NCBI RefSeq assembly: GCF_019974155.1
Contig: NZ_AP025158.1
Location: 372,001-436,000 of the forward strand
From: Thermus thermophilus
Lineage (GTDB): Bacteria > Deinococcota > Deinococci > Deinococcales > Thermaceae
Reading direction: 5' to 3'
Length of the DNA stretch: 64,000 nucleotides
Below the pieces are notes generated by a model, which saw only the letters and a program-made list of their open reading frames with translations, was not told the DNA's origin and ran no database searches. The position numbers and the translations under genes are program-made. This document shows, piece by piece, positions 1 through 64,000 of this stretch. The first letter of the stretch is position 1; each line of letters opens with the position of its first letter.

Positions 1-117
1 GATCACCCCCCGCTTTTGCGCGTTGAAGGCGGTGGCCTCGTCCTTGAAGTAGACCCTTAAGGTGTCCGGGCCTTCCCGGTAGAGCACCTTGGCCTTGCCC
101 TCGTAGAGCTTTTCCAT
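1..117 (-). CDS. purC: SAICAR synthase, N-terminal part (cut by window edge)
   Basis: Reading the minus strand from the ATG at 117 gives [16 protein letters not shown], the typical beginning of phosphoribosylaminoimidazole-succinocarboxamide synthase. This enzyme joins aspartate to CAIR in purine synthesis using ATP. Only the first 39 codons lie in the window; the rest runs off the left edge. purB, which acts on the product of this enzyme, lies about 0.6 kb away on the same strand, and the two are separated by a small toxin-antitoxin pair. The KLYEGKAK motif makes the family assignment safe despite the short length. Confidence 0.9.
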
Positions 118-150
118 GCCTCTCCCTGTGGGCCTGAGGGCCCGTTACCT

Positions 151-378
151 TCATTGTAGCGGCAGGAGGCGAACCCGCGTTTTCTCGGGTCCGATCACCG
201 CCAGGGCTCCCCGTTCCAGAGCTTCGGGGAAACGCCTTAAGACCTCCAGCACTGAGGGTAGGGCCTCGTCGGGGGCGTTAGCCGGGCCCACGTGGCGCCA
301 CCATACGGCTTCGTACCCCGAGGCCTCGAGCGCTTCCCGCCAGCGCGGCGAGAGGTTCATGTCCACCAGGATCTTCAC
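151..378 (-). CDS. DUF5615 PIN-like toxin, internally deleted
   Basis: Starting at the GTG at 378-376 the 75-residue product begins VKILVDMNLSPRWREALEASG, matching DUF5615 (Mut7-C/PIN-like) proteins, usually the toxin partners of DUF433 antitoxins. I chose this GTG because it overlaps the TGA of the upstream antitoxin (GTGA), a usual coupling in this genome; an upstream ATG at 414 would add 12 unlikely residues. The family is normally about 110-120 residues. Here APDEAL runs straight into PSVLEVLRR, so the middle segment with the conserved T-x-D-x-DF motif is missing while the frame is kept. I infer an inactivated toxin. Confidence 0.7.
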   Translation of the reverse strand: MKILVDMNLSPRWREALEASGYEAVWWRHVGPANAPDEALPSVLEVLRRFPEALERGALAVIGPEKTRVRLLPLQ

Positions 379-602
379 AGACTTAGGGCGTGCTCTTCCT
401 CCTCCAGCCTCCAAGCGGCGTAGGCGAGGGCTTCCCGAATGTCCTCGAGGGTAAGCTCGGGGTAGTCCCGGAGGAGGTCCTCGGGGCGTTCTCCGTAGGC
501 CAACCGCCGGAGCAGGGCCGCCACCGTGAGGCGCAGCCCCCGGATGGTGGCTTTACCGCCGAAGAGGCGAGGATCGTGGGTGATCCGGCTAAACCGGGGC
601 AT
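375..602 (-). CDS. DUF433 antitoxin
   Basis: The 75-residue protein reads MPRFSRITHDPRLFGGKATI and continues with a winged-helix-like region and the DYPELTLEDIREALAYAA segment that defines DUF433. These proteins are antitoxins paired with DUF5615 PIN-like toxins, and the next gene downstream is such a toxin, overlapping by 4 bp. A TAGAAT hexamer at 609-614 (minus strand) ends 6 bases before the ATG, suggesting a leaderless or very short 5' end. The pair sits between purC and purB, a place where insertion of small modules is easy to see. Confidence 0.8.
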   Translation of the reverse strand: MPRFSRITHDPRLFGGKATIRGLRLTVAALLRRLAYGERPEDLLRDYPELTLEDIREALAYAAWRLEEEEHALSL

Positions 603-618
603 GCCTTCATTCTAAGTA

Positions 619-646
619 CCCCGCTTCGGCTTGCGCCAGAGCGGGG
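619..646 (-). terminator. hairpin downstream of purB
   Basis: CCCCGCT at 619-625 pairs with AGCGGGG at 640-646, leaving a 14-base loop. It lies between the purB stop (703) and the antitoxin start (602). There is no clear T-tract, so this may be a weak terminator or a simple GC-rich hairpin. Confidence 0.35.
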
Positions 647-702
647 GCCCCAAAAGGCTTCTGGCCAGGGGACCCCATGTTGCAAAGTTCGGGTGCGGGC
701 GC

Positions 703-2013
703 TTAGAGCCCGAAGCGGGCGTAGATGGCGTCCACGTGCCGGAGGAAGGGCTTGGGGTCAAAGAGGGCCCTCAGCTCCTCCCCCTTGAGGGGGTTCTCGG
801 GGTCGGCCTCCAGGAGTTCCAGGAAGCTCCGCTCCTCCTCCCAGCTCCTTAGGGCGTTCCGCTGGACGAGGGCGTAGGCCTTGTCCCGTGAAAGGCCCCG
901 GGCGATGAGGGCGTTCAGGACCTGCTGGGAGTAGACGAGGCCCCGGGTGAGCTCCAGGTTCCTGGCCAGGTTCTCTTCAAAGACCTCGAGGCCCTCGAGG
1001 ATCCCCTTGAGGCGCCTTAGGGCGTAGTGGGCCAGGGTGGTGGCGTCGGGGAGGACGACCCGTTCCACGGAGGAGTGGGAGATGTCCCGCTCGTGCCAGA
1101 GGGCGATGTCCTCCAGGGCGGGCCCTAGGTACCCCCTAAGCAGCCTCGCCACCCCGGTGAGGTTCTCCAGGCCCACGGGGTTCTTCTTGTGGGGCATGGA
1201 GGAACTCCCCGTCTGCCCCTCGCGGAAGGGCTCCTGGGCCTCGAGGACCTCCGTACGCTGGAGGTGGCGTAGCTCCACGGCCACCCGCTCCAGGTTCCCC
1301 CCCAGGAGGGCGAGGGCCGCCATGACCTCGGCGTGCCGGTCCCGGGGGACGACCTGGGTGGAAAGGGGTTCGGGCCTGAGGCCAAGCCTAGAGGCCACGT
1401 GGGCCTCCACCTCGGGGGGCACGTGGGCGTAGTTGCCCACGGAGCCCGAGAGCATGGCGACCCCGATGGTCTCCTGCGCCCGCTTAAGCCGTTCCTCGTC
1501 CCTCTGGAAGGCGGCGTAGAAGGAGAGGAAGCGGAGGCCGAAGCTCGTGGGCTCGGCGTGGACCCCGTGGGTGCGGGCGATGGCGGGGGTGTGCTTGTAG
1601 CGGAGGGCGAGGGCCCTAAGGGCCTCCTCCACCCCCTTAAGCTCCTCCAGGACGAGGCTTAGGGCCTCCACCAGGAGGGCGTTTTGCGCCGTGTCCACCA
1701 CGTCCGAGCTGGTGAGGCCGAGGTGGAGGTAGCGCCCCACCTCCTCGTCCCCCGTCCACTCCACTAGGGCCCGGGTGAAGGCCACCAGGTCGTGGCGGGT
1801 TACCGCCTCAAGCTCCGCCACCCTTTGGGCGAAGGCGGCGTCCAGGGGCTTTTCCTCTAGCTTGGCGAGAAGCCTCGCCGCAAGGCCCCTAGGCACTTCC
1901 CCTAAGTTCTCCCAGGCCTCGAGGGCGTAGGCCTCCACCCGGGCCCACATCCGGTAGCGGCTTTCCTCCGACCAGAGGCGGGCCATCTCCGGCGTCTGGT
2001 AGCGGGCGATCAT
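703..2013 (-). CDS. purB: adenylosuccinate lyase
   Basis: This 436-residue protein is full length for PurB, a fumarase/aspartase-superfamily enzyme that cleaves SAICAR to AICAR and adenylosuccinate to AMP, releasing fumarate. The superfamily signature GSSSMPHKKNP is present at about residues 265-280, and the N-terminal MIARYQTPEMARLWSEE is typical. It is transcribed toward purC, whose product makes its substrate, with a small toxin-antitoxin pair between. Upstream, TACCCT at 2021-2026 (minus) ends 7 bases before the ATG, so the transcript may be leaderless. No defects seen. Confidence 0.97.
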   Translation of the reverse strand: MIARYQTPEMARLWSEESRYRMWARVEAYALEAWENLGEVPRGLAARLLAKLEEKPLDAAFAQRVAELEAVTRHDLVAFTRALVEWTGDEEVGRYLHLGLTSSDVVDTAQNALLVEALSLVLEELKGVEEALRALALRYKHTPAIARTHGVHAEPTSFGLRFLSFYAAFQRDEERLKRAQETIGVAMLSGSVGNYAHVPPEVEAHVASRLGLRPEPLSTQVVPRDRHAEVMAALALLGGNLERVAVELRHLQRTEVLEAQEPFREGQTGSSSMPHKKNPVGLENLTGVARLLRGYLGPALEDIALWHERDISHSSVERVVLPDATTLAHYALRRLKGILEGLEVFEENLARNLELTRGLVYSQQVLNALIARGLSRDKAYALVQRNALRSWEEERSFLELLEADPENPLKGEELRALFDPKPFLRHVDAIYARFGL

Positions 2014-2088
2014 GCCCTTTAGGGTACCAGGGAAGGGGGGTATACTGGGAGCACGGAGGCGGTTTGGCCCCTTTCGGGGTAGCGGACC

Positions 2089-2365
2089 ATGAGGACCCTA
2101 GGCAGGATCCGGCGCATCCTGGCCCGGCACAAGCCGGAGCTTCGGCGTGCGGGAGCTGGCCATTTTCGCCCGGGGGGAAGCCACCCCCTTAAGCGACGTG
2201 GATATCCTGGTAGCGCTAGAACGCCCTCTAGGATGGGAGATTGTGGACCTGCGCGATTACCTAGAAGCCCTACTGGGGCTTCCGGTGGACCTGCTGGCCG
2301 CAGGGGCCTTGCGGCGCAAGCCGCACTTGTGGCAAGCGGTGCAAGAAGACCTGGTTCATGCCTAG
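2089..2365 (+). pseudogene. decayed MNT-type nucleotidyltransferase (MntA-like antitoxin)
   Basis: ATG at 2089 opens MRTLGRIRRILARHKPEL, the usual start of minimal nucleotidyltransferases of HEPN/MNT modules. After about codon 19 the frame is lost, and homology continues one frame over as FGVRELAIFARGEA, then TPLSDVDILVALERPLG and ELLGLPVDLL-type sequence to the TAG at 2365. The GS pair that binds nucleotide (normally LFGSxARGEA) is missing because the sequence jumps from F to ARGEA. One frameshifting deletion plus loss of the GS motif means it is probably non-functional, although a 72-codon frame from GTG 2147 remains. A TATACT hexamer lies at 2041-2046. Confidence 0.75.
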
Positions 2366-2399
2366 GCGGAATGCGCGCCTCTTCATCCGGGCAGGGTGA
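2358..2399 (+). pseudogene. remnant of HEPN toxin start
   Basis: An ATG at 2358 overlaps the end of the nucleotidyltransferase remnant and encodes MPRRNARLFIRAG before a TGA. MPRR-ARLF is what I expect at the beginning of HEPN-domain partners of MNT antitoxins. Only about ten codons survive; the rest merges into the 3' end of the convergent dioxygenase gene. I infer a deletion that removed the toxin body. The fragment is short, so the assignment rests mainly on its position. Confidence 0.45.
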
Positions 2400-2964
2400 G
2401 GACGAAAGCCCCCCGGTACCCCTCCCCTTCCCGTTCCAGGCGGAGGAGGAGGTCCGCCCGGAAGAGGCCGTCCTGGCGGTTGTTCACCCGGGGCATCCCC
2501 CTTTCCCGGTAGGGCGGGAGGGCGTAGACCTGGCGCTGGACCTCCTCGGGGAAGAAGAGCTGGGTGGCGAAGCTCCGCCCTCCCGCCTCCACCCTTAGGT
2601 GCAGGTGGGGGGTGCGGCTTGGGTACCAGCCGGGGAAGAGGGTGAGGAAGGCTACCTCCCCCCGTTCGTCCGTGGCCTGCCAGCCCCGGCAGAAGGTCCC
2701 GGGGGCGTTGACCCCGGAGTAGCGGCCCAGGGCGTCCGTGTGCCAGAGGTCCACCCGGGCGCCTTCTAGGGGCCTGCAGGCCCGGTCCCGCACGCGAAGG
2801 AGGAGGCGCAAGGGCACCCCGGGAAGCCCCTCCCTGAGGTCTTCCCTTTGGGGCACGTCCCGAAGGTAGTAGGGGCCCTGGGTGAGGGCGGGCGTGGGGG
2901 TGCAGGTTCCCTGGCCCCGGGCCAAGGGCAGGAGGAGCATTCCCAAAAAGGCGCGCCGCTTCAT
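2383..2964 (-). CDS. exported intradiol dioxygenase-like protein
   Basis: The 193-residue protein has an N-terminal KRRAFLGMLLLPLA segment, a twin-arginine-like or short Sec signal, followed by a beta-sandwich of the protocatechuate 3,4-dioxygenase/catechol dioxygenase type. The non-heme iron ligands are visible: Tyr in GRYSG, Tyr in PGWYPSR, and two His in RTPHLHL. Family members insert O2 between the hydroxyls of catechols, but secreted stand-alone forms have poorly known substrates. Its ATG overlaps the stop of the upstream yceI-type gene by 4 bp, so the two are probably co-transcribed. Confidence 0.75.
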   Translation of the reverse strand: MKRRAFLGMLLLPLARGQGTCTPTPALTQGPYYLRDVPQREDLREGLPGVPLRLLLRVRDRACRPLEGARVDLWHTDALGRYSGVNAPGTFCRGWQATDERGEVAFLTLFPGWYPSRTPHLHLRVEAGGRSFATQLFFPEEVQRQVYALPPYRERGMPRVNNRQDGLFRADLLLRLEREGEGYRGAFVLTLPG

Positions 2965-3527
2965 TGGCGTTTAAGGAGGAGTTCCACCTCCAGCCGGATG
3001 CGGTTTTCCACGCTCAGGAGGATGGGCACCCGGGGCTGGACCAGCTTGAACTTCTCAAAGGGAAACTCCGTCTTCAGGAAGACCCGCACCTCGTCGCCCT
3101 TGAACTCCGCTTCTCCCTCCCACACCACCTCCTCCGTGACGTCCCGGATGGTGAGGTCCCCCACCACCTGGATGGCCGCCTTGCCGCTTTGGGGGAGGGG
3201 GTTGGGCAGGCCCCTCACCTCCTTGGGCCGGAAGGTGGCGGTGGGGAAGCGGCCGGTTTCTAGGGTGTTCTGCCGCAGGTAGTTGTCCCGCCGGGCCTGG
3301 TCGCTCCTAAGCTCCCTCAGGTCCACCACGAACTCCCCGCTCACCCGCCCCCCCTGGAGCCGGACCTCCCCCCGGACCGCCTTGGTGGTGCCCACGGCGT
3401 CCGTTAGGCCAACGCCCACCAGTTGCTCCCGAACCCGGTAGCGGGCCTCCCCCGAGGCCACCTGGAAGGTCTGGGCCAGGGCCGGAAGGGAAAGGAGCGC
3501 CGCCCAGAGAAGCCAACGCATCTTCAC
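2961..3527 (-). CDS. YceI-family secreted lipid-binding protein
   Basis: A signal peptide (MKMRWLLWAALLSLPALAQ) precedes a beta-barrel domain with YceI-family features: VRGEVRLQGGRVSGEFVVDL, DNYLR near the middle, FPTATFRPKEV, and GDLTIRDVTEEV. Family members are extended lipocalin-like barrels that bind polyisoprenoid or amphiphilic ligands in the periplasm. It is 188 residues, normal for the family. It is first in a two-gene unit with the dioxygenase-like protein. The strong ribosome site GGGAGGTGA sits just before the ATG, and a 6-bp inverted repeat (3538-3554) lies in the leader. Confidence 0.85.
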   Translation of the reverse strand: MKMRWLLWAALLSLPALAQTFQVASGEARYRVREQLVGVGLTDAVGTTKAVRGEVRLQGGRVSGEFVVDLRELRSDQARRDNYLRQNTLETGRFPTATFRPKEVRGLPNPLPQSGKAAIQVVGDLTIRDVTEEVVWEGEAEFKGDEVRVFLKTEFPFEKFKLVQPRVPILLSVENRIRLEVELLLKRQ

Positions 3528-3537
3528 CTCCCTTACC

Positions 3538-3554
3538 GCTACGAAAAGCGTAGC
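3538..3554 (-). promoter_or_regulatory. inverted repeat in leader of yceI-type gene
   Basis: GCTACG at 3538-3543 and CGTAGC at 3549-3554 form a perfect 6-bp inverted repeat with loop AAAAG. It starts 11 bases upstream of the yceI-type ATG. TAACCTG occurs twice just upstream on the minus strand and could provide a -10 box. It could be a transcript hairpin or an operator. Confidence 0.35.
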
Positions 3555-3602
3555 AGGACCAGGTTAGAGGCAGGTTAAAAGGCGGGGGCTTAGACTTGAG
3601 CT

Positions 3603-4262
3603 ATGGTCCGGGCCCTGACCTTTGACGTGGGGAACACCCTGATCCTGGCGAGCCCCCGCTTCTGGCTCCTGCCCTTTCTGGAAGAGCGGGGTCTGAGGCC
3701 GCGAGGGGACGTGCGCAAGGCGGCCCTCGAGGCCTTCCGCTTCTACGAGGAAAACCACCTGAAGGCCCGGGACCTGGAGACCGCCTTGGGCCTTTGGCGG
3801 GAGTTCCACCGGAGGCTCCTCGCGGGGATGGGCCTCGAGGACCACGCCGAGGCCCTTTCCCGGGAACTCGTGGCCCGCTGGCAGGACCCCGCCACCTGGC
3901 CCCTCGCCCCGGGGGCGGAGGAAACCCTAAGGGCCCTCAAGGCCAAGGGGTACCCCCTGGCCGTGGTCTCCAACTGGGACGCCACCCTGCCGGAGATCCT
4001 CGAGGTGGTGGGCCTCAGGCGCTACTTTGACCACCTCGCGGTGAGCGCCCTCTCCGGCTACGCCAAGCCCGACCCGAGGCTCTTCCAGGAGGCCCTGGCG
4101 GCCCTCGGGGTTTCGCCGGGGGAGGCGGTGCACGTGGGGGACGCGGAGGCCGACCTCCTGGGGGCAGAGGCCGCGGGGATGCGGGCCCTCCTCTTTGACC
4201 CCTTGGGGGAGAACCCCAAGGCCCTCTCCCGGCTCCAGGGGGTGCTAGACTACCTCCCATGA
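3603..4262 (+). CDS. HAD-superfamily hydrolase (subfamily IA)
   Basis: The 219-residue protein starts MVRALTFDVGNTL, HAD motif I with nucleophile Asp8. The second motif Asp is replaced by Gly (DVGNT), as in several HAD-IA members. Motif II is VVSNWD near 127, the motif III lysine is in YAKPDPRLF, and motif IV is HVGDAEADLLGAE. A helical cap lies between motifs I and II. The substrate cannot be told from sequence; phosphatase and dehalogenase are both possible. Its stop overlaps the ATG of the CMD-family gene (ATGA). TTAGAC ends 7 bases before the start and may be a -10 element. Confidence 0.8.
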   Translation: MVRALTFDVGNTLILASPRFWLLPFLEERGLRPRGDVRKAALEAFRFYEENHLKARDLETALGLWREFHRRLLAGMGLEDHAEALSRELVARWQDPATWPLAPGAEETLRALKAKGYPLAVVSNWDATLPEILEVVGLRRYFDHLAVSALSGYAKPDPRLFQEALAALGVSPGEAVHVGDAEADLLGAEAAGMRALLFDPLGENPKALSRLQGVLDYLP

Positions 4263-4624
4263 GCGTCCGGGAGGCCATCTGGGGGGAGAAGCGGGAGGCC
4301 ATTGAGGAAAGCCTAAGGGCGGTGGACGAGGATCTCTTCCGCTACATCCGCGACTTCGCCTACGAGGAGGTCCTGGCCCGCCCCGGGCTGGACCTGAAGA
4401 CCCGGGAGCTCCTCGCCATCACCGCCCTCATCGCCTTGGGTAGCCCCAAGGAGCTCGCCACCCACCTGGAGGGGGCCTTGAGGGTGGGGGCCACGGAACG
4501 GGAGGTGCGGGAAGCCATCCTGCAGTCCGCCCTCTTCTTGGGCTTTCCCCGGGCCCTGGCCGCCATGAAGCTTTTCCAGAAGGTGCTTAAAGGTCGTGGT
4601 GCTCCTCACGAGGGGGAAGGATAG
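4259..4624 (+). CDS. carboxymuconolactone decarboxylase (CMD) family protein
   Basis: The 121-residue helical protein contains the CMD core: LDLKTRELLAITALIALG followed by ELATHLEGALRVGATEREV and EAILQSALFLGFPRAL. CMD proteins include gamma-carboxymuconolactone decarboxylase and AhpD-like peroxidase partners. The CxxC of AhpD-type proteins is absent here, so a redox role is unlikely. Similar short CMD proteins are common orphan genes. It overlaps the HAD gene by 4 bp upstream and hemD by 29 bp downstream, so it is part of the same transcript. Confidence 0.8.
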   Translation: MSVREAIWGEKREAIEESLRAVDEDLFRYIRDFAYEEVLARPGLDLKTRELLAITALIALGSPKELATHLEGALRVGATEREVREAILQSALFLGFPRALAAMKLFQKVLKGRGAPHEGEG

Positions 4625-5276
4625 GGCGCTTCTTGCGAGGCTTGCCGCCCTCGGGATAGAGGCGGCGGAGGTGGCCCTTCTGGAGCAGGTGGACCTCCCC
4701 GCCTTTGCCCTCCTCCCGGGGAGGCTCAAGGAGGGGTGGGACTTCGTGGCCGTCACCTCCAAGGAGGGGGCAAGGCGCCTCCTCCTTGCCTGGGAAGCGG
4801 CGGGGCGCCCCTTTCTGAGGGTGGCTGCCGTGGGGGAGGGCACGGCGGGGGTCCTGAGGGCGGGGGGGCTTCCCCCGGCCTTCCTGCCCCCACGGGCCAC
4901 GGCCAAGGACCTGGCCCGGGCCTTCCCCCAGGCGGAAAGGGTCCTCTTCGTGGCCGGGGACTTGGCGGGGTGGGAGCTGGAGGAGGGGCTTAGGGCGCGG
5001 GGGGTGGAGGTGGAGCGCCTCGAGGTCTACGCCACCCGGGAGCGGCCCCTTGCCCCAGAGGAGCGGGAGCTTTTGGAACAGGCCCAGGTGGTGGCCTTCT
5101 TCAGCCCAAGCGGGGTGCGGGCCTTCGCCCGCTGGACGGCTAAGCGTCCCAAGGCGGCCGCCATCGGCCCGAGCACCGGGGAGGAGGCCCGGAGGCTTGG
5201 CTTCCCCGTGGTGGAGGCGGAAAGCCCGGGGCTAGAAGGGCTTTTTTCTGCCCTTCTCCGGGCCCTTGGGCGGTAG
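4596..5276 (+). CDS. hemD: uroporphyrinogen-III synthase
   Basis: The 226-residue protein has the two-lobed HemD pattern: MVLLTRGKDRALLARL at the N-terminus, FVAVTSKEGARRLL, a linker, then FVAGDLAGWELEEGLRARG and VVAFFSPSGVRAFARW. HemD cyclises hydroxymethylbilane into uroporphyrinogen III in tetrapyrrole synthesis. The family diverges strongly, so hemA and a HemX-like gene directly downstream are useful support. The GTG at 4596 overlaps the end of the CMD gene by 29 bp, and no better start exists downstream. Confidence 0.85.
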   Translation: MVLLTRGKDRALLARLAALGIEAAEVALLEQVDLPAFALLPGRLKEGWDFVAVTSKEGARRLLLAWEAAGRPFLRVAAVGEGTAGVLRAGGLPPAFLPPRATAKDLARAFPQAERVLFVAGDLAGWELEEGLRARGVEVERLEVYATRERPLAPEERELLEQAQVVAFFSPSGVRAFARWTAKRPKAAAIGPSTGEEARRLGFPVVEAESPGLEGLFSALLRALGR

Positions 5277-5318
5277 GGCAAACGTCCCTACCCCGGTGGC
5301 GTATACTCAGGAAGGCGT

Positions 5319-6491
5319 ATGGCCCTGCCCCTCTACCTGGTGGGCCTCTCCCACAAGACCGCCCCCCTGGAGGTGCGGGAGAAGGCCGCCTTGGACCCGG
5401 TGGTGGCCCTCCCTGCTGCCCTTACGGCCTTGGGCAAGGGGGTGGTCCTTTCCACCTGCAACCGCACGGAGCTTTACGGGGTGGGAAGCCCCGAGAAGGC
5501 CAGGGCCTTCCTCCTGGAAAGGGGGGTGGCCCCCCGGCACCTCTACGTGAAGGAGGGGGTGGAGGCCCTGCGCCACCTCTACCGGGTGGCTGCGGGGCTG
5601 GACTCCCTGGTGGTGGGGGAGGCCCAGATCCTGGGCCAGGTGCGGGAGGCCCTCTTCCTGGCCAGGAGGCAGGGCGCCACGGAAAGCCTCCTGGAAAAGG
5701 CCTTTCAAACGGCCATCGCCTTGGGCAAACGGGCCCGGAGCGAAACGGGCATCGGCATGGGGGCGGTGAGCGTGGCCTACGCCGCCTTGGACCTGGCCCT
5801 TGCCGTCTACGGGGACCTTTCCGGGCTTGCCGTGGCCGTGCTGGGGGCGGGGGAGATGGCGGAGCTCTTCCTCACCCACCTGAAGGCCCACGGGGTGGGG
5901 CGGGTTCTGGTGGTGAACCGCACGGAAGAACGGGCCCGGGCCCTGGCGGAGCGCTTTGGCGGCGAGGCCTTCGGCCTTTCTGCCCTTCCCCAGGTCCTCC
6001 GCCAGGCGGATTTGGTGGTGGCCTCGGCCGCCGCCCCCCACTACCTGGTGGGCCCCGAGGACCTGCCCAGGCGGGCCAAGCCCCTCTTCCTCATAGACAT
6101 CGCCCTTCCCCGGAACATTGACCCCCGGGTGGGGGACCTCCCCCACGCCTACCTCTACAACCTGGACGACCTCAGGCGGGTGGTGGACCGGAACCTAAGG
6201 GCCCGCGCGGGGGAGATCCCCAAGGTGGAGGCCCTCATTGAGAAGGCCCTGGGGGACTACATGGAGTGGTACGCGGGCCACCGGGTGCGGGAGGCCATCC
6301 GGGCCCTCGAGGCCTGGGCCCGGGTCCAGGCGGCCAAGGCCCAGCCGGAGGCCGGGCCCTTGGAGCTGGAAAAGGCGGCGGGGCGTCTGGCCCACCCCTT
6401 CATCCTGGGGCTGAAGCGCCGCGCCCTGGACCGGGTGGGGGGGCCTCCCTGTCCGGAGGACTGCCTCCTCTACCGGCTTTCCCGGACATGA
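5319..6491 (+). CDS. hemA: glutamyl-tRNA reductase
   Basis: At 390 residues this is a standard GluTR. It begins MALPLYLVGLSHKTAPLEVR, has the catalytic Cys47 in STCNRTELYG, the GEAQILGQVREA segment, an NADPH-binding VAVLGAGEMAEL turn, and a C-terminal dimerisation helix region. It reduces glutamyl-tRNA(Glu) to glutamate-1-semialdehyde, the first committed step of heme and cobalamin synthesis. AGGAAGG precedes the ATG, and TATACT at 5302-5307 lies 11 bases upstream, so either a leadered or a nearly leaderless start is possible. The stop overlaps the hemX-like ATG. Confidence 0.97.
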   Translation: MALPLYLVGLSHKTAPLEVREKAALDPVVALPAALTALGKGVVLSTCNRTELYGVGSPEKARAFLLERGVAPRHLYVKEGVEALRHLYRVAAGLDSLVVGEAQILGQVREALFLARRQGATESLLEKAFQTAIALGKRARSETGIGMGAVSVAYAALDLALAVYGDLSGLAVAVLGAGEMAELFLTHLKAHGVGRVLVVNRTEERARALAERFGGEAFGLSALPQVLRQADLVVASAAAPHYLVGPEDLPRRAKPLFLIDIALPRNIDPRVGDLPHAYLYNLDDLRRVVDRNLRARAGEIPKVEALIEKALGDYMEWYAGHRVREAIRALEAWARVQAAKAQPEAGPLELEKAAGRLAHPFILGLKRRALDRVGGPPCPEDCLLYRLSRT

Positions 6492-7234
6492 CCTTGGCCC
6501 TGGCCTTTCTCGGGGTGGTGGGGGTGGCCTTTGGGGTCTTCCTCCCCGCGGGGCTTTCCTGGGGCGGGGCCCTCCTCCTCCTCGCGGCCCTCTTCCACGC
6601 CCTGGCCGAAGGGCCCTTCGCCGGGCCCGCCCAGGTGGCCTTGGTCCTGGGGGGGCTCCTCGCCCTCCGGGGAAGGACCCTTTGGGACCGGCCCCGGCTT
6701 AGGCCCCTGGGCCGGTACCTGGCCTTTTTGGCCCTCCTCCTCGGCCTCTTCGCCCTCCGGTCCCTACCCCATCCCGGGGGAGACCTGCCCCTCCTCCTCA
6801 CCCTCTTCCACGCCGGGGCCTTCCTCGTGGCCTACCTCGCCCTGAGCGTGGGGGTGGGGGCGGGGGCGATGTGCGCCCTCCAGGACCTGAGGCTCCGCCT
6901 GGCCCCCGAGCGGGCCGTGGCCGCCGCCCCCCTTTGGAGCCTGAGGCGGCTTGAGCGGGGTTACCTCCGGGTGGGGTACGTGGCGGCCACCCTGGGGCTT
7001 GCGAGCGGCATGGCTTGGGCCTTCGGCTACTTCGGGAGCCCTTTGAGCCCGGACCCCAAGGAGGTTTCGGTGGTCCTGGGCTGGCTTCTCCTCACCCTCT
7101 ACCTCCTTCTGGACGAGCGGCTGCGGGGCCTGCTTCGGGCGGGCCTCCTCCTTGGGGCCTACGCCCTCTTCCTGTTCGCCCTTTTGGGGGCCCCCTTCCT
7201 GGGTTCCCGCCACCCCTCGGGGCTGGGGTTTTAA
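6488..7234 (+). CDS. HemX/CcsA-like membrane protein
   Basis: The ATG at 6488 overlaps the hemA stop (ATGA) and opens a 248-residue polytopic protein with about eight hydrophobic segments. It resembles the CcsA/HemX family, which includes cytochrome c assembly factors and the HemX protein next to hemA in Bacillus. The segment FHAGAFLVAYLALSVGVGAG matches the family's conserved core region. HemX lowers GluTR level in Bacillus, and the hemA-hemX order supports the same kind of role. Heme handling for cytochrome c biogenesis is an alternative. Confidence 0.75.
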   Translation: MTLALAFLGVVGVAFGVFLPAGLSWGGALLLLAALFHALAEGPFAGPAQVALVLGGLLALRGRTLWDRPRLRPLGRYLAFLALLLGLFALRSLPHPGGDLPLLLTLFHAGAFLVAYLALSVGVGAGAMCALQDLRLRLAPERAVAAAPLWSLRRLERGYLRVGYVAATLGLASGMAWAFGYFGSPLSPDPKEVSVVLGWLLLTLYLLLDERLRGLLRAGLLLGAYALFLFALLGAPFLGSRHPSGLGF

Positions 7235-7508
7235 CGGGCGCTTCGCCTTAAACGAGTTCGCCCTCCTCCCCAAGGAGCACCTGGACTTCCTGCGGCTTTT
7301 CGTGAAGACCCGGGGGAACCTGAAGGAGGTGGGGCGGGTCCTGGGGGTCTCCTACCCCACGGTGCGGGCCCGGCTGGACGCTCTCCTGAAGGCCCTGGAG
7401 TACGAGGAGGACGAGGGGAAGGACCGCCTCGAGGTCCTGGAGGCCCTAGGGCGGGGGGAGATCAGCGTGGAGGAGGCGGTGGCCCGCTTGCGGGAAGGGA
7501 GAAGCTGA
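7152..7508 (+). CDS. DUF2089-family protein lacking the usual zinc ribbon
   Basis: The solid part begins at GRFALNEFALLPKEHLDFL and continues FVKTRGNLKEVGRVLGVSYP and TVRARLDALLKAL, the DUF2089 helix-turn-helix-like core. It ends with a short helical segment, EAVARLREGRS. DUF2089 proteins usually start with a CxxC...CxxC ribbon, absent here. The only in-frame ATG (7152) lies inside the HemX-like gene and encodes an unrelated-looking leader of about 27 residues, so the true start is uncertain. The last 47 bases overlap the convergent histidine kinase gene. A small regulator is plausible but unproven. Confidence 0.6.
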   Translation: MGPTPSSCSPFWGPPSWVPATPRGWGFNGRFALNEFALLPKEHLDFLRLFVKTRGNLKEVGRVLGVSYPTVRARLDALLKALEYEEDEGKDRLEVLEALGRGEISVEEAVARLREGRS

Positions 7509-8868
7509 AGGCCGTGCCCTTTCCCACCTCGCTTTCCACCCAGATCTCGCCCCCGTGGGCCTCGAGGATGGCCTTCACGATGGCGAGGCCGAGCCCCGAC
7601 CCGCCCCGTTCCCGGTCCCGGGCCTTGTCCACCCGGTAGAAGCGCTCAAAGAGGTGGGGGAGGTGTTCCTCGGGGATCCCCTCCCCGTCGTCTTCCACCC
7701 GGACCACCGCCTTGTCCCCTAGGTCAAAGGCCCTAAGCCACACGTGCCTGGCCCCCGCCTTGAGGGCGTTGGAGACGAGGTTGGCCAGGACCTGGTGGAG
7801 CCGGTCGGGGTCGCCCAGGACATGGAGGTCCTCGGGGGCTTCCACCAGGATCTCCCCGTCAAAGCTTTTGGCGAACTCCTCCCGCACTTCCTCCAGGAGG
7901 TCCAGGACCCGCACGGGCACGGGGCGGATCCTCCAGGTGCCGCTTTGCGAGAGGTCCAGGAGGTCGGAGACGAGCTTGCCCATGCGCTCCGCCTCCCGCC
8001 GCACGATTTCCAGGCTTTCCCGCTGGGCCTCGGTGAGGGGGGTGCGCCGGAGGAGGTAGCCCACGTGCCCCAGGATGGCGGTGATGGGGGTCCTGAGCTC
8101 GTGGGAGGCGTCCTGGAGGAAGCGGGTCTGGGCCTCAAAGGCCTCCTGCAGGCGGGAGAGCATCCCGTTCAGGGCCTTGACCAGGGCGGCCACCTCGTCC
8201 CGGGTTTCCGGCTCCGGTAAGGGCTCGGGGCGGGCGCTCATGGCCTCGGCCTTTCGCGCCGCCCACTCCAAGGGCTCCAGGGCCCGGGCCACGAGGCCGC
8301 GGGCGAGGAAGAGGGAGAGGAGGAGGACGAAGAGGGCCGTGCCCGCGTAGATGCGGGCGAACTGGCTTAGGGTGGCCTCCAGGTCCTCCGTGGGCCGGCC
8401 CACGAGGAGGGCGCCCTTCCACACCGAGCCGGAGAGGTTGACCTCCACCTTCCGGGCGTAGACGAGAAGCCGCAGGGGGTGGCCCTCCCGGGGGAGCTCC
8501 GCGTAGGCCCACACCTCTCCCCGCTTGAGGAGCTCCCGGTAGGCCTCCTCTTGGAGGAGGAGGCGCTGGCTTCCCAGGGCGGGGCTTTTCTGCAGGCTGA
8601 TCCCGCCCTCCCGGGCGAGGAGGGCCGGGTCCTCCTCGGGGAGGAGCTGGACCTCGGCGTAGAGGCCCGGGGGGAGGCCGGCCTCGAGGAGGGCCTGGCC
8701 CCCCAGGTTGAGGAGGCGCACCACCTGGTTGGCCGCCTCCTTTAGGTCGGCGCGCAGGCTCCCGTAGAGGAAGTTCCGAAGGAGCCCCTCCAGGGCGAAG
8801 CCGAGGACCAAAAAGGCCACGAGGAGAAGCCCCGCCGTGAGGAGGGTGATCCGGGTCCTAAGGGTCAT
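7462..8868 (-). CDS. sensor histidine kinase (OmpR-system partner)
   Basis: The 468-residue kinase has an N-terminal membrane helix (about 8-30), an extracytoplasmic sensor region, a second helix near 170-190, a HAMP segment, and a HisKA domain with DASHELRTPITAILGH. The HATPase_c domain follows, with N (LANLVSNALKAG), G1 (VEDDGEGIP) and G2 (GGSGLGLAIVKAI) boxes. It phosphorylates the response regulator encoded just upstream with a 31-base gap. The stimulus is unknown. Its 3' end overlaps the convergent DUF2089 gene. Confidence 0.93.
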   Translation of the reverse strand: MTLRTRITLLTAGLLLVAFLVLGFALEGLLRNFLYGSLRADLKEAANQVVRLLNLGGQALLEAGLPPGLYAEVQLLPEEDPALLAREGGISLQKSPALGSQRLLLQEEAYRELLKRGEVWAYAELPREGHPLRLLVYARKVEVNLSGSVWKGALLVGRPTEDLEATLSQFARIYAGTALFVLLLSLFLARGLVARALEPLEWAARKAEAMSARPEPLPEPETRDEVAALVKALNGMLSRLQEAFEAQTRFLQDASHELRTPITAILGHVGYLLRRTPLTEAQRESLEIVRREAERMGKLVSDLLDLSQSGTWRIRPVPVRVLDLLEEVREEFAKSFDGEILVEAPEDLHVLGDPDRLHQVLANLVSNALKAGARHVWLRAFDLGDKAVVRVEDDGEGIPEEHLPHLFERFYRVDKARDRERGGSGLGLAIVKAILEAHGGEIWVESEVGKGTAFSFSLPASGPPPPPR

Positions 8869-8899
8869 TCCGGGAGGGTGGGTCTACCGGGGCTTGGGC

Positions 8900-9583
8900 T
8901 CAGTCCTCCCTGAGGACGTACCCCACGCCCCGCACCGTGTGGATGAGGCGGCGCTCCCCCCCCGCCTCCAGCTTCTTGCGCAGGTAGCCGATGTAGACGT
9001 CCACCACGTTGCTCCCCCCCTGGTAGCCCGGCCAGACCTTCTCCTCAATCTCGTAGCGGCTGAAAACCTTGCCGGGGTTTTTGGCGAGGAGCTCCAGAAG
9101 CTCAAACTCCTTGTTGGAGAGTTCAATGCGGCGGTTTCCCCGGAAGACCTCCCGGCCCTCGAGGTTGATGATGAGGTCCGCCACCCGGATCTCCCCGGTG
9201 ATGGCCGGGGTGACCCGGCGGAGGTGGGCCCGCACCCGGGCGAGGAGCTCCTCAATGGAAAAGGGCTTCACCAAGTAGTCGTCGGCCCCGGCGTCCAGCC
9301 CCGCCACCTTGTCCTCCACCCGGTCCTTGGCGGTGAGGATGAGGATGGGCACGTTGGAGGTCTTGCGGATGCGCTTGGCCACCTCAATCCCGTCCATCAC
9401 GGGGAGCATCAGGTCCAGGATCACCAGGTTGGGGTTCACCTCCCGGAACTTGGAAAGCCCGGTGATCCCGTCGTGGGCCACCTCCGTGCGGTAGCCCTCG
9501 GCCTGGAGCTCAAGCTCAAGGAAGCGGGCGATGTCCTTCTCGTCCTCCACGATGAGGATCAGGGGCGGCTCCATGCCTCCCAT
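8900..9583 (-). CDS. OmpR/PhoB-family response regulator
   Basis: A receiver domain (acidic pair in IVEDEKD, phospho-acceptor Asp57 in VILDLMLP, Thr in ILTAKD, Lys in VKPFS) is followed by a winged-helix DNA-binding domain with [17 protein letters not shown] and [13 protein letters not shown]. The 227-residue length is normal. Start is ATG 9583 (MGGMEPP) or the ATG at 9574; they differ by three residues. It is first in a two-gene operon with the kinase. A perfect 16-base palindrome lies 9 bases upstream of the start and may be an operator. Confidence 0.94.
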
Positions 9584-9588
9584 GGTAC

Positions 9589-10065
9589 TTACTTTCTCAT
9601 GAGAAAGCTAAGTGGCTGCCGCCGCACGGGCCGCCCGAAATAAGGCTTGAAGAAGAGGGAAAGCCACCCCAGGGCCAGGTAGGCCAGGGTGTAAAGCCAC
9701 CTGGGGGCCTTGAGGTAGAGGAGGCGGAAGCCCACCCCGAGGAGGGCAAGCCCCCACACGAGGGCGAGGGCGAAGGTCCTCCCCCTTCCCTCCAGCCCTT
9801 TGGCCAGGAAGGGGGTGTAGCTCCCCGCGATGAAGAGGAAGATGGCGGCGTGGTCCAGCCTCCTGAGCCAGGCGAGCCCCCTTTCCCCCAGGTGGAGGCT
9901 GTGGTAGAGGGCGCTCGCCCCGAACATTAGGGCCATGGTGAGGCCGAAGGCGAGGAGGGCGGGCCAGGCCTCCTTAGGGGCCAGGAGGAGGAGAAGGAGG
10001 CTTCCGAGGAGGGCGAGGGGCACCCCGAGGGCGTGGCTTAGGGCGTTGAAGGGCTCGCGGACCAC
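9589..10065 (-). pseudogene. hemolysin III family membrane protein, C-terminally truncated
   Basis: From GTG 10065, 8 bases after the ppsA stop, the frame reads VREPFNALSHALGVPLALLG, then ASALYHSLHLGERG and LRRLDHAAIFLFIAGSYTPF, all hallmarks of the HlyIII/YqfA seven-helix family. The protein should be about 200-215 residues but stops after about 158. After LYTLAYLALGWLSLFFKP it ends in an unrelated tail ([11 protein letters not shown]). The final two helices, with the family's HxxWHxFV motif, are missing, and only 5 bases separate the stop from the response regulator start. I infer a 3' deletion and probable loss of function. Confidence 0.65.
9592..9607. promoter_or_regulatory. 16-bp perfect palindrome before response regulator gene
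   Basis: CTTTCTCATGAGAAAG is its own reverse complement and is notably AT-rich for this sequence. It lies between the response regulator start (9583) and the truncated hemolysin III frame, overlapping the last codons of the latter. It could be an autoregulatory operator or a scar of the deletion that truncated hemolysin III. Confidence 0.4.
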
Positions 10066-10073
10066 GCCCCAGG

Positions 10074-12467
10074 CTACCCGATCCCGAGCCTCCTTTCCAC
10101 CTCGGCCACCTCCCGCACCGTGCGCAGGAGGGCGTCGGGGTTGAGGCTTAGGGAGTCTATGCCCCGTTCCACCAGGAAGGCGGCGAACTCGGGGTAGTCG
10201 GAGGGGGCCTGGCCACAAATACCCACCTTCTTCCCCTTGGCGTGGGCCTTCTCAATGAGCATGGCCGCGAGGCGCTTCACCGTCTCCCGCCGCTCGTCAA
10301 AGAGGTGGGCCACCCGCTCGGAGTCCCGGTCCAGGCCCAAGGCGAGCTGGGTGAGGTCGTTGGAGCCGATGGAGAAGCCGTCAAAGAGCTCGGCGAAGGC
10401 CTCGGCCTCGAGGACGTTGGAGGGGATCTCCGCCATCACGTAGACCTCGAGGCCCCCCTCCCCCCGCCTAAGCCCCCCCTCGGCCATGGCCTCCAGGACC
10501 TTCTTTCCCTCCTCCGGGGTGCGGCAGAAGGGGACCATGACCATGAGGTTCTTGAGGCCCATCCCCTCCCTGACCCGCTTCACCGCGGCCACCTCCAGGA
10601 GGAAGCCCTCCTTGTAGTCCGGGTGGTAGTAGCGGCTCGCCCCCCGCCACCCCAGCATGGGGTTTTCCTCCTTGGGCTCAAAGAGGTGCCCCCCGAGGAG
10701 GCGGGCGTACTCGTTGGTCTTGAAGTCGGAGAAGCGGAGGAGAACGGGCCTCGGATAGAAGGCGGCGGCGATGAGGCCGATGCCCTCGCTCAGGCGCTCC
10801 ACGAAGTAGGCCCGCTTGTCGGGGTAGGCCTCGGTGATCTCCTCCACCTGGCGGCGCACCTCCTTGGGGAGGGTTTCAAACCGGGTGAGGGCCAGGGGGT
10901 GGACGCGCACGTGGCTCGCGAAGACGAACTCCATGCGCAAAAGCCCCACCCCCTCCGTGGGAAGGAGGCTCGTCCTCAGGGCCTCCTCCGGGGTGCCCAC
11001 GTTCACCAGGATCCGGGTCCGGGTCTTGGGCAGGGTCTCGGGGCGGATCTCCTCCACCTCAAAGGGGAGCCTTCCCCGGTAGACCACGCCCCGCTCCCCC
11101 TCGGCGCAGGAGACCGTGACCTCCTCCCCCTCGGGGACGCTCCGGGTGGCCCCCACCGCCCCCACCACCGCGGGCACCCCCAGCTCCCGGGCCACGATGG
11201 CCGCGTGGGAGGTGCGCCCACCCCTTTCGGTGACGATGGCCGCCGCCTTCTTCATGATGGGCTCCCAGTCGGGGTTGGTGGTCTCCGTGACCAGGACCTC
11301 CCCCTCCTGGAAGCGGTCCATCTCCCTCGGGTCCCTGAGGACGCGGGCCCGGCCCGCGGCGATGGCCTCCCCCACGGCGAGGCCCTCCGCCAGGACCTCG
11401 CCCCGCTTGAGGAGGCGGAAGACGCGGAGGACGGGGGCCTTCTGGGAGTGGACGGTCTCGGGCCGGGCCTGGAGGACGAAGAGCTCCCCCGTGGGGCCGT
11501 CCTTGGCCCACTCAATGTCCATGGGGGTGGGGCTTCCCCGCTTCCTGGAGTAGTGGTCCTCAATCTTCAGGGCCCAGTCGGCGAGGCGGAGGACCTCCTC
11601 GTCCTTTAGGGCGAAGCGGTTCCTTAGGTAAGGCGGCGTGGGCCGGTTCTTGAGCCGGCCTTCCCTGGGGTCAAAGGCCAGGGTGAGCTCCTTGGCGCCG
11701 AGCCTTCGGTAGACCACGGCCCGGAAGCCCTCCCGGAAGGTCTCCTTGTGCACGTAGTACCCGTCCGGGATCACCCGGCCCTGGACGATGTTCTCCCCGA
11801 GGCCGTAGATGGCCGTGAGGTAGACGAAGCCCCGGTGGCCGGTGTCGGGGTCCAGGGTGAAGATGACCCCGCTTGCGGCGCTGTCCGCCCGCACCATGCG
11901 CTGGACCCCCACGGAGAGGGCCACCTTGAGGTGGTCAAAGCCCATGTGGGCCCGGTAGCTGATGGCCCGCGCGGTGAAGAGGCTCGCCATGGCCCGCTTC
12001 ACGTGGAGGAGGAGGTCCTCCTCCCCCTGGACGTAGAGAAAGCTTTCCTGCTGCCCGGCGAAGCTCGCCGTGGGGAGGTCCTCGGCGGTGGCGCTACTCC
12101 GCACGGCCACGGGGATCTCCTCCTCCCCCGCCTCCTCGGAAAGCCTGCGGTAGGCCTCCAGGATCTCCTCCCGGAGGTCTTGGGGGTATTCGCCCTTCAG
12201 GATCAGGTTCCGCAGGCGGCGGCTTGCCCTCTGCAAGGCCTTGGGGTCCTCCGGGTCCAGCCCCTCCAGCTCCCGGGCGATGGCCTCCTGAAGGCCGTTA
12301 TGCCGGAGGAAGTGCCAATAGGCCTCGCTGGTGGTGGCGAAGCCCTCGGGCACCTTGACCCCTAAGGGGGAGAGCTCCCGGATCATCTCCCCCAAGGAGG
12401 CGTTCTTCCCCCCCACCAGGGGGACGTCCTCGAGGCCCACCTCGTGGAAAAACCGCACCCACTTCAT
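10074..12467 (-). CDS. ppsA: phosphoenolpyruvate synthase
   Basis: This 797-residue protein has the PpsA architecture: an N-terminal ATP-binding domain (VPLVGGKNASLGEM at the start, VRSSATAEDLPTASFAGQQE near 125), a central swivelling phosphohistidine domain with catalytic His421 in GGRTSHAAIVARELG, and a C-terminal PEP-binding TIM barrel ending near the GICGQAPSDYPEFA motif. It converts pyruvate, ATP and water to PEP, AMP and phosphate, feeding gluconeogenesis. It is translationally coupled (ATGA) to the upstream moxR gene. Confidence 0.97.
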   Translation of the reverse strand: MKWVRFFHEVGLEDVPLVGGKNASLGEMIRELSPLGVKVPEGFATTSEAYWHFLRHNGLQEAIARELEGLDPEDPKALQRASRRLRNLILKGEYPQDLREEILEAYRRLSEEAGEEEIPVAVRSSATAEDLPTASFAGQQESFLYVQGEEDLLLHVKRAMASLFTARAISYRAHMGFDHLKVALSVGVQRMVRADSAASGVIFTLDPDTGHRGFVYLTAIYGLGENIVQGRVIPDGYYVHKETFREGFRAVVYRRLGAKELTLAFDPREGRLKNRPTPPYLRNRFALKDEEVLRLADWALKIEDHYSRKRGSPTPMDIEWAKDGPTGELFVLQARPETVHSQKAPVLRVFRLLKRGEVLAEGLAVGEAIAAGRARVLRDPREMDRFQEGEVLVTETTNPDWEPIMKKAAAIVTERGGRTSHAAIVARELGVPAVVGAVGATRSVPEGEEVTVSCAEGERGVVYRGRLPFEVEEIRPETLPKTRTRILVNVGTPEEALRTSLLPTEGVGLLRMEFVFASHVRVHPLALTRFETLPKEVRRQVEEITEAYPDKRAYFVERLSEGIGLIAAAFYPRPVLLRFSDFKTNEYARLLGGHLFEPKEENPMLGWRGASRYYHPDYKEGFLLEVAAVKRVREGMGLKNLMVMVPFCRTPEEGKKVLEAMAEGGLRRGEGGLEVYVMAEIPSNVLEAEAFAELFDGFSIGSNDLTQLALGLDRDSERVAHLFDERRETVKRLAAMLIEKAHAKGKKVGICGQAPSDYPEFAAFLVERGIDSLSLNPDALLRTVREVAEVERRLGIG

Positions 12468-13354
12468 GGAATGCCTCCTTTCTTTAGGGCTTCCTTCAGC
12501 ACCCCTTCGGCGCTTTCCCCTTCGTAAAGCGCCTCCTCCGTGAGGAAGAGGCGGTGGGGGAGGGCGAGGAAGGCGGCGTCCTTAAGCTCCTTCCAGTCCA
12601 CCAAGGGCTTCCCCCGCAGGTAGGCGAGGGCCCGGGCGAGGGAAAGCCACGCCTTGGCCCCGCGGGGGGAAAGCCCCATGCGGAGGCGCCGGTCCTCCTG
12701 GGTGAGGAAGGCCACGTGGGTGATGGCCTCCAGGGCCTCCTTGGCCACCCGCACCTCCTTCGCCTCCTCCTGGGCCTTTAGGAGGTCCACCTCCACTGGC
12801 TCTGGGGCCTTGGGTTCCTCGGTGAGGATCCTGAGCCACACCTCCCGCCTCGGGGGGCGGAAGGGGATCTTGGCGGTGAAGCGGTCCAGCTGGGCCTCGG
12901 GCAGGGGGTAGGTGCCCTCCAGCTCCAGGGGGTTTTGCGTGGCCAGGACGAAGAAGGGTTCGGGCAAGGGATAGCGCACCCCCCCTGCGGTCACCGCCCT
13001 TTCCTGCATGGCCTCGAGGAGGGCCGACTGCACCTTGGGGGGCGCCCGGTTGATCTCGTCCGCCAGGACCACCTGGGCGAAGATGGGGCCCGGGACGAAG
13101 ACGAAGCGCCCCTCCCGGTAGACCTCGCTTCCCGTGAGGTCCTGGGGGAGGAGGTCCGGGGTGAACTGGATGCGCTTGTAGCTTAGGCCGCTCGCCCGGG
13201 CGAAGCCCTCCGCCAGAAGGGTCTTTCCCAGGCCCGGGGTCCCCTCCAAGAGGGCGTGCCCCCGGGCGAGGAAGGTGGCGAGGAGGGCCTCTATGGCCTC
13301 CTCCTGGCCGAAGAGCACCCTCCCCAAGGCCTCCCGAAGGCGTTCCAGGGACAC
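12464..13354 (-). CDS. MoxR-type AAA ATPase
   Basis: The 296-residue protein has Walker A GTPGLGKTLLAEG near 38-50, Walker B VVLADEINRAPPK, sensor 1 FVLATQNPLELEGTYPLPEA, and a C-terminal lid ending with a DAAFLALPHRL segment. These are MoxR features. MoxR ATPases act as chaperones that activate or insert cofactors in partner proteins, often with a VWA-domain protein encoded nearby. No VWA gene is next to it here; it sits between EF-G-2 and ppsA with no intergenic space, so its client is unknown. Confidence 0.93.
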   Translation of the reverse strand: MSLERLREALGRVLFGQEEAIEALLATFLARGHALLEGTPGLGKTLLAEGFARASGLSYKRIQFTPDLLPQDLTGSEVYREGRFVFVPGPIFAQVVLADEINRAPPKVQSALLEAMQERAVTAGGVRYPLPEPFFVLATQNPLELEGTYPLPEAQLDRFTAKIPFRPPRREVWLRILTEEPKAPEPVEVDLLKAQEEAKEVRVAKEALEAITHVAFLTQEDRRLRMGLSPRGAKAWLSLARALAYLRGKPLVDWKELKDAAFLALPHRLFLTEEALYEGESAEGVLKEALKKGGIP

Positions 13355-15331
13355 CTAGCCCTCCCGGGCCCTCTCCTGGACGATCCTTTGGGCGAGGTGC
13401 GGGGGGACCTCGGCGTAGTGGCTGAACTCCAGGGTGTAGGCCCCCGCCCCCCCGGTGAGGCTCGGCAGGACCTTGTAGTACTCCAGGACCTCGGCGAGGG
13501 GCACCTCGGCCCGCACCGCGCTTAAGGCGCCTTCCTGCTCCATGCCCAAGATCCGCCCCCGGCGGGCCTGGAGGTCGGAGAGGACGTCCCCCACCCGCTC
13601 CTGGGGGACGAGGACCTTGAGGCGGTAGATGGGCTCTAGGAGCACGGGGTGGGCCTCGGCCATCACCTTCTTGAAGGCCATGCTTGCAGCGATCTGGAAG
13701 GCCAGGTCCGAGGAGTCCACCTCGTGGTAGGAGCCGTTGTAGACGATGGCCTTGAAGCCCATCACCGGGAAGCCCGCCAGCACCCCCTTCTTGGCCGCTT
13801 CCTTGATCCCCTCCTCTATGGCCTCCTGGTACTTGCTGGGGATGACCCCGCCGGTGATGCGCCACTCAAAGGCGTACTCGCTCGCGGGCTCCAGCCTGAG
13901 CCACACGTCCCCGTACTGGCCGTGCCCCCCGGTCTGCTTCTTGTACTTGCCCTGGCCCTCGGCCACCTTCTTGATGGTCTCCCGGTAGGGCACCTTGGGC
14001 ACGGAGAAGGTCACCTCCACCCCGTAGTCCGAAAGGCGCTCCTTGGCCGTGGCGAGGTGGAGCTCCCCGTGGCCCCAAAGGAGGAGCTCCCCGGTCTCCT
14101 CCTGGCGCTCTATCTTCAGGCTTGGGTCCTCCTCCAAAAGCTTCCTCAGGGCCTCGCCCAGCTTGGCCTCGTCCGTGCGCCCCTTGGGGTGAAGGGCCAC
14201 GGGCACGTTGGGCTCGGGCAGGCGGGCGAAGGGGACCTCCTCGCTTTCCGGCCTTTCCCCTTGCCAGAGGACCATGCCCCGGTGGAGGTTTTCCGCCTTG
14301 GGAAGCCCCAGGATGAACCCCGCCTCCGCCTCCTCCACCTCTAAGAGGTCCTTCCCCATGGGCACGTAGAGGTGGGGGAGGCGCACCGGTCCCGCCTCGC
14401 TTTGGAGGGCGTCCCCGGGCTTAAGCCTTCCCCGGTAGAGGCGCAGGTAGGCCACCTGGCCCATGAAGGGGTCCACCTGGACCTTGAAGACCTTGGCCAA
14501 AGGGGGGCCATCCCCGAAGCGCTCTTCGGGGGAGGGGAAGGCCTCGAGGATCAGGTCCAGAAGGGGCAGGACGCCGATGCCCGTTTCCCCGGAGGCCAGG
14601 GCCACGGGGTAGAGGAGGCCCCGCCGCACCGCCTCGTGGAAGGCCTTCTCCAGGGCCTCCCCCGTGACCTCCTCCCCCTCCAGGTACTTCTCCAAGAGGC
14701 CCTCGTCCGTCTCCACGATGGCCTCGAGGACCTCCTGGCGGAAGCGCTGGGCCCTTTCCCTCTCCTCCTCGGGAACCTCCACCTCCACTTCCCGCCCCTC
14801 CTGGTAGCGGTAGGCCTTGCCGTGGAAGACGTCCATGAGCCCCACCCACCGGCTTCCCTCGTAGAGGGGTAGGTCTATGGGGAGGATGGGGCCCAGGGTG
14901 CTCCTCAGGTCCTGGAGGAGGGCGTAGTAGTCCCCGCCCTTGTCCAGCTTGGTGACCACCACCATCCGGGGAAGGCCAAGCCTTTCCGCCACGGTCCAGG
15001 CCCTCTCCGTGCCCACCTGCACCCCGGCCTCCGCGGACACGGCCACCAAGGCGGCGTCCGCGGCCTCCAGGGCTCCCCGGATCTCCCCCACGAAGTCCCC
15101 GTACCCGGGGGCATCCAGGAGGAAGATGCGGTGCTCCCGGTAGCGCAAGGGGGCGACCCCGGTGCGCACCGTGGTGCGGTGGAGCTTGGCCTCGGGGGTG
15201 TAGTCCGTGGTGGTGGTGCCCTCCTCCACCCGGCCCATGCGCTCCTTGGCCCCCGTGTGGAAAAGAAGGGCTTCGGTGAGGGTGGTCTTGCCGCTTCCCG
15301 CGTGCCCTACCAGGGCAACCGTTCTGATCAT
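13355..15331 (-). CDS. elongation factor G-like GTPase (EF-G-2)
   Basis: The 658-residue protein has a translational GTPase G domain (G1 GHAGSGKT at 9-16, G3 DAPGY at 73-77, G4 TKLD at 127-130) and EF-G-like domains II-V, including GGVIPSKYQEAIEEGIKEA in domain IV. It is shorter than canonical EF-G (about 690) and matches the second EF-G known from T. thermophilus, whose cellular task is unsettled. The usual DTPG is DAPG here and NKxD is TKLD. A TATACT hexamer (minus strand, 15355-15360) precedes a GGAGG-type ribosome site before the ATG. Confidence 0.92.
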   Translation of the reverse strand: MIRTVALVGHAGSGKTTLTEALLFHTGAKERMGRVEEGTTTTDYTPEAKLHRTTVRTGVAPLRYREHRIFLLDAPGYGDFVGEIRGALEAADAALVAVSAEAGVQVGTERAWTVAERLGLPRMVVVTKLDKGGDYYALLQDLRSTLGPILPIDLPLYEGSRWVGLMDVFHGKAYRYQEGREVEVEVPEEERERAQRFRQEVLEAIVETDEGLLEKYLEGEEVTGEALEKAFHEAVRRGLLYPVALASGETGIGVLPLLDLILEAFPSPEERFGDGPPLAKVFKVQVDPFMGQVAYLRLYRGRLKPGDALQSEAGPVRLPHLYVPMGKDLLEVEEAEAGFILGLPKAENLHRGMVLWQGERPESEEVPFARLPEPNVPVALHPKGRTDEAKLGEALRKLLEEDPSLKIERQEETGELLLWGHGELHLATAKERLSDYGVEVTFSVPKVPYRETIKKVAEGQGKYKKQTGGHGQYGDVWLRLEPASEYAFEWRITGGVIPSKYQEAIEEGIKEAAKKGVLAGFPVMGFKAIVYNGSYHEVDSSDLAFQIAASMAFKKVMAEAHPVLLEPIYRLKVLVPQERVGDVLSDLQARRGRILGMEQEGALSAVRAEVPLAEVLEYYKVLPSLTGGAGAYTLEFSHYAEVPPHLAQRIVQERAREG

Positions 15332-15378
15332 GGCGCCTCCTTCTTGGTGCCCATAGTATAGGGCCGAGGAGGGGGCGA

Positions 15379-15762
15379 TTGTCCCAGGTGCTTTACCTGC
15401 CGCGGAGGTTGCTTGAGGAAACGGAGGCCCACCTGCGCCGGGAGGCCCCCAAGGAGGGGGTGGGGCTTTGGGCGGGGAGGCGGGAGGTGGAGCGGGTCGT
15501 TCCCCTGCCCAACGTCCACCCGAACCCCCTCACGGGCTACCTGGCGGAGCCCCTGGCCCTGCTTAGGGCCCTAAAAGCGCTTGAGCGGGAGGGGCTTTCC
15601 CTCCTCGCCATCTACCACTCCCACCCTTCTGGCCCCGCCCTCCCGAGCCCGAGGGACATCAAGGAAGCCCGCTGGCGGGTGCCCTACGTCATCTTCGGCA
15701 CGGACGGGGTCCGGGCCTTCCTCCTTCCCGAGGGGCAGGAGGTGGCCCTGGTGGTGCTCTAG
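15379..15762 (+). CDS. JAB1/MPN-domain metalloprotease-like protein
   Basis: The 127-residue protein is a stand-alone JAMM domain: a conserved Glu (KEGVGLWAG), then HSHPSGPALPSPRD, which carries the two zinc His and the Asp of the HxHPxxxxxPSxxD motif. Such small bacterial JAMM proteins include Mec+/CysO-type peptidases that trim ubiquitin-like sulfur carriers. Start is probably TTG 15379, with GGAGGGGG a few bases upstream; GTG 15388 is an alternative. It is divergent from the EF-G-2 gene with 47 bases between. No sulfur-carrier gene is adjacent. Confidence 0.85.
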   Translation: MSQVLYLPRRLLEETEAHLRREAPKEGVGLWAGRREVERVVPLPNVHPNPLTGYLAEPLALLRALKALEREGLSLLAIYHSHPSGPALPSPRDIKEARWRVPYVIFGTDGVRAFLLPEGQEVALVVL

Positions 15763-15814
15763 GGCGCATAAACTTCCCAAGCCCCGTATGGGCGTTTCTG
15801 CTACCATGCCCCCC

Positions 15815-16690
15815 ATGGAACGCGTGGCCGTGGTGGGCGTGCCCATGGACCTGGGGGCGAACCGGCGGGGCGTGGACATGGGGCCGTCCGCCCTGCGGTA
15901 CGCCCGGCTTCTGGAACAGCTGGAGGATCTGGGCTACACCGTGGAGGACCTGGGGGACGTGCCCGTCTCCTTGGTCCGGTCCTCGAGGCGGAGGGGGCAG
16001 GGCCTCGCCTACCTGGAGGAGATCCGGGCCGCGGCCCTCGCCCTAAAGGAGCGCCTGGCGTCCCTGCCCGAGGGGGTTTTCCCCATCGTCTTGGGCGGGG
16101 ACCACTCCTTGAGCATGGGCTCGGTGGCAGGGGCCGCTCGGGGCCGGCGGGTGGGCGTGGTCTGGGTGGACGCCCACGCCGACTTCAACACCCCCGAGAC
16201 CTCGCCGAGCGGCAACGTCCACGGCATGCCCCTCGCCGTCCTCTCGGGCCTGGGCCATCCCCGGCTCACGGAGGTCTTCCGGGCCGTGGACCCCAGGGAC
16301 GTGGTCCTGGTGGGGGTGCGGAGCCTGGACCCCGGGGAGAAGCGGCTCCTTAGGGAGGCGGGGGTCCGGGTCTACGCCATGCACGAGGTGGACCGCCTCG
16401 GGGTGGCCCGGATCGCCGAGGAGATCCTAAGCCACCTCCAGGGCCTCCCCCTCCACGTCTCCCTGGACGCCGACGTCCTGGACCCCGCCCTCGCCCCCGG
16501 GGTGGGGACCCCGGTGCCCGGGGGGCTCACCTACCGGGAGGCCCACCTCCTCATGGAGATCCTGGCCGAGTCGGGCCGGGTGCAGAGCCTGGACCTGGTG
16601 GAGGTGAACCCCATCCTGGACGAGCGCAACCGCACCGCCGAGATGCTGGTGGGCCTGGCGCTCAGCCTCTTGGGCAAGCGGATCCTTTGA
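15815..16690 (+). CDS. rocF: arginase
   Basis: The 291-residue protein opens MERVAVVGVPMDLGANRRGV and has the binuclear manganese motifs of ureohydrolases: GGDHS near 93-97, DAHADFNTPETSPSGNVHGM, and SLDADVLDPALAPGVGTPVP. The SGNVHGMPLA segment and the DMGPSALRYA region favour true arginase over agmatinase. It hydrolyses arginine to ornithine and urea. An ATG three codons upstream (15806) is possible; I prefer 15815 by family alignment. The leader is short and no clear ribosome site is visible, so a leaderless start is possible. Confidence 0.93.
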   Translation: MERVAVVGVPMDLGANRRGVDMGPSALRYARLLEQLEDLGYTVEDLGDVPVSLVRSSRRRGQGLAYLEEIRAAALALKERLASLPEGVFPIVLGGDHSLSMGSVAGAARGRRVGVVWVDAHADFNTPETSPSGNVHGMPLAVLSGLGHPRLTEVFRAVDPRDVVLVGVRSLDPGEKRLLREAGVRVYAMHEVDRLGVARIAEEILSHLQGLPLHVSLDADVLDPALAPGVGTPVPGGLTYREAHLLMEILAESGRVQSLDLVEVNPILDERNRTAEMLVGLALSLLGKRIL

Positions 16691-16704
16691 GGCCACCCCA
16701 GGCC

Positions 16705-16726
16705 GGCCTCCATCGCTAGGATGGCC
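16705..16726 (+). terminator. hairpin between convergent arginase and RDD genes
   Basis: GGCC-T-CCATC (16705-16714) pairs with GATGG-CC (16720-16726) around loop GCTAG, with one bulged T. It lies 15 bases after the arginase stop, and a CCTTTT stretch follows about 10 bases later. It could serve as a terminator for arginase. Confidence 0.4.
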
Positions 16727-16757
16727 GAAGGAAGGTCCTTTTGCCGCAGCGGGGCCG

Positions 16758-17161
16758 TTAGCCCGGCCTCGAGGCCCGCACCACCAGGGTGTCGGCGATG
16801 AGGTCGTGCCAGGCCTGGCGCCTCGGGTGGAAGAAGGCCCAGAGGTAGCCGAGCCCCAGGGGGAGGGTGGAGAGGGTCTTGCCCACCACTTCCCGCATGA
16901 AGGCGGTGAGCCCGTCCACGGGCCGCTCGTCCGTTCGCACCACCTTGAGGCCCAAGGCCATCTTGCCCGGGGTGGCCCCGTAGAGGGCGGTGAAGGCGGT
17001 GTAGTAGGTCCAGCCGGGGATCCACTGGAAGAGCAGGTCCTGGACCCAGGTGGTGGGGCCCAGGGGGTCCACCCCCGCCAGGGCCATGAGGAGGAGGCTT
17101 AGGGGGAGGAGGACGAGGCTGTCCACCAGGGAGGCCACGAGCCTTCGCCAAGGGCTTGCGA

Positions 17162-17165
<4 letters not shown>
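16758..17165 (-). CDS. RDD-family membrane protein
   Basis: The GTG at 17165 overlaps the sppA stop (GTGA) and opens VIASPWRRLVASLVDSLVLL, the arginine plus Asp-containing first helix that names the RDD family. Two more hydrophobic segments follow, with LYGATPGKMALGLKVVRTD and the C-terminal RRQAWHDLIADTLVV, both typical. RDD proteins are small polytopic proteins of mostly unknown role, some linked to ion exchange. The 135-residue length is normal. Coupling to sppA suggests a shared envelope function, but this is inference. Confidence 0.88.
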
Positions 17166-19245
<2,080 letters not shown>

Positions 19246-19250
19246 CACCG

Positions 19251-19264
19251 CCCCGCATGGGGCC
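19251..19264. terminator. short hairpin between convergent genes
   Basis: CCCC-GCAT-GGGG (19251-19262), followed by CCTTCC, lies just after the methyltransferase stop and before the end of the convergent ftsH. The stem is only 4-5 bp; I regard it as a weak candidate. Confidence 0.25.
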
Positions 19265-19306
19265 TTCCTGCGGCCCTCGCCGGGGGTCCTTCCGCTCCGA
19301 GGCCGC

Positions 19307-21181
19307 CTAGGCCCCGCCCAGGGCGCCCCCCGGCTTCACCTTGGGCACCACCCGGGGAGGCTCCCGCTCCTCCCGGGCCTCCTCGGGGGTCTCCAAGGGG
19401 AGCCCCTCCACCACCCGCTGGAACTCCTCGGCGGTGAGGGTTTCCCGCTCCAGGAGGGTCTCCGCCACCCGCTCCAGGACCTCCCGCTTTTCCAGGAGGA
19501 GGGCCTTCACCCTCTGGTACTGCTCCTCAATGAGGCGGCGCACCGCCTCGTCAATGCGCTTGGCGGTCTCCTCCGAGTACTGGCGGACGTCGTAGCCGCC
19601 CAGGTAGGTGTCCTCCCGCACCGCGTAGGCCACGGGGCCGAACTCGGGGTGCATCCCCCACTCGGTGATCATGCGGCGGGCGAGCTCCGTGGCCTGGCGG
19701 AAGTCGTTCTCCGCCCCCGTGGTCACGTCGTCAAAGACGATCTCCTCCGCCGCCCGCCCTGCCAGGGCCACGGCGATCTGGTCCAGGAGGCGCTTCTTGG
19801 ACCAGTGGAGCATGTCCTCCCGCTTGGGCATCATGAAGCCCAAGGCCCTTCCCCGGGGCACGATGGTCACCTTGTGCACCCCGTCGGCGTGCTCCAGGAA
19901 GTGGGCCGCCAGGGCGTGCCCCGCCTCGTGGAAGGCGGTGATCCTGCGGTCGCGGGGGGAGAGGACGAGGCTTTTCTTGGCCGGGCCCATCATCACCCGG
20001 TCGGCGGCCTCCTCCAGGTCCTTCATGGTGATCTTCCTCCGCCCTTCCCGGGCGGCGAGGAGGGCGGCCTCGTTCAGGAGGTTCTCCAAGTCCGCCCCCA
20101 CGAAGCCCGGGGTGCGCTTGGCGAGGAGGGCCAGGTCCACGTCCTCCGCCAGGGGCTTGCCCCGGGCGTGGATCCTGAGGATCTGCTCCCGGCCCTTGAC
20201 GTCGGGGGCATCTATGGCGATCTGCCGGTCAAAGCGCCCGGGGCGCAACAGGGCGGGGTCCAGGATGTCGGGGCGGTTGGTGGCGGCCATGACCACGATG
20301 GCCGTGTCCTTCTCAAAGCCGTCCATCTCCACGAGGAGCTGGTTCAGGGTCTGCTCCCGCTCGTCGTTCCCGCCCCCCACCCCGCTTCCCCGCTTCCTCC
20401 CCACGGCGTCAATCTCGTCAATGAAGACGATGCAGGGGGCGTGGCGCTTGGCGGTCTCAAAGAGGTCCCGGACCCTTGCCGCCCCTACCCCCACGAACAT
20501 CTCCACGAAGTCGGAGCCCGAGGCGGTGATGAAGGGCACCCGGGCCTCCCCGGCCACGGCCCGGGCCAGGTGGGTCTTGCCCACCCCCGGGGGCCCCACC
20601 AGGAGGACGCCCTTGGGGATGCGGGCGCCCATCTCGTGGAAGCGGCCGGGGTTTTTGAGGAACTCCACGATCTCCTTGAGCTCCTCCTTGGCCTCTTCCG
20701 CCCCGGCCACGTCCTTGAAGGTGACCTTGGGGGCCTCGGTGAGGACCCGGGCCCGGCTTTTGGTGAAGCTGAAGGCGGAGTCCGAAGGCCCGGCCCGGCC
20801 GTTGCGGGAGAAGTAGTAGAGGGCGCCGATGAGGAGGCCCACGAGGAGGAGGGGCCAGAGGAAGCCGAGGGCGTTTTGGCCCTGAGGGGGCTCCACCCGG
20901 ACGCTCACCCCCCGGGCGAGCCAGCCCTCGAGGGTGGCGTTGTCCGGGGGGCTCGCCGCGTAGGTGGTGAAGGCGGAGCCGTCCTCCAGGACCCCCTGGA
21001 TCCGGGTGTCCCCGGCGCGCACCACCACCTCCTTGACCCGGCCCGCCTTGAGGTCCTCCAGGAAGGTCGTGTAGTTCACCGTCCCGCTTGGGGCGCCCAC
21101 GGTGCCCGCGAGGCTGAAGGCCCAGGCCAGGAAGGCGAGGCCCAGGACCAGGGCGAGAAGGGTAAAGGGGGCTCGAGGCAT
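19307..21181 (-). CDS. ftsH: ATP-dependent zinc metalloprotease FtsH
   Basis: Start at ATG 21181, preceded by GAGGGAAG, gives 624 residues, the known length for Thermus FtsH. It has an N-terminal helix (7-25), a periplasmic region, a second helix near 108-124, an AAA domain with Walker A GPPGVGKT at 196-203, Walker B IVFIDEID near 251-258, SRH region [20 protein letters not shown], and the zinc protease motif HEAGH at 418-422. It degrades misassembled membrane proteins and regulatory substrates. It is divergent from dnaK with 134 bases between, so the two quality-control systems share a regulatory region. Confidence 0.97.
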
Positions 21182-21255
21182 GTCTTCCCTCAAGGTACAC
21201 CGGGGGGAGGGAAAAAGGGTAGGCCACCTCACCAACCGACCATGACAAAGTTATA

Positions 21256-21294
21256 CTCAACTCCCTTGACAAAAACGCGGCATGTGCGTTAGCC
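21256..21294 (+). promoter_or_regulatory. dnaK operon promoter with shared upstream element
   Basis: TTGACA at 21266-21271 is followed after 17 bases by TTAGCC (21289-21294). CTCAA (21256-21260) lies 5 bases before the -35. The -10 is a poor match to TATAAT, yet GTTAGCCTG recurs exactly in the DUF1931 promoter, and CTCAA-N5-TTGACA recurs before clpB. This suggests a heat-shock class of promoter. Confidence 0.7.
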
Positions 21295-21315
21295 TGGGAG
21301 GCGAGGTGAAGACGT

Positions 21316-23163
21316 ATGGCCAAGGCAGTGGGCATTGACCTGGGCACCACCAACAGCGTGATCGCCGTCCTGGAGGGCGGCAAGCCCGTGGTGCTGGAAA
21401 ACGCCGAGGGGGAGCGCGTCACCCCGAGCGTGGTGGCCTTCCGCGACGGGGAGACCCTGGTGGGCCGCATGGCCAAGCGCCAGGCGGTTTTAAACCCCGA
21501 GGGGACGATCTTTGAGATCAAGCGCTTCATCGGGCGCCGCTTTGAGGAGGTCCAGGAGGAGGCCAAGCGGGTCCCCTACAAGGTGGTCCCCGGGCCCGAT
21601 GGGGGCGTGCGGGTGGAGGTCAAGGGCAAGCTCTACACCCCCGAGGAGATCAGCGCCATGGTCCTCCGCAAGCTGGTGGAGGACGCCTCCAAGAAGCTCG
21701 GGGAAAGGATCACCAAGGCGGTGATCACCGTGCCCGCCTACTTCAACAACGCCCAGCGGGAGGCCACGGCCAACGCCGGCAGGATCGCGGGGCTTGAGGT
21801 CTTGCGCATCATCAACGAGCCCACCGCCGCCGCTTTGGCCTACGGCCTGGACAAGAAGGGGAACGAGACCGTCCTCGTCTTTGACCTGGGGGGCGGGACC
21901 TTTGACGTCACCATCCTGGAGATCGGCGAAGGGGTCTTTGAGGTGAAGGCCACCTCCGGGGACACCCACCTGGGCGGGTCGGACATGGACCACGCCATCG
22001 TCAACTGGCTCGCCGAGGAGTTCAAGCGGGAGCACGGCGTGGACCTCAAGGCCGACCGCCAGGCCCTGCAACGGCTCATTGAGGCGGCGGAGAAGGCCAA
22101 GATTGAGCTCTCCAGCACCCTGGAGACCACCATCAGCCTGCCCTTCATCGCCCTGGACCCGGCGAGCAAGACCCCCCTTCACCTGGAGAAGAAGCTCACC
22201 CGGGCCAAGTTTGAGGAGCTGATCCAGCCCCTCCTCAAGCGCCTCAGGGGCCCCGTGGAGCAGGCCCTGAAGGACGCGGGCCTCACCCCCGCCCAGATTG
22301 ACGAGGTGATCCTCGTGGGCGGGGCCACCCGGGTGCCCGCGGTGCAGCGGGTGGTGAAGGAGCTATTGGGCAAGGAGCCCAACCGCTCCGTGAACCCCGA
22401 CGAGGTGGTGGCCATGGGGGCCGCCATCCAGGCCGGGGTGCTCATGGGTGAGGTCCAGGACGTGGTCCTTCTGGACGTCACCCCCCTCTCCCTGGGCGTG
22501 GAGACCAAGGGCGGGGTGATGACCGTCCTCATCCCCCGGAACACCACCATCCCCACCCGCAAGTGCGAGATCTTCACCACCGCCGAGCACAACCAGACCG
22601 CCGTGGAGATCCACGTCCTCCAGGGGGAGCGCCCCATGGCCCAAGACAACAAGAGCCTGGGCCGCTTCCGCCTCGAGGGCATCCCCCCCATGCCCGCCGG
22701 GGTTCCCCAGATTGAGGTCTGCTTTGACATTGACGCCAACGGCATCCTCCACGTGACCGCCAGGGAGAAGTCCACCGGGCGCGAGGCCTCCATCACCATC
22801 CAGAACACCACCACCCTCTCCGAGGAGGAGATCCAGCGGATCATTGAGGAGGCCCAGCGCCACGCCGAGGAGGACCGCCGCCGTAAGGAGCACGCCGAGC
22901 TCAAGAACGCCCTGGACTCGGCCCGCGTCCAGGCGGAAAGGGTCCTCCAGGAGAAGCAGGGGGCCCCGGAGGCCAGGGCCCGCCTCGAGGCCGCCATCCA
23001 GAAGGCCAAGGAGCTCGTGGAGCGGGACGCCCCCGACCCCGAGCTCAAGGCGGCCACGGAGGAGCTCCTTAAGGCGGTGGAGGCGTACGAGCGGGGCGCC
23101 CAGGCGGCCTCGGGCAAGGGACCGGACGACGTGATTGACGCCGACTACAAGCCCGCGGAGTGA
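21316..23163 (+). CDS. dnaK: chaperone DnaK (Hsp70)
   Basis: At 615 residues this is full-length DnaK. The ATPase domain has phosphate 1 motif [20 protein letters not shown], and phosphate 2 motif [12 protein letters not shown]. The beta-sandwich substrate domain contains [16 protein letters not shown], and a helical lid and short tail ending in [11 protein letters not shown] follow. It binds exposed hydrophobic peptides and cycles with GrpE and DnaJ encoded just downstream. GGGAGGCGAGGTG lies upstream of the ATG. A strong hairpin between dnaK and grpE may lower expression of the downstream genes. Confidence 0.98.
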
Positions 23164-23175
23164 GGCGCAAGGCCG

Positions 23176-23206
23176 GGGCCCCGCTCCGAGGGGCGGGGCC
23201 CTTCTA
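23176..23206 (+). terminator. intra-operon hairpin between dnaK and grpE
   Basis: GGGCCCCGC (23176-23184) pairs perfectly with GCGGGGCCC (23193-23201) across an 8-base loop, followed by TTCTA. It sits in the only gap of the dnaK-grpE-dnaJ-dafA unit. It probably acts as a partial terminator or 3' stabiliser, giving more DnaK than co-chaperones. Confidence 0.65.
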
Positions 23207-23216
23207 GGGAGGGCCC

Positions 23217-23750
23217 ATGGAGGAGAGGAACCACGAGAGCACCCTGGAGAAGGACCTAGAGGCCGTGGGCCAGGAGGCCCAGGCCCTGGAGGAGCGCCTG
23301 AAGGCGGCGGAGGAGGAGCTTAAGGGCCTCAAGGACAAGTACCTCCGCCTCCTCGCCGACTTTGACAACTACCGCAAGCGCATGGAGGAGGAGCTTAAGG
23401 CGCGGGAGCGGGAGGGGGTGCTCAAGGCCCTGAGGGCGCTCCTTCCCGTCCTTGACGACCTGGAACGGGCCCTGGAGTTCGCCGAGGCGAGCCCCGAGAG
23501 CATCCGCCAGGGGGTACGGGCCATCCGGGACGGCTTCTTCCGCATCCTGGCGGGCCTTGGCGTGGAGGAGGTGCCCGGGGAAGGGGAGGCCTTTGACCCC
23601 AGGTACCACGAGGCCGTGGGCCTCCTCCCGGGGGAGCCGGGGAAGGTGGCCAGGGTCTTCCAGCGGGGCTTCCGCCTGGGGGAGGCCTTGGTGCGCCCGG
23701 CCCGGGTGGCCGTGGGCGAGGAGAAGCGGGAAGAGGCGGATCTGGAGTAG
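23217..23750 (+). CDS. grpE: nucleotide exchange factor GrpE
   Basis: The 177-residue protein has a long N-terminal coiled coil (about 10-75, rich in E, L, A and K), the conserved LLADFDNYRKRMEEE segment, a four-helix region, and a C-terminal beta domain with VPGEGEAFDPRYHEAVG. GrpE speeds ADP release from DnaK and acts as a thermosensor through its coiled coil. It lies between dnaK and dnaJ; dnaJ starts 3 bases after its stop, so the two are tightly coupled. Confidence 0.97.
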   Translation: MEERNHESTLEKDLEAVGQEAQALEERLKAAEEELKGLKDKYLRLLADFDNYRKRMEEELKAREREGVLKALRALLPVLDDLERALEFAEASPESIRQGVRAIRDGFFRILAGLGVEEVPGEGEAFDPRYHEAVGLLPGEPGKVARVFQRGFRLGEALVRPARVAVGEEKREEADLE

Positions 23751-23753
23751 CCT

Positions 23754-24819
<1,066 letters not shown>

Positions 24820-24912
24820 GACATTCTTCCCCGGGTGTTCCCTGTACAATCCAGGTAAAGGCGCGCTTCTCCTCCGCCTCGCGCGTGCGCGTTCTGATTT
24901 TTAACATTTGCG

Positions 24913-24951
24913 CTCAATGACATTGACAATATTGATATCAGGTGATATGCT
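24913..24951 (+). promoter_or_regulatory. clpB operon promoter
   Basis: TTGACA (24923-24928) is followed after 17 bases by TATGCT (24946-24951), 18 bases before the clpB ATG. CTCAA (24913-24917) lies 5 bases upstream of the -35, as before dnaK. TCAATGACATTGA is a 13-base palindrome overlapping the -35, and TGATAT occurs twice in the spacer region. The whole stretch is unusually AT-rich. Confidence 0.8.
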
Positions 24952-24969
24952 AACATATAGGAGGCAGGG

Positions 24970-27534
24970 ATGAACCTGGAACGTTGGACCCAAGCCGCCC
25001 GCGAAGCCCTGGCCCAGGCGCAGGTCCTGGCGCAAAGGATGAAGCACCAGGCCATAGACCTGCCCCACCTCTGGGCCGTCCTCCTGAAGGACGAGGGGGG
25101 CCTCGCCTGGCGCCTCTTGGAGAAGGCCGGGGCGGACCCCAAGGCCCTTAAAGGGCTCCAGGAGCGGGAGCTTTCCCGCCTGCCCAAGGTGGAAGGGGCC
25201 GAGGTGGGCCAGTACCTCACGGGCCGCCTCTCCGGGGCCTTGAACCGGGCCGAGGCCCTCATGGAGGAGCTCAAGGACCGCTACGTGGCGGTGGACACCC
25301 TGGTTTTGGCCTTGGCGGAGGCCACGCCGGGGCTTCCGGGCCTGGAGGCCCTGAAGGGGGCACTGAGGGAACTGAGGGGAGGGAGAACCGTGCAGACGGA
25401 ACACGCGGAAAGCACCTACAACGCTTTGGAGCAGTACGGCATTGACCTCACGCGGCTTGCCGCCGAGGGGAAGCTGGACCCGGTGATCGGCCGGGACGAG
25501 GAGATCCGGCGGGTGATCCAGATCCTTCTCCGGCGCACCAAGAACAACCCGGTGCTCATCGGCGAGCCCGGCGTGGGGAAGACGGCCATCGTGGAGGGCC
25601 TGGCCCAGCGCATCGTCAAGGGGGACGTGCCCGAAGGCCTCAAGGGCAAGCGGATCGTCTCCTTGCAGATGGGCTCCCTCCTCGCCGGGGCCAAGTACCG
25701 GGGCGAGTTTGAAGAGCGCTTGAAGGCGGTGATCCAGGAGGTGGTCCAGTCCCAAGGGGAGGTCATCCTCTTCATTGACGAGCTCCACACCGTGGTGGGG
25801 GCGGGCAAGGCCGAGGGCGCCGTGGACGCGGGCAACATGCTGAAACCCGCCCTGGCCCGGGGGGAGCTCAGGCTCATCGGGGCCACCACCCTGGACGAGT
25901 ACCGGGAGATTGAGAAGGACCCCGCCCTGGAGCGCCGCTTCCAGCCCGTGTACGTGGACGAGCCCACGGTGGAGGAGACCATCTCCATCCTCCGGGGCCT
26001 CAAGGAGAAGTACGAGGTCCACCACGGGGTGCGCATCTCCGACAGCGCCATCATCGCCGCCGCCACCCTTTCCCACCGGTACATCACGGAAAGGCGCCTT
26101 CCCGACAAGGCCATTGACCTCATTGACGAGGCGGCGGCCCGCCTGCGCATGGCCCTGGAAAGCGCCCCAGAGGAGATTGACGCCCTGGAGCGCAAGAAGC
26201 TCCAGCTGGAGATTGAGCGGGAGGCCCTGAAGAAGGAGAAGGACCCGGACTCCCAGGAGCGCCTCAAGGCCATTGAGGAGGAAATCGCCAAGCTTGCGGA
26301 GGAGATCGCCAAGCTCCGGGCCGAGTGGGAGAGGGAGCGGGAGATCCTGGGGAAGCTCCGCGAGGCCCAGCACCGCCTGGACGAGGTGAGGCGGGAGATT
26401 GAGCTCGCCGAGCGGCAGTACGACCTGAACCGGGCCGCCGAGCTCCGCTACGGGGAGCTTCCCCGCCTCGAGGCCGAGGTGGAGGCCCTCTCCGAAAAGC
26501 TGAGGAACGCCCGCTTCGTCCGCCTCGAGGTCACGGAGGAGGACATCGCCGAGGTGGTCTCCCGCTGGACCGGGATCCCCGTGGCCAAGCTTTTGGAAGG
26601 GGAAAGGGAGAAGCTCCTAAGGCTTGAGGAAGAGCTTCACAAGCGGGTGGTGGGGCAGGAGGAGGCCATAAGGGCCGTGGCCGACGCCATCCGCCGGGCC
26701 AGGGCCGGCCTAAAGGACCCGAACCGCCCCATCGGGAGCTTCCTCTTCCTCGGGCCCACGGGGGTGGGCAAGACGGAGCTCGCCAAGACCCTGGCCGCCA
26801 CCCTCTTTGACACCGAGGAGGCCATGGTGCGCATTGACATGACGGAGTACATGGAGAAGCACGCCGTAAGCCGCCTCATCGGGGCCCCGCCCGGCTACGT
26901 GGGCTACGAGGAGGGGGGCCAGCTCACCGAGGCGGTGCGGAGGAGGCCTTACTCGGTCATCCTCTTTGACGAGATTGAGAAGGCCCACCCCGACGTCTTC
27001 AACATCCTCCTCCAGATCCTGGACGACGGCCGCCTCACCGACAGCCACGGCCGCACCGTGGACTTCCGCAACACCGTCATCATCCTCACCTCCAACCTGG
27101 GAAGCCCCTTGATCCTCGAGGGCCTGCAGAAGGGCTGGCCTTACGAGAGGATCCGGGACGAGGTCTTCAAGGTCTTGCAACAGCACTTCCGCCCCGAGTT
27201 CCTGAACCGCCTGGACGAGATCGTGGTCTTCCGGCCCCTCACCAAGGAGCAGATCCGCGAGATCGTGGAGATCCAGCTCGCCTACCTCCGGGCCCGCCTC
27301 GCCGAGAAGCGCATCTCCCTGGAGCTCACCGAGGCCGCCAAGGACTTCCTGGCGGAAAGGGGCTACGACCCCGTCTTCGGGGCAAGGCCCTTGCGGCGGG
27401 TCATCCAACGGGAACTGGAGACGCCCCTCGCCCAGAAGATCCTGGCCGGGGAGGTCAAGGAGGGGGACCGCGTGCAGGTGGACGTGGGGCCCGCGGGCCT
27501 CGTGTTTGCCGTCCCCGCCCGGGTAGAGGCCTGA
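24970..27534 (+). CDS. clpB: ATP-dependent disaggregase ClpB
   Basis: The 854-residue Hsp100 has an N-domain (1-140), a first AAA module with Walker A GEPGVGKT at 198-205 (Lys204), a long coiled-coil M domain (roughly 390-520), and a second AAA module with GPTGVGKT at 595-602 (Lys601). It rescues aggregated proteins with DnaK, DnaJ and GrpE. An internal GTG at codon 141 (25390), preceded by GGAGGGAG, fits the known internal start that yields an N-domain-less form. GGAGG precedes the main ATG. It heads a heat-shock-like operon. Confidence 0.98.
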
Positions 27535-27543
27535 GGAGGGGGT

Positions 27544-27933
27544 ATGGACCCGGTGAAGGTGCTGCAGAAGGCCTACCAGGACGAGCTCCTAGACGCCCTC
27601 CGGGCGGAGGGGGCGGCGGAGGGGGTCCCCTACCCCCACGTCAAGGCCCTCCTCCTGGAGGTGGCGAGGAGGGAACGGGCCCACGCCGAGGCCTTGGCGG
27701 AGGCCCTGAGGCGGCGGGGGGCTTCCCTGCCTCCCGCCCCGAAGCCCGAGGAGGGGGGGTGGGAGGCCCTTCTCCGCCTCCTCTCCGAGGAGGGGCTGGA
27801 CCGGGCCTACTACCTGGAGAGCACCTTCCCTGACCCTGAGCTCGAGGCCCTCTTCACCCGGCTCGGCCAGGAGGAAAGGCTCAACCAGGAGGCCGTGCGC
27901 AAAGCGGTGATGCTTATAGGAGGTGGTCTATGA
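27544..27933 (+). CDS. small helical ferritin-like protein, function unknown
   Basis: The 129-residue protein is predicted all-helical. A first helix pair carries EVARRERAHAEALAEAL, with the E-x-x-H spacing of ferritin/rubrerythrin-like proteins. In the second half the equivalent EERLNQEAVRKA lacks the histidine, so a complete di-iron site is doubtful. The middle is a Pro-rich linker (PPAPKPEEGG). It lies 9 bases after clpB with its own ribosome site and overlaps the next gene by 4 bp. A role in stress response or metal storage is possible from context only. Confidence 0.6.
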   Translation: MDPVKVLQKAYQDELLDALRAEGAAEGVPYPHVKALLLEVARRERAHAEALAEALRRRGASLPPAPKPEEGGWEALLRLLSEEGLDRAYYLESTFPDPELEALFTRLGQEERLNQEAVRKAVMLIGGGL

Positions 27934-29114
27934 TCGGAAAAGAGGAGATCCGCCGTATCCGCGAGTCCGTCGGTGCCAAGGAGGGGCCCGTCCTCTCCCT
28001 CTACGTGGACGTCAACCCGGCCAAGCCGGAAAACGCCGGGAGGGCCTACGCTCTCCGGGCCAAGGACGCCATGAAGGCCCTCGAGGTCCCAGGGGACCTT
28101 TCGGAAAGGGTCCTGGAGGTGCTGCAAAACCAGGTCCTCGAGGCCAGGACCGCCGTCTTCTTCGCCGGGGAAGACCTCTTTGAGGTCCTCCTTCTCCAGG
28201 TGGAGCTTCCCCTGGTGAATAGCGTCAAAACCGCGTTCCTGGACGAGAAGGCGGGGCGGTACCTGGTGGACGGTGCCCTCGCCCACTGGGGCGAGCCCTT
28301 CCTCCTCCCCCTGGTCTACGCCCTGGACGAGTACGAGCGCTACGGCATCGTCTACGTGGACCGGGAGAAGTGGCGCGTCTTTGAGGTCTTCCTGGGGGAG
28401 ATTGAGGAGGTCCATGACGCCTTCCTGGCCCTGGACACCGAGGCCTGGCGCCGCCTCTCCCTGGACGCCCCCGGGCGCCGCTTCCACCTGGGGGGCATCG
28501 CCCGGGGCGGGGCGGGCCAGGACCTCTTCGCCAAGCGCCTCGAGGCCTGGGAGGAGCGGTTTTACAAAGCGCTCGCCCACGAGCTGGAAAAGCTTAGCGA
28601 GGCCCGGGGCTTCACCCGGCTCGTCCTCATGGGCCCGGAGGAGCACACCAAGCTCTTCCTGGGCCACCTGCCCAAGCGCCTGAGGGAGCGGGTGGTGGCG
28701 GAGCTTCCCTCCCTGCCCCACCCCGGGGCGAGCCCCGGCGAGGTGCTGAAGCGCTTGGAGCCGGTCCTGGAAGAGGTGGAGCGCCGGGAAGAGGTCAAGC
28801 TCCTGGAGAGGCTGGAAGAGGCCTACCCCAAGGCCGCCTTCGGCCCCGAGGTCCTCGCCCGGGTGCAGGAGGGCCGGGTGGAGGTCTGGGTCCTCCCCTG
28901 GCACCTGGAGCAGGAGGTCTACCTCTGCCAGGACTTCGCCTTCGCCGACGAGGCCCAGGCCTTGGCCTACTGCGAAACCCCCGAGAAAAAACCCCTCGCC
29001 GCGGCGCTCGCTTCCTTGGCCGAGGGCTACGCCACCAAGCTGGAGTTCGTGCGCGGCGAGGCCGAAAGCAGGCTTCTTGAGCGCGGGGGCATGGCCGCGC
29101 TCTTGAGGTGGTGA
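27930..29114 (+). CDS. eRF1-like protein (baeRF/VLRF1 family, possible peptidyl-tRNA hydrolase)
   Basis: The 394-residue protein shows the archaeo-eukaryotic release factor layout found in bacterial baeRF/VLRF1 proteins: an N-terminal domain with VLSLYVDVNP, a central domain with YGIVYVDREKWRVFEVFLGE, a GGAGQ motif at 193-197 followed by a basic helix (AKRLEAWEERFYK), and an L7Ae-like C-terminal domain ending LLERGGMAALLRW. The GGAGQ resembles the GGQ/GGSQ loop that hydrolyses peptidyl-tRNA in eRF1 and Vms1. Placement between clpB and hsp20 suggests a role in rescuing stalled ribosomes during heat stress. The fold assignment is fairly secure; the activity is inferred. Confidence 0.72.
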   Translation: MIGKEEIRRIRESVGAKEGPVLSLYVDVNPAKPENAGRAYALRAKDAMKALEVPGDLSERVLEVLQNQVLEARTAVFFAGEDLFEVLLLQVELPLVNSVKTAFLDEKAGRYLVDGALAHWGEPFLLPLVYALDEYERYGIVYVDREKWRVFEVFLGEIEEVHDAFLALDTEAWRRLSLDAPGRRFHLGGIARGGAGQDLFAKRLEAWEERFYKALAHELEKLSEARGFTRLVLMGPEEHTKLFLGHLPKRLRERVVAELPSLPHPGASPGEVLKRLEPVLEEVERREEVKLLERLEEAYPKAAFGPEVLARVQEGRVEVWVLPWHLEQEVYLCQDFAFADEAQALAYCETPEKKPLAAALASLAEGYATKLEFVRGEAESRLLERGGMAALLRW

Positions 29115-29129
29115 AGGAGGTGAGCTGGC

Positions 29130-29543
29130 ATGATGCGGTTTGATCCCTTCAAGGAGCTTGAGGAGCTGCAGGAGAGGCTGGTTAGGGCCTTTGGCGCGCC
29201 CCAGCAGGGGCCTAGGGTCTACGCCCCGCCGGTGGACGTGTGGGAGGACGAGGAGGGGCTCCACCTCCTGGTCTACCTGCCGGGCGTGGAGCCCGAGAAG
29301 GTGGAGGTGGTGGCCGAGGAGGGGGTGCTCTCCGTGAAGGCGGAAAGGCCCTTTGAACGCAAGGAGAACGCCGCTTACCACCGGCTGGAGGGCACCTACG
29401 GCACCTTCGCCCGGAGCTTCAACGTGCCCAGCACCTACGACCTCTCCCGGGTCCAGGCCCGCTTCCGCCACGGGGTGCTTCACCTCCTGGTGCCGCGGGC
29501 CGAGGCCACCAAGCCGAAGAAGATCCAGGTGCAGGTGGAGTAA
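29130..29543 (+). CDS. small heat shock protein (Hsp20) A
   Basis: The 137-residue protein has a short N-terminal arm (MMRFDPFKELEELQERL), an alpha-crystallin domain (about 33-125) with VYLPGVEPEKVEVVAEEGV and the family signature GVLHLLVPR, and a C-terminal extension ending IQVQV, an IxI/V-like motif used for oligomer assembly. Hsp20 proteins hold unfolding proteins for ClpB and DnaK. Gene context with clpB upstream supports this. It is 15 bases after the baeRF-like gene with its own GGAGGTGA site. Confidence 0.94.
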   Translation: MMRFDPFKELEELQERLVRAFGAPQQGPRVYAPPVDVWEDEEGLHLLVYLPGVEPEKVEVVAEEGVLSVKAERPFERKENAAYHRLEGTYGTFARSFNVPSTYDLSRVQARFRHGVLHLLVPRAEATKPKKIQVQVE

Positions 29544-29555
29544 GGGGGTGAGACC

Positions 29556-30242
29556 ATGCGGCGCACGGTAAGGTACATCCTCGCCACCTCCAACCCCATG
29601 GGGGACCTGGAGGCGCTGGAGAAGTTCGTCAAGCTGGCCCCCGACACCGGGGCGGACGCCATCGCCCTCATCGGCAACCTGATGCCCAAGGCGGCGAAAA
29701 GCCGGGACTACGCCGCTTTCTTCCGCATCCTCGCCGAGGCGCATCTGCCCACCGCCTATATCCCCGGTCCCCAGGACGCCCCCATCTGGGAGTACCTGCG
29801 GGAAGCGGCCAACGTGGAGCTCGTCCACCCCGAGATGCGCAACGTCCACGAGACCTTCACTTTCTGGCGTGGGCCCTACCTGGTGGCGGGCGTGGGCGGG
29901 GAGATCGCCGACGAGGGCGAGCCCGAGGAGCACGAGGCGTTGCGCTACCCCGCCTGGGTCGCCGAGTACCACCTCAAGGCCCTTTGGGAGCTCAAGGACT
30001 ACCCCAAGATCTTCCTCTTCCACACCATGCCCTACCACAAGGGCCTGAACGAGCAGGGCTCCCACGAGGTGGCCCACCTGATCAAAACCCACAACCCCCT
30101 CCTGGTCCTCGTGGCCGGTAAGGGCCAGAAGCACGAGATGCTGGGGGCGAGCTGGGTGGTGGTCCCGGGCGACCTCTCCGAGGGGGAGTACAGCCTCCTG
30201 GACCTCAGGGCGAGGAAGCTGGAGACGGGGAACGTCCGCTGA
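29556..30242 (+). CDS. metallophosphoesterase-fold protein with altered metal site
   Basis: The 228-residue protein has the order of calcineurin-like phosphoesterase motifs, but most metal ligands are replaced: ATSNPMGDLEAL where DxHG is expected, ALIGNLMPKAA for GDxxD, YIPGPQDAP for GNHD, and LVAGKGQKHEM for GHTH. One motif keeps His in LFHTMPYHKG. It agrees with my memory of T. thermophilus TT1561, whose structure is solved and grouped with metallo-dependent phosphatases. It may bind a ligand or have changed chemistry. It is last in the clpB transcript, before a strong hairpin. Confidence 0.75.
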   Translation: MRRTVRYILATSNPMGDLEALEKFVKLAPDTGADAIALIGNLMPKAAKSRDYAAFFRILAEAHLPTAYIPGPQDAPIWEYLREAANVELVHPEMRNVHETFTFWRGPYLVAGVGGEIADEGEPEEHEALRYPAWVAEYHLKALWELKDYPKIFLFHTMPYHKGLNEQGSHEVAHLIKTHNPLLVLVAGKGQKHEMLGASWVVVPGDLSEGEYSLLDLRARKLETGNVR

Positions 30243-30248
30243 GGAGGG

Positions 30249-30275
30249 CCCCACCCCGGGCTTCCCGGGGTGGGG
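30249..30275 (+). terminator. strong hairpin after clpB operon
   Basis: CCCCACCCCGGG (30249-30260) and CCCGGGGTGGGG (30264-30275) form a perfect 12-bp stem with loop CTT, starting 7 bases after the stop of the phosphoesterase-fold gene. There is no T-tract, so it may be a pausing or RNA-stabilising structure as well as a terminator. Confidence 0.7.
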
Positions 30276-30304
30276 TGCCTCAGAGGGGATCTGGGGATAG
30301 CCCC

Positions 30305-30727
30305 ATGGTCGTGGCCTGCCCTAAATGCGGGGCCAAAAACCGCCTGGGCACCCCTCCGCCCGGGCAGGTGCCGGTGTGCGGGGCCTGCAAAACCCCCTTG
30401 CCCTGGGTGGTGGAAACGGACGAGAAGGGCTTCGCCCAGGAGGTGGCGGGGGCTCCTTTGACCCTGGTGGACTTCTTCGCCCCCTGGTGCGGCCCCTGCC
30501 GCCTGGTGAGCCCCATCTTGGAGGCGCTCGCCCGGGACCACGCCGGCAAGCTCAAGGTGGTGAAGGTGAATGTGGACGAGCACCCGGGCCTGGCCGCCCG
30601 GTACGGGGTGCGGAGCGTGCCCACCCTGGTCCTCTTCCGCCAGGGTGCGCCCGTGGCCACCTGGGTGGGCGCGAGCCCCAAGCGGGTTCTGGAGGAAAGG
30701 CTCAGGCCCTACCTAGAAGGGAGGTGA
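30305..30727 (+). CDS. thioredoxin with N-terminal zinc ribbon (thioredoxin 2-like)
   Basis: ATG 30305 gives 140 residues: a zinc ribbon with CPKC (Cys5, Cys8) and CGAC (Cys25, Cys28), then a thioredoxin domain with active site WCGPC at 61-65, the cis-Pro segment VRSVPTLVLF and a C-terminal helix. This is the TrxC/thioredoxin 2 layout, a disulfide reductase often induced by oxidative or heat stress. It starts 3 bases before an Hsp20 gene and follows the clpB-unit hairpin, so it may be read through from clpB. Confidence 0.93.
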   Translation: MVVACPKCGAKNRLGTPPPGQVPVCGACKTPLPWVVETDEKGFAQEVAGAPLTLVDFFAPWCGPCRLVSPILEALARDHAGKLKVVKVNVDEHPGLAARYGVRSVPTLVLFRQGAPVATWVGASPKRVLEERLRPYLEGR

Positions 30728-30730
30728 ACC

Positions 30731-31144
30731 ATGTTGGAGAAGCTTTGGCCTTTTGGCCGCTCCCGCGTGCGCAAGGCGGTGGAGGAGGCCCTGGAGAAGG
30801 CTTTCCAGGACGTAGGCGAAGTTTTGGAACCCCTTTCCGAGCTCCAAGAGCACGAGGACCACTACCTCCTTAGGGTGGAGGTGCCGGGGCTTGGCCCGGA
30901 GAACCTGGAGGTGCGCCTGGAAGGGGATCAGCTGGTCATTGAGGGGGAGAAGCGGGAGGAGAAGCGCACCAAGCACCTCGCCGAGATCGTCTACGGCCGG
31001 ATCTACCGGGCCTACCTCCTCCCCAAGGACACCAAGAAGGAGGGGATTGAGGCGAGGCTCGCCAAGGGGGTGCTGGAGGTGCGGATCCCCCGGGAGAAGC
31101 GGCCCGAGGAACCTCCCGTGCGGATTCCTATTCAGGAAAGCTAA
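30731..31144 (+). CDS. small heat shock protein (Hsp20) B
   Basis: The second Hsp20 here (137 residues) has a basic, helical N-terminal arm, an alpha-crystallin domain with LLRVEVPGLGPENLEVRLEG and the signature GVLEVRIPRE, and a C-terminal IPI motif (VRIPIQES). It differs enough from Hsp20 A that recent duplication is unlikely, so the two may form different oligomers. It is coupled to the thioredoxin gene by a 3-base gap with GGAGGTGA as ribosome site. Confidence 0.94.
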   Translation: MLEKLWPFGRSRVRKAVEEALEKAFQDVGEVLEPLSELQEHEDHYLLRVEVPGLGPENLEVRLEGDQLVIEGEKREEKRTKHLAEIVYGRIYRAYLLPKDTKKEGIEARLAKGVLEVRIPREKRPEEPPVRIPIQES

Positions 31145-31153
31145 AATCTCTTG

Positions 31154-31191
31154 CTGAAGATACTTGACAAGAGTAAGCGCAATTGTTAGCC
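31154..31191 (+). promoter_or_regulatory. promoter of DUF1931 gene, dnaK-like
   Basis: TTGACA (31164-31169), a 16-base spacer and TTAGCC (31186-31191) lie 19 bases before the ATG. CTGAA (31154-31158) is 5 bases upstream of the -35. The -10 region GTTAGCCTG is identical to that of dnaK, pointing to shared regulation. Confidence 0.65.
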
Positions 31192-31210
31192 TGTTCCCCG
31201 GAGGTGGCCC

Positions 31211-31657
31211 ATGTTGATGAAGGTGGCCGAGTTTGAAAGGCTCTTCCGCCAGGCCGCGGGCCTGGACGTGGACAAGAACGACCTCAAGCGGGTTTCCGAC
31301 TTCCTGCGCAATAAACTCTACGACCTCCTGGTGGTGGCGGAGCGGAACGCCCGGTACAACGGGCGCGACCTGATCTTTGAGCCCGACCTGCCCATCACCA
31401 AGGGGCTCCAGGAGACCCTGCAGGAGTTCCGCCGCATGGACACCGCCCTGGAGCTCAAGCCCGTGCTGGACGCCTTGGCGGCCCTGCCGCCTTTGGACCT
31501 CGAGGTCTCCGAGGACGTGCGGAACCTCCTGCCTGAGCTGGCCGGGGCCCTGGTGGTGGCCTACGCCCGAGTGCTCAAGGAGCTGGACCCCGCCCTCAAG
31601 AACCCCCAGACGGAGCACCATGAACGGGCGGAACGGGTCTTTAACCTCCTCCTCTAG
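31211..31657 (+). CDS. DUF1931 histone-fold protein
   Basis: The 148-residue protein matches DUF1931, a bacterial histone-fold family. The first half has a short helix (FERLFRQAAG), a long helix (DLKRVSDFLRNKLYDLLVVA), NARYNGRDLIFEPDLP in place of the histone loop and strand, and a third helix; the second half is a diverged repeat, so one chain could form a pseudo-dimer. I recall a solved T. thermophilus structure with this fold. DNA binding is not established for it. The promoter resembles that of dnaK, suggesting stress control. Confidence 0.82.
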   Translation: MLMKVAEFERLFRQAAGLDVDKNDLKRVSDFLRNKLYDLLVVAERNARYNGRDLIFEPDLPITKGLQETLQEFRRMDTALELKPVLDALAALPPLDLEVSEDVRNLLPELAGALVVAYARVLKELDPALKNPQTEHHERAERVFNLLL

Positions 31658-31658
31658 C

Positions 31659-32078
31659 GTGAGCCAGGACCTTTTGCTCCGAGCCTACCGGAGGGCCATC
31701 CGCCTCGTGTTCAACCTGGTGGTGGTGGCCCTCCTCGTGGGCCTTTTCGTGGGAGTCTGGCGCACCTTCTTGGAGCTCGGCCTCACCCTCACGGAGCCCA
31801 CGGTGCGCCTGGGGCTAAAAGAGCTCGTCACCAACGTCCTCTCCCTCGTCATCGTCTTGGAGCTGGTCCGGGCCTTCGTGGAGTACTTTGAGGTGGAACG
31901 GGTGCGCTTGGAGATCCTCCTGGAGATCGGGATCGCCCTGGCCCTGCGGGAGCTGCTTCTCCTTCTGTATGAGGCCCGGCTTTCCGGTATGGACCTCTTT
32001 TTCTGGAGCCTGGGGATCCTGGCCCTCGTGGCCGGACGCACCCTGGCGGTGCAGTTCTCCCCGAGGAGGGCAGGATGA
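31659..32078 (+). CDS. PsiE-family membrane protein
   Basis: From GTG 31659, one base after the DUF1931 stop, the protein is 139 residues with four hydrophobic helices: LVFNLVVVALLVGLFVG, a second near VTNVLSLVIVLELV, a third at ILLEIGIALALRELLLLL, and a fourth near the end. The ELVRAFVEYFEVERVR pattern fits the phosphate-starvation-inducible PsiE family, of unknown activity. An ATG at 31620 would add 13 residues overlapping the previous gene. No strong ribosome site is seen, so translational coupling is likely. Confidence 0.7.
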   Translation: MSQDLLLRAYRRAIRLVFNLVVVALLVGLFVGVWRTFLELGLTLTEPTVRLGLKELVTNVLSLVIVLELVRAFVEYFEVERVRLEILLEIGIALALRELLLLLYEARLSGMDLFFWSLGILALVAGRTLAVQFSPRRAG

Positions 32079-32548
32079 AGGTAGAGGAAGTGGTTCTTCC
32101 CGGTGTGGGGCGCAAGTACACCATCACGGTGAAGAGCGGGGACCGGATCGTCATCGTGGTGCACAGCTCCGGTAAGCGGGAGCTTCAGTACTTTGAGGCG
32201 GGCGAGGAGGACGAGCCCACCGTGGCCCTGGACCTTACGGACGAAGAGGCGAGGGAGCTTGGGGCCATCCTGGCCGGGGTCCTCTTCCACCCCGAGGCCG
32301 TGGGGGACACGCGGAGCAAGCTGGGGGCCAAGGTGATTGAGTGGGTCAAGGTCCTTCCCGGCTCTAAGCTTGTGGGGAAGAGGGTCGGGGACCTCGCCCT
32401 GCCCCCGGGGGCCCACCTCCTCGCGGTGGACCGGCCCGGGGCCCCCCTCATCCCCCACCCCGGCCCGGACGTGGTCTTAGAGGTGGGGGACACCCTGGTG
32501 GTGGCGGGGAGCCGGGAGGCGGTGGAGGCCCTGAAAGGGAACTTCTGA
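32075..32548 (+). CDS. KhtT-like RCK_C/TrkA-C regulatory subunit of K+/H+ antiporter
   Basis: The 157-residue protein has an N-terminal KhtT-like domain (MKVEEVVLPGVGRKYTITVK) and a C-terminal TrkA-C domain with SKLVGKRVGDLALPPGAHLL and VVLEVGDTLVVAGS. KhtT binds nucleotide and pH signals to gate the KhtU antiporter. Here the next gene is a CPA2 antiporter whose ATG shares one base with this stop (TGATG), a direct match to the khtT-khtU arrangement. It overlaps the PsiE gene by 4 bp. Confidence 0.85.
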   Translation: MKVEEVVLPGVGRKYTITVKSGDRIVIVVHSSGKRELQYFEAGEEDEPTVALDLTDEEARELGAILAGVLFHPEAVGDTRSKLGAKVIEWVKVLPGSKLVGKRVGDLALPPGAHLLAVDRPGAPLIPHPGPDVVLEVGDTLVVAGSREAVEALKGNF

Positions 32549-33696
32549 TGCACCCTTCCCTCGAGGCCTTCGCCCTGGCCGCGGGGCTTCTGGCCCTGGG
32601 TGCGGCCCTGGTGCACCGCTATGGTTTCCCTCCCCTCCCCGTCTACCTCCTCACGGGGCTTGTGGTGGGGGAGAGGCTTCCCGTGGAGGATCTGGAGCCC
32701 CTCCCCTCCTTGGGGCTTTTGCTCCTCCTCTTTTCCGTGGGGCTGGAGTTCGGCCCGGACCGGCTCCGGGAGCTTTCGGGGAAGGCCCTGCGGGCAGGGT
32801 TTTTTGACGCCCTGGCCCTCCCCCTGGGTTTCCTCCTCGGCCTCCTCGCCGGGCTGGACCTGAGGGGGGCCCTCCTCCTTGCCGGGGTGGTCTACATCAG
32901 CTCCAGCGCCGTCATCGTCAAGCTCATCATTGACCTGCGCCGCGCCGCCAACCCCGAAAGCGAGGTGGTCCTCGGGGTCTTGGTCCTGGAGGACCTCATC
33001 ATCGCCCTCCTCCTCGCCCTCCTGGGCGGCCAGGGGCCCGTGGGCTTCCTCGGGGGGGTGGCCCTGGCCCTCGCCTACCTCCTCTTCGCCCGCTTCCTGG
33101 GCCCGAGGCTCGTCCGCTTCATGGAGGGGCTTTCCGACGAGCTCGTCCTCCTCCTCGGGGCCGCCTTCACCGCGGGCACCGCCCTCCTCTTCCACGCCGT
33201 GGGGGCCTCGGAGGGGGTAGGGGCCTTCCTCTCCGGGGTCATCGCCGCGGGGCTTGGCCTCAGGGAGAGGCTTGAGCACCTCTTCGGGCCGGTGCGGGAC
33301 CTCGGGGTGGCCCTCTTCTTCCTCGTGGTGGGGGCGGAGGCCTTGGGCCTCCTTCGGGGGCTTACCCCCTGGGCGGTGGGGCTTGTCCTCCTGGGCCTCC
33401 TTCTCAAGCTCCCCCTGAACCACCTGGGTGGGGCGAGGGCGGGGCTTGGCCGGAAGCGGCGGCTCTACAGCGCCCTCTACCTCGTGCCCCGGGGCGAGTT
33501 CAACCTGGTCTTAGGCGCCTTGGCCCTGCAGCAGGGCTACCCCCTGGTGGCCCAGGTGGCCGTGCTCCTGGTCCTGGTCTCCGTCCCCTTGGGGGCCCTC
33601 CTCATCCGCTACGCCCCCGGGATCGCCCAGGCCCTCTACCCGGAAGCGCGCCCCGGGAAGAGGGCGAAGAGGGCCGAAGGAAGCCCTGTAGAATGA
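32548..33696 (+). CDS. CPA2-family K+/H+ (KhtU-like) antiporter
   Basis: The 382-residue protein has about 12 hydrophobic helices and the CPA2 pattern, including LPVYLLTGLVVGERL, FSVGLEFGPDRLRE, SSAVIVKLIIDLR and VLVLEDLIIALLLALLG with the ED pair of the ion site. It probably exchanges cytoplasmic K+ or Na+ for H+. It has no cytoplasmic RCK domain of its own, consistent with the separate KhtT-like partner immediately upstream. The C-terminal tail is basic (RPGKRAKRAEG). Confidence 0.88.
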   Translation: MHPSLEAFALAAGLLALGAALVHRYGFPPLPVYLLTGLVVGERLPVEDLEPLPSLGLLLLLFSVGLEFGPDRLRELSGKALRAGFFDALALPLGFLLGLLAGLDLRGALLLAGVVYISSSAVIVKLIIDLRRAANPESEVVLGVLVLEDLIIALLLALLGGQGPVGFLGGVALALAYLLFARFLGPRLVRFMEGLSDELVLLLGAAFTAGTALLFHAVGASEGVGAFLSGVIAAGLGLRERLEHLFGPVRDLGVALFFLVVGAEALGLLRGLTPWAVGLVLLGLLLKLPLNHLGGARAGLGRKRRLYSALYLVPRGEFNLVLGALALQQGYPLVAQVAVLLVLVSVPLGALLIRYAPGIAQALYPEARPGKRAKRAEGSPVE

Positions 33697-33712
33697 TTGC
33701 CGGAGGTGAGGC

Positions 33713-34540
33713 ATGGACATCTTTTTCCAGCTCTTTTGGCTTTTCTTCATCCTCTCTGCCCTCTCCCCCTACTTCCAGCAGCAGTGGCTCCTCGGGGCCA
33801 GGACCCGCAAGATCGCCGAGCTGGAGAGGCAGCGGAAAAGCCGGGTCATCACCCTCATCCACCGCCAGGAGGCGGTGAGCTTTCTGGGAATCCCCATCTC
33901 CCGCTATATCAACATTGACGACTCAGAGCAGGTCCTGAGGGCCATCCGCCTCACGGACAAGAACGTGCCCATAGACCTCATCCTCCACACCCCAGGGGGC
34001 CTGGTGCTGGCGGCGGAGCAGATCGCCGAGGCCCTCCTCCGCCACCCCGCCAAGGTGACGGTCTTCGTGCCCCACTACGCCATGTCCGGGGGGACGCTCA
34101 TCGCCCTCGCCGCCGACGAGATCGTCATGGACGAGAACGCCGTCTTGGGCCCCGTGGACCCCCAGCTCGGCCAGTACCCGGCGGCGAGCATCCTCAAGGT
34201 CCTGGAGAAAAAGCCCATCTCCGAGATTGACGACCAGACCCTGATCCTCGCCGACGTGGCGGAGAAGGCCCTTAGGCAGGTGAAGGCCACGGTGAAGAAC
34301 CTCCTCAAGAAGCACATGCCCGAGGAGAAGGCGGAGGAGGTGGCCACCCTTCTCTCCCAGGGCACCTGGACCCACGACTACCCCATTGACGTGGAGCAGG
34401 CCCGGAGCCTGGGGCTTCCCGTATCCACGGAGATGCCCCGGGAGGTCTACGAGCTCATGGAGCTCTACCCCCAAGCCCAAGGCCAAAGGCCCAGCGTCCA
34501 GTACGTGCCCCTGCCTTACCGCCAGGGTCCGCCGCGATGA
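33713..34540 (+). CDS. SDH/ClpP-class membrane-bound serine protease
   Basis: The 275-residue protein has an N-terminal membrane helix (about 3-25) and a Clp/crotonase fold of the SDH family: PIDLILHTPGGLVLAAEQIA, then HYAMSGGTLIALAADEIVMD, where the SGG serine is the probable nucleophile, and LGPVDPQLGQYPAASILKV. Related proteins are grouped with SppA-like peptidases but are mostly unstudied. A charged helical region near 180-215 may mediate oligomers. Its stop overlaps the rhomboid ATG (ATGA), hinting at a two-step membrane proteolysis unit. Confidence 0.82.
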   Translation: MDIFFQLFWLFFILSALSPYFQQQWLLGARTRKIAELERQRKSRVITLIHRQEAVSFLGIPISRYINIDDSEQVLRAIRLTDKNVPIDLILHTPGGLVLAAEQIAEALLRHPAKVTVFVPHYAMSGGTLIALAADEIVMDENAVLGPVDPQLGQYPAASILKVLEKKPISEIDDQTLILADVAEKALRQVKATVKNLLKKHMPEEKAEEVATLLSQGTWTHDYPIDVEQARSLGLPVSTEMPREVYELMELYPQAQGQRPSVQYVPLPYRQGPPR

Positions 34541-35169
34541 TCCCCCTGCATGACATCAACCCCGCGCGCCGCCCCGCCCTGGTGGTCCGGTCCCTGGTGG
34601 CCCTGAACGTGGCCGCCTTCCTCCTGGAGCTCCTTCTCGGGCCCACCCAGGTGGTGGCCAAGATGGGCTTCGTCCCCGCCCTCTTCTTCCAAGACCCCCT
34701 GGGCGAGGGGTACCGGGTCCTCACCAGCATGTTCCTCCACGGGGGCCTTTTCCACCTCCTCTCCAACATGTGGTTCCTCTGGGTGTTCGGGGACAACGTG
34801 GAGGATCGGATGGGAGGGGAGCGCTTCCTCCTCTTCTACCTCCTCGGCGGGGTGGCGGCGGCCCTGGCCCAGGCCCTGTTCATGCCCGCCTCCACCGTGC
34901 CCATGATCGGGGCGAGCGGGGCGGTCTCCGCCGTCCTTGGGGCCTATTACGTCCTCTTCCCCCGGGCCTACGTGATCACCCTGGTCTGGTTCGTCCTGCC
35001 CTTCACCCTGGCCCTGCCCGCGGGCTTTTACCTGGGGTACTGGGCCTTCCTCCAGCTGGTGCAGGGGCTTTTGGGCGTGCCGGGCATCGCCTTCTGGGCC
35101 CACCTCGGCGGGTTCGTCTTCGGCGTGGCGGCGGTGCGCGCGTTCCTTCCCCGAAGGTGGGGCTGGTAG
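34537..35169 (+). CDS. rhomboid intramembrane serine protease
   Basis: The 210-residue protein has six to seven hydrophobic helices, the LHGGLFHLLSNMWFLWVFG segment of helix 2, the nucleophile in IGASGAVSAVLGAYY (GxSG) and the partner His in AHLGGFVFG. These are the complete rhomboid catalytic elements. Rhomboids cut membrane helices within the bilayer. It starts inside the stop of the SDH protease gene and is followed after 10 bases by a CBS protein. MIPLHDINPARRPALVV at the N-terminus is common in bacterial rhomboids. Confidence 0.94.
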   Translation: MIPLHDINPARRPALVVRSLVALNVAAFLLELLLGPTQVVAKMGFVPALFFQDPLGEGYRVLTSMFLHGGLFHLLSNMWFLWVFGDNVEDRMGGERFLLFYLLGGVAAALAQALFMPASTVPMIGASGAVSAVLGAYYVLFPRAYVITLVWFVLPFTLALPAGFYLGYWAFLQLVQGLLGVPGIAFWAHLGGFVFGVAAVRAFLPRRWGW

Positions 35170-35179
35170 ACTGGGGCCC

Positions 35180-35632
35180 ATGAAGGTCAAGGACCTGATG
35201 ACCCAAGACCCCGTGGTCCTGGGGCCGGAGGCCACCTTGGAGGAGGCCGCCCGCAGGATCCTGGAGACCCGCTACGGGGGCTTCCCCGTGGTGGACGGGG
35301 AGGGGAGGCTGCTCGGCGTGGTCCAGGTGGAGGAGCTTCTGCCCCACCCGGAGAACGTTCCCTTCTCCGACGTGGAGGCCCTGCAGCTTTTCGGGGAGTG
35401 GGTGGACGAGGACGTCCTGGCGGAGATCTACCGCCGCTACCAGCGCACCCCCGTGAAGGCGGTGATGCGCACGGAGATCCCCAAGGTCCACCCCGAGGAC
35501 CCCCTGGGCAAGGCCCTCAAGGTGGTCCTCACGACCGGCCTACGCCACCTCCCGGTGGTGGACGAGAAGGGCAAGGTGGTGGGCATCCTCACCCGGAGCG
35601 ACTTCTTGAAGCTCATCCTAGGGAGGAGTTGA
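35180..35632 (+). CDS. CBS-domain pair protein
   Basis: Two CBS motifs fill the 150-residue protein: KVKDLMTQDPVVLGPEATLE with GFPVVDGEGRLLGVVQVEEL, and VKAVMRTEIPKVHPEDPLGK with LRHLPVVDEKGKVVGILTRS. CBS pairs bind adenosine nucleotides and regulate partners. The stop shares a base with the ATG of a CPA2 antiporter (TGATG), so it may be the nucleotide-sensing subunit of that transporter, as RCK or CBS domains are in other systems. That pairing is inferred from gene order. Confidence 0.88.
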   Translation: MKVKDLMTQDPVVLGPEATLEEAARRILETRYGGFPVVDGEGRLLGVVQVEELLPHPENVPFSDVEALQLFGEWVDEDVLAEIYRRYQRTPVKAVMRTEIPKVHPEDPLGKALKVVLTTGLRHLPVVDEKGKVVGILTRSDFLKLILGRS

Positions 35633-36792
35633 TGCACGGCGCGGAACACCTGTTGGAGATCTTCTATCTCCTTCTCGCGGCCCAGGTGATGGCCTTTATC
35701 TTCAAGCGCCTGAACCAGCCCGTGGTCATCGGGGAGGTGCTCGCGGGCGTGCTGGTGGGGCCCGCCCTTTTGGGCCTGGTGCACGAGGGGGAGGTCCTGG
35801 AGTTTCTGGCGGAGCTTGGGGCGGTCTTCCTCCTCTTCATGGTGGGCCTGGAAACCCGCCTCAGGGACATCCTGGCGGTGGGGAAGGAGGCCTTTTTGGT
35901 GGCCGTTTTGGGGGTAGCCCTGCCCTTCCTGGGGGGGTACCTCTACGGCCTAGAGATCGGGTTTGAAACCCTCCCCGCCCTCTTCCTCGGCACCGCCTTG
36001 GTGGCCACCAGCGTGGGCATCACCGCCCGGGTCCTCCAGGAGCTCGGGGTCCTTTCCCGTCCCTACTCCCGGATCATCCTGGGGGCGGCGGTGATTGACG
36101 ACGTCCTGGGCCTCATCGTCCTCGCGGTGGTGAACGGCGTGGCCCAGACGGGCCAGGTGGAGGTGGGGGCCATCGCCCGGCTCATCCTCCTCTCCGTGGT
36201 CTTCGTGGGGCTTGCCGTCTTCCTCTCCACCCTCATCGCCCGCCTGCCCCTAGAGCGGCTTCCCGTGGGGAGCCCCTTGGGCTTTGCCCTCGCCTTGGGC
36301 GTGGGGATGGCGGCCCTGGCGGCCAGTATCGGCCTCGCCCCCATCGTGGGGGCCTTTTTGGGGGGAATGCTCCTTTCCGAGGTGCGGGAGAAGTACCGCC
36401 TCGAGGAGCCCGTCTTCGCCATAGAGAGCTTCCTCGCTCCCCTCTTCTTCGCCATGGTGGGGGTTAGGCTGGAGCTCGCCGCCTTGGCGAGCCCCGTGGT
36501 GCTGGTGGCGGGGACGGTGGTCACGGTGATCGCCATCCTGGGGAAGGTCCTCGGGGGCTTCCTCGGGGCCCTCACCCAGGGGGTGCGGAGCGCCCTCACC
36601 GTGGGGGTGGGCATGGCCCCCCGGGGGGAGGTGGGGCTCATCGTGGCCGCCTTGGGCCTCAAGGCGGGCGCGGTGAACGAGGAGGAGTACGCCATCGTTC
36701 TCTTCATGGTGGTCTTCACGACCCTCTTCGCCCCCTTCGCCCTCAAACTCCTCATCGCCTGGACGGAGAGGGAGCGCGCCGCTAAGGAATAG
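35632..36792 (+). CDS. CPA2-family cation:proton antiporter (second)
   Basis: The ATG at 35632 follows GGGAGGAG and overlaps the CBS gene stop. The 386-residue protein has about 12 hydrophobic helices, with NQPVVIGEVLAGVLVGPALL, VFLLFMVGLETRLRD, TALVATSVGITARVLQELG and ILGAAVIDDVLGLIVL, the latter carrying the DD pair typical of NapA-like Na+/H+ antiporters, and GMAPRGEVGLIVAALGL late. The Asp pair suggests electrogenic Na+(or K+)/H+ exchange, unlike the Glu-Asp pair in the KhtU-like neighbour. The last 11 bases overlap the convergent transglycosylase gene. Confidence 0.88.
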   Translation: MHGAEHLLEIFYLLLAAQVMAFIFKRLNQPVVIGEVLAGVLVGPALLGLVHEGEVLEFLAELGAVFLLFMVGLETRLRDILAVGKEAFLVAVLGVALPFLGGYLYGLEIGFETLPALFLGTALVATSVGITARVLQELGVLSRPYSRIILGAAVIDDVLGLIVLAVVNGVAQTGQVEVGAIARLILLSVVFVGLAVFLSTLIARLPLERLPVGSPLGFALALGVGMAALAASIGLAPIVGAFLGGMLLSEVREKYRLEEPVFAIESFLAPLFFAMVGVRLELAALASPVVLVAGTVVTVIAILGKVLGGFLGALTQGVRSALTVGVGMAPRGEVGLIVAALGLKAGAVNEEEYAIVLFMVVFTTLFAPFALKLLIAWTERERAAKE

Positions 36793-38389
36793 CCTTGTAG
36801 GCGGCGTAGGCGGAGAGCACCTTGGCGAGGTACTCCCGCGGTTCGTCCCGCTCCTGGAAGCGGAGGAAGGCGTAGAGGCCCCCCTCCCGGGCGATGCCCC
36901 TTAGGGTGTAGCCGATCCCCCCGTTGTAGGCGGTGACGGCACAGGCAAGCCGTTCCACGCCGGAAAAGGCGGCGCACCGCTCTAGGAGCCACCGGAGGTA
37001 GCGGGCGGCGTAGCGGATGCTGGCCTCGGGGTCAAAGGGGTCGGCGGGGGGCTCCCCCAGCATCCGGGCCACGTCCGCCCAGGTGCTCCTGAGGAACTGG
37101 GCGAGGCCCAAGGCTCCCGTGGGGCTCACCGCCTTAGGGTCAAAGCGGCTTTCCACGTGGAGGAGGGCGAAGAGGAGGTCGGGGTCCAGCCCCTCCCTCC
37201 CCGCGTAGGCCTCCACCCACGCCCGGTAGGCCCTGGGGTAGGCGAGGGCCGTGGGCCAGGCGGCCCGGATCCCCTCCCGATAGGCCCCCAGGCGGTAGAG
37301 GAGGGGGACGAGGGCGGGCCAGTCCTTTGGGCGCCTCCAGAGGGCGTAGCGCACCTCCCCCCGGGCCCAGGCCGCCTTGCCCGCCCGGACCAGGGCCTCC
37401 ACCAGGGAGGCCTCGGGGGGTAAGGAAGCCGGAGGGGCTAGGGCCGGGGGGGACGGGGTCTTCCCCACGAGGAGGCCCAGGCCCCCCTCGAGGCGGGCGT
37501 AGGCCTCCTGCCGCGCCTCTCCATTCCCGAGCTCCCCGGCGAGGAGGTAGGCGCGGAGGGCGGCATCGTCGGCGTAGGGGCTTTCCCCCCGGGCGAGGCG
37601 GAGGTAGACCCCGAGGGCTTCCTCCTTCCGCCCCAGGCGCTCAAGCAGGGCCGTGGCCCGCCAAAGCCCCTCCGGGGTGCTCGCCAGGTAGCGGGAAAGG
37701 GCCTCCTCCACCCGCCCCATCCCCTCCAGGAGGCGGCCTTGGGCCAGGCGGCTTTCCGGGTGGTCGTAGCGGGCGAAGGCCTGAAGGGCCTCCTCTCGCC
37801 TCCCGAGCCGCCAGAGGGCGTAGCCCAGGCCCAGGTAGCCCCTCGGGTCCTCTTCCGCCCAGGCCCGGTAGTGGGGAAGGGCCTCCCCGTAGCGGCCCAG
37901 GCGGTAGAGGGCCTGGGCGCGGAGGTCGGGCCTTGTCCCCTCGGGGAGGGCCTTGAGGAGGGGCTCGTACGCCCGGCCGCGGAAGAGGGCCTCCCAGAGC
38001 CCCTCCCCCTGGCCAAGGCGGAGGAGGGCCAGCACGGCCTCCTCTTTAGGAAGAAGCCTCGCCCAGGCGGAAAAGGCCCTCCCGTCCCCCGCCCTTTCCA
38101 GGAGGGGGGCCGCCACCCGCCAGGCCGCCTCCGCCTCCCAGCCCGGCTCAAAGGCCCGCACCTCTTCCAGGAAGAGGGCGTAGCGCCAGGCGTACTCCGC
38201 CCGTTCGGCGAGGGGGAGGTCTTCCTCGCCCACCAGGAGCCAGCCCGCGAGGAGGCCCGCGTACCCCTCGGCCCTAAGGGCCACCTGGCGGAGGGCTTCC
38301 TTCCCTCCCCTTTCCAGGGTGGCGTAGGGCTCGGGCAGGCCCTGGGCCTGGCAGGCGGCAAGGAGAAAGAGGAGAAGGAGCCAGCGCAC
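36782..38389 (-). CDS. lipoprotein lytic transglycosylase with TPR-like N-terminus
   Basis: The 535-residue protein starts MRWLLLLFLLAACQAQG, a lipoprotein signal with lipobox LAAC. A long helical, TPR-like solenoid (about 30-370, with repeats such as YRLGRYGEALPHYRAWAEE) precedes a C-terminal SLT domain. The catalytic Glu lies in LLHVESRFDPKAVSPTGALG, followed by GLAQFLRSTW and VTAYNGGIGYTLRG. It resembles soluble transglycosylase Slt70 and cleaves the MurNAc-GlcNAc bond forming 1,6-anhydro ends. It probably acts in wall turnover at the outer membrane. It is convergent with the antiporter gene. Confidence 0.92.
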   Translation of the reverse strand: MRWLLLLFLLAACQAQGLPEPYATLERGGKEALRQVALRAEGYAGLLAGWLLVGEEDLPLAERAEYAWRYALFLEEVRAFEPGWEAEAAWRVAAPLLERAGDGRAFSAWARLLPKEEAVLALLRLGQGEGLWEALFRGRAYEPLLKALPEGTRPDLRAQALYRLGRYGEALPHYRAWAEEDPRGYLGLGYALWRLGRREEALQAFARYDHPESRLAQGRLLEGMGRVEEALSRYLASTPEGLWRATALLERLGRKEEALGVYLRLARGESPYADDAALRAYLLAGELGNGEARQEAYARLEGGLGLLVGKTPSPPALAPPASLPPEASLVEALVRAGKAAWARGEVRYALWRRPKDWPALVPLLYRLGAYREGIRAAWPTALAYPRAYRAWVEAYAGREGLDPDLLFALLHVESRFDPKAVSPTGALGLAQFLRSTWADVARMLGEPPADPFDPEASIRYAARYLRWLLERCAAFSGVERLACAVTAYNGGIGYTLRGIAREGGLYAFLRFQERDEPREYLAKVLSAYAAYKAIP

Positions 38390-38497
38390 GCCTTAGAGCT
38401 TAGGCCCCTCCCCTGAGAAGCGGAAAAGAGCCAATCCTTCCTAAAAGGAAAGGCCTCTGGCGGAAGGGGGGGAGGCGGGCTTAACCTGGGGAGGCTT

Positions 38498-39832
38498 ATG
38501 GAAGGCCGTATCCCCCCCCACAGCCTCGAGGCGGAGCAGAGCGTCCTAGGGGCGATCCTCCTGGACTATCAAGTCCTGGACGAGATTGAGGGCCTGCTCC
38601 CCACCCCCGAGGCCTTCTACGCCGAGGCCCACCGCAAGATCTACGCCGCCATGCAGGGCCTAAGGGCCGAGGGCAGCCCCGTGGACCTGGTGACCCTTGC
38701 CGAGGAGCTTTCCCGCCGGGGGGAGCTGGACGGGGTGGGCGGGGTGAGCTACCTGGTGCAGCTTTCCGAGGCCACCCCCACCGCCGCCTACGCCGAGCAC
38801 TACGCCCGCATCGTGGCGGAGAAGTGGACCCTGCGCAGGCTCATCCAGGCGGCCGGGGAGGCCATGCGCCTGGCCTACGAGGAGGCGGGAAGCCTGGACG
38901 AGATCCTGGACCAGGCGGGGAAGCGGATCCTGGAGGTGGCCCTGGCCCAGACGGAGGTGGAGGCCCGCTCCATGCGGGAGCTCGTCCACGAGACCTTTGA
39001 GCACATTGAGGCCCTCTTCCAGAACAAGGGGGAGACCGCCGGGGTGCGCACGGGCTTCAAGGAGCTGGACCAGCTCATCGGTACCCTCGCTCCCGGCTCC
39101 CTGAACATCATCGCCGCCCGCCCCGCCATGGGGAAGACCGCCTTCGCCCTCACCATCGCCCAGCACGCCGCCCTCAAGGAGGGGGTGGGGGTGGGGATCT
39201 ACTCCCTGGAGATGCCCGCGGCCCAGCTCGTCCTCCGGATGATGTGCTCCGAGGCCCGCATTGACATGAACCGGGTCCGGCTCGGCCAGCTTTCCGACCG
39301 GGACTTCTCCCGCCTCGTGGACGTGGCGGGCCGGCTTTCCGAGGCCCCCATCTTCATTGACGACACCCCCGACCTCACCCTCATGGAACTCCGCGCCCGG
39401 GCCCGGAGGCTCAGGAGCCAGCACAACGTGGGCCTAATCATCATAGACTACCTTCAGCTTATGTCGGGCCCCGGAGGGGGGCAGAAGGGGGAAAACCGGC
39501 AGCAGGAGATCGCCGCCATCTCCAGGGGGCTCAAGGCCTTGGCCCGGGAGCTCGGCGTGCCGGTGATCGCCTTGAGCCAGCTCTCCCGGGCGGTGGAGGC
39601 GCGGCCCAACAAGCGCCCCATGCTCTCCGACCTCAGGGAGTCGGGCTCCATTGAGCAGGACGCCGACCTGGTGATGTTCATCTACCGGGACGAGTACTAC
39701 AACCCCCACTCGGAGAAGGCGGGGATCGCCGAAATCATCGTGGGCAAGCAGAGGAACGGCCCCACGGGGACCGTGGAGCTCCAGTTCCACGCCCAGCACG
39801 TGCGCTTCAACGACCTGGCCAAGGAGCCCTAG
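38498..39832 (+). CDS. dnaB: replicative DNA helicase DnaB
   Basis: The 444-residue protein has the N-terminal primase-interacting helical domain (IPPHSLEAEQSVLGAILLD), a linker, and a RecA-like C-domain with Walker A ARPAMGKTAFAL, Walker B VGLIIIDYLQLMSG, and ALSQLSRAVEAR plus DLRESGSIEQDADLVMFIYR. It has no intein, and the length is standard. It unwinds DNA ahead of the replisome. Upstream, TAACCT (38482-38487) may be a -10, and GGGGAGG precedes the ATG. The stop shares CTAG with that of the convergent protoglobin gene. Confidence 0.97.
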   Translation: MEGRIPPHSLEAEQSVLGAILLDYQVLDEIEGLLPTPEAFYAEAHRKIYAAMQGLRAEGSPVDLVTLAEELSRRGELDGVGGVSYLVQLSEATPTAAYAEHYARIVAEKWTLRRLIQAAGEAMRLAYEEAGSLDEILDQAGKRILEVALAQTEVEARSMRELVHETFEHIEALFQNKGETAGVRTGFKELDQLIGTLAPGSLNIIAARPAMGKTAFALTIAQHAALKEGVGVGIYSLEMPAAQLVLRMMCSEARIDMNRVRLGQLSDRDFSRLVDVAGRLSEAPIFIDDTPDLTLMELRARARRLRSQHNVGLIIIDYLQLMSGPGGGQKGENRQQEIAAISRGLKALARELGVPVIALSQLSRAVEARPNKRPMLSDLRESGSIEQDADLVMFIYRDEYYNPHSEKAGIAEIIVGKQRNGPTGTVELQFHAQHVRFNDLAKEP

Positions 39833-40380
39833 GCCCGGGAGAGGAGGGCTGAGGCCCCTGCCTTGAGGGCTTGGGCGAGGTCCCGGTGCCCCAGGGAAAG
39901 GCCTAAGGAGAGGGCCTCGAGGTAGCTCTCCTCAATCAGGGCCACCTCCACGGCCACGAGCTTCTCAAAGGCCTCCACGGCGCTGTAGACCTCGTGCCCC
40001 CTCAGGGCCATGCGCATGTGCTCCAAGGAGAGCTCCTGGACGAGGCCCATGGCGGGGATCATGGCCCGGGGGCCGATGCCGAGCCGGGCGTGCACCAGGC
40101 CGATGCGCCGCCTCCGCTCGGCGTAGGCCCGGTCATAGACCCCCGAGAAGAGCTCGCCGTACCAGCGGGCGAAGGTCCGGTAGAGCCTCTCCACCCGCCC
40201 CGGCTCGGCGTGGAGGATGGCGCCAAGCTCCGGGTCCCGCCCCAGGTAGTCGTAGAAGGCCAGGGCCACCTCGTGGGCGATGGGGACCATGACCTCACCG
40301 AGCTCCCTAAGGAGGGCGGCGTGGGCCTCGGTGAAGCCCGTACGGCGCTTGAGGAGTTCCAAAAGTTCCCCGGGGTCCAC
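39829..40380 (-). CDS. protoglobin (globin-coupled-sensor globin domain)
   Basis: The 183-residue protein is a single globin-type domain of the protoglobin/GCS family. FYDYLGRDPELGAILHAEPG, FARWYGELFSGVYDRAYAER and IGLVHARLGIGPRAMIPAMG are present; the His in IGLVHARLGI is the expected proximal heme ligand. No output domain such as GGDEF or MCP is attached. It could bind O2, NO or CO. GTG 40380 is the start, with TACATT about 6 bases upstream on the coding strand, so leaderless translation is possible. It lies downstream of the molybdoenzyme operon. Confidence 0.85.
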   Translation of the reverse strand: MDPGELLELLKRRTGFTEAHAALLRELGEVMVPIAHEVALAFYDYLGRDPELGAILHAEPGRVERLYRTFARWYGELFSGVYDRAYAERRRRIGLVHARLGIGPRAMIPAMGLVQELSLEHMRMALRGHEVYSAVEAFEKLVAVEVALIEESYLEALSLGLSLGHRDLAQALKAGASALLSRA

Positions 40381-40417
40381 GGGACAAATGTACCCGTCCC
40401 GGACCCTTCCCGTCCAG

Positions 40418-40452
40418 GGCAGAGGGCCCAGGCTTGCCCTGGGCCCTCTGCC
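40418..40452 (-). terminator. perfect 15-bp hairpin after molybdoenzyme operon
   Basis: GGCAGAGGGCCCAGG (40418-40432) pairs with CCTGGGCCCTCTGCC (40438-40452) around a 5-base loop. It begins 12 bases after the stop of the catalytic-subunit gene on the minus strand and before the protoglobin gene. There is no T-tract, as is common in this genome; a terminator is likely. Confidence 0.75.
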
Positions 40453-40463
40453 GAAGTGGCCCT

Positions 40464-43400
40464 TTAGACCTGGCCTTTAAGGCCAAGCTGGGCCGCCACT
40501 TCCCTCCGCAATGCCTCGGGGTCCAGCTCCCCTCTCGCCGCTTTGAGGGCCTTCTCCAAGATCGCTTCCGCCTCCACCCCGGAGGGGCCACCGAGGGCCA
40601 TCCGCCTCACGCCTTCCCTGTAGGTTTTGGCCTCTTCTGGTGTGGCCCGGACCAAGCGCACTTTGGTGTCGTAGAAAACCACGCTACCCCCGGTGAGGTC
40701 CGTAAGCCCTACGTCCTTGAGGACGGGGTCCACCCGCATGGCGGCGTTGGCGTGGATGCCCGCCGCCCGCCTGGGGTCGGCCTTCACCACCTGGCCGTTG
40801 ATCTCTATGTCGCTTGCCCCATAGGCCCAGTGGCCGTAACCGAGGGCGAAGGCCACGTTTCCGGGCCGGATGCCGGGGAGCACCTTAAGCTTACCCACCA
40901 TGGGCTTTTTGCCGAAGGGGCCGAAGTCCCAGAGGCCCTCCGGGTTGCTGGCGGAGACCACCTTGACGAGCTCCCCGTCCTTAAAGCCCAGGCGCTTGGC
41001 GTCCACCGGGTTGATGGCGATGTAGTTCTCGGGCATCACGTTGAGGAGCCAGTAGTTGGAGATCGTCCGGCTCTTGGTCATGGTGATCACCCGGTGGGTG
41101 AGGAGGGTGAGCTCGTAGCCTTGGGCTTCGTCCGGGATGGGCTGCCCAAGGGCGTCGGTGTAGGGGTGAAAGAGGCGGGGCAGAGGCCAGTAGGGCTTGC
41201 CCGTCATGCTGTTCTTGGTCTTGGCGTGCTTTTCTAGGTAGAGGTTGATCTGCCGGCCGTAGGCGTTGGCCACGGTGCCGTCGGACTTGAAGGCCTTTTC
41301 AAAGGCCTGGTAGCGGCCGCCCCGGTTGAGGAGGTAGACGGTGCGGCGGAAAAGGCTTTCGTCGCCCACCGCCTCCCGCCAGCGGTTTTCGTCAAAGACC
41401 GAAGGCGGCAGGTGGCGCCGGGCCTTGCGGAAGATCTCCAGCTCCTTATCGTCCGCCTCGGGCAGGGCATCGGAGCCGTCCGCCTTCTCCCCGAAGGCCA
41501 GGTTGGCGGCGAGCTTGAGGTAGAAGTGGTCGGGGTGGGTGAAGGGCATCCCGTTGGCGAAGCCTTGTTCTCCGAACCCGGGAAGCCCCAGGTACTCGGC
41601 GAGGGCCAGGAAGAAGCTCTCCGCCGAGATGGGCATCTCTTGGCCGAACACCTTTACCGTCTCGGGGATGGGGGGGATGGTGGGCTGGCGGACGGTCTGA
41701 ACCTTCCAGGGGTTGTTGGGGTGGCTGCCGTGAAACTCCCACCGCTCCAGGTAGGAGAGGTCGGGGATGATGTAGTCGGCGAAGAGGTAGGTGTCCCCCA
41801 CCACGATGTCAAAGGCCACGATGAGGGGGATCTTGTCCGGGTTCAGCATGGCCTGGATCTGGGTGTGGCCTGCGGGGAGGGCGTAGGCGGGGGAGCCCAT
41901 GTAGTGGAAGAGGATCTTTACGGGGTAGGGGTAGCCCTGGGCGGCGGAGGGGAGGATCTCCTGGTAGACATCGGAGCTGTGGGGGAACCAGGGGCGCTTG
42001 GCGGGGTAGCCCTCAAACAGGGTGGTGTCCTCGTAGTTCACATCGTGCCGGATGAGGGAGATGCCGAAGGGCTCCATTTTGGCCGGGTGGAGCTTGTCCA
42101 TGTTAAAGGGGCCACCCGCCTTCTTCCCGGTGATGTCGTAGGTGCTGGCCTTGATGAAGCCGCCGTGATGGTCGTAGTTCCCCACCATGGCGTTTAGGGT
42201 GAACCAGGCGAAGCAGTTGTAGAAGCCGTTGCTGTGTTGGCTTGCTCCCCGGTGGACGTCTACCACGGCCTTCTTCCCGTGGCGGGTGAACTCGTAGGCC
42301 AGCTCGGCGATGTCCTGGGCCTCCACCCCGGCGAGCTCCGCCCACTCCTCCAGGGTCCGGCTCAAGGCCTCCTCCCGGATGAGCTGGAGGACGCTTTTCA
42401 CCCGGATGCCGTTTAGGGTGGTGTCCACGAAAAGGTCGCCGTAGACCGGCTTGTCCTCGCTTTGCGGATCCACGGGGGTGGGCTTGCCCTTCACCAGGAC
42501 CACCGGATGGTCAAAGACCACCTCTTGGCCTTCAATAACGCGCACCTCGGGATCCATGCCCAGGTGGCTCATCCGCAGGAGCTTGGCGGGGAAGCCCTCC
42601 TCGTCCAGTTCCACGAGCCAGGTGGCGTTGGTCCAACTGGGCTCGCCTAGGGCTTGGGCGGCCGCCTTGTTGGCGGCGGAGAGGAAGCGGGCGTCAAACC
42701 GCCCCTTTTCAAACATCCAGCGCATCATGCCGAAGGCGATGGCCGCGTCCTGCCCCGGCTTTACCGGAAGCCACTTGGTGGCGTGGGCCACGCCCTTCTG
42801 GGCCCGCGGGTCAATGACCACGTACTTCAGGTTCCCCGTGGCCGCGCCCAGGGTGAGCTTGTTGACCCGCAAGGGGGGGCCGTAGTTGGCCTCAAAGATG
42901 TTGGCCCCCACGAAGATGACGAACTCCGCTCCCGTGAGGTCGGCCTGCCAGTAGAACTTTTCCCCGCCTGTCCAGGTGTACTGCCCCTTCTTCTCGTCGT
43001 AGGCGAGCTGGTAGCTCATGGCTTTGCCGGTGAAGTAAAGGGAACCCTGGCAGACCGTGGTGTGCCCGTGGACGTTGACGGAGCCGAGGCTTTGCTGGAA
43101 GAACCACTTGAAGAAGTCGCTCCGTCCCGCCTTCAGGCGGCCGTAGGCGAAGACGGCCTGGTTGTTCTTGGGGCCGAGGTCGGGGTGGTCGGGGTCAATG
43201 AGGGTGTGGAGGTGCTCTTTGAACTCCTCCTTAAAGCTTTCCACCAGAGCCCGCTTCTTCGCGGGGTCCTTTTCCCTCCAGATGGCCTCTACCCGGGCTT
43301 TCATCGCCTTCATGACCTTGGGGTCCCTTAGAGCCCAGACCTCCTTGAGGCCCGGGTAGTCCCGGTCGTCGCCGATATCGGCGAAGAGCTTGCCCCCTTC

Positions 43401-43853
43401 GGCGATCTCCCGCACCGCCTGCTCAAAGGGGATTTCCTTCCACTTGCCGCTTCCCCTTGGGCCTGCCCGCTTGAGCACCTTGCGGATGCGGTAGGGGTCG
43501 TACACCGTCTGCAGCCCGGCCTGGCCCTTGGGACAGAGGGCGCCGTCCACCTTGGCCGCCTCCTCGAGAGGCGTGGACAGGGGCAGATGGGGATAGAGGG
43601 TCCAGGGCGCGTAGGGGCTCCCGTCAATCTTCGCTGCCACGCCCTCGTAGACCTTGACCTTGATGGGGCAACCCGTGTTGCATTGGAGGCAGACGGAGTA
43701 GATCTGGTTCTCGGGGTCGTTGAGGGGGTAGAACCCCGTGCTCTTGGCTTCGGCCGCCTGGACCTGGCTGAAGAGTTCCGTGGCCTTCTCGCCCAGAAGG
43801 ACGCCGCTACCGGAGAGCACCCCCAACTTGATGAGCTCGCGCCGGGAAAGCAT
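40464..43853 (-). CDS. molybdopterin oxidoreductase catalytic subunit, TtrA/SrdA-like
   Basis: The 1129-residue protein has a twin-arginine signal (SRRELIKLGVLSG), a [4Fe-4S] motif with Cys55, Cys58, Cys62 and Cys107, a probable Mo-ligating Cys268 in HGHTTVCQGS, and C-terminal dinucleotide-binding elements (LLTHRVITMTKSRTISNYWL). It is much larger than polysulfide reductase PsrA (about 765) and has a long insertion after the iron-sulfur domain, as tetrathionate reductase TtrA and related selenate or arsenate reductases do. The B-C-A gene order equals ttrBCA. The substrate is not certain; tetrathionate is my first guess because of the adjacent TtrS-like sensor. Confidence 0.82.
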   Translation of the reverse strand: MLSRRELIKLGVLSGSGVLLGEKATELFSQVQAAEAKSTGFYPLNDPENQIYSVCLQCNTGCPIKVKVYEGVAAKIDGSPYAPWTLYPHLPLSTPLEEAAKVDGALCPKGQAGLQTVYDPYRIRKVLKRAGPRGSGKWKEIPFEQAVREIAEGGKLFADIGDDRDYPGLKEVWALRDPKVMKAMKARVEAIWREKDPAKKRALVESFKEEFKEHLHTLIDPDHPDLGPKNNQAVFAYGRLKAGRSDFFKWFFQQSLGSVNVHGHTTVCQGSLYFTGKAMSYQLAYDEKKGQYTWTGGEKFYWQADLTGAEFVIFVGANIFEANYGPPLRVNKLTLGAATGNLKYVVIDPRAQKGVAHATKWLPVKPGQDAAIAFGMMRWMFEKGRFDARFLSAANKAAAQALGEPSWTNATWLVELDEEGFPAKLLRMSHLGMDPEVRVIEGQEVVFDHPVVLVKGKPTPVDPQSEDKPVYGDLFVDTTLNGIRVKSVLQLIREEALSRTLEEWAELAGVEAQDIAELAYEFTRHGKKAVVDVHRGASQHSNGFYNCFAWFTLNAMVGNYDHHGGFIKASTYDITGKKAGGPFNMDKLHPAKMEPFGISLIRHDVNYEDTTLFEGYPAKRPWFPHSSDVYQEILPSAAQGYPYPVKILFHYMGSPAYALPAGHTQIQAMLNPDKIPLIVAFDIVVGDTYLFADYIIPDLSYLERWEFHGSHPNNPWKVQTVRQPTIPPIPETVKVFGQEMPISAESFFLALAEYLGLPGFGEQGFANGMPFTHPDHFYLKLAANLAFGEKADGSDALPEADDKELEIFRKARRHLPPSVFDENRWREAVGDESLFRRTVYLLNRGGRYQAFEKAFKSDGTVANAYGRQINLYLEKHAKTKNSMTGKPYWPLPRLFHPYTDALGQPIPDEAQGYELTLLTHRVITMTKSRTISNYWLLNVMPENYIAINPVDAKRLGFKDGELVKVVSASNPEGLWDFGPFGKKPMVGKLKVLPGIRPGNVAFALGYGHWAYGASDIEINGQVVKADPRRAAGIHANAAMRVDPVLKDVGLTDLTGGSVVFYDTKVRLVRATPEEAKTYREGVRRMALGGPSGVEAEAILEKALKAARGELDPEALRREVAAQLGLKGQV

Positions 43854-45089
43854 TTAACCCACCTCCTTCAGCGTCTTGCCTTCCACCACAGGAAGGACGC
43901 GGACCAGTAGGTAAACCACCGTGAACCCCAGGACCACGGAGAAGACCACCACGCTCCACTCAAACCAGGTGGGCACGTAGGCGAAGAGGAGGCGGTGGTC
44001 GTGGTAGGCGTGCACCAGCTCTTCCAGCTTGGGGTGGACCAGGCTAGGGATGACCAGGTTGAGCCGGATGGCCAGGAACGTCACCGCCACCAGCAGGCCG
44101 GCCAGGCCGATGGGGGCCACCCTTTGGCTGCGGAGGCCATAGAGGATCAACCCCACCGGCACCGCCACGCCCAAGAGGATGTGGAACACCCAGTAGACGT
44201 ACCAGAAGGGACCAAAGAGGGTGTGCCACAGGGCCTCAAACTCGGGCCCTACCCCGTACCACATGGGGATGGAATACTCGGCCCACTCCAAGAGAAGGTC
44301 AAAGAGGATGAGCCCAAGGACCACCCGCCCCAGGAAGAGGCTTAGGTCCTTCCAGGCTCCGTCCTTGTGCGGCCAGAAGTAGGCGTAGATCCCGGTCATC
44401 AAAGCGCCGCCTGAAAGGAGGGCGCCCGTCAGGAAGAGGATGGGGTAGATGGGGCTGTGCCAGAGCTCCTGGGCCAAAACGGTGGCGAAAAGGGCCCCCA
44501 CCCCACCGTGGAAGGCGATGGCCAAGGGGACGCCGAGGGAGCCCAGCACCTGCAGGATCCTCTCGTCGCGGGCCACCTCCTCCGGGGAGAAGGGGGTCTT
44601 CCGGCCCCCAGTGAGAAGCCGGGCCAGGAGCCCCGTAAAGCCTCCTGCGTTCGCGTACTTGGGCAGGTGCCGCCTGAGGGCGAAATACAACTCCAGAAGC
44701 AGGAGAAGCCCATAGGCGGTGTAGAGCCACACCATCCAGGCCATCATGGAGCGGAAGTTGGGCCGGAGGTAGACGTAGTAGAAGCGCTCCATGTGGCCCA
44801 GGTCAAACCAGATGGTGACCAAAGCCATGAGGAGGCTCGCCAAGGCCACCACCAGGGCCAGGGGGGCGATGGGCTCCAGCTTCCGCACGCCGAAGACGTA
44901 CACCAGGGCGGAGAGGAGAAAGGCTCCCGCCGAAAGCCCGATGAAGTAAATGTAGGCGGCCACCCAAAGTCCCCAGGGAACGTAGCTTCCGTAAGCGGCT
45001 AAATGGTGACCGGTGGCGAGGCGAAGGAAGAAGCCTGTAAGCCCTACTGCGGCCAGAGCCAGGTAAAGGATCCATCCTAGGGCGCGCAT
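43854..45089 (-). CDS. NrfD/TtrC-like membrane quinol dehydrogenase subunit
   Basis: The 411-residue protein has about ten hydrophobic helices, starting LGWILYLALAAVGLTGFFLR and including PWGLWVAAYIYFIGLSAGAF and IAFHGGVGALFATVLAQELW. It is a NrfD-family subunit that takes electrons from menaquinol and passes them to the iron-sulfur subunit. It is longer than PsrC (about 250) and closer to TtrC-type forms. AGGAGGTGC lies just before the ATG. The stop abuts the ATG of the catalytic-subunit gene with no gap. Confidence 0.88.
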   Translation of the reverse strand: MRALGWILYLALAAVGLTGFFLRLATGHHLAAYGSYVPWGLWVAAYIYFIGLSAGAFLLSALVYVFGVRKLEPIAPLALVVALASLLMALVTIWFDLGHMERFYYVYLRPNFRSMMAWMVWLYTAYGLLLLLELYFALRRHLPKYANAGGFTGLLARLLTGGRKTPFSPEEVARDERILQVLGSLGVPLAIAFHGGVGALFATVLAQELWHSPIYPILFLTGALLSGGALMTGIYAYFWPHKDGAWKDLSLFLGRVVLGLILFDLLLEWAEYSIPMWYGVGPEFEALWHTLFGPFWYVYWVFHILLGVAVPVGLILYGLRSQRVAPIGLAGLLVAVTFLAIRLNLVIPSLVHPKLEELVHAYHDHRLLFAYVPTWFEWSVVVFSVVLGFTVVYLLVRVLPVVEGKTLKEVG

Positions 45090-45101
45090 GCCGCACCTCC
45101 T

Positions 45102-45962
45102 CTAGACCAGGTAGTAGACCCGTGGTTCGGTGCCCAGCTCTTCTTTAAGTCGGATCGCGTTGGGCTTGTATATGAGCTGGCTCACCAGGCTTTCCGGGTC
45201 GGAGGCGTCCCCGAAGAAGGTGGCCCGTCCGATGCAGGTGGTGACGCACTGGGGGAGGAGCCCTTTCTCAATGCGGTGGAGGCAGAAGCTGCACTTCCTG
45301 GCGTTGCCCACGGGGCTTTGGGGGACCACCCCTTCCTTGCGGAAGTGCACCTCCCCCCACTCAAAGGTGGGGAGCTCCTCGTAGGGCATCCTGCCTTCCC
45401 CTGGGGTGCCGTCGGTCCAGTTTTCCCCAAAGTCAAAGGTGCGGGCCTGATAGGGGCAGGCCACCAGGCAGTACCGGCACCCGATGCAAGCGTCATAGTC
45501 AATCTCCACGATGCCGTCTTCCCGCTTCCACGTGGCCCCTACGGGGCAGACGGGGACGCAGGGCGGTTTGTCGCACTGCATACAGGGGCGGGGCAGGAAC
45601 CGCCAGGTGACGTGGGGGTACTCCCCTACCTGCTCCTCCACCACTGGGCGGTAAACCACGCCCGGGGGGAGCTTGTTCTCCACCGCGCAGGCGATGGTGC
45701 AGGCGTGGCACCCCACGCACTTGCGGGTGTCAATCACCATCACCCACTTGGGCGTGGTCCCTTTTTTCAGGGCCCGCTCCAGATCCTTTTGCATGCGGAC
45801 CAGGACGTCTTCGTATGTGAGGTCGGGGAGAAGGGGTCCATCGGGGGAGCGAGGAGGCCGTTCCACCTTTTCCGCCCGGACCTCCTGGCCTCCTAGGACC
45901 ATGCCGGCAAAGACCATGGAGGCCACTTTCTCTAAGAACGCCCTCCGGCTTTCCAAGTCCAT
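45102..45962 (-). CDS. four-cluster ferredoxin subunit, TtrB-like
   Basis: I take ATG 45962, placed 5 bases after GGGGAGG; a GTG two codons upstream is less likely. The 286-residue protein has a twin-arginine signal ([12 protein letters not shown]) and four cysteine groups: [37 protein letters not shown] and [20 protein letters not shown]. These bind four [4Fe-4S] clusters that carry electrons from the NrfD subunit to the molybdenum subunit. A Tat signal on this subunit as well as on the catalytic one fits an exported complex. It is first in the B-C-A operon. Confidence 0.9.
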
Positions 45963-45992
45963 ACTCACCTCCCCGCTTTCAAGCTATGGCTC

Positions 45993-46081
45993 GCTAAGTG
46001 GCTTAGCATCGGCTTTTCTCCGACCGGAAAGGGGGAAGGGCGTCCTCGGGAAATTTCCTACAAGCCCTAGGACGTTTGTCC
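45993..46081. promoter_or_regulatory. divergent control region with three inverted repeats
   Basis: The gap between the oxidoreductase operon and the sensor genes contains GCTAAG-N3-CTTAGC (45993-46007), GGAAATTTCC (46049-46058) and GGAC-GTTT-GTCC (46070-46081). These are candidate sites for the NarL-type regulator encoded nearby. No strong -35/-10 pair is seen for the minus direction. Confidence 0.5.
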
Positions 46082-46107
46082 CGCCTTTTCCGCCCCATAC
46101 TGAGGAT

Positions 46108-46770
46108 GTGGTCCGCCCCCTTCTGCTTGGCCTTCTTTTGGCGGGGTGCGCGAGCCTTGCCGAGGTGGGTCCTGCGGAGCCCATGCCCCCTGTTCGCCCC
46201 GAGCGGGAAGGGGCCTTCCGGGTGGCGGGGAGGGTTTCCCCCAAGGAAGCCCACCCTTACCGTGAGTTGGTACAGCGCCTCTGGCCCCACGCGGTGGTTT
46301 TTGGCCGGAGGGGATACGGGGAGGTCCTGGCCCAAAGCGTGCTTGTGGGGTGGACCCGTTGCCGGGCCTTGGCCATAGTGCCTCAGGGGTCTTCCCACCG
46401 GACCTTAAGCGACCTTGTGGGGGCCACGGTGGCCTTGGTGGACCCGCTCTTCAACACGGGGCGGGCCTGCTTCTTCCGAGCCCTGCGCCGGGAGGGCTTC
46501 CAGCCGGAGCGGATGCTTCGCCGGATGGTCTACACCTATAGCCACGACCGGGCGGTGGAGGCGGTGGCCCGGGGGCTTGTGGACGTGGCGGCGGTAGATG
46601 GCATGGTGTTGGACGCCCTGCTCCGCGCGCGGCTCGGGTGGAGGAACCGGATCCGGGTCCTCGAGGACCTCCTCCAAGCCGGGGACCCCCTCCTTGCCCT
46701 CGGGATCGTCGGCTTCAGGCTCGCAAGCGGAAAGCCCCACGTGGACCTCTGGCGGGAGGTGAGCCGGTGA
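46108..46770 (+). CDS. PhnD-like periplasmic-binding lipoprotein (TtrS sensor-domain homologue)
   Basis: GTG 46108 opens MVRPLLLGLLLAGCASLAEV, a lipoprotein signal with lipobox LAGC. The mature part (about 205 residues) resembles PhnD/ABC-type phosphonate-binding domains: DLVGATVALVDPLFNTGRAC, YTYSHDRAVEAVARGLVDVA and VDGMVLDALLRA are typical elements. Salmonella TtrS carries such a domain fused to its kinase; here it is a separate gene coupled by GTGA to a kinase. CATACT at 46096-46101 ends 6 bases before the start, suggesting a leaderless transcript. Its likely ligand is the oxidoreductase substrate. Confidence 0.72.
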   Translation: MVRPLLLGLLLAGCASLAEVGPAEPMPPVRPEREGAFRVAGRVSPKEAHPYRELVQRLWPHAVVFGRRGYGEVLAQSVLVGWTRCRALAIVPQGSSHRTLSDLVGATVALVDPLFNTGRACFFRALRREGFQPERMLRRMVYTYSHDRAVEAVARGLVDVAAVDGMVLDALLRARLGWRNRIRVLEDLLQAGDPLLALGIVGFRLASGKPHVDLWREVSR

Positions 46771-48389
46771 GGAGGAGCTTGAAGGAGAAGATCCTTTGGG
46801 CCTTGGCCTTGGGTTTCCTTCTCTTCGGGGTCGGTATGGGTGGGGTCGCTTACCATCTGGTGCGCTCCGGCCTGGAGGAGGCCCTCGAGGCCGAGGGGCG
46901 TGCCCAGGTGGCCCGCTTGGCCTCCTTGGTGGAGGAAGACCTTCTTCTGAACGATCTTTACGCCGTCTACCGTAAGATGTCCGCCCTCGGAGAAGGGGTC
47001 TACGGTTTCCTGGAGGGACCCGAAGGGGAGGTTTTGGTCCACACCTTCCCGGGGGGCATCCCCGCGGGGCTTAGGGGCCTGGAGGGGCGGTTCCTTTGGG
47101 AGGGCCGGGTTTACCGGGCCTACCTTAGCCCCATTGCCGAGGGGAGGTTAGGCCGGGTCACCTTGGTTTTTCCCGAGGAAGGGTTGAGGCGCTCCCTTGC
47201 TAGGCTCCTGGTGGCAGGGTTTTGGCTTTCCCTGGGGGTGGGAGGGATGGCCTTCCTTTGGGCGGGGGCCCTCGTCCAGCGGGCGCTTAGGCCCTTGGAG
47301 GATATGGTCCAGGGGGTGAGGACCTGGGAGCAGGGCCGGACCGAGCCCCTGGCCGAGCCCGAGGGGGAGCTTGCGGTCCTAGCCTGGACGTTGAACCGGT
47401 ACCACCGCCAGGTGCTGGAGCGGGAGCAGGGGCTTTCCCTCCTCAACCGGGTAGCGGAGGCGGTGAACCGGGCGGACACCCCGGAGTCCGTTCTGGCCTG
47501 CGCCTTAAAGGCCCTCTGCGAAAGCGGCCTCTTCCAGTGCGGGGAAGCTTGGCTTGGGGAGGCGCGGGTGGCCAAGGCGGGCTGTCCCCACCTGGGCGAC
47601 TGCCCGTGGAGGGGGGAGCACCGGGTCCTCGTCCTTTCCGGAGCCCGGATCCACCTCAGGACCCAGGTGTCCCAGGCCCTCCTGGAGGCGGTGAAGGTCC
47701 CTATTGAAGCGGGGCTTCATCGGGCCCGCTACGCCCAGGCCCTCGCCGAGCGGGACAGGGAGCGGGCCCAGTTCCTAAAGGCCCTCCTAGAGGCTCAGGA
47801 GGCAGAGCGAGCCCGCATCGCCCGGGACCTCCACGACCAGGTGGGCCAGATCCTCACCGGGATTGACCTGGGTCTGCGGGCGGTGAGGGAGGGGAAGATG
47901 GAGGCCTTGCCCACCCTCCAAGAGCTGGTGCGGAGCGCCATCCAGGATGTCCGCCTCCTTTCCCGCTCCCTTCGCCCTCCTGCCCTAGATACCCTGGGCC
48001 TCGAGGCCGCCCTAAGGCGAATGGTGGAGGAGTTCGCCGAACGCACCGGCCTCCGGGCCAACCTCTTCTGCCAGCTTCCCGAACGCCTGCCGGAGTCCCA
48101 CGAGATCGTCCTTTACCGGGTGGTCCAGGAGGCCTTGACCAACGTGGCCCGCCACGCCAGGGCCCAGGAGGTGTCCGTGGTTCTCCGCCGGGAGGAAGGG
48201 GGGGTGAGCTTGGTGGTGGAGGACGACGGACAGGGGTTTTCCCCCAGGGTGCGGCCCGGACTTGGGCTTCTCGGCATTCGCGAGCGGGTGGAGCTTTTGG
48301 GCGGCAGCTTCCAGGTGGAGAGCCTCGAGGGCCAAGGGACCACCCTTTACGTGCGCCTTCCTCTGGTCTTGGAGGAGGTGAAGGTATGA
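46767..48389 (+). CDS. NarX-type sensor histidine kinase
   Basis: GTG 46767 overlaps the stop of the lipoprotein gene. The 540-residue protein has an N-terminal helix (9-32), a short extracytoplasmic part, a second helix near 147-170, a HAMP-like segment, a cysteine-bearing region (Cys245, 251, 258, 273 and 279, with CPHLGDCPW), then HisKA_3 with phospho-acceptor His356 in ARIARDLHDQVGQ, and HATPase_c (EALTNVARHA, DDGQGFSP, GLGLLGIRERV). The Cys cluster recalls the central module of NarX. Its own periplasmic part is small, so sensing may rely on the lipoprotein. Confidence 0.88.
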   Translation: MRRSLKEKILWALALGFLLFGVGMGGVAYHLVRSGLEEALEAEGRAQVARLASLVEEDLLLNDLYAVYRKMSALGEGVYGFLEGPEGEVLVHTFPGGIPAGLRGLEGRFLWEGRVYRAYLSPIAEGRLGRVTLVFPEEGLRRSLARLLVAGFWLSLGVGGMAFLWAGALVQRALRPLEDMVQGVRTWEQGRTEPLAEPEGELAVLAWTLNRYHRQVLEREQGLSLLNRVAEAVNRADTPESVLACALKALCESGLFQCGEAWLGEARVAKAGCPHLGDCPWRGEHRVLVLSGARIHLRTQVSQALLEAVKVPIEAGLHRARYAQALAERDRERAQFLKALLEAQEAERARIARDLHDQVGQILTGIDLGLRAVREGKMEALPTLQELVRSAIQDVRLLSRSLRPPALDTLGLEAALRRMVEEFAERTGLRANLFCQLPERLPESHEIVLYRVVQEALTNVARHARAQEVSVVLRREEGGVSLVVEDDGQGFSPRVRPGLGLLGIRERVELLGGSFQVESLEGQGTTLYVRLPLVLEEVKV

Positions 48390-49003
48390 TCCGAGTGTTT
48401 CTTGTAGACGACCACCCGGTGGTGCGGGCGGGGATCCGCTTCCTCCTGCAGGGCAAGGTGGAGGTGGTGGGGGAGGCCGAAACGGGAAAGGAGGCCCTGG
48501 AGAGGATCCCTAAGGCGAACCCGGACGTGGCGGTTCTGGACATCGCCCTTCCCGATATGGACGGCATCCGGCTGGCCGAGGCCTTAAAGGAGGCGTGCCC
48601 CGGGGTGCGCCTCCTCGCCCTCTCCATGTACGCCGAGCCCGAGTACGCCGAACGCTTCCTCCAGGCAGGGGGCGCGGGCTATCTGCCGAAGGACGCAGCA
48701 GAAGAGGAGCTTCTGGACGCGGTCAAGGCGGTGGCCCGGGGAGAGTTCTACGTTCCCCAAGGGCTTCTCTACCGCATGATCCGCTCCCAGACGGAGAGGA
48801 GACCGGGCCCCGAGGTCCTCACGGAGCGGGAGCTTGCGGTGGTCCGCTGTCTGGCCCAAGGATGCTCCTACAAGGAGATCGGCGAGCGTATGGGCATCTC
48901 CGAGAAGACGGTGGCCACGTACCGGGAAAGGGCAGCGGAAAAGCTCGGCCTGAGGAGCCGGGCCGAGCTTGTGCGTTGGGCTTTGGAGCACGGGCTGGTC
49001 TGA
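48386..49003 (+). CDS. NarL/FixJ-family response regulator (TtrR-like)
   Basis: The 205-residue protein has a receiver with Asp52 in VAVLDIALPDMDG, Ser in LLALSMYAEPEY and Lys in GYLPKDAAEEE, then a LuxR-type HTH with LTERELAVVRCLAQGCSYKE and ISEKTVATYRERAAEKLGLR. It overlaps the kinase gene by 4 bp (ATGA). It is expected to activate the divergent oxidoreductase operon, whose control region has several inverted repeats. Its stop is one base from the 3' end of the convergent gltB. Confidence 0.93.
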   Translation: MIRVFLVDDHPVVRAGIRFLLQGKVEVVGEAETGKEALERIPKANPDVAVLDIALPDMDGIRLAEALKEACPGVRLLALSMYAEPEYAERFLQAGGAGYLPKDAAEEELLDAVKAVARGEFYVPQGLLYRMIRSQTERRPGPEVLTERELAVVRCLAQGCSYKEIGERMGISEKTVATYRERAAEKLGLRSRAELVRWALEHGLV

Positions 49004-49004
49004 A

Positions 49005-50756
49005 CTACTCCGTGCTCACCCCCTGGTCCACCTGCTGGTTCACGGGCTCCACCATGCGGAAGTGCTCCGCCGGGTTCTCCAGGAGCTTTTCCAGCCGCTT
49101 CGCCTTCTCCTCCCGCTTGGCCTCCCAAAGCACCCGGATGTAGGCGGAAAGGAGCTCCCGCACGTCCTCCACGCCCCTGGCGTCCAGGGGCTTCACCGCC
49201 ACCCTGGCCCCCTTGGCCAGCCGGCGCTTCATGGCCTCCTCCGTGAGGCCCATCTCCGGCCAGTGGCGCAGGTAAACCCGTCCCCCGGTCATGCCCGAGC
49301 AGATCCAGGGCCCGGGGTCCCCGAGGACCAGGGCCCGCCCCCGCGTCATGTACTCAAAGGCGAAGCCCTTGGCCTGGGCCCGGGCGGCGAGGTTGCCGAG
49401 ATCGTCCCGCAAGGGGCGCTCCGGCTCCCCGCCCAGGATCACGTCGGCCCCGGAAAGCCGGATGCAGAAGCGGCTGTCCGCCACCCCCTCCACGATGAGA
49501 AGCCCCCCGATGGCCCCGTAGGCGAAGCTCTTCCCCACCGAGCCGTCCACGTAGGCGCCGAAGGGATTCTTCCCCTTGAGAATGGCCACGGTGCCGCCGA
49601 AGGCGCCCTTGGCCACCCCGTCCTGGGCCCCGCCTTCCACCACCACCTTCATCCCCTCCACGTTGAAGGCGGCAAGGCCGTTGCCGGCCACGCTCCCCGC
49701 GTCAAAGCGGAGCTCCACCTCCGCGTCAAACCCCTTGCCGTAGAGGCGCCGCCTCGCGATCTCCCCGGCGAGGTGGGCCCCAAGCGCCCGGTCGGTGGAG
49801 TCCACGGGACCTTCCTGGAAGACGAGGCGCTTGCTCCCCTCCTGGTAGGCCGCCATGACCACCTCGGTGATGGTGCGGGTGAGCTGGTTCAGGGGCTTTC
49901 TGAGGACGTGGGCGGAGGTGTCCTTAAGCCACTCGGGCTCCTCCACGGGGGCGAAGAAGTAGCCGAGGTCCAGCTCCTCCAGGTGGTCCCGCTGGTAAAG
50001 GAGGTCCGAGCGGCCGCGAAGCTCCCGCAAGGAGCGGGCCCCGAGAGCGGCCACGAGTTCCCTCAAGGCCTCCCCCATGGCCCCGAAGAAACGGGTGAGC
50101 TGCTCCACCGCCCGCTCCAGGTCCTGGGGGACGAAGCGCTTGAGGCCGTGGGCCATGGCCTCCTCCACCGTCTGGATCTGGGTGGTGATGCCCACGTGGC
50201 AGGTGTCCAGCTGGCAGCCACGGCAGATGGTGCAGCCGATGGCCACCATGGCCATGGTGGCCATGCCCACCCGGTCCGCCCCCAAAAGGACCATGCGCAG
50301 CACGTCGTAGGCCGTCTTCAGTCCCCCGTCCGCCCAGATCTCCACCTTGTCCCTGAGCCCCGCCCGCACCAGGGCGCGGTGGACCCGGCGCACCCCGAGT
50401 TCCACGGGAAGCCCCGCGTACTTCAGGGCGTGGAGCCTGGCCGCCCCCGTCCCCCCCTCAAACCCCGAGAGGGTGATGACGTCCGCCCCCGCCTTGGCGA
50501 TGCCCACGGCGATGGTGCCGATGCCGGGGATCACGGGCACCTTCACCGAGACCAGGGCCTTGGGGTTCACCGTCTTCAGCTCCTCAATGAGCTGGGCCAG
50601 GTCCTCAATGGAGTAGAGGTCGTGGTTGTTGGAGGGGCTGATGAGGTCCACCCCGGGCACGGCGTTCCGGGCGGCGGCCACCTTGGGGGAGACCTTCTTG
50701 CCGGGGAGGTGCCCCCCCCTCCCCGGGCTTCGCCCCCTGGCCGATCTTGATCTCAA
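49005..50756 (-). CDS. gltB: glutamate synthase large subunit, C-terminal portion after frameshift
   Basis: The homologous part starts at about 50715 ([20 protein letters not shown]) and runs to the stop at 49005. It contains the FMN-binding domain (VITLSGFEGGTGAARLHALK), the [3Fe-4S] cysteines in CTICRGCQLDTCHVGI and the C-terminal glutamate synthase beta-helix with GVAKGAFGGTVAILKG. About the first 14 codons from ATG 50756 are out-of-frame sequence shared with the N-terminal piece. Joined to the upstream frame it would make a normal alpha subunit of about 1500 residues that makes glutamate from glutamine and 2-oxoglutarate. Confidence 0.88.
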   Translation of the reverse strand: MRSRSARGRSPGRGGHLPGKKVSPKVAAARNAVPGVDLISPSNNHDLYSIEDLAQLIEELKTVNPKALVSVKVPVIPGIGTIAVGIAKAGADVITLSGFEGGTGAARLHALKYAGLPVELGVRRVHRALVRAGLRDKVEIWADGGLKTAYDVLRMVLLGADRVGMATMAMVAIGCTICRGCQLDTCHVGITTQIQTVEEAMAHGLKRFVPQDLERAVEQLTRFFGAMGEALRELVAALGARSLRELRGRSDLLYQRDHLEELDLGYFFAPVEEPEWLKDTSAHVLRKPLNQLTRTITEVVMAAYQEGSKRLVFQEGPVDSTDRALGAHLAGEIARRRLYGKGFDAEVELRFDAGSVAGNGLAAFNVEGMKVVVEGGAQDGVAKGAFGGTVAILKGKNPFGAYVDGSVGKSFAYGAIGGLLIVEGVADSRFCIRLSGADVILGGEPERPLRDDLGNLAARAQAKGFAFEYMTRGRALVLGDPGPWICSGMTGGRVYLRHWPEMGLTEEAMKRRLAKGARVAVKPLDARGVEDVRELLSAYIRVLWEAKREEKAKRLEKLLENPAEHFRMVEPVNQQVDQGVSTE

Positions 50757-53484
50757 TGACGCTCGCCGAGTTCAGCATGTAGGCGTGAACCCCGAAGCGG
50801 CCCGAGGCCACCTGCTGGCCCCGCCAGGGGGTGTACTTGCCCAGCATGTCGGGGATCTCCCCGCCCTCCCCGTTGATGCACAGCATGTTGAGGCGCTTGG
50901 CGGCCTCGGCGTAGGCGCGGAAGGAGGCCTCCCCTTGGGAGCCGAAGCTCATGGCGCTGATCACGAAGGGCAGGGAGTGGGCCCCCACGGAGAGGTCCAC
51001 CTCCTCCGGGGCCACGTCGCTCCTTTCGGGGAAGCGCACCTCCAATAGCTGCCTGGCGGCCACGGGGTTTTCCCGCTCTAAGGCGCGCACCTTCTCCTGG
51101 AAGTGGGCGTAGGGGGCCTTCCCCGAGGCCACCTCCTGGGCCGCCTTGTAGATCCTGGGGTTGAAGCGGAAGTCCTTGGCGGGCATGACCTTTTCCGCCC
51201 GGAGGAACCCCTCCCGCTCCAAGAGGGTCCGCTCCAGCTCCAAGAAGCCGTACCCCGCCTTCTCCGAGCCCAGGAAGTTGCGGGTGCCGAAGTACTCGGC
51301 GAGCTCGGGCTTGAGGCCGATGGCGCTGAAGATCCTGCCGTAGCCCCGGAGCTCGTGGATGCCCATGGTGGAGATGACCTTCTCCAGGCCCTTCTTCAGG
51401 GCCTCGAGGACCCCGGCGAGCCCCTTCCTCCCCTCCAGGGCCCGGGCCTTCTCCTCCATGAGCCAGGGGGCCACGGCCTCGGCGCCGAGCCCCAGGAGGA
51501 AGGCCACGTCGTGGAGGTTCCGCACGCCCCCGGAGTGGACGAGAAGCGAGGTGCGCCGCCTTAGGGCCACCCCCTCGGCGTCCCGCTTCATTAGGGCCCG
51601 GTTCACCGCGGCCACGGCGAGGCCCACGTCAATCCACACGCCCCCCTGGAAGGCCTCCCGGTCGGAGAGGATGAGGACCTCGGCCCCTTCCTCCACGGCC
51701 TTCACCGCTTCCTCTTCCAGGCGCTTGAGCCCGGCCAAAAGCCCTTCCTCCACGGTGAACTGGGGGACGAGGGTCTTGGTCTTGAAACGGGCCCGAACCT
51801 CGGAGAGGGTCAGGGTGCCGAAGGCCTCCGCCAGGGCCTGGTCCTCCTCGAGGACGACGGGGAGGAGGAGTTCCTCCACCCTTCCCCCGCCCCGGCCGTC
51901 GGGCAGGGGGCGGCGGCCCAGGAGGGTGCGGGTGGAGAAGTGCTCCACCTCCCGCTCCCGGTCAATGGCGGGGTTGGTCACCACCGCCACCGTCTCCTTG
52001 AAGAACTCGGAGAGGTTGGGCTTTTCCGGGTTAAGGGCGGCGAGCGGCCCATCGTAGCCCAGGGAGCCGATGGGCTCGTTCCCCGTCTTGGCCAGGGCCT
52101 CGAGGTAGGCCTGGTCCCAGCGGTCCCAGCCGAAGGCCCGCTCCAGGCCCAAGGGGGGCGGGGCGGGCTTCTCCTCCACCTCCACCCCGCTTCCCCCCGC
52201 CAAAGGGGGCGGGGCCTGGCGGAGGGGACCCGCCAGGTGGACCCGGTACCCCTCCACGGGCGTGCGGGCGGCGATCCTCTCCAGGACCTGCCGCTGGTGG
52301 CGGTCAAAGGGGAGCACCTTGGCCCCTTCGGGGGTGAGGCGGAGGTAGACCTTCTCCCCGGGGGCCAGGGGCTTGGGCTCGGAGACAAACTCCTCGGCGC
52401 TGAAGACCCCGCGCTCGGAGGAGAAGACGAGCTCGTAGGGGGTTTCAAACTGCCAAAGGGGCCTCAAGCCCATGGCGTCCGTGGCGAAGACGGCCTCGTC
52501 CCCGTGGCGGCTCACGATGGCGGCAGGCCCCTGGGCCAAGGGGCCGAAGCGCTGGCGCAGGGCCATGTAAAGGTCCTGAAGGTCCTCGGGCAGGGCCTTG
52601 ATCTCTCCCAGGACGGGGGGGAAGACCAGGTCCATGGCCTCGGGGAGGGTGAGGCCGTAGCGGTAGATGAGCCCCTCCAGCATGCGGTTCAGGTCCTGGG
52701 AGTCCGAGCCCCCGGTCCGGGGGATGCCCAGGTAGTCCATCTCCCGCCTCAGGCGCTCAATGGTGTTGATCTCGCCGTTGTGGCCGATGAGGCCGAAGGG
52801 CTGGACCTGCTCAAAGGTGGAGAGGGTGTTGGTGGAGTAGCGGTTGTGGCCCAAGGCGATGCGGCTTTTGAACTCGGGGCGGGAAAGCTCGGGGTAGTAG
52901 CGCTTGAGAAGCTCCGCCGCCCCCCGCACCTTGTAGACCACGCTGTGGGTGGACAGGGAGACCACGTGCACGGGGAAGCTGGCCTCGAGCCTCAGGCCAA
53001 GCTCCCACAAAGGAGCGTCCCCGTCCGGGGAAAGCCCCGCCACCTGGAGGAAGAGGGGCTCCGTGCGCCGCCCCACGGGGCCGAGGACCTCGCTCACCAC
53101 CTCTCCCCGTCGGAAGAGGACGGGGCGGATGCCGAGCCGTTGCCCTTCCCGCCTTAGGAGGTCCTCAAACTCCTGGAGCCTGCCCGCTTCCTTCTTGGGC
53201 ACGAAGAAGTGGCCCACGAAGAAGCGGGGGTTATGGGCCAGGCCCGGGTCCAGGCCCGCCTGTTCCAGGAAGAGCGCCCATAGCTCCCGGGGGATGTCGG
53301 TCTGGATTCCCGTGCCGTCCCCCTCGCCCCGGATGGCCCCCGCGCGGTGGGCCATGCGGTAGAGGCTCTCCAGGGTCCTCCGCACCACGCGGTGGGAGGG
53401 CTTGCCGCTCTTTTCCGCCATGGCGATGATGCCGCAGGCGTCCCGACCTAGGGGGATGTCCGGGTAGGCGTCCTTCCAGCTCAT
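50605..53484 (-). CDS. gltB: glutamate synthase large subunit, N-terminal portion before frameshift
   Basis: This frame encodes the amidotransferase domain, with nucleophile Cys17 exposed by propeptide removal ([14 protein letters not shown]), the [20 protein letters not shown] region, the central domain, and the start of the synthase domain up to [16 protein letters not shown]. It then leaves the family sequence at a run of eight G on the coding strand and ends in an unrelated Pro/Arg-rich tail at 50605. Seven G would restore the frame. It has a strong promoter upstream. No gltD small-subunit gene is adjacent. Confidence 0.9.
50712..50719 (-). other. G8 homopolymer frameshift site in gltB
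   Basis: The plus strand has eight C in a row here; on the coding strand the run follows GGGGA. With seven G the codons read K-P-G-E-G-G-H-L-P-G, the conserved sequence; with eight, the frame shifts by +1. It may be a real mutation, a sequencing or assembly error, or a slippage site. Confidence 0.85.
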
Positions 53485-53543
53485 CTTCGGGCTCCTTTTG
53501 CTTGGGGGTGGGTGGGGGTAAAAGAATGCACGTTGTTCCTGGG

Positions 53544-53572
53544 ATTATACAGGCCGTGCCCGGCCCGGTCAA
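53544..53572 (-). promoter_or_regulatory. sigma-A type promoter of gltB
   Basis: On the minus strand TTGACC (53572-53567) and TATAAT (53549-53544) are separated by exactly 17 bases, an almost perfect vegetative promoter. The leader to the gltB ATG is about 55 bases. Confidence 0.88.
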
Positions 53573-53588
53573 GCCATTGTGGGCTTGC

Positions 53589-54005
53589 CTAGTAAATCGC
53601 CTTGTACCCCGGAGGGGGCGGGAGGAGGGAGAGAAGAACCCTAAGGCCGTAGGCGATGAGCTCCAAAAGCGCCCGCGCCATGGCCGTCCAAGGCTTCCGC
53701 TCCAAAAGGTACCCCCCACCCAGCCGCGTCTTCATCCCCCCAAACACCCCCTCCACCACCCCGCGAAACCGGTACACCTCAAGGTCCCACCCCTCCCGCA
53801 CCCGCCGCACCTCCTTCCCCCGGCGGAAGCGGAGAAGCCGGTCCTTGCTCCGGTAGGCCAGCCCCGTGGTGTCCATGAGGTAGAGGGGGGGAAAGCGCCC
53901 CGGGAGGGGCTTCTGGGGAAGAGGCCTGGGGGCCTCCCGGCCCCTGCCCCTCCTCGCTTCCACCCTCTGGAGGGCCATCCCCTTCAGGGGAAGGCAAGGA
54001 GACAT
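53589..54005 (-). pseudogene. transposase remnant (DDE family, C-terminal part)
   Basis: The 138-codon frame holds the C-terminal third of a DDE transposase (IS4/IS5-like): LYLMDTTGLAYRSKDR, then YRFRGVVEGVFGGMKTRLGG, where Glu in VVEG is the likely third catalytic residue, and LLELIAYGLRVLLSLLP. The N-terminal catalytic region is missing and no terminal inverted repeats are visible. The first about 30 residues do not look like transposase. It is wedged between the gltB promoter and the tRNA-Lys promoter, consistent with an old insertion beside a tRNA gene that has since eroded. Confidence 0.75.
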
Positions 54006-54009
54006 CGCC

Positions 54010-54038
54010 TTGACAACTTCAAGGGGAAGGGCTAGACT
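54010..54038 (+). promoter_or_regulatory. promoter of tRNA-Lys
   Basis: TTGACA (54010-54015) and TAGACT (54033-54038), with a 17-base spacer, lie 14 bases before the tRNA 5' end, a near-consensus vegetative promoter. Confidence 0.85.
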
Positions 54039-54052
54039 CTTCTTTGGCGTTT

Positions 54053-54128
54053 GGGCCGCTAGCTCAACTGGTAGAGCAACCGACTCTTAATCGGTGGGTT
54101 ACAGGTTCGAGTCCTGTGCGGCCCACCA
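54053..54128 (+). tRNA. tRNA-Lys (anticodon CTT)
   Basis: The 76-base sequence folds as a cloverleaf: acceptor stem GGGCCGC (54053-54059) with GCGGCCC (54118-54124), D arm GCTC/GAGC, anticodon stem ACCGA/TCGGT with loop CTCTTAA (anticodon CTT, codon AAG), T arm ACAGG-TTCGAGT-CCTGT, discriminator A and an encoded CCA at 54126-54128. AAG is the dominant lysine codon in this genome. It has its own promoter and a terminator directly downstream. Confidence 0.98.
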
Positions 54129-54133
54129 ACGCG

Positions 54134-54159
54134 CCCCCGGGAAACCGGGGGTTTTCCTT
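54134..54159 (+). terminator. Rho-independent terminator of tRNA-Lys
   Basis: CCCCCGG (54134-54140), loop GAAA, CCGGGGG (54145-54151), then TTTTCCTT form a classic intrinsic terminator starting 5 bases after the tRNA CCA. Confidence 0.9.
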
Positions 54160-54172
54160 ATCGGGGGGTATC

Positions 54173-55210
54173 ATGGGCGGCATGGTGCGGGTGCCCGAGA
54201 ACCCCGAGGCCCTTTTGCCGCTGGACCTGCCCGAAGGGGAGCCCTGGGGGTACGCCTTCGCCCAGGCCCTTCTCCGGGCCCCCTGGGCCTTCCGGGCCTT
54301 AAAGCCCACACCGGGCCTTCTGGACCTCATCCGCTGGGATCTGGACAGGCTTCACCGGGAGCTGGAGGCCAGGCGCCGGACCTGGCCCTTGGGCGCCTTG
54401 GGGCTGAGGCCCCCACACCCCGCGGAGGAAGCCCTTCTCCAGGCGCTTCTTCGCCGGGACCCCGAGGGCGTGGTGGAGGCTTTACAGGTCCACGGGCCCT
54501 GGCCCTTCGCCCTCTACCGGGCCTTCCGCTTTGACGGGGAGGTCCACCCCTTGCGCGCCCTGCGCCTGCCCCGGCAGGACGAGCTCGTGGGCTACGAGGC
54601 CCAGCGGGAAGCCCTCGAGGCCAACGCTCGGCGCTTCCTCTCCGGCAAGCCCGCCCTCCACACCCTCCTCTACGGGGCCCGGGGCACGGGGAAGAGCACC
54701 GCCGCCAAGAGCCTCCTTCACCTGCCTGGGGCCCGCATGGTGGAGGTGGAAAAGGGGGCCTTGCCCCGCCTGGGGGCGCTTTTGGAGCAGCTCGCCTCCC
54801 TGCCCCACCGCTACCTGCTCTTTTTGGACGACCTCTCCTTGGACCCCGAGGACGAGGCCTTCCACCACCTCAAGGCCCTCTTGGAGGGGAGCCTCGAGGG
54901 CCCCCCCGAGAACGTCCTCCTCCTCGCCACCTCCAACCGCCGCCATCTGGTGCGCCGCCTGGGGGAAAACCCCCTACCCGGGGAGGCCCCCGAGGCCTGG
55001 GACGCCCTCCAGGACACCCTGGCCCTTTCCGAGCGCTTCGGCCTCGTCCTCACCTTCCCTCCTCTGGACAAGGCCCTCTACCTGAAGGCCGTGGCCCACC
55101 ACCTGGGGCGGTCCCTGACCCCCGAGGAGGAGGGGAGGGCCCTGCGCTTCGCCCTGGAGCGGGGCTTCTCCGGCCGGGTGGCCCGACAGTTCGCCCAGAC
55201 CTTGCTTTAG
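54173..55210 (+). CDS. DUF815-family AAA+ ATPase
   Basis: From ATG 54173, with a G-rich ribosome site, the protein is 345 residues. The N-terminal 120 residues are helical; then come DELVGYEAQREALEANARRF, Walker A LYGARGTGKSTAAK, Walker B YLLFLDDLSLDPEDEAFH and sensor-like NVLLLATSNRRHLVRR, the pattern of DUF815 AAA+ ATPases. These are thought to load or remodel unknown partners. The gene sits between tRNA-Lys and convergent pyrG, overlapping pyrG by 4 bases at the stops. A start at ATG 54182 is also possible. Confidence 0.86.
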   Translation: MGGMVRVPENPEALLPLDLPEGEPWGYAFAQALLRAPWAFRALKPTPGLLDLIRWDLDRLHRELEARRRTWPLGALGLRPPHPAEEALLQALLRRDPEGVVEALQVHGPWPFALYRAFRFDGEVHPLRALRLPRQDELVGYEAQREALEANARRFLSGKPALHTLLYGARGTGKSTAAKSLLHLPGARMVEVEKGALPRLGALLEQLASLPHRYLLFLDDLSLDPEDEAFHHLKALLEGSLEGPPENVLLLATSNRRHLVRRLGENPLPGEAPEAWDALQDTLALSERFGLVLTFPPLDKALYLKAVAHHLGRSLTPEEEGRALRFALERGFSGRVARQFAQTLL

Positions 55211-56859
55211 GCCCTTTCCTGGTAGGCCAGCGCCGCCTCCACGAAGCCCACGAAGGGCGGGGAAGGGCGCATGGGGCGGCTCTTGAACTCGGGGTGGCTC
55301 TGGAGGCCGAGGAAGAAGGGGTGGTCCTTGAGCTCAATGGCCTCCACGAGCCCCGCCCCCCGGCCCCGCATCCCCGGGGTGGTGGCGGAGACCACGAGGC
55401 CCGCCCGCTCCAGCCCGTCCACGTAGAGGGGGTTCACCTCGTAGCGGTGGCGGTGGCGCTCCAGCACCTCCTCCCTGCCGTAGAGGCGGTGGAGGAGGGT
55501 GCCGGGCTTGATGCGCATGGGCCAGTCCCCAAGGCGCATGGTCCCCCCTAGGCCCTCCACCTCCAGCTGCTCGGGCATGAGGTCAATCACCGGGTGGGGG
55601 GTGTAGGGGTCAAACTCCGTGGAGTTCGCCCCCTTGAGGCCCGCCACGTGGCGGGCAAACTCAATCACGGCGATCTGGAGGCCGAGGCAGATCCCGAGGT
55701 AAGGGATTTTCCGCTCCCTGGCGTACTGGGCCGCCCGCACCTTGCCCTCAATGCCCCGCACACCAAACCCCCCCGGGACCAGGATGCCGGAGACGTCCCG
55801 GAAGGCCTCGTCCAGGTCCGCCGCCTCGAGGCTTTCCGCGTCCACCCACTTCACCTCCACCCGGGCCCGGTTCTTGATCCCCGCGTGGCGCAAGGCCTCC
55901 AGGAGGGAGAGGTAGGCGTCCGGCATCTTCACGTACTTTCCGGCGATGGCGATCCTGACGGTGCGCTCGGGGTGCTTGAGGACCCGGACCGCTTCCTGCC
56001 AGAAGGAGAGGTTGGGGATCACCGCCTCGAGGCCCAAGGCCCGCTCCACCGCCCGGCCCAGGCCCTGCTCCTCCAGGAGCAGGGGGACCTCGTAGAGGTG
56101 CTCCACGGTGGGGCTGGAGAAGACGTGGCCCGGACGGACGTTGGTGAAGAGGGCGACCTTCCTCCGCACCTCCTCGGGCACGGGCCGGGCGGAGCGGAGG
56201 ACCAGGATGTCGGGCTGGATCCCCACGCCCCGCAGGGTGGCCACGGAGTGCTGGGTGGGCTTGGTCTTGAACTCCTCGCTGGTCTCCAGGTAGGGGACCA
56301 GGGTGAGGTGCAGGTAGAGGGTGTTCCCCTCCCCCTCGTCAAAGCGGAACTGGCGGATGGCCTCGAGGAAGGGGAGGCTCTCAATGTCCCCCACCGTCCC
56401 CCCCACCTCCACCACCACGATCTCCGCCTTCTGCTCCTCGGCCACCTTGCGGATCCTTTCCTTGATCTCGTCGGTGATGTGGGGGATGACCTGGACGGTC
56501 TGGGAGAGGTACTCTCCCCGGCGCTCCTTCTGGATCACCGAGAGGTAGACCTGCCCCGTGGTGAGGTTGTTCCCCCGGGAGAGGTCCATGTCCAAGAAGC
56601 GCTCGTAGTGGCCGATGTCCAGGTCGGTTTCGGCCCCGTCGGCGGTGACGAAGACCTCCCCGTGTTCGTAGGGGCGCATCGTCCCCGCGTCCACGTTGAC
56701 GTAGGGGTCTATCTTGATGGCCGTCACCCGGTACCCCCGGGCCCGGAGGAGGGCCCCGAGGGAGGAGGTGAGGATCCCCTTGCCTAGGCTGGAAACCACG
56801 CCGCCGGTGATGAAGACGTATTTTCTGGGCCTGGGGCCCGCGTCGGCGCTCCCGTTCAC
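55207..56859 (-). CDS. pyrG: CTP synthase
   Basis: The 550-residue enzyme has an N-terminal synthetase domain ([20 protein letters not shown] with the P-loop, [15 protein letters not shown]) and a C-terminal glutamine amidotransferase domain with nucleophile Cys in [17 protein letters not shown], oxyanion [15 protein letters not shown], and the His/Glu of [18 protein letters not shown]. It makes CTP from UTP, ATP and glutamine. Start is GTG 56859 ([15 protein letters not shown]), giving the length I remember for T. thermophilus. It is divergent from rplM. Confidence 0.97.
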
Positions 56860-56920
56860 GGGTCTTCAGCCTACCACATCTGGCGCGGGGCCAGGGGGAT
56901 ATGGTAAAGTCGTCTTTGGC

Positions 56921-56955
56921 GTTCTTGCGGGGTCCCCCGATCCCCCGTCAAGAAC
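56921..56955 (+). promoter_or_regulatory. hairpin leader upstream of rplM
   Basis: GTTCTTG (56921-56927) pairs with CAAGAAC (56949-56955), and CGGGG (56928-56932) with the C-run ending in G at 56947, with one bulged T. The stem is 12 bp, ends 15 bases before the rplM GTG and lies just before its GGAGG. It could be an L13-type autoregulatory leader. TATGGT at 56900-56905 is a possible -10. Confidence 0.6.
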
Positions 56956-56969
56956 AAAGGAGGGCCCTG

Positions 56970-57392
56970 GTGAAGACGTACGTGCCGAAGCAAGTGGAAC
57001 CCCGCTGGGTTCTCATTGACGCGGAGGGCAAGACCTTGGGGCGGCTTGCCACGAAGATCGCCACCCTCCTTCGGGGCAAGCACCGCCCCGACTGGACCCC
57101 CAACGTGGCCATGGGGGACTTCGTGGTGGTGGTCAACGCCGACAAGATCCGCGTCACCGGGAAGAAGCTGGAGCAGAAGATCTACACCCGCTACAGCGGC
57201 TACCCTGGGGGGCTTAAGGAAATCCCCTTGGAGAAGATGCTGGCCACCCACCCCGAGCGGGTGCTGGAGCACGCGGTGAAGGGGATGCTGCCCAAGGGGC
57301 CCCTGGGCCGCAGGCTCTTCAAGCGGCTCAAGGTCTACGCCGGCCCGGACCATCCCCACCAGGCCCAGAGGCCGGAGAAGCTGGAGGTCTAG
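56970..57392 (+). CDS. rplM: ribosomal protein L13
   Basis: GTG 56970, 6 bases after AAAGGAGGG, starts [20 protein letters not shown], giving 140 residues, the normal length. [34 protein letters not shown] and [19 protein letters not shown] are all conserved L13 elements. It binds 23S rRNA early in 50S assembly. rpsI follows after 2 bases, the universal rplM-rpsI pair. An upstream in-frame ATG (56901) would add 23 residues inside the leader hairpin and is not supported. Confidence 0.98.
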
Positions 57393-57394
57393 CG

Positions 57395-57781
57395 ATGGAG
57401 CAGTATTACGGCACCGGAAGGCGCAAGGAGGCGGTGGCCAGGGTCTTCCTCAGGCCTGGGAACGGGAAGGTCACCGTGAACGGCCAGGACTTCAACGACT
57501 ACTTCCAGGGCCTGGTGCGCGCGGTGGCCGCCCTGGAGCCTTTGCGGGCGGTGGACGCCCTGGGCCGCTTTGACGCCTACATCACCGTGCGGGGCGGGGG
57601 GAAGAGCGGCCAGATTGACGCCATCAAGCTGGGCATCGCCCGCGCCCTCGTCCAGTACAACCCCGACTACCGGGCGAAGCTCAAGCCCCTGGGCTTCCTC
57701 ACCCGGGACGCCCGCGTGGTGGAGCGGAAGAAGTACGGCAAGCACAAGGCCCGCCGCGCGCCCCAGTACTCCAAGCGTTAA
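57395..57781 (+). CDS. rpsI: ribosomal protein S9
   Basis: The 128-residue protein reads [20 protein letters not shown], with [19 protein letters not shown] and the C-terminal basic tail [11 protein letters not shown], whose last Lys-Arg contact the P-site tRNA. It is the partner of rplM in a two-gene operon, 2 bases apart. An intrinsic terminator follows 13 bases after the stop. Confidence 0.98.
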
Positions 57782-57794
57782 GGCCTGGCGGAGG

Positions 57795-57829
57795 AAGCGC
57801 CCTGGGGGCTTCCCCAGGGCGCTTTTCCT
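57795..57829 (+). terminator. intrinsic terminator after rpsI
   Basis: AAGCGCCCTGGGG (57795-57807) pairs with CCCCAGGGCGCTT (57812-57824) around a 4-base loop, and the T-rich stretch TTTTCCTT overlaps the stem end. The two flanking genes are convergent, so it may serve both directions. Confidence 0.92.
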
Positions 57830-57835
57830 TCGGGC

Positions 57836-59518
57836 CTAGCCCTGCTTTTTGGCGAACTCCTCCCTAAGCTCCCTCCTCAGGATCTTCCCCACGCTGGACT
57901 TGGGGAGGCTTTCGCGGAATTGGACGATGCGGGGGACCTTGTAGGCGGCGAGGTTTTGGCGGCAGAAGGCCTCTATGTCCTTTTCCGTGACCTTGCCCCG
58001 GTACTCGGGTTTGAGGACGAGGAAGGCGGCCACGGTCTCCCCGCGGTAGGGGTCTGGGACGCCCACCACGGCGGCTTCCTGGACGGCGGGGTGCTGGTAG
58101 AGGACTTCTTCTACTTCGCGGGGGTAGATGTTGTAGCCGCCGGCGATGATCATGTCTTTTTTGCGGTCTACGATGTAGAAGTAGCCGTCTTGGTCCATTT
58201 TGGCGAGGTCGCCGGTGAGGAGCCAGCCGTCTTTGAGGGCCTTTTGCGTCTCCTCGGGGCGGTTCCAGTAGCCTTTCATGACGTTGGGGCCTTTTATGGC
58301 GAGTTCGCCCACCTCGCCTGGGGGGAGTTCCTTGCCCTCCTCGTCCACCACCTTGGCCTCCACGCTGGGCAGGGGCATGCCGATGGAGCCCTTCTTGATG
58401 AGGCCGAGGACGGGGTTGGAGTGGGTCACGGGGCTCGCCTCGGAGAGGCCGTAGCCCTCAATGAGCCTCGCCCCGGTGATCTCCTCAAACCGCTTGGCCA
58501 CCTCCACGGGCAGGGGGGCGGCTCCCGAGAGGCAGATGCGGATGCTCTTGACGTTCCGCCCCTCTATGCCGGGGAAGTTGTTGAAGGCCACGTAGAGGGT
58601 GGGCACACCGGGGAAGTGGGTGACCCGGTGTTTTTCAATGGCCTCCACGATGGCCTTGATCTCGGGCCTCGGGAGGAGGACGATCTTGTACCCGGAGAAG
58701 AGGCCGTAGTTCATGGCCACGGTCATCCCGTAGACGTGGAAGAAGGGCAGGGCCCCGAGCATCACCCCCTTGCCCAGAAGCTCCCGGGAGGTGGGGTCCC
58801 AGGCATCTATCTGGAGGACGTTGGCCACGAGGTTCCTGTGGGTGAGCATGGCCCCCTTGGAAAGGCCCGTGGTGCCCCCGGTGTACTGGAGGAGGGCGAG
58901 GTCCTCGGGGTCGGGGAGGTGGGGCTCGGCGGGGGGACGCTTCAGGAGCTCGGCGAAGGCGTGGAAGCCCTCCCGCTTGGGGAAGCCCAGGGGGAGGCCC
59001 TCCCGCTTGGCCTTCAGGGGGTAGAGGAGGTTTTTGGGGAAGGGGAGGAAGTCCTTGATCCCCGTGACCACCACCCGCTTCACCGGGACCTCCTTTTCCA
59101 CCTCTAGGTAGCGGGGGAGGAGGTGGTCCAGGATCACCAGGGTCTCCGCCCCCGCGTCCGAAAGCTGGTGGCGGAGTTCCCTCGGGGTGTAGAGGGGGTT
59201 CACGTTCACCCCCACGCCCCCGGCGAGGAGGGTGCCGTAGAAGGCGACGACGAACTGGGGGGTGTTGGGGAGCATGAGGGCCACCCGGTCCCCGGGCCGC
59301 ACCCCCAGGTCCTTAAGCCCCTGGGCGAAGCGGCGGGCGAGGCTCCATAGCTCTTGATAGCTGAGGGTCTTCCCCAGAAACTCCAGGGCGACGTTTTGGG
59401 GGAAGCGGCGGGCGCTTTCTTCCAGGAACCGCCAGAGGGGAATGTCGGGGACCTGGATCTCCGGCGGAACACCGGGGTCGTAGTGGGCTAGCCACGGCTT
59501 CTCGCGCACCTGGTCCAT
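57836..59518 (-). CDS. fadD: long-chain acyl-CoA synthetase (FadD-like)
   Basis: The 560-residue AMP-forming synthetase has the P-loop YTGGTTGLSKGAMLTHRNL, LIEGYGLSEASPVTH (A5-like), WLLTGDLAKMDQDGYFYIVD and the C-domain lysine in ESLPKSSVGKILRRELRE. It activates fatty acids to acyl-CoA for beta-oxidation or lipid synthesis. The promoter overlaps an inverted repeat that may bind a fatty-acid-responsive repressor. Codons in about 58095-58325 use AAA, GAA and other A/T-ending forms far more than the rest of the gene, hinting at local gene conversion. Confidence 0.93.
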   Translation of the reverse strand: MDQVREKPWLAHYDPGVPPEIQVPDIPLWRFLEESARRFPQNVALEFLGKTLSYQELWSLARRFAQGLKDLGVRPGDRVALMLPNTPQFVVAFYGTLLAGGVGVNVNPLYTPRELRHQLSDAGAETLVILDHLLPRYLEVEKEVPVKRVVVTGIKDFLPFPKNLLYPLKAKREGLPLGFPKREGFHAFAELLKRPPAEPHLPDPEDLALLQYTGGTTGLSKGAMLTHRNLVANVLQIDAWDPTSRELLGKGVMLGALPFFHVYGMTVAMNYGLFSGYKIVLLPRPEIKAIVEAIEKHRVTHFPGVPTLYVAFNNFPGIEGRNVKSIRICLSGAAPLPVEVAKRFEEITGARLIEGYGLSEASPVTHSNPVLGLIKKGSIGMPLPSVEAKVVDEEGKELPPGEVGELAIKGPNVMKGYWNRPEETQKALKDGWLLTGDLAKMDQDGYFYIVDRKKDMIIAGGYNIYPREVEEVLYQHPAVQEAAVVGVPDPYRGETVAAFLVLKPEYRGKVTEKDIEAFCRQNLAAYKVPRIVQFRESLPKSSVGKILRRELREEFAKKQG

Positions 59519-59539
59519 CGCTTGCCTCCTTTGCCTTTC

Positions 59540-59572
59540 AGGTTACCAGAAGCCTTGTACCGGGTTCAAGGC
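59540..59572 (-). promoter_or_regulatory. fadD promoter with overlapping inverted repeat
   Basis: On the minus strand TTGAAC (59569-59564) and TAACCT (59545-59540) are 18 bases apart. GCCTTG-N9-CAAGGC (59552-59572) is a 6-bp inverted repeat covering the -35 and spacer, placed as a repressor operator would be. GGAGG precedes the ATG. Confidence 0.65.
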
Positions 59573-59594
59573 CTCCCGGGTGTACCATGGGGGT

Positions 59595-60221
59595 ATGCGC
59601 TTCCGCGACCGCAGGCACGCCGGGGCGCTCCTCGCCGAGGCCTTGGCGCCCTTGGGCCTCGAGGCGCCCGTGGTCCTGGGCCTGCCCCGGGGCGGGGTGA
59701 TGGTGGCCGACGAGGTGGCGAGGCGCCTGGGCGGGGAGCTGGACGTGGTCCTGGTGCGCAAGGTGGGCGCCCCGGGAAACCCGGAGTTCGCCCTGGGGGC
59801 CGTGGGGGAGGGAGGGGAGCTCGTCCTCATGCCCTACGCCCTGCGGTACGCCGACCAAAGCTACCTGGAGCGGGAGGCCGCTCGGCAGCGGGATGTCCTC
59901 CGCAAGCGGGCGGAGCGTTACCGGAGGGTGCGGCCCAGGGTGGCCCTCAAGGGTCGGGACGTGGTGCTGGTGGACGACGGGGTGGCCACGGGGGCGAGCA
60001 TGGAGGCGGCCCTCTCCGTGGTGCTCCAGGAGGGACCGAGGCGGGTCGTGGTGGCCGTGCCCGTGGCGAGCCCGGAGGCGGTGGAACGGCTTAAGGCCCG
60101 GGCGGAGGTGGTGGCCCTTTCCGTCCCCCAGGACTTTGCCGCCGTGGGGGCCTACTACCTAGACTTCGGCGAGGTGACCGACGAGGACGTGGAGGCCATC
60201 CTGCTAGAATGGGCGGGATGA
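59595..60221 (+). CDS. phosphoribosyltransferase-domain protein
   Basis: From ATG 59595 the 208-residue protein begins MRFRDRRHAGALLAEALAPL, has VVLGLPRGGVMVADEVARRL, and a PRPP-binding loop DVVLVDDGVATGASMEAAL. This is the stand-alone type I phosphoribosyltransferase-like family often seen in operons of varied function; a T. thermophilus member has a known structure. The base substrate, if any, is unknown. TACCAT ends 6 bases before the ATG, so a leaderless start is possible. The cupin gene overlaps its stop. Confidence 0.87.
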   Translation: MRFRDRRHAGALLAEALAPLGLEAPVVLGLPRGGVMVADEVARRLGGELDVVLVRKVGAPGNPEFALGAVGEGGELVLMPYALRYADQSYLEREAARQRDVLRKRAERYRRVRPRVALKGRDVVLVDDGVATGASMEAALSVVLQEGPRRVVVAVPVASPEAVERLKARAEVVALSVPQDFAAVGAYYLDFGEVTDEDVEAILLEWAG

Positions 60222-60589
60222 AGCCCGTGGTGAGGCAGGCGGCAAGCGTGGAGGCCCGCCCCGTGGAGCGCGGGGAAAAGGCCTTCATCCAGGTGCTCAT
60301 CGGTCCGGAGGACGGGGCCCCCCACTTCATCCTCCGCAAGTTCACCCTCCTGCCCGGGGGGCGCATCCCCAAGCACCGCCACCCCACCCTGGAGCACGAG
60401 CAGTACGTCCTCTCCGGGCGGATGAAGGTGACCTTGGGGGACGAGGTGCGGGAGGTGGCGGCGGGGCAGGCGGTCTTCATCCCCGCCGGCACCCCCCACG
60501 CCTACGTGAATGAGGGGGAGGAGCCGGTGGAGTTCCTCTGCATCATCCCCAAGACGAGCGGCTACGCCACGGAGTGGCTGGAGGGGTAG
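60218..60589 (+). CDS. cupin-domain protein
   Basis: ATG 60218 overlaps the phosphoribosyltransferase stop (ATGA) and gives 123 residues; ATG 60209 would add three. The two cupin motifs are clear: GGRIPKHRHPTLEHEQYVLSG, split across the metal His and Glu positions, and AGQAVFIPAGTPHAYVNEG. A single small cupin may be an isomerase, dioxygenase or ligand sensor; nothing in the sequence decides. It is in the same short transcript as the phosphoribosyltransferase. Confidence 0.87.
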   Translation: MKPVVRQAASVEARPVERGEKAFIQVLIGPEDGAPHFILRKFTLLPGGRIPKHRHPTLEHEQYVLSGRMKVTLGDEVREVAAGQAVFIPAGTPHAYVNEGEEPVEFLCIIPKTSGYATEWLEG

Positions 60590-60611
60590 GGGGGCAAGCC
60601 GCTAGGCGGCC

Positions 60612-61568
60612 TCACGCCCGTACCTCCTGCCGCTGGAAGGCCACGTAGGCCCCGGTGAAGAGGAGGAGGGTGAGGGCGAGGAGCCCCGTGATCTGGGGCC
60701 AGACCAGAAGGACGCTCTGGGAGAGGGGAAGGGGTGTGCCCAAGACGGCGCCCTCCAGCTGCGTGATGAGGATGGGGCCCAAGGAGCGGACCTCTGGGTT
60801 GAGGAGGGCGGTGAGGGCCTCGGCGTAGAGGGTGTTGGGGGAGAGGCGGGAGATCCAGAGGGCGAGCTGGGCCTGCCTGAGCTGGCTTTCCGGGTCAAAG
60901 GGGTCGGCCCGGAGGAGGAGGGCGCTGGCCGCGAGGTCGGTGAGGATGGGGTAGAAGACGGCGAAGAAGAGCCAGACCCCTAAGGCGGCCAAGGCGGCGG
61001 TGGCGGGCTGGCGGAAGAGGACGGAGAAGAGGAGGCCCAGGGCGAGCCAGACCCCGGCGTAGCCCAAGGTGGCGAGGAGGAAGAAGAAGGCCCGCCCCAC
61101 CTCCTCGCTTCCCGGCGGCACCCCGAGCCTGAGGAGGCCCAGGCCCACCACCATGAGGAAGAGGGCGAAGAGGAGGAGGGCCAGGGTGCCGAGGCCCGCC
61201 AGGAACTTGCCGAAGAGAAGGGCGTCCCGGTAGATGGGCTGGGAGAGGACCCGGGAGAGCGTCCCCCGGGCGTACTCCCCGTTTACCGCGTCAAAGGCCA
61301 AGGCGATGGCGGCCAAGGGGATGAAGAAGGAGAGGAAGCCCACGAAGGAGGGCAGGGGGTCTTGGGCCGTGGTGAGGAGCTTGAGGTAGAGGAAGGGGTC
61401 CTCCCCCACCGTCTGGCGCAGGGCCTGGCTTCCCGTGTAGAGGGCCCCCAGGGCGGAGAGGAGGATGAGGGCCTCCAGGATCCGCATCCTGAGGCCGGTG
61501 AGGTGGTCGGCCATCTCCTTGAAGAAGACGGCCCATAGCCCGGTCCAAGGCGAGCCTTCACGCCGCAT
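60612..61568 (-). CDS. ABC-2 type transporter permease
   Basis: The 318-residue protein has six or seven hydrophobic helices and ABC-2 permease features: an N-terminal amphipathic [20 protein letters not shown], a large outer segment, [20 protein letters not shown] and a C-terminal helix near [20 protein letters not shown]. It overlaps the ATPase gene by 11 bp and follows a NEW3-domain exported protein, so the three form an export system of unknown substrate. The [15 protein letters not shown] sequence is the conserved coupling segment. Confidence 0.9.
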
Positions 61569-62481
61569 GGGCCACCTCCTTGAAGTAGTGGGCGTAGATC
61601 TCGTCCAGGCTGGGCTGGCGCAGGCTCAGGGCGTAGAGGGGGCCCCGTTCCACCGCCAACCGGGCGAGCTCGGGGCGGAGGTCCCGGGTGGCGAGGACCC
61701 GGTAGCGGCCTCCTTCGGCCTCCACCCGGCTCACGCCCTCCACGCCCTCGAGGGCCCCCTCCAGGCCGGGGGCGCCCTCCAGGAGGATCTCGTACTGTCC
61801 CCCCAGGACCCGGTGGGCGAGCTCGGCCACCGTGCCCTCGAGGGCGAGCCGCCCCTTGTGGAAGAGGCCCACCCGGTCGCAGACCTCCTGCACTTGGTGG
61901 AGCAGGTGGCTGGAGAGGAGGACGGTGATCCCTTCCGCCTTGAGGCCCTTGATGAGGTTCAGGAACTCCCGGGCGGCCTCGGGGTCCAGGCCCAGGGTGG
62001 GCTCGTCCAGGATGGCCACCTTGGGCCTTTTGAGGAGGACCTCGGCGAGGCCCAGGCGCTGGCGCATTCCCCGGCTGAAGGCGGCGACCTTCCGGTCCCT
62101 GACCTCCCAGAGCCCCATGCGCTTCAGGACCTCCTCAATCCGGGCCTCCGCCTCTTTGTCGGGAAGGCCGAGGAGCCTCGTGGTGTAGCGCAGGTTCTCC
62201 CAGGCGGAAAGCTCCCCGTAGAACCCCACCTGGTCGGGCAGGTAGCCCACCCGGGACTTGACCTTGAGGGGCTCCCGCATGGGGTCAAACCCCAGGACCC
62301 GGGCCTCCCCCGAGGTGGGCTCGGTGAGCCCGAGGAGCATGAGGATGGTGGTGGTCTTGCCGGAGCCGTTGGGGCCCAGGAGGCCGTAGACCTCCCCTTC
62401 CCGCACCGAGAGGTTCAGGTCCTCCACGGCCACCACCCGGCCGTACCGCTTGGTGAGGCCATGGGTCTGGATGACCGTCAT
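61558..62481 (-). CDS. ABC transporter ATP-binding protein
   Basis: The 307-residue ATPase has Walker [20 protein letters not shown]-loop [18 protein letters not shown], signature [19 protein letters not shown], Walker [14 protein letters not shown] and H-loop [14 protein letters not shown]. The C-terminal about 90 residues are the extra domain seen in ABC-2 exporters. It pairs with the downstream permease (11-bp overlap). The start follows the NEW3-protein stop by one base, so all three genes are coupled. Confidence 0.96.
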
Positions 62482-62482
62482 C

Positions 62483-63628
62483 CTACCTCCGGCCGAAGCG
62501 GTTCACGGCGAAGCCCAGGACGAGGACGGCCACCGCCACGAGGGCCACGCCCACGAGGCCCCAGAGGGTGGAGGTGACCACGGTGGCCCGGTAGTCCAGG
62601 CTCTCGCTCACCCCTTCGTCCCCGGAGACCCTGAGGGTCACCATGTAGTCCCCCGCCACCGCCTTGGGGGAGGGCTTGATGCGGGCGGTGACCTCCTCCT
62701 CCTTCCCCGGCTCCAGGACCTCCAGCTTCTCCGGCTCAAACTGCACCTCCCAGCCCGAGGGTTCAAAGGCGCTGAAGGAGAGGTTCTTGGCGGGGGCGCT
62801 CCCCTCGTTTTTCACCACGAGCTTCACGGCGTTTTCCCGCCCGGCGGTGACCGAGCCGGAAAGCCGCCCCTCCTTGGTGCTGAGGCGCACCTCGGGGCGG
62901 CCGGTGACCTCGAGGGTCAGGGCCAAATCCGCCCGGGCGTCCCCCGCCACCGCCCGGAGGGTCACCCCGTAGGCCCCGGCGGGCGTATCCTTGGGCAGGG
63001 AGACCTCCGCGTCCAGGTCCCGGCTCTCCCCGGCCTTGACGGGGAGGCTCGTCACCTGCTGGCTGGAGAAGGCGGGGGTGAAGGTCACCTGGAAGCCCTG
63101 GGGCGCCTGGTACTCCAGGGAAACCAGGAGATCCTGGTCGGACTCGTTCCTAAGGGTCACCCGGTAGCGGAAGGAGCTCGTGGGGGGGCCTTTGAGGATA
63201 GGGAGCTCCGCCTCGAGGGAAAGCCGTTTGGGGAGCCCCTGCCCCACCATGAGGGTGATGGGCAGGCTCGCCGTCTGGCCGAGGCCCTCGGCGCGGACGA
63301 GGAAGCGGTAAGCGCCCTCCTTGACCTCCTTGGGGGGCTGGAGGCGGAGGGTGAGGCTTACTTCCTGGTCGGGGTTCAAGTAGACGGCCCGCACCAGGCG
63401 GCCGCCCCCGGTGAGCACCGCCTGCCACCCCGCCGGGACCTCGGGCACGGAGAGGCGCACCACCCCGGGAGGGAGGCCGTAGCTTTTCAGGGTGAGGGTG
63501 AGGCTCACGCTCTCCCCGGGCTGGACCCCGATCTCGGGGTAGGCGGTGCCCAGGGCCAGACCCCGGTACTGCTGCGCCAGCGCGAGGCTCCAAAGCACCG
63601 CGAGAAGGGCCAAAACGTTCCGCATCAT
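62483..63628 (-). CDS. exported NEW3-domain protein with C-terminal anchor
   Basis: From ATG 63628, after GGAGG, the protein has a signal peptide ([19 protein letters not shown]), three Ig-like NEW3 (alpha-galactosidase-associated) repeats of about 105 residues, for example [40 protein letters not shown] and [20 protein letters not shown], and a C-terminal membrane helix ([19 protein letters not shown]). It is the first gene of the ABC-2 exporter operon and may present or bind the exported substrate at the cell surface. Function is inferred from context. Confidence 0.82.
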
Positions 63629-63678
63629 AGACGCCTCCACCCCTCAAACTAGGGAAGGCGCATGAAGGAAACATGAAA

Positions 63679-63701
63679 GGCCCCGGGGGGCTCCCGGGGC
63701 C
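63679..63701 (-). terminator. terminator downstream of speD
   Basis: GGCCCCGGG (63679-63687) pairs with CCCGGGGCC (63693-63701), loop 5. On the minus strand it is followed by TTTCATGTTTCC. It begins 15 bases after the speD stop. Confidence 0.82.
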
Positions 63702-63715
63702 AGAGGGGGGCGGCC

Positions 63716-64000
63716 TCAGCCCACCCGGGCTTCCAGGTACTCCCGCTCGCCCAGGACGATCTGGCGGGCGAGCTCGGGGTCCTTGGGGAACTCCTTGCCC
63801 CGGTTGATCATGTAGGTCTCGTAGCGCCGGATCTCAAAGACCTCGGCGAGCTTCTTCAGGGCCTTCGCCATGTCAAAGGCCTTGCAGGAGAAGATGTCCA
63901 CGGAAAGGAAGCGCTTCTTGGGGAAGGTGTGGATGGCGATGTGGCTTTCGGCGATGAGGACCACGCCGGTGACCCCGTCCTCGCCCCCGGGCCCGTAGCT
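63716..64000 (-). CDS. speD: S-adenosylmethionine decarboxylase proenzyme, C-terminal part (cut by window edge)
   Basis: The visible minus-strand frame reads from SYGPGGEDGVTGVVLIAESH to the stop at 63716. VLIAESHIAIHTFPKKRF, with Ser of ESH as the self-cleavage and pyruvoyl site, identifies the short bacterial SpeD family. The following VDIFSCKAFDMAKALKKL is also conserved, with the catalytic Cys. It makes decarboxylated SAM, the aminopropyl donor for the many polyamines of Thermus. The start lies beyond the right edge; a GTG at 63964 is internal, not the true start. Confidence 0.95.
   Translation of the reverse strand, partial: SYGPGGEDGVTGVVLIAESHIAIHTFPKKRFLSVDIFSCKAFDMAKALKKLAEVFEIRRYETYMINRGKEFPKDPELARQIVLGEREYLEARVG

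Follow-up and report, generated by a model that had tools for sequence, protein, structure and literature searches.

The gene at 27930–29114 (+) of the window (the whole 64,000-nucleotide stretch of Thermus thermophilus DNA analysed) encodes a 394-amino-acid protein of baeRF family 10, and sequence comparison supports its assignment as a Balon-type member of the eRF1 superfamily. The same comparison establishes its family, layout, operon arrangement and loop conservation. The gene lies in a cluster that runs from clpB to hsp20, and its product is probably a hibernation factor that is induced by heat, acts in the A site and has no hydrolase activity.

Family and domain layout

The gene begins with an ATG preceded by an RBS-like GGAGG and is present as a single copy in the window's genome, which at a separate locus encodes one RaiA/HPF-type protein. 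Homologues were found in 79 of 111 Deinococcota genomes, and it is therefore regarded as a real, conserved gene. The window belongs to a Thermus genome, whose close relatives include T. composti (95% identity) and T. parvatiensis (93%). The top Pfam family of the protein is baeRF_family10 (PF18854; E = 7.4e-38, 130.5 bits against a cut-off of 27.1), with weaker matches to five further families of the same superfamily. The best NCBIfam matches are two ribosome hibernation factor families, MSMEG_1130 and Rv2629. The score for the MSMEG_1130 family (1.1e-20, 74 bits) is far below the equivalog cut-off of 480, and that for the second model (38.7 bits) is below its equivalog cut-off of 320; these values exclude the two subfamilies, but not the wider Balon group.

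A family profile was built from 41 aligned homologues, all of which match baeRF family 10 and 38 of which match the MSMEG_1130 family model. Profile positions 7–381 of 381 align with residues 9–375 of the M. smegmatis Balon MSMEG_1130 (E = 2.4e-20), and the profile also matches Rv2629 (7e-7) and the P. urativorans Balon (8rd8; 3.6e-5). Alignments with archaeal RF1 (aRF1; E = 9e-10) and eRF1 (about 6e-9 to 1e-7 for the better chains) span the middle and C-terminal domains, with the N-domain outside the alignment. Additionally, Pelota is matched at E = 3e-4, and a profile made from the most distant family members matches both Pelota and MSMEG_1130. Combined, the matches to MSMEG_1130, RF1, Balon and Pelota support the three-part eRF1-like layout put forward in the initial annotation, and they identify the Balon hibernation factors as the nearest functionally characterised relatives. 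The NIKS motif is absent from all 84 aligned homologues, and no acVLRF1 model match is listed for the protein. An AlphaFold2 model from seven Thermus sequences reached a pLDDT of 41, and its fold is not usable. An insert of ~17 residues resembling KTAFLDEKAGRYLVDG, at about residues 98–114 (window 28221–28271), occurs in Thermus-clade proteins only.

The Pelota match is consistent with a Pelota/Dom34-like, non-catalytic rescue factor, which would promote splitting, not hibernation, after entering the A site of a stalled ribosome. Hibernation factors match the profile better, and we know of no Hbs1- or ABCE1-like partner linked to the gene. Such a role has been proposed as an option for baeRF families that lack the Gln (Burroughs and Aravind, PMC6514570); against it, ribosome-bound Balon homologues contact EF-Tu-GDP and, in stressed cells, are found on almost every ribosome (PMC10901736), and we judge it highly improbable for this protein.

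The clpB–hsp20 gene cluster

The cluster opens with an 854-aa ORF (24970–27534, +), which we take to be clpB from established knowledge of the family and which recurs as a neighbour, in homologous form, across the Thermus loci compared. It is followed by a gene for a ferritin-like/rubrerythrin-like protein (27544–27933, +; Pfam Rubrerythrin 3.6e-6) that had gone unremarked in the initial annotation, and then by the Balon-type gene. Next come genes for an Hsp20 small heat-shock protein (29130–29543, +; Pfam HSP20 9.7e-19) and a calcineurin-like metallophosphoesterase (29556–30242, +; Pfam Metallophos_3 2.2e-68), the latter a conserved neighbour. The stop codon of the ferritin-like gene overlaps the Balon start by four bases (ATGA), an arrangement kept in 25 of the 26 Thermus-clade loci, and in these loci hsp20 starts within about 20 bases of the end of the baeRF gene.

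A promoter-like site is found upstream of clpB at 24923–24951 (+); it reads TTGACA-17-TATGCT, and a TG precedes its second hexamer. It is the better of two overlapping matches, the only ones in the 11 kb between 20800 and 31800, and its TTGACA and TATG are conserved in five other Thermus. No forward terminator-like site was found between clpB and hsp20. The order clpB, ferritin-like, Balon, hsp20 is conserved in Thermus, which bears out the operon context originally described for clpB and hsp20. We infer that the cluster is co-transcribed and heat-induced; sharing the clpB promoter, the Balon-type gene should rise on heat shock, an expectation deduced from its neighbours.

Gene order in a related family (f4) is ferritin-like, Balon, hsp20, often with DUF1931; the ferritin-like/Balon pair stays together there, and clpB was not seen nearby. 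Some members of the window protein's own family have hsp20 nearby, usually without clpB. Many related loci pair the gene with ferritin-like and hsp20 genes or with hsp20, and the hsp20 linkage thus extends more widely than the clpB linkage. A gene for a DUF1931 protein is found near hsp20 genes in the window as well (31211–31657; Pfam E = 4e-59), and DUF1931 accompanies hsp20 in many f4 Balon loci.

The GGAGQ loop and residue 197

The middle domain contains no GGQ. Direct reading places GGAGQ at residues 193–197 in a middle-domain loop (codons 28506–28520, +). A helix-like stretch rich in basic and aromatic residues (DLFAKRLEAWEERFYK) comes next, in line with the basic helix of the initial annotation. 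The Thermus loop RGGAGQDLFAKR aligns in register with KGGWSQKRYARR of a VLRF1-like Deinococcota protein (L092, GGWSQ) and with KGGQSAQRFARL of archaeal RF1; the match to GGWSQKRYARR of L092 is free of gaps. An equation of GGAGQ with the eRF1 GGQ was considered and rejected, because in the profile alignment the catalytic Gln of eRF1 falls on A195 (aligned residues GGA). These alignments put the Thermus Gln at the position of the VLRF1 GGxSQ glutamine, two residues beyond the Gln of the eRF1 GGQ. Asp198, which follows the Gln, has no counterpart in the aligned aRF1, eRF1 or VLRF1-like loops.

Loop conservation was assessed in 84 Deinococcota sequences, comprising 26 of the Thermus clade (L001–L026; 25 from Thermus itself, one from a sister genus) and 58 others, among them one sequence of the same genus (L027) that falls outside the clade. 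Q197 is fixed in 26/26 Thermus-clade sequences, encoded by both CAG and CAA. In the 58 outside rows the site is K (22), T (15), R (7), Q (4) or N (3), plus others; the replacements seen in relatives are K, T, R, N, S, M, A or V, and one of the four Gln rows is L092. A lack of conservation of the GGAGQ residues among homologues, which the initial annotation had named as evidence against its own reading, is largely what is seen for the decisive Gln, invariant only in the Thermus clade. Outside Thermus, GG is conserved at about 71–72%, D198 at 97% and R203 at 95%; the GG pair and its flanking residues are conserved, yet as a scaffold common to members without the Gln. Among the 57 non-Thermus Balon-like rows (the 58 minus L092, with L027 counted in), 32 have GG and a tiny residue without Gln, and the full GGxuQ occurs in three. 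The loop preceding GG has 19 residues in all Thermus and 7–31 elsewhere, and unconstrained loop length has been taken as typical of baeRF families without a catalytic Gln (Burroughs and Aravind, PMC6514570).

Parsimony on the homologue tree gives five changes between Q and not-Q, so the Gln in Thermus reads as a late gain. The codons are compatible with a simple AAG-to-CAG type change, the direction of which we infer, and the GGxu scaffold without Gln in 32 non-Thermus members means that one substitution (e.g. AAG to CAG) can yield GGxuQ. On this sequence evidence, the catalytic Gln is usually missing from this loop, and GGAGQ is a variant specific to one lineage.

These patterns bear on whether the protein is instead an active VLRF1/Vms1-like peptidyl-tRNA hydrolase that frees nascent chains from heat-stalled ribosomes, with Gln197 coordinating a water in the peptidyl-transferase centre and the freed chains passing to ClpB and Hsp20. 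Its loop fits the GGxuQ/GGxSQ pattern (PMC6514570) with a gap-free match to L092, the Gln is fixed across the Thermus clade, and the genome, in which a model search found no acVLRF1, encodes an RqcH-type NFACT protein, leaving room for a release step. However, the Gln is replaced in relatives, many of which still have the GG pair, tiny residue, D198, R203 and Hsp20 linkage, and Met takes its place in L027, a Thermus copy that occupies the same position in the operon. The tree makes the Thermus Gln a gain, one substitution away from a scaffold that is common without it; D198 is foreign to the aligned hydrolase-type loops, and the catalytic Gln of eRF1 aligns elsewhere. The genome also encodes SmpB for rescue. 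Because the Gln is fixed in Thermus, stands in the VLRF1 register and occurs in a genome with RqcH-type and SmpB proteins but no acVLRF1, Gln-dependent release keeps some probability, though a low one, and we regard the hydrolase as unlikely.

Several relatives carry unusual loops. The Thermus Balon gene at the same operon place in genome G070 (L027, 1501–2610, −) reads GGAGM. Its product is 54–57% identical, other Thermus being at least 77%, and lacks the Thermus insert; the neighbouring clpB, ferritin-like, hsp20 and phosphoesterase genes show 91, 83, 87 and 88% identity, ordinary for the genus. The divergence likely reflects in-place replacement by a diverged homologue or very fast evolution, and GGAGM within an intact cluster indicates that the operon place tolerates a protein without the Gln. 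L092 (4869–5954, −; genome G082) matches both baeRF family 10 and acVLRF1, with a weak zinc-ribbon match, and is a candidate true VLRF1-type release factor in Deinococcota. A tblastn search of plasmids found relatives only in Deinococcus and Azospirillum, and the loop Gln is absent in all three that were read whole. Two Deinococcus plasmid genes (L094, 1345–2145; L095, 1426–2268) are annotated 'VLRF1 family aeRF1-type release factor', a label that looks misleading: their products, which fall short of the length of complete relatives, match baeRF family 10 and lack GGxxQ (RSDSGTDLFENRE).

Proposed role and known systems

In our preferred reading, a hibernation factor produced from the clpB promoter together with ClpB, the ferritin-like protein and Hsp20 would occupy the A site of the ribosome, probably alongside EF-Tu-GDP. 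The N-domain is then expected at the decoding centre, and the middle-domain loop close to A2602 and the peptidyl-transferase centre. There it would block translation and protect ribosomes until aggregates are cleared, leaving peptidyl-tRNA unhydrolysed. By analogy with homologues, A-site binding, partnership with EF-Tu and hibernation are expected of the protein; the lack of hydrolysis is predicted from conservation. Points against this reading are the Q197 fixed in 26/26 Thermus-clade sequences, the VLRF1 GGxSQ register and hibernation-model scores far below the equivalog cut-offs. Counting also against it, baeRF family 10 has been suggested to be perhaps active, as judged from a conserved Gln (Burroughs and Aravind, PMC6514570). 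A Thermus-clade hibernation factor with a regained VLRF1-like Gln might add to ribosome parking a second activity at high temperature, the release of stalled chains straight to co-expressed ClpB/Hsp20; we consider this combination very unlikely.

From the release-factor reading of the initial annotation we thus retain eRF1-superfamily membership, an A-site role by homology and the linkage to clpB/hsp20, and set aside peptidyl-tRNA hydrolysis. Release of nascent chains from heat-stalled ribosomes looks doubtful, the closest characterised relatives being hibernation factors that keep the chain attached. That the family had already been described as baeRF/Balon was missing from that account. The baeRF families have been defined, with the suggestion that family 10 may be catalytic in view of its conserved Gln (Burroughs and Aravind 2019, PMC6514570). 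Helena-Bueno et al. (2024, PMC10901736) showed Balon bound in the A site together with EF-Tu-GDP; it has neither GGQ nor NIKS and leaves the nascent chain where it is. The same paper lists it in T. thermophilus and in stress operons alongside Hsp20, DnaK and DnaJ, and its operon schematics include Deinococcus-Thermus. Given these two reports, the gene is a Thermus representative of a known family, in a kind of operon that has been documented before.

If only hibernation holds, the protein is the expected Thermus member of the Balon family. It would tie ribosome hibernation to a disaggregase/small-heat-shock operon in a classic ribosome-structure genus, and the natural Q/K/T/R/M series at one loop position offers a direct test of hydrolysis by baeRF family 10.

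The protein shares with Balon, MSMEG_1130 and Rv2629 its superfamily, layout, full-length profile match, stress-operon location and lack of NIKS. Like them it has no GGQ as such, but the Thermus clade carries GGAGQ, whereas most relatives have no Gln in the loop. It differs further in scores below the NCBIfam equivalog cut-offs and in the Thermus-clade insert. baeRF family 10 is its best Pfam family and is matched by every aligned member, whereas the 'well-conserved Gln' of PMC6514570 is missing from most Deinococcota members examined. The likeness to VLRF1/Vms1 consists of GGxuQ in the same register and basic residues in the next helix, but neither the protein nor its genome matches acVLRF1, Asp198 follows the Gln, and the Gln varies among relatives. 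With aRF1/eRF1, the middle and C-terminal domains align (E down to 9e-10) and GG aligns with GG, whereas A195 occupies the position of the catalytic Gln, NIKS is lacking and the N-domain lies outside the profile alignment.
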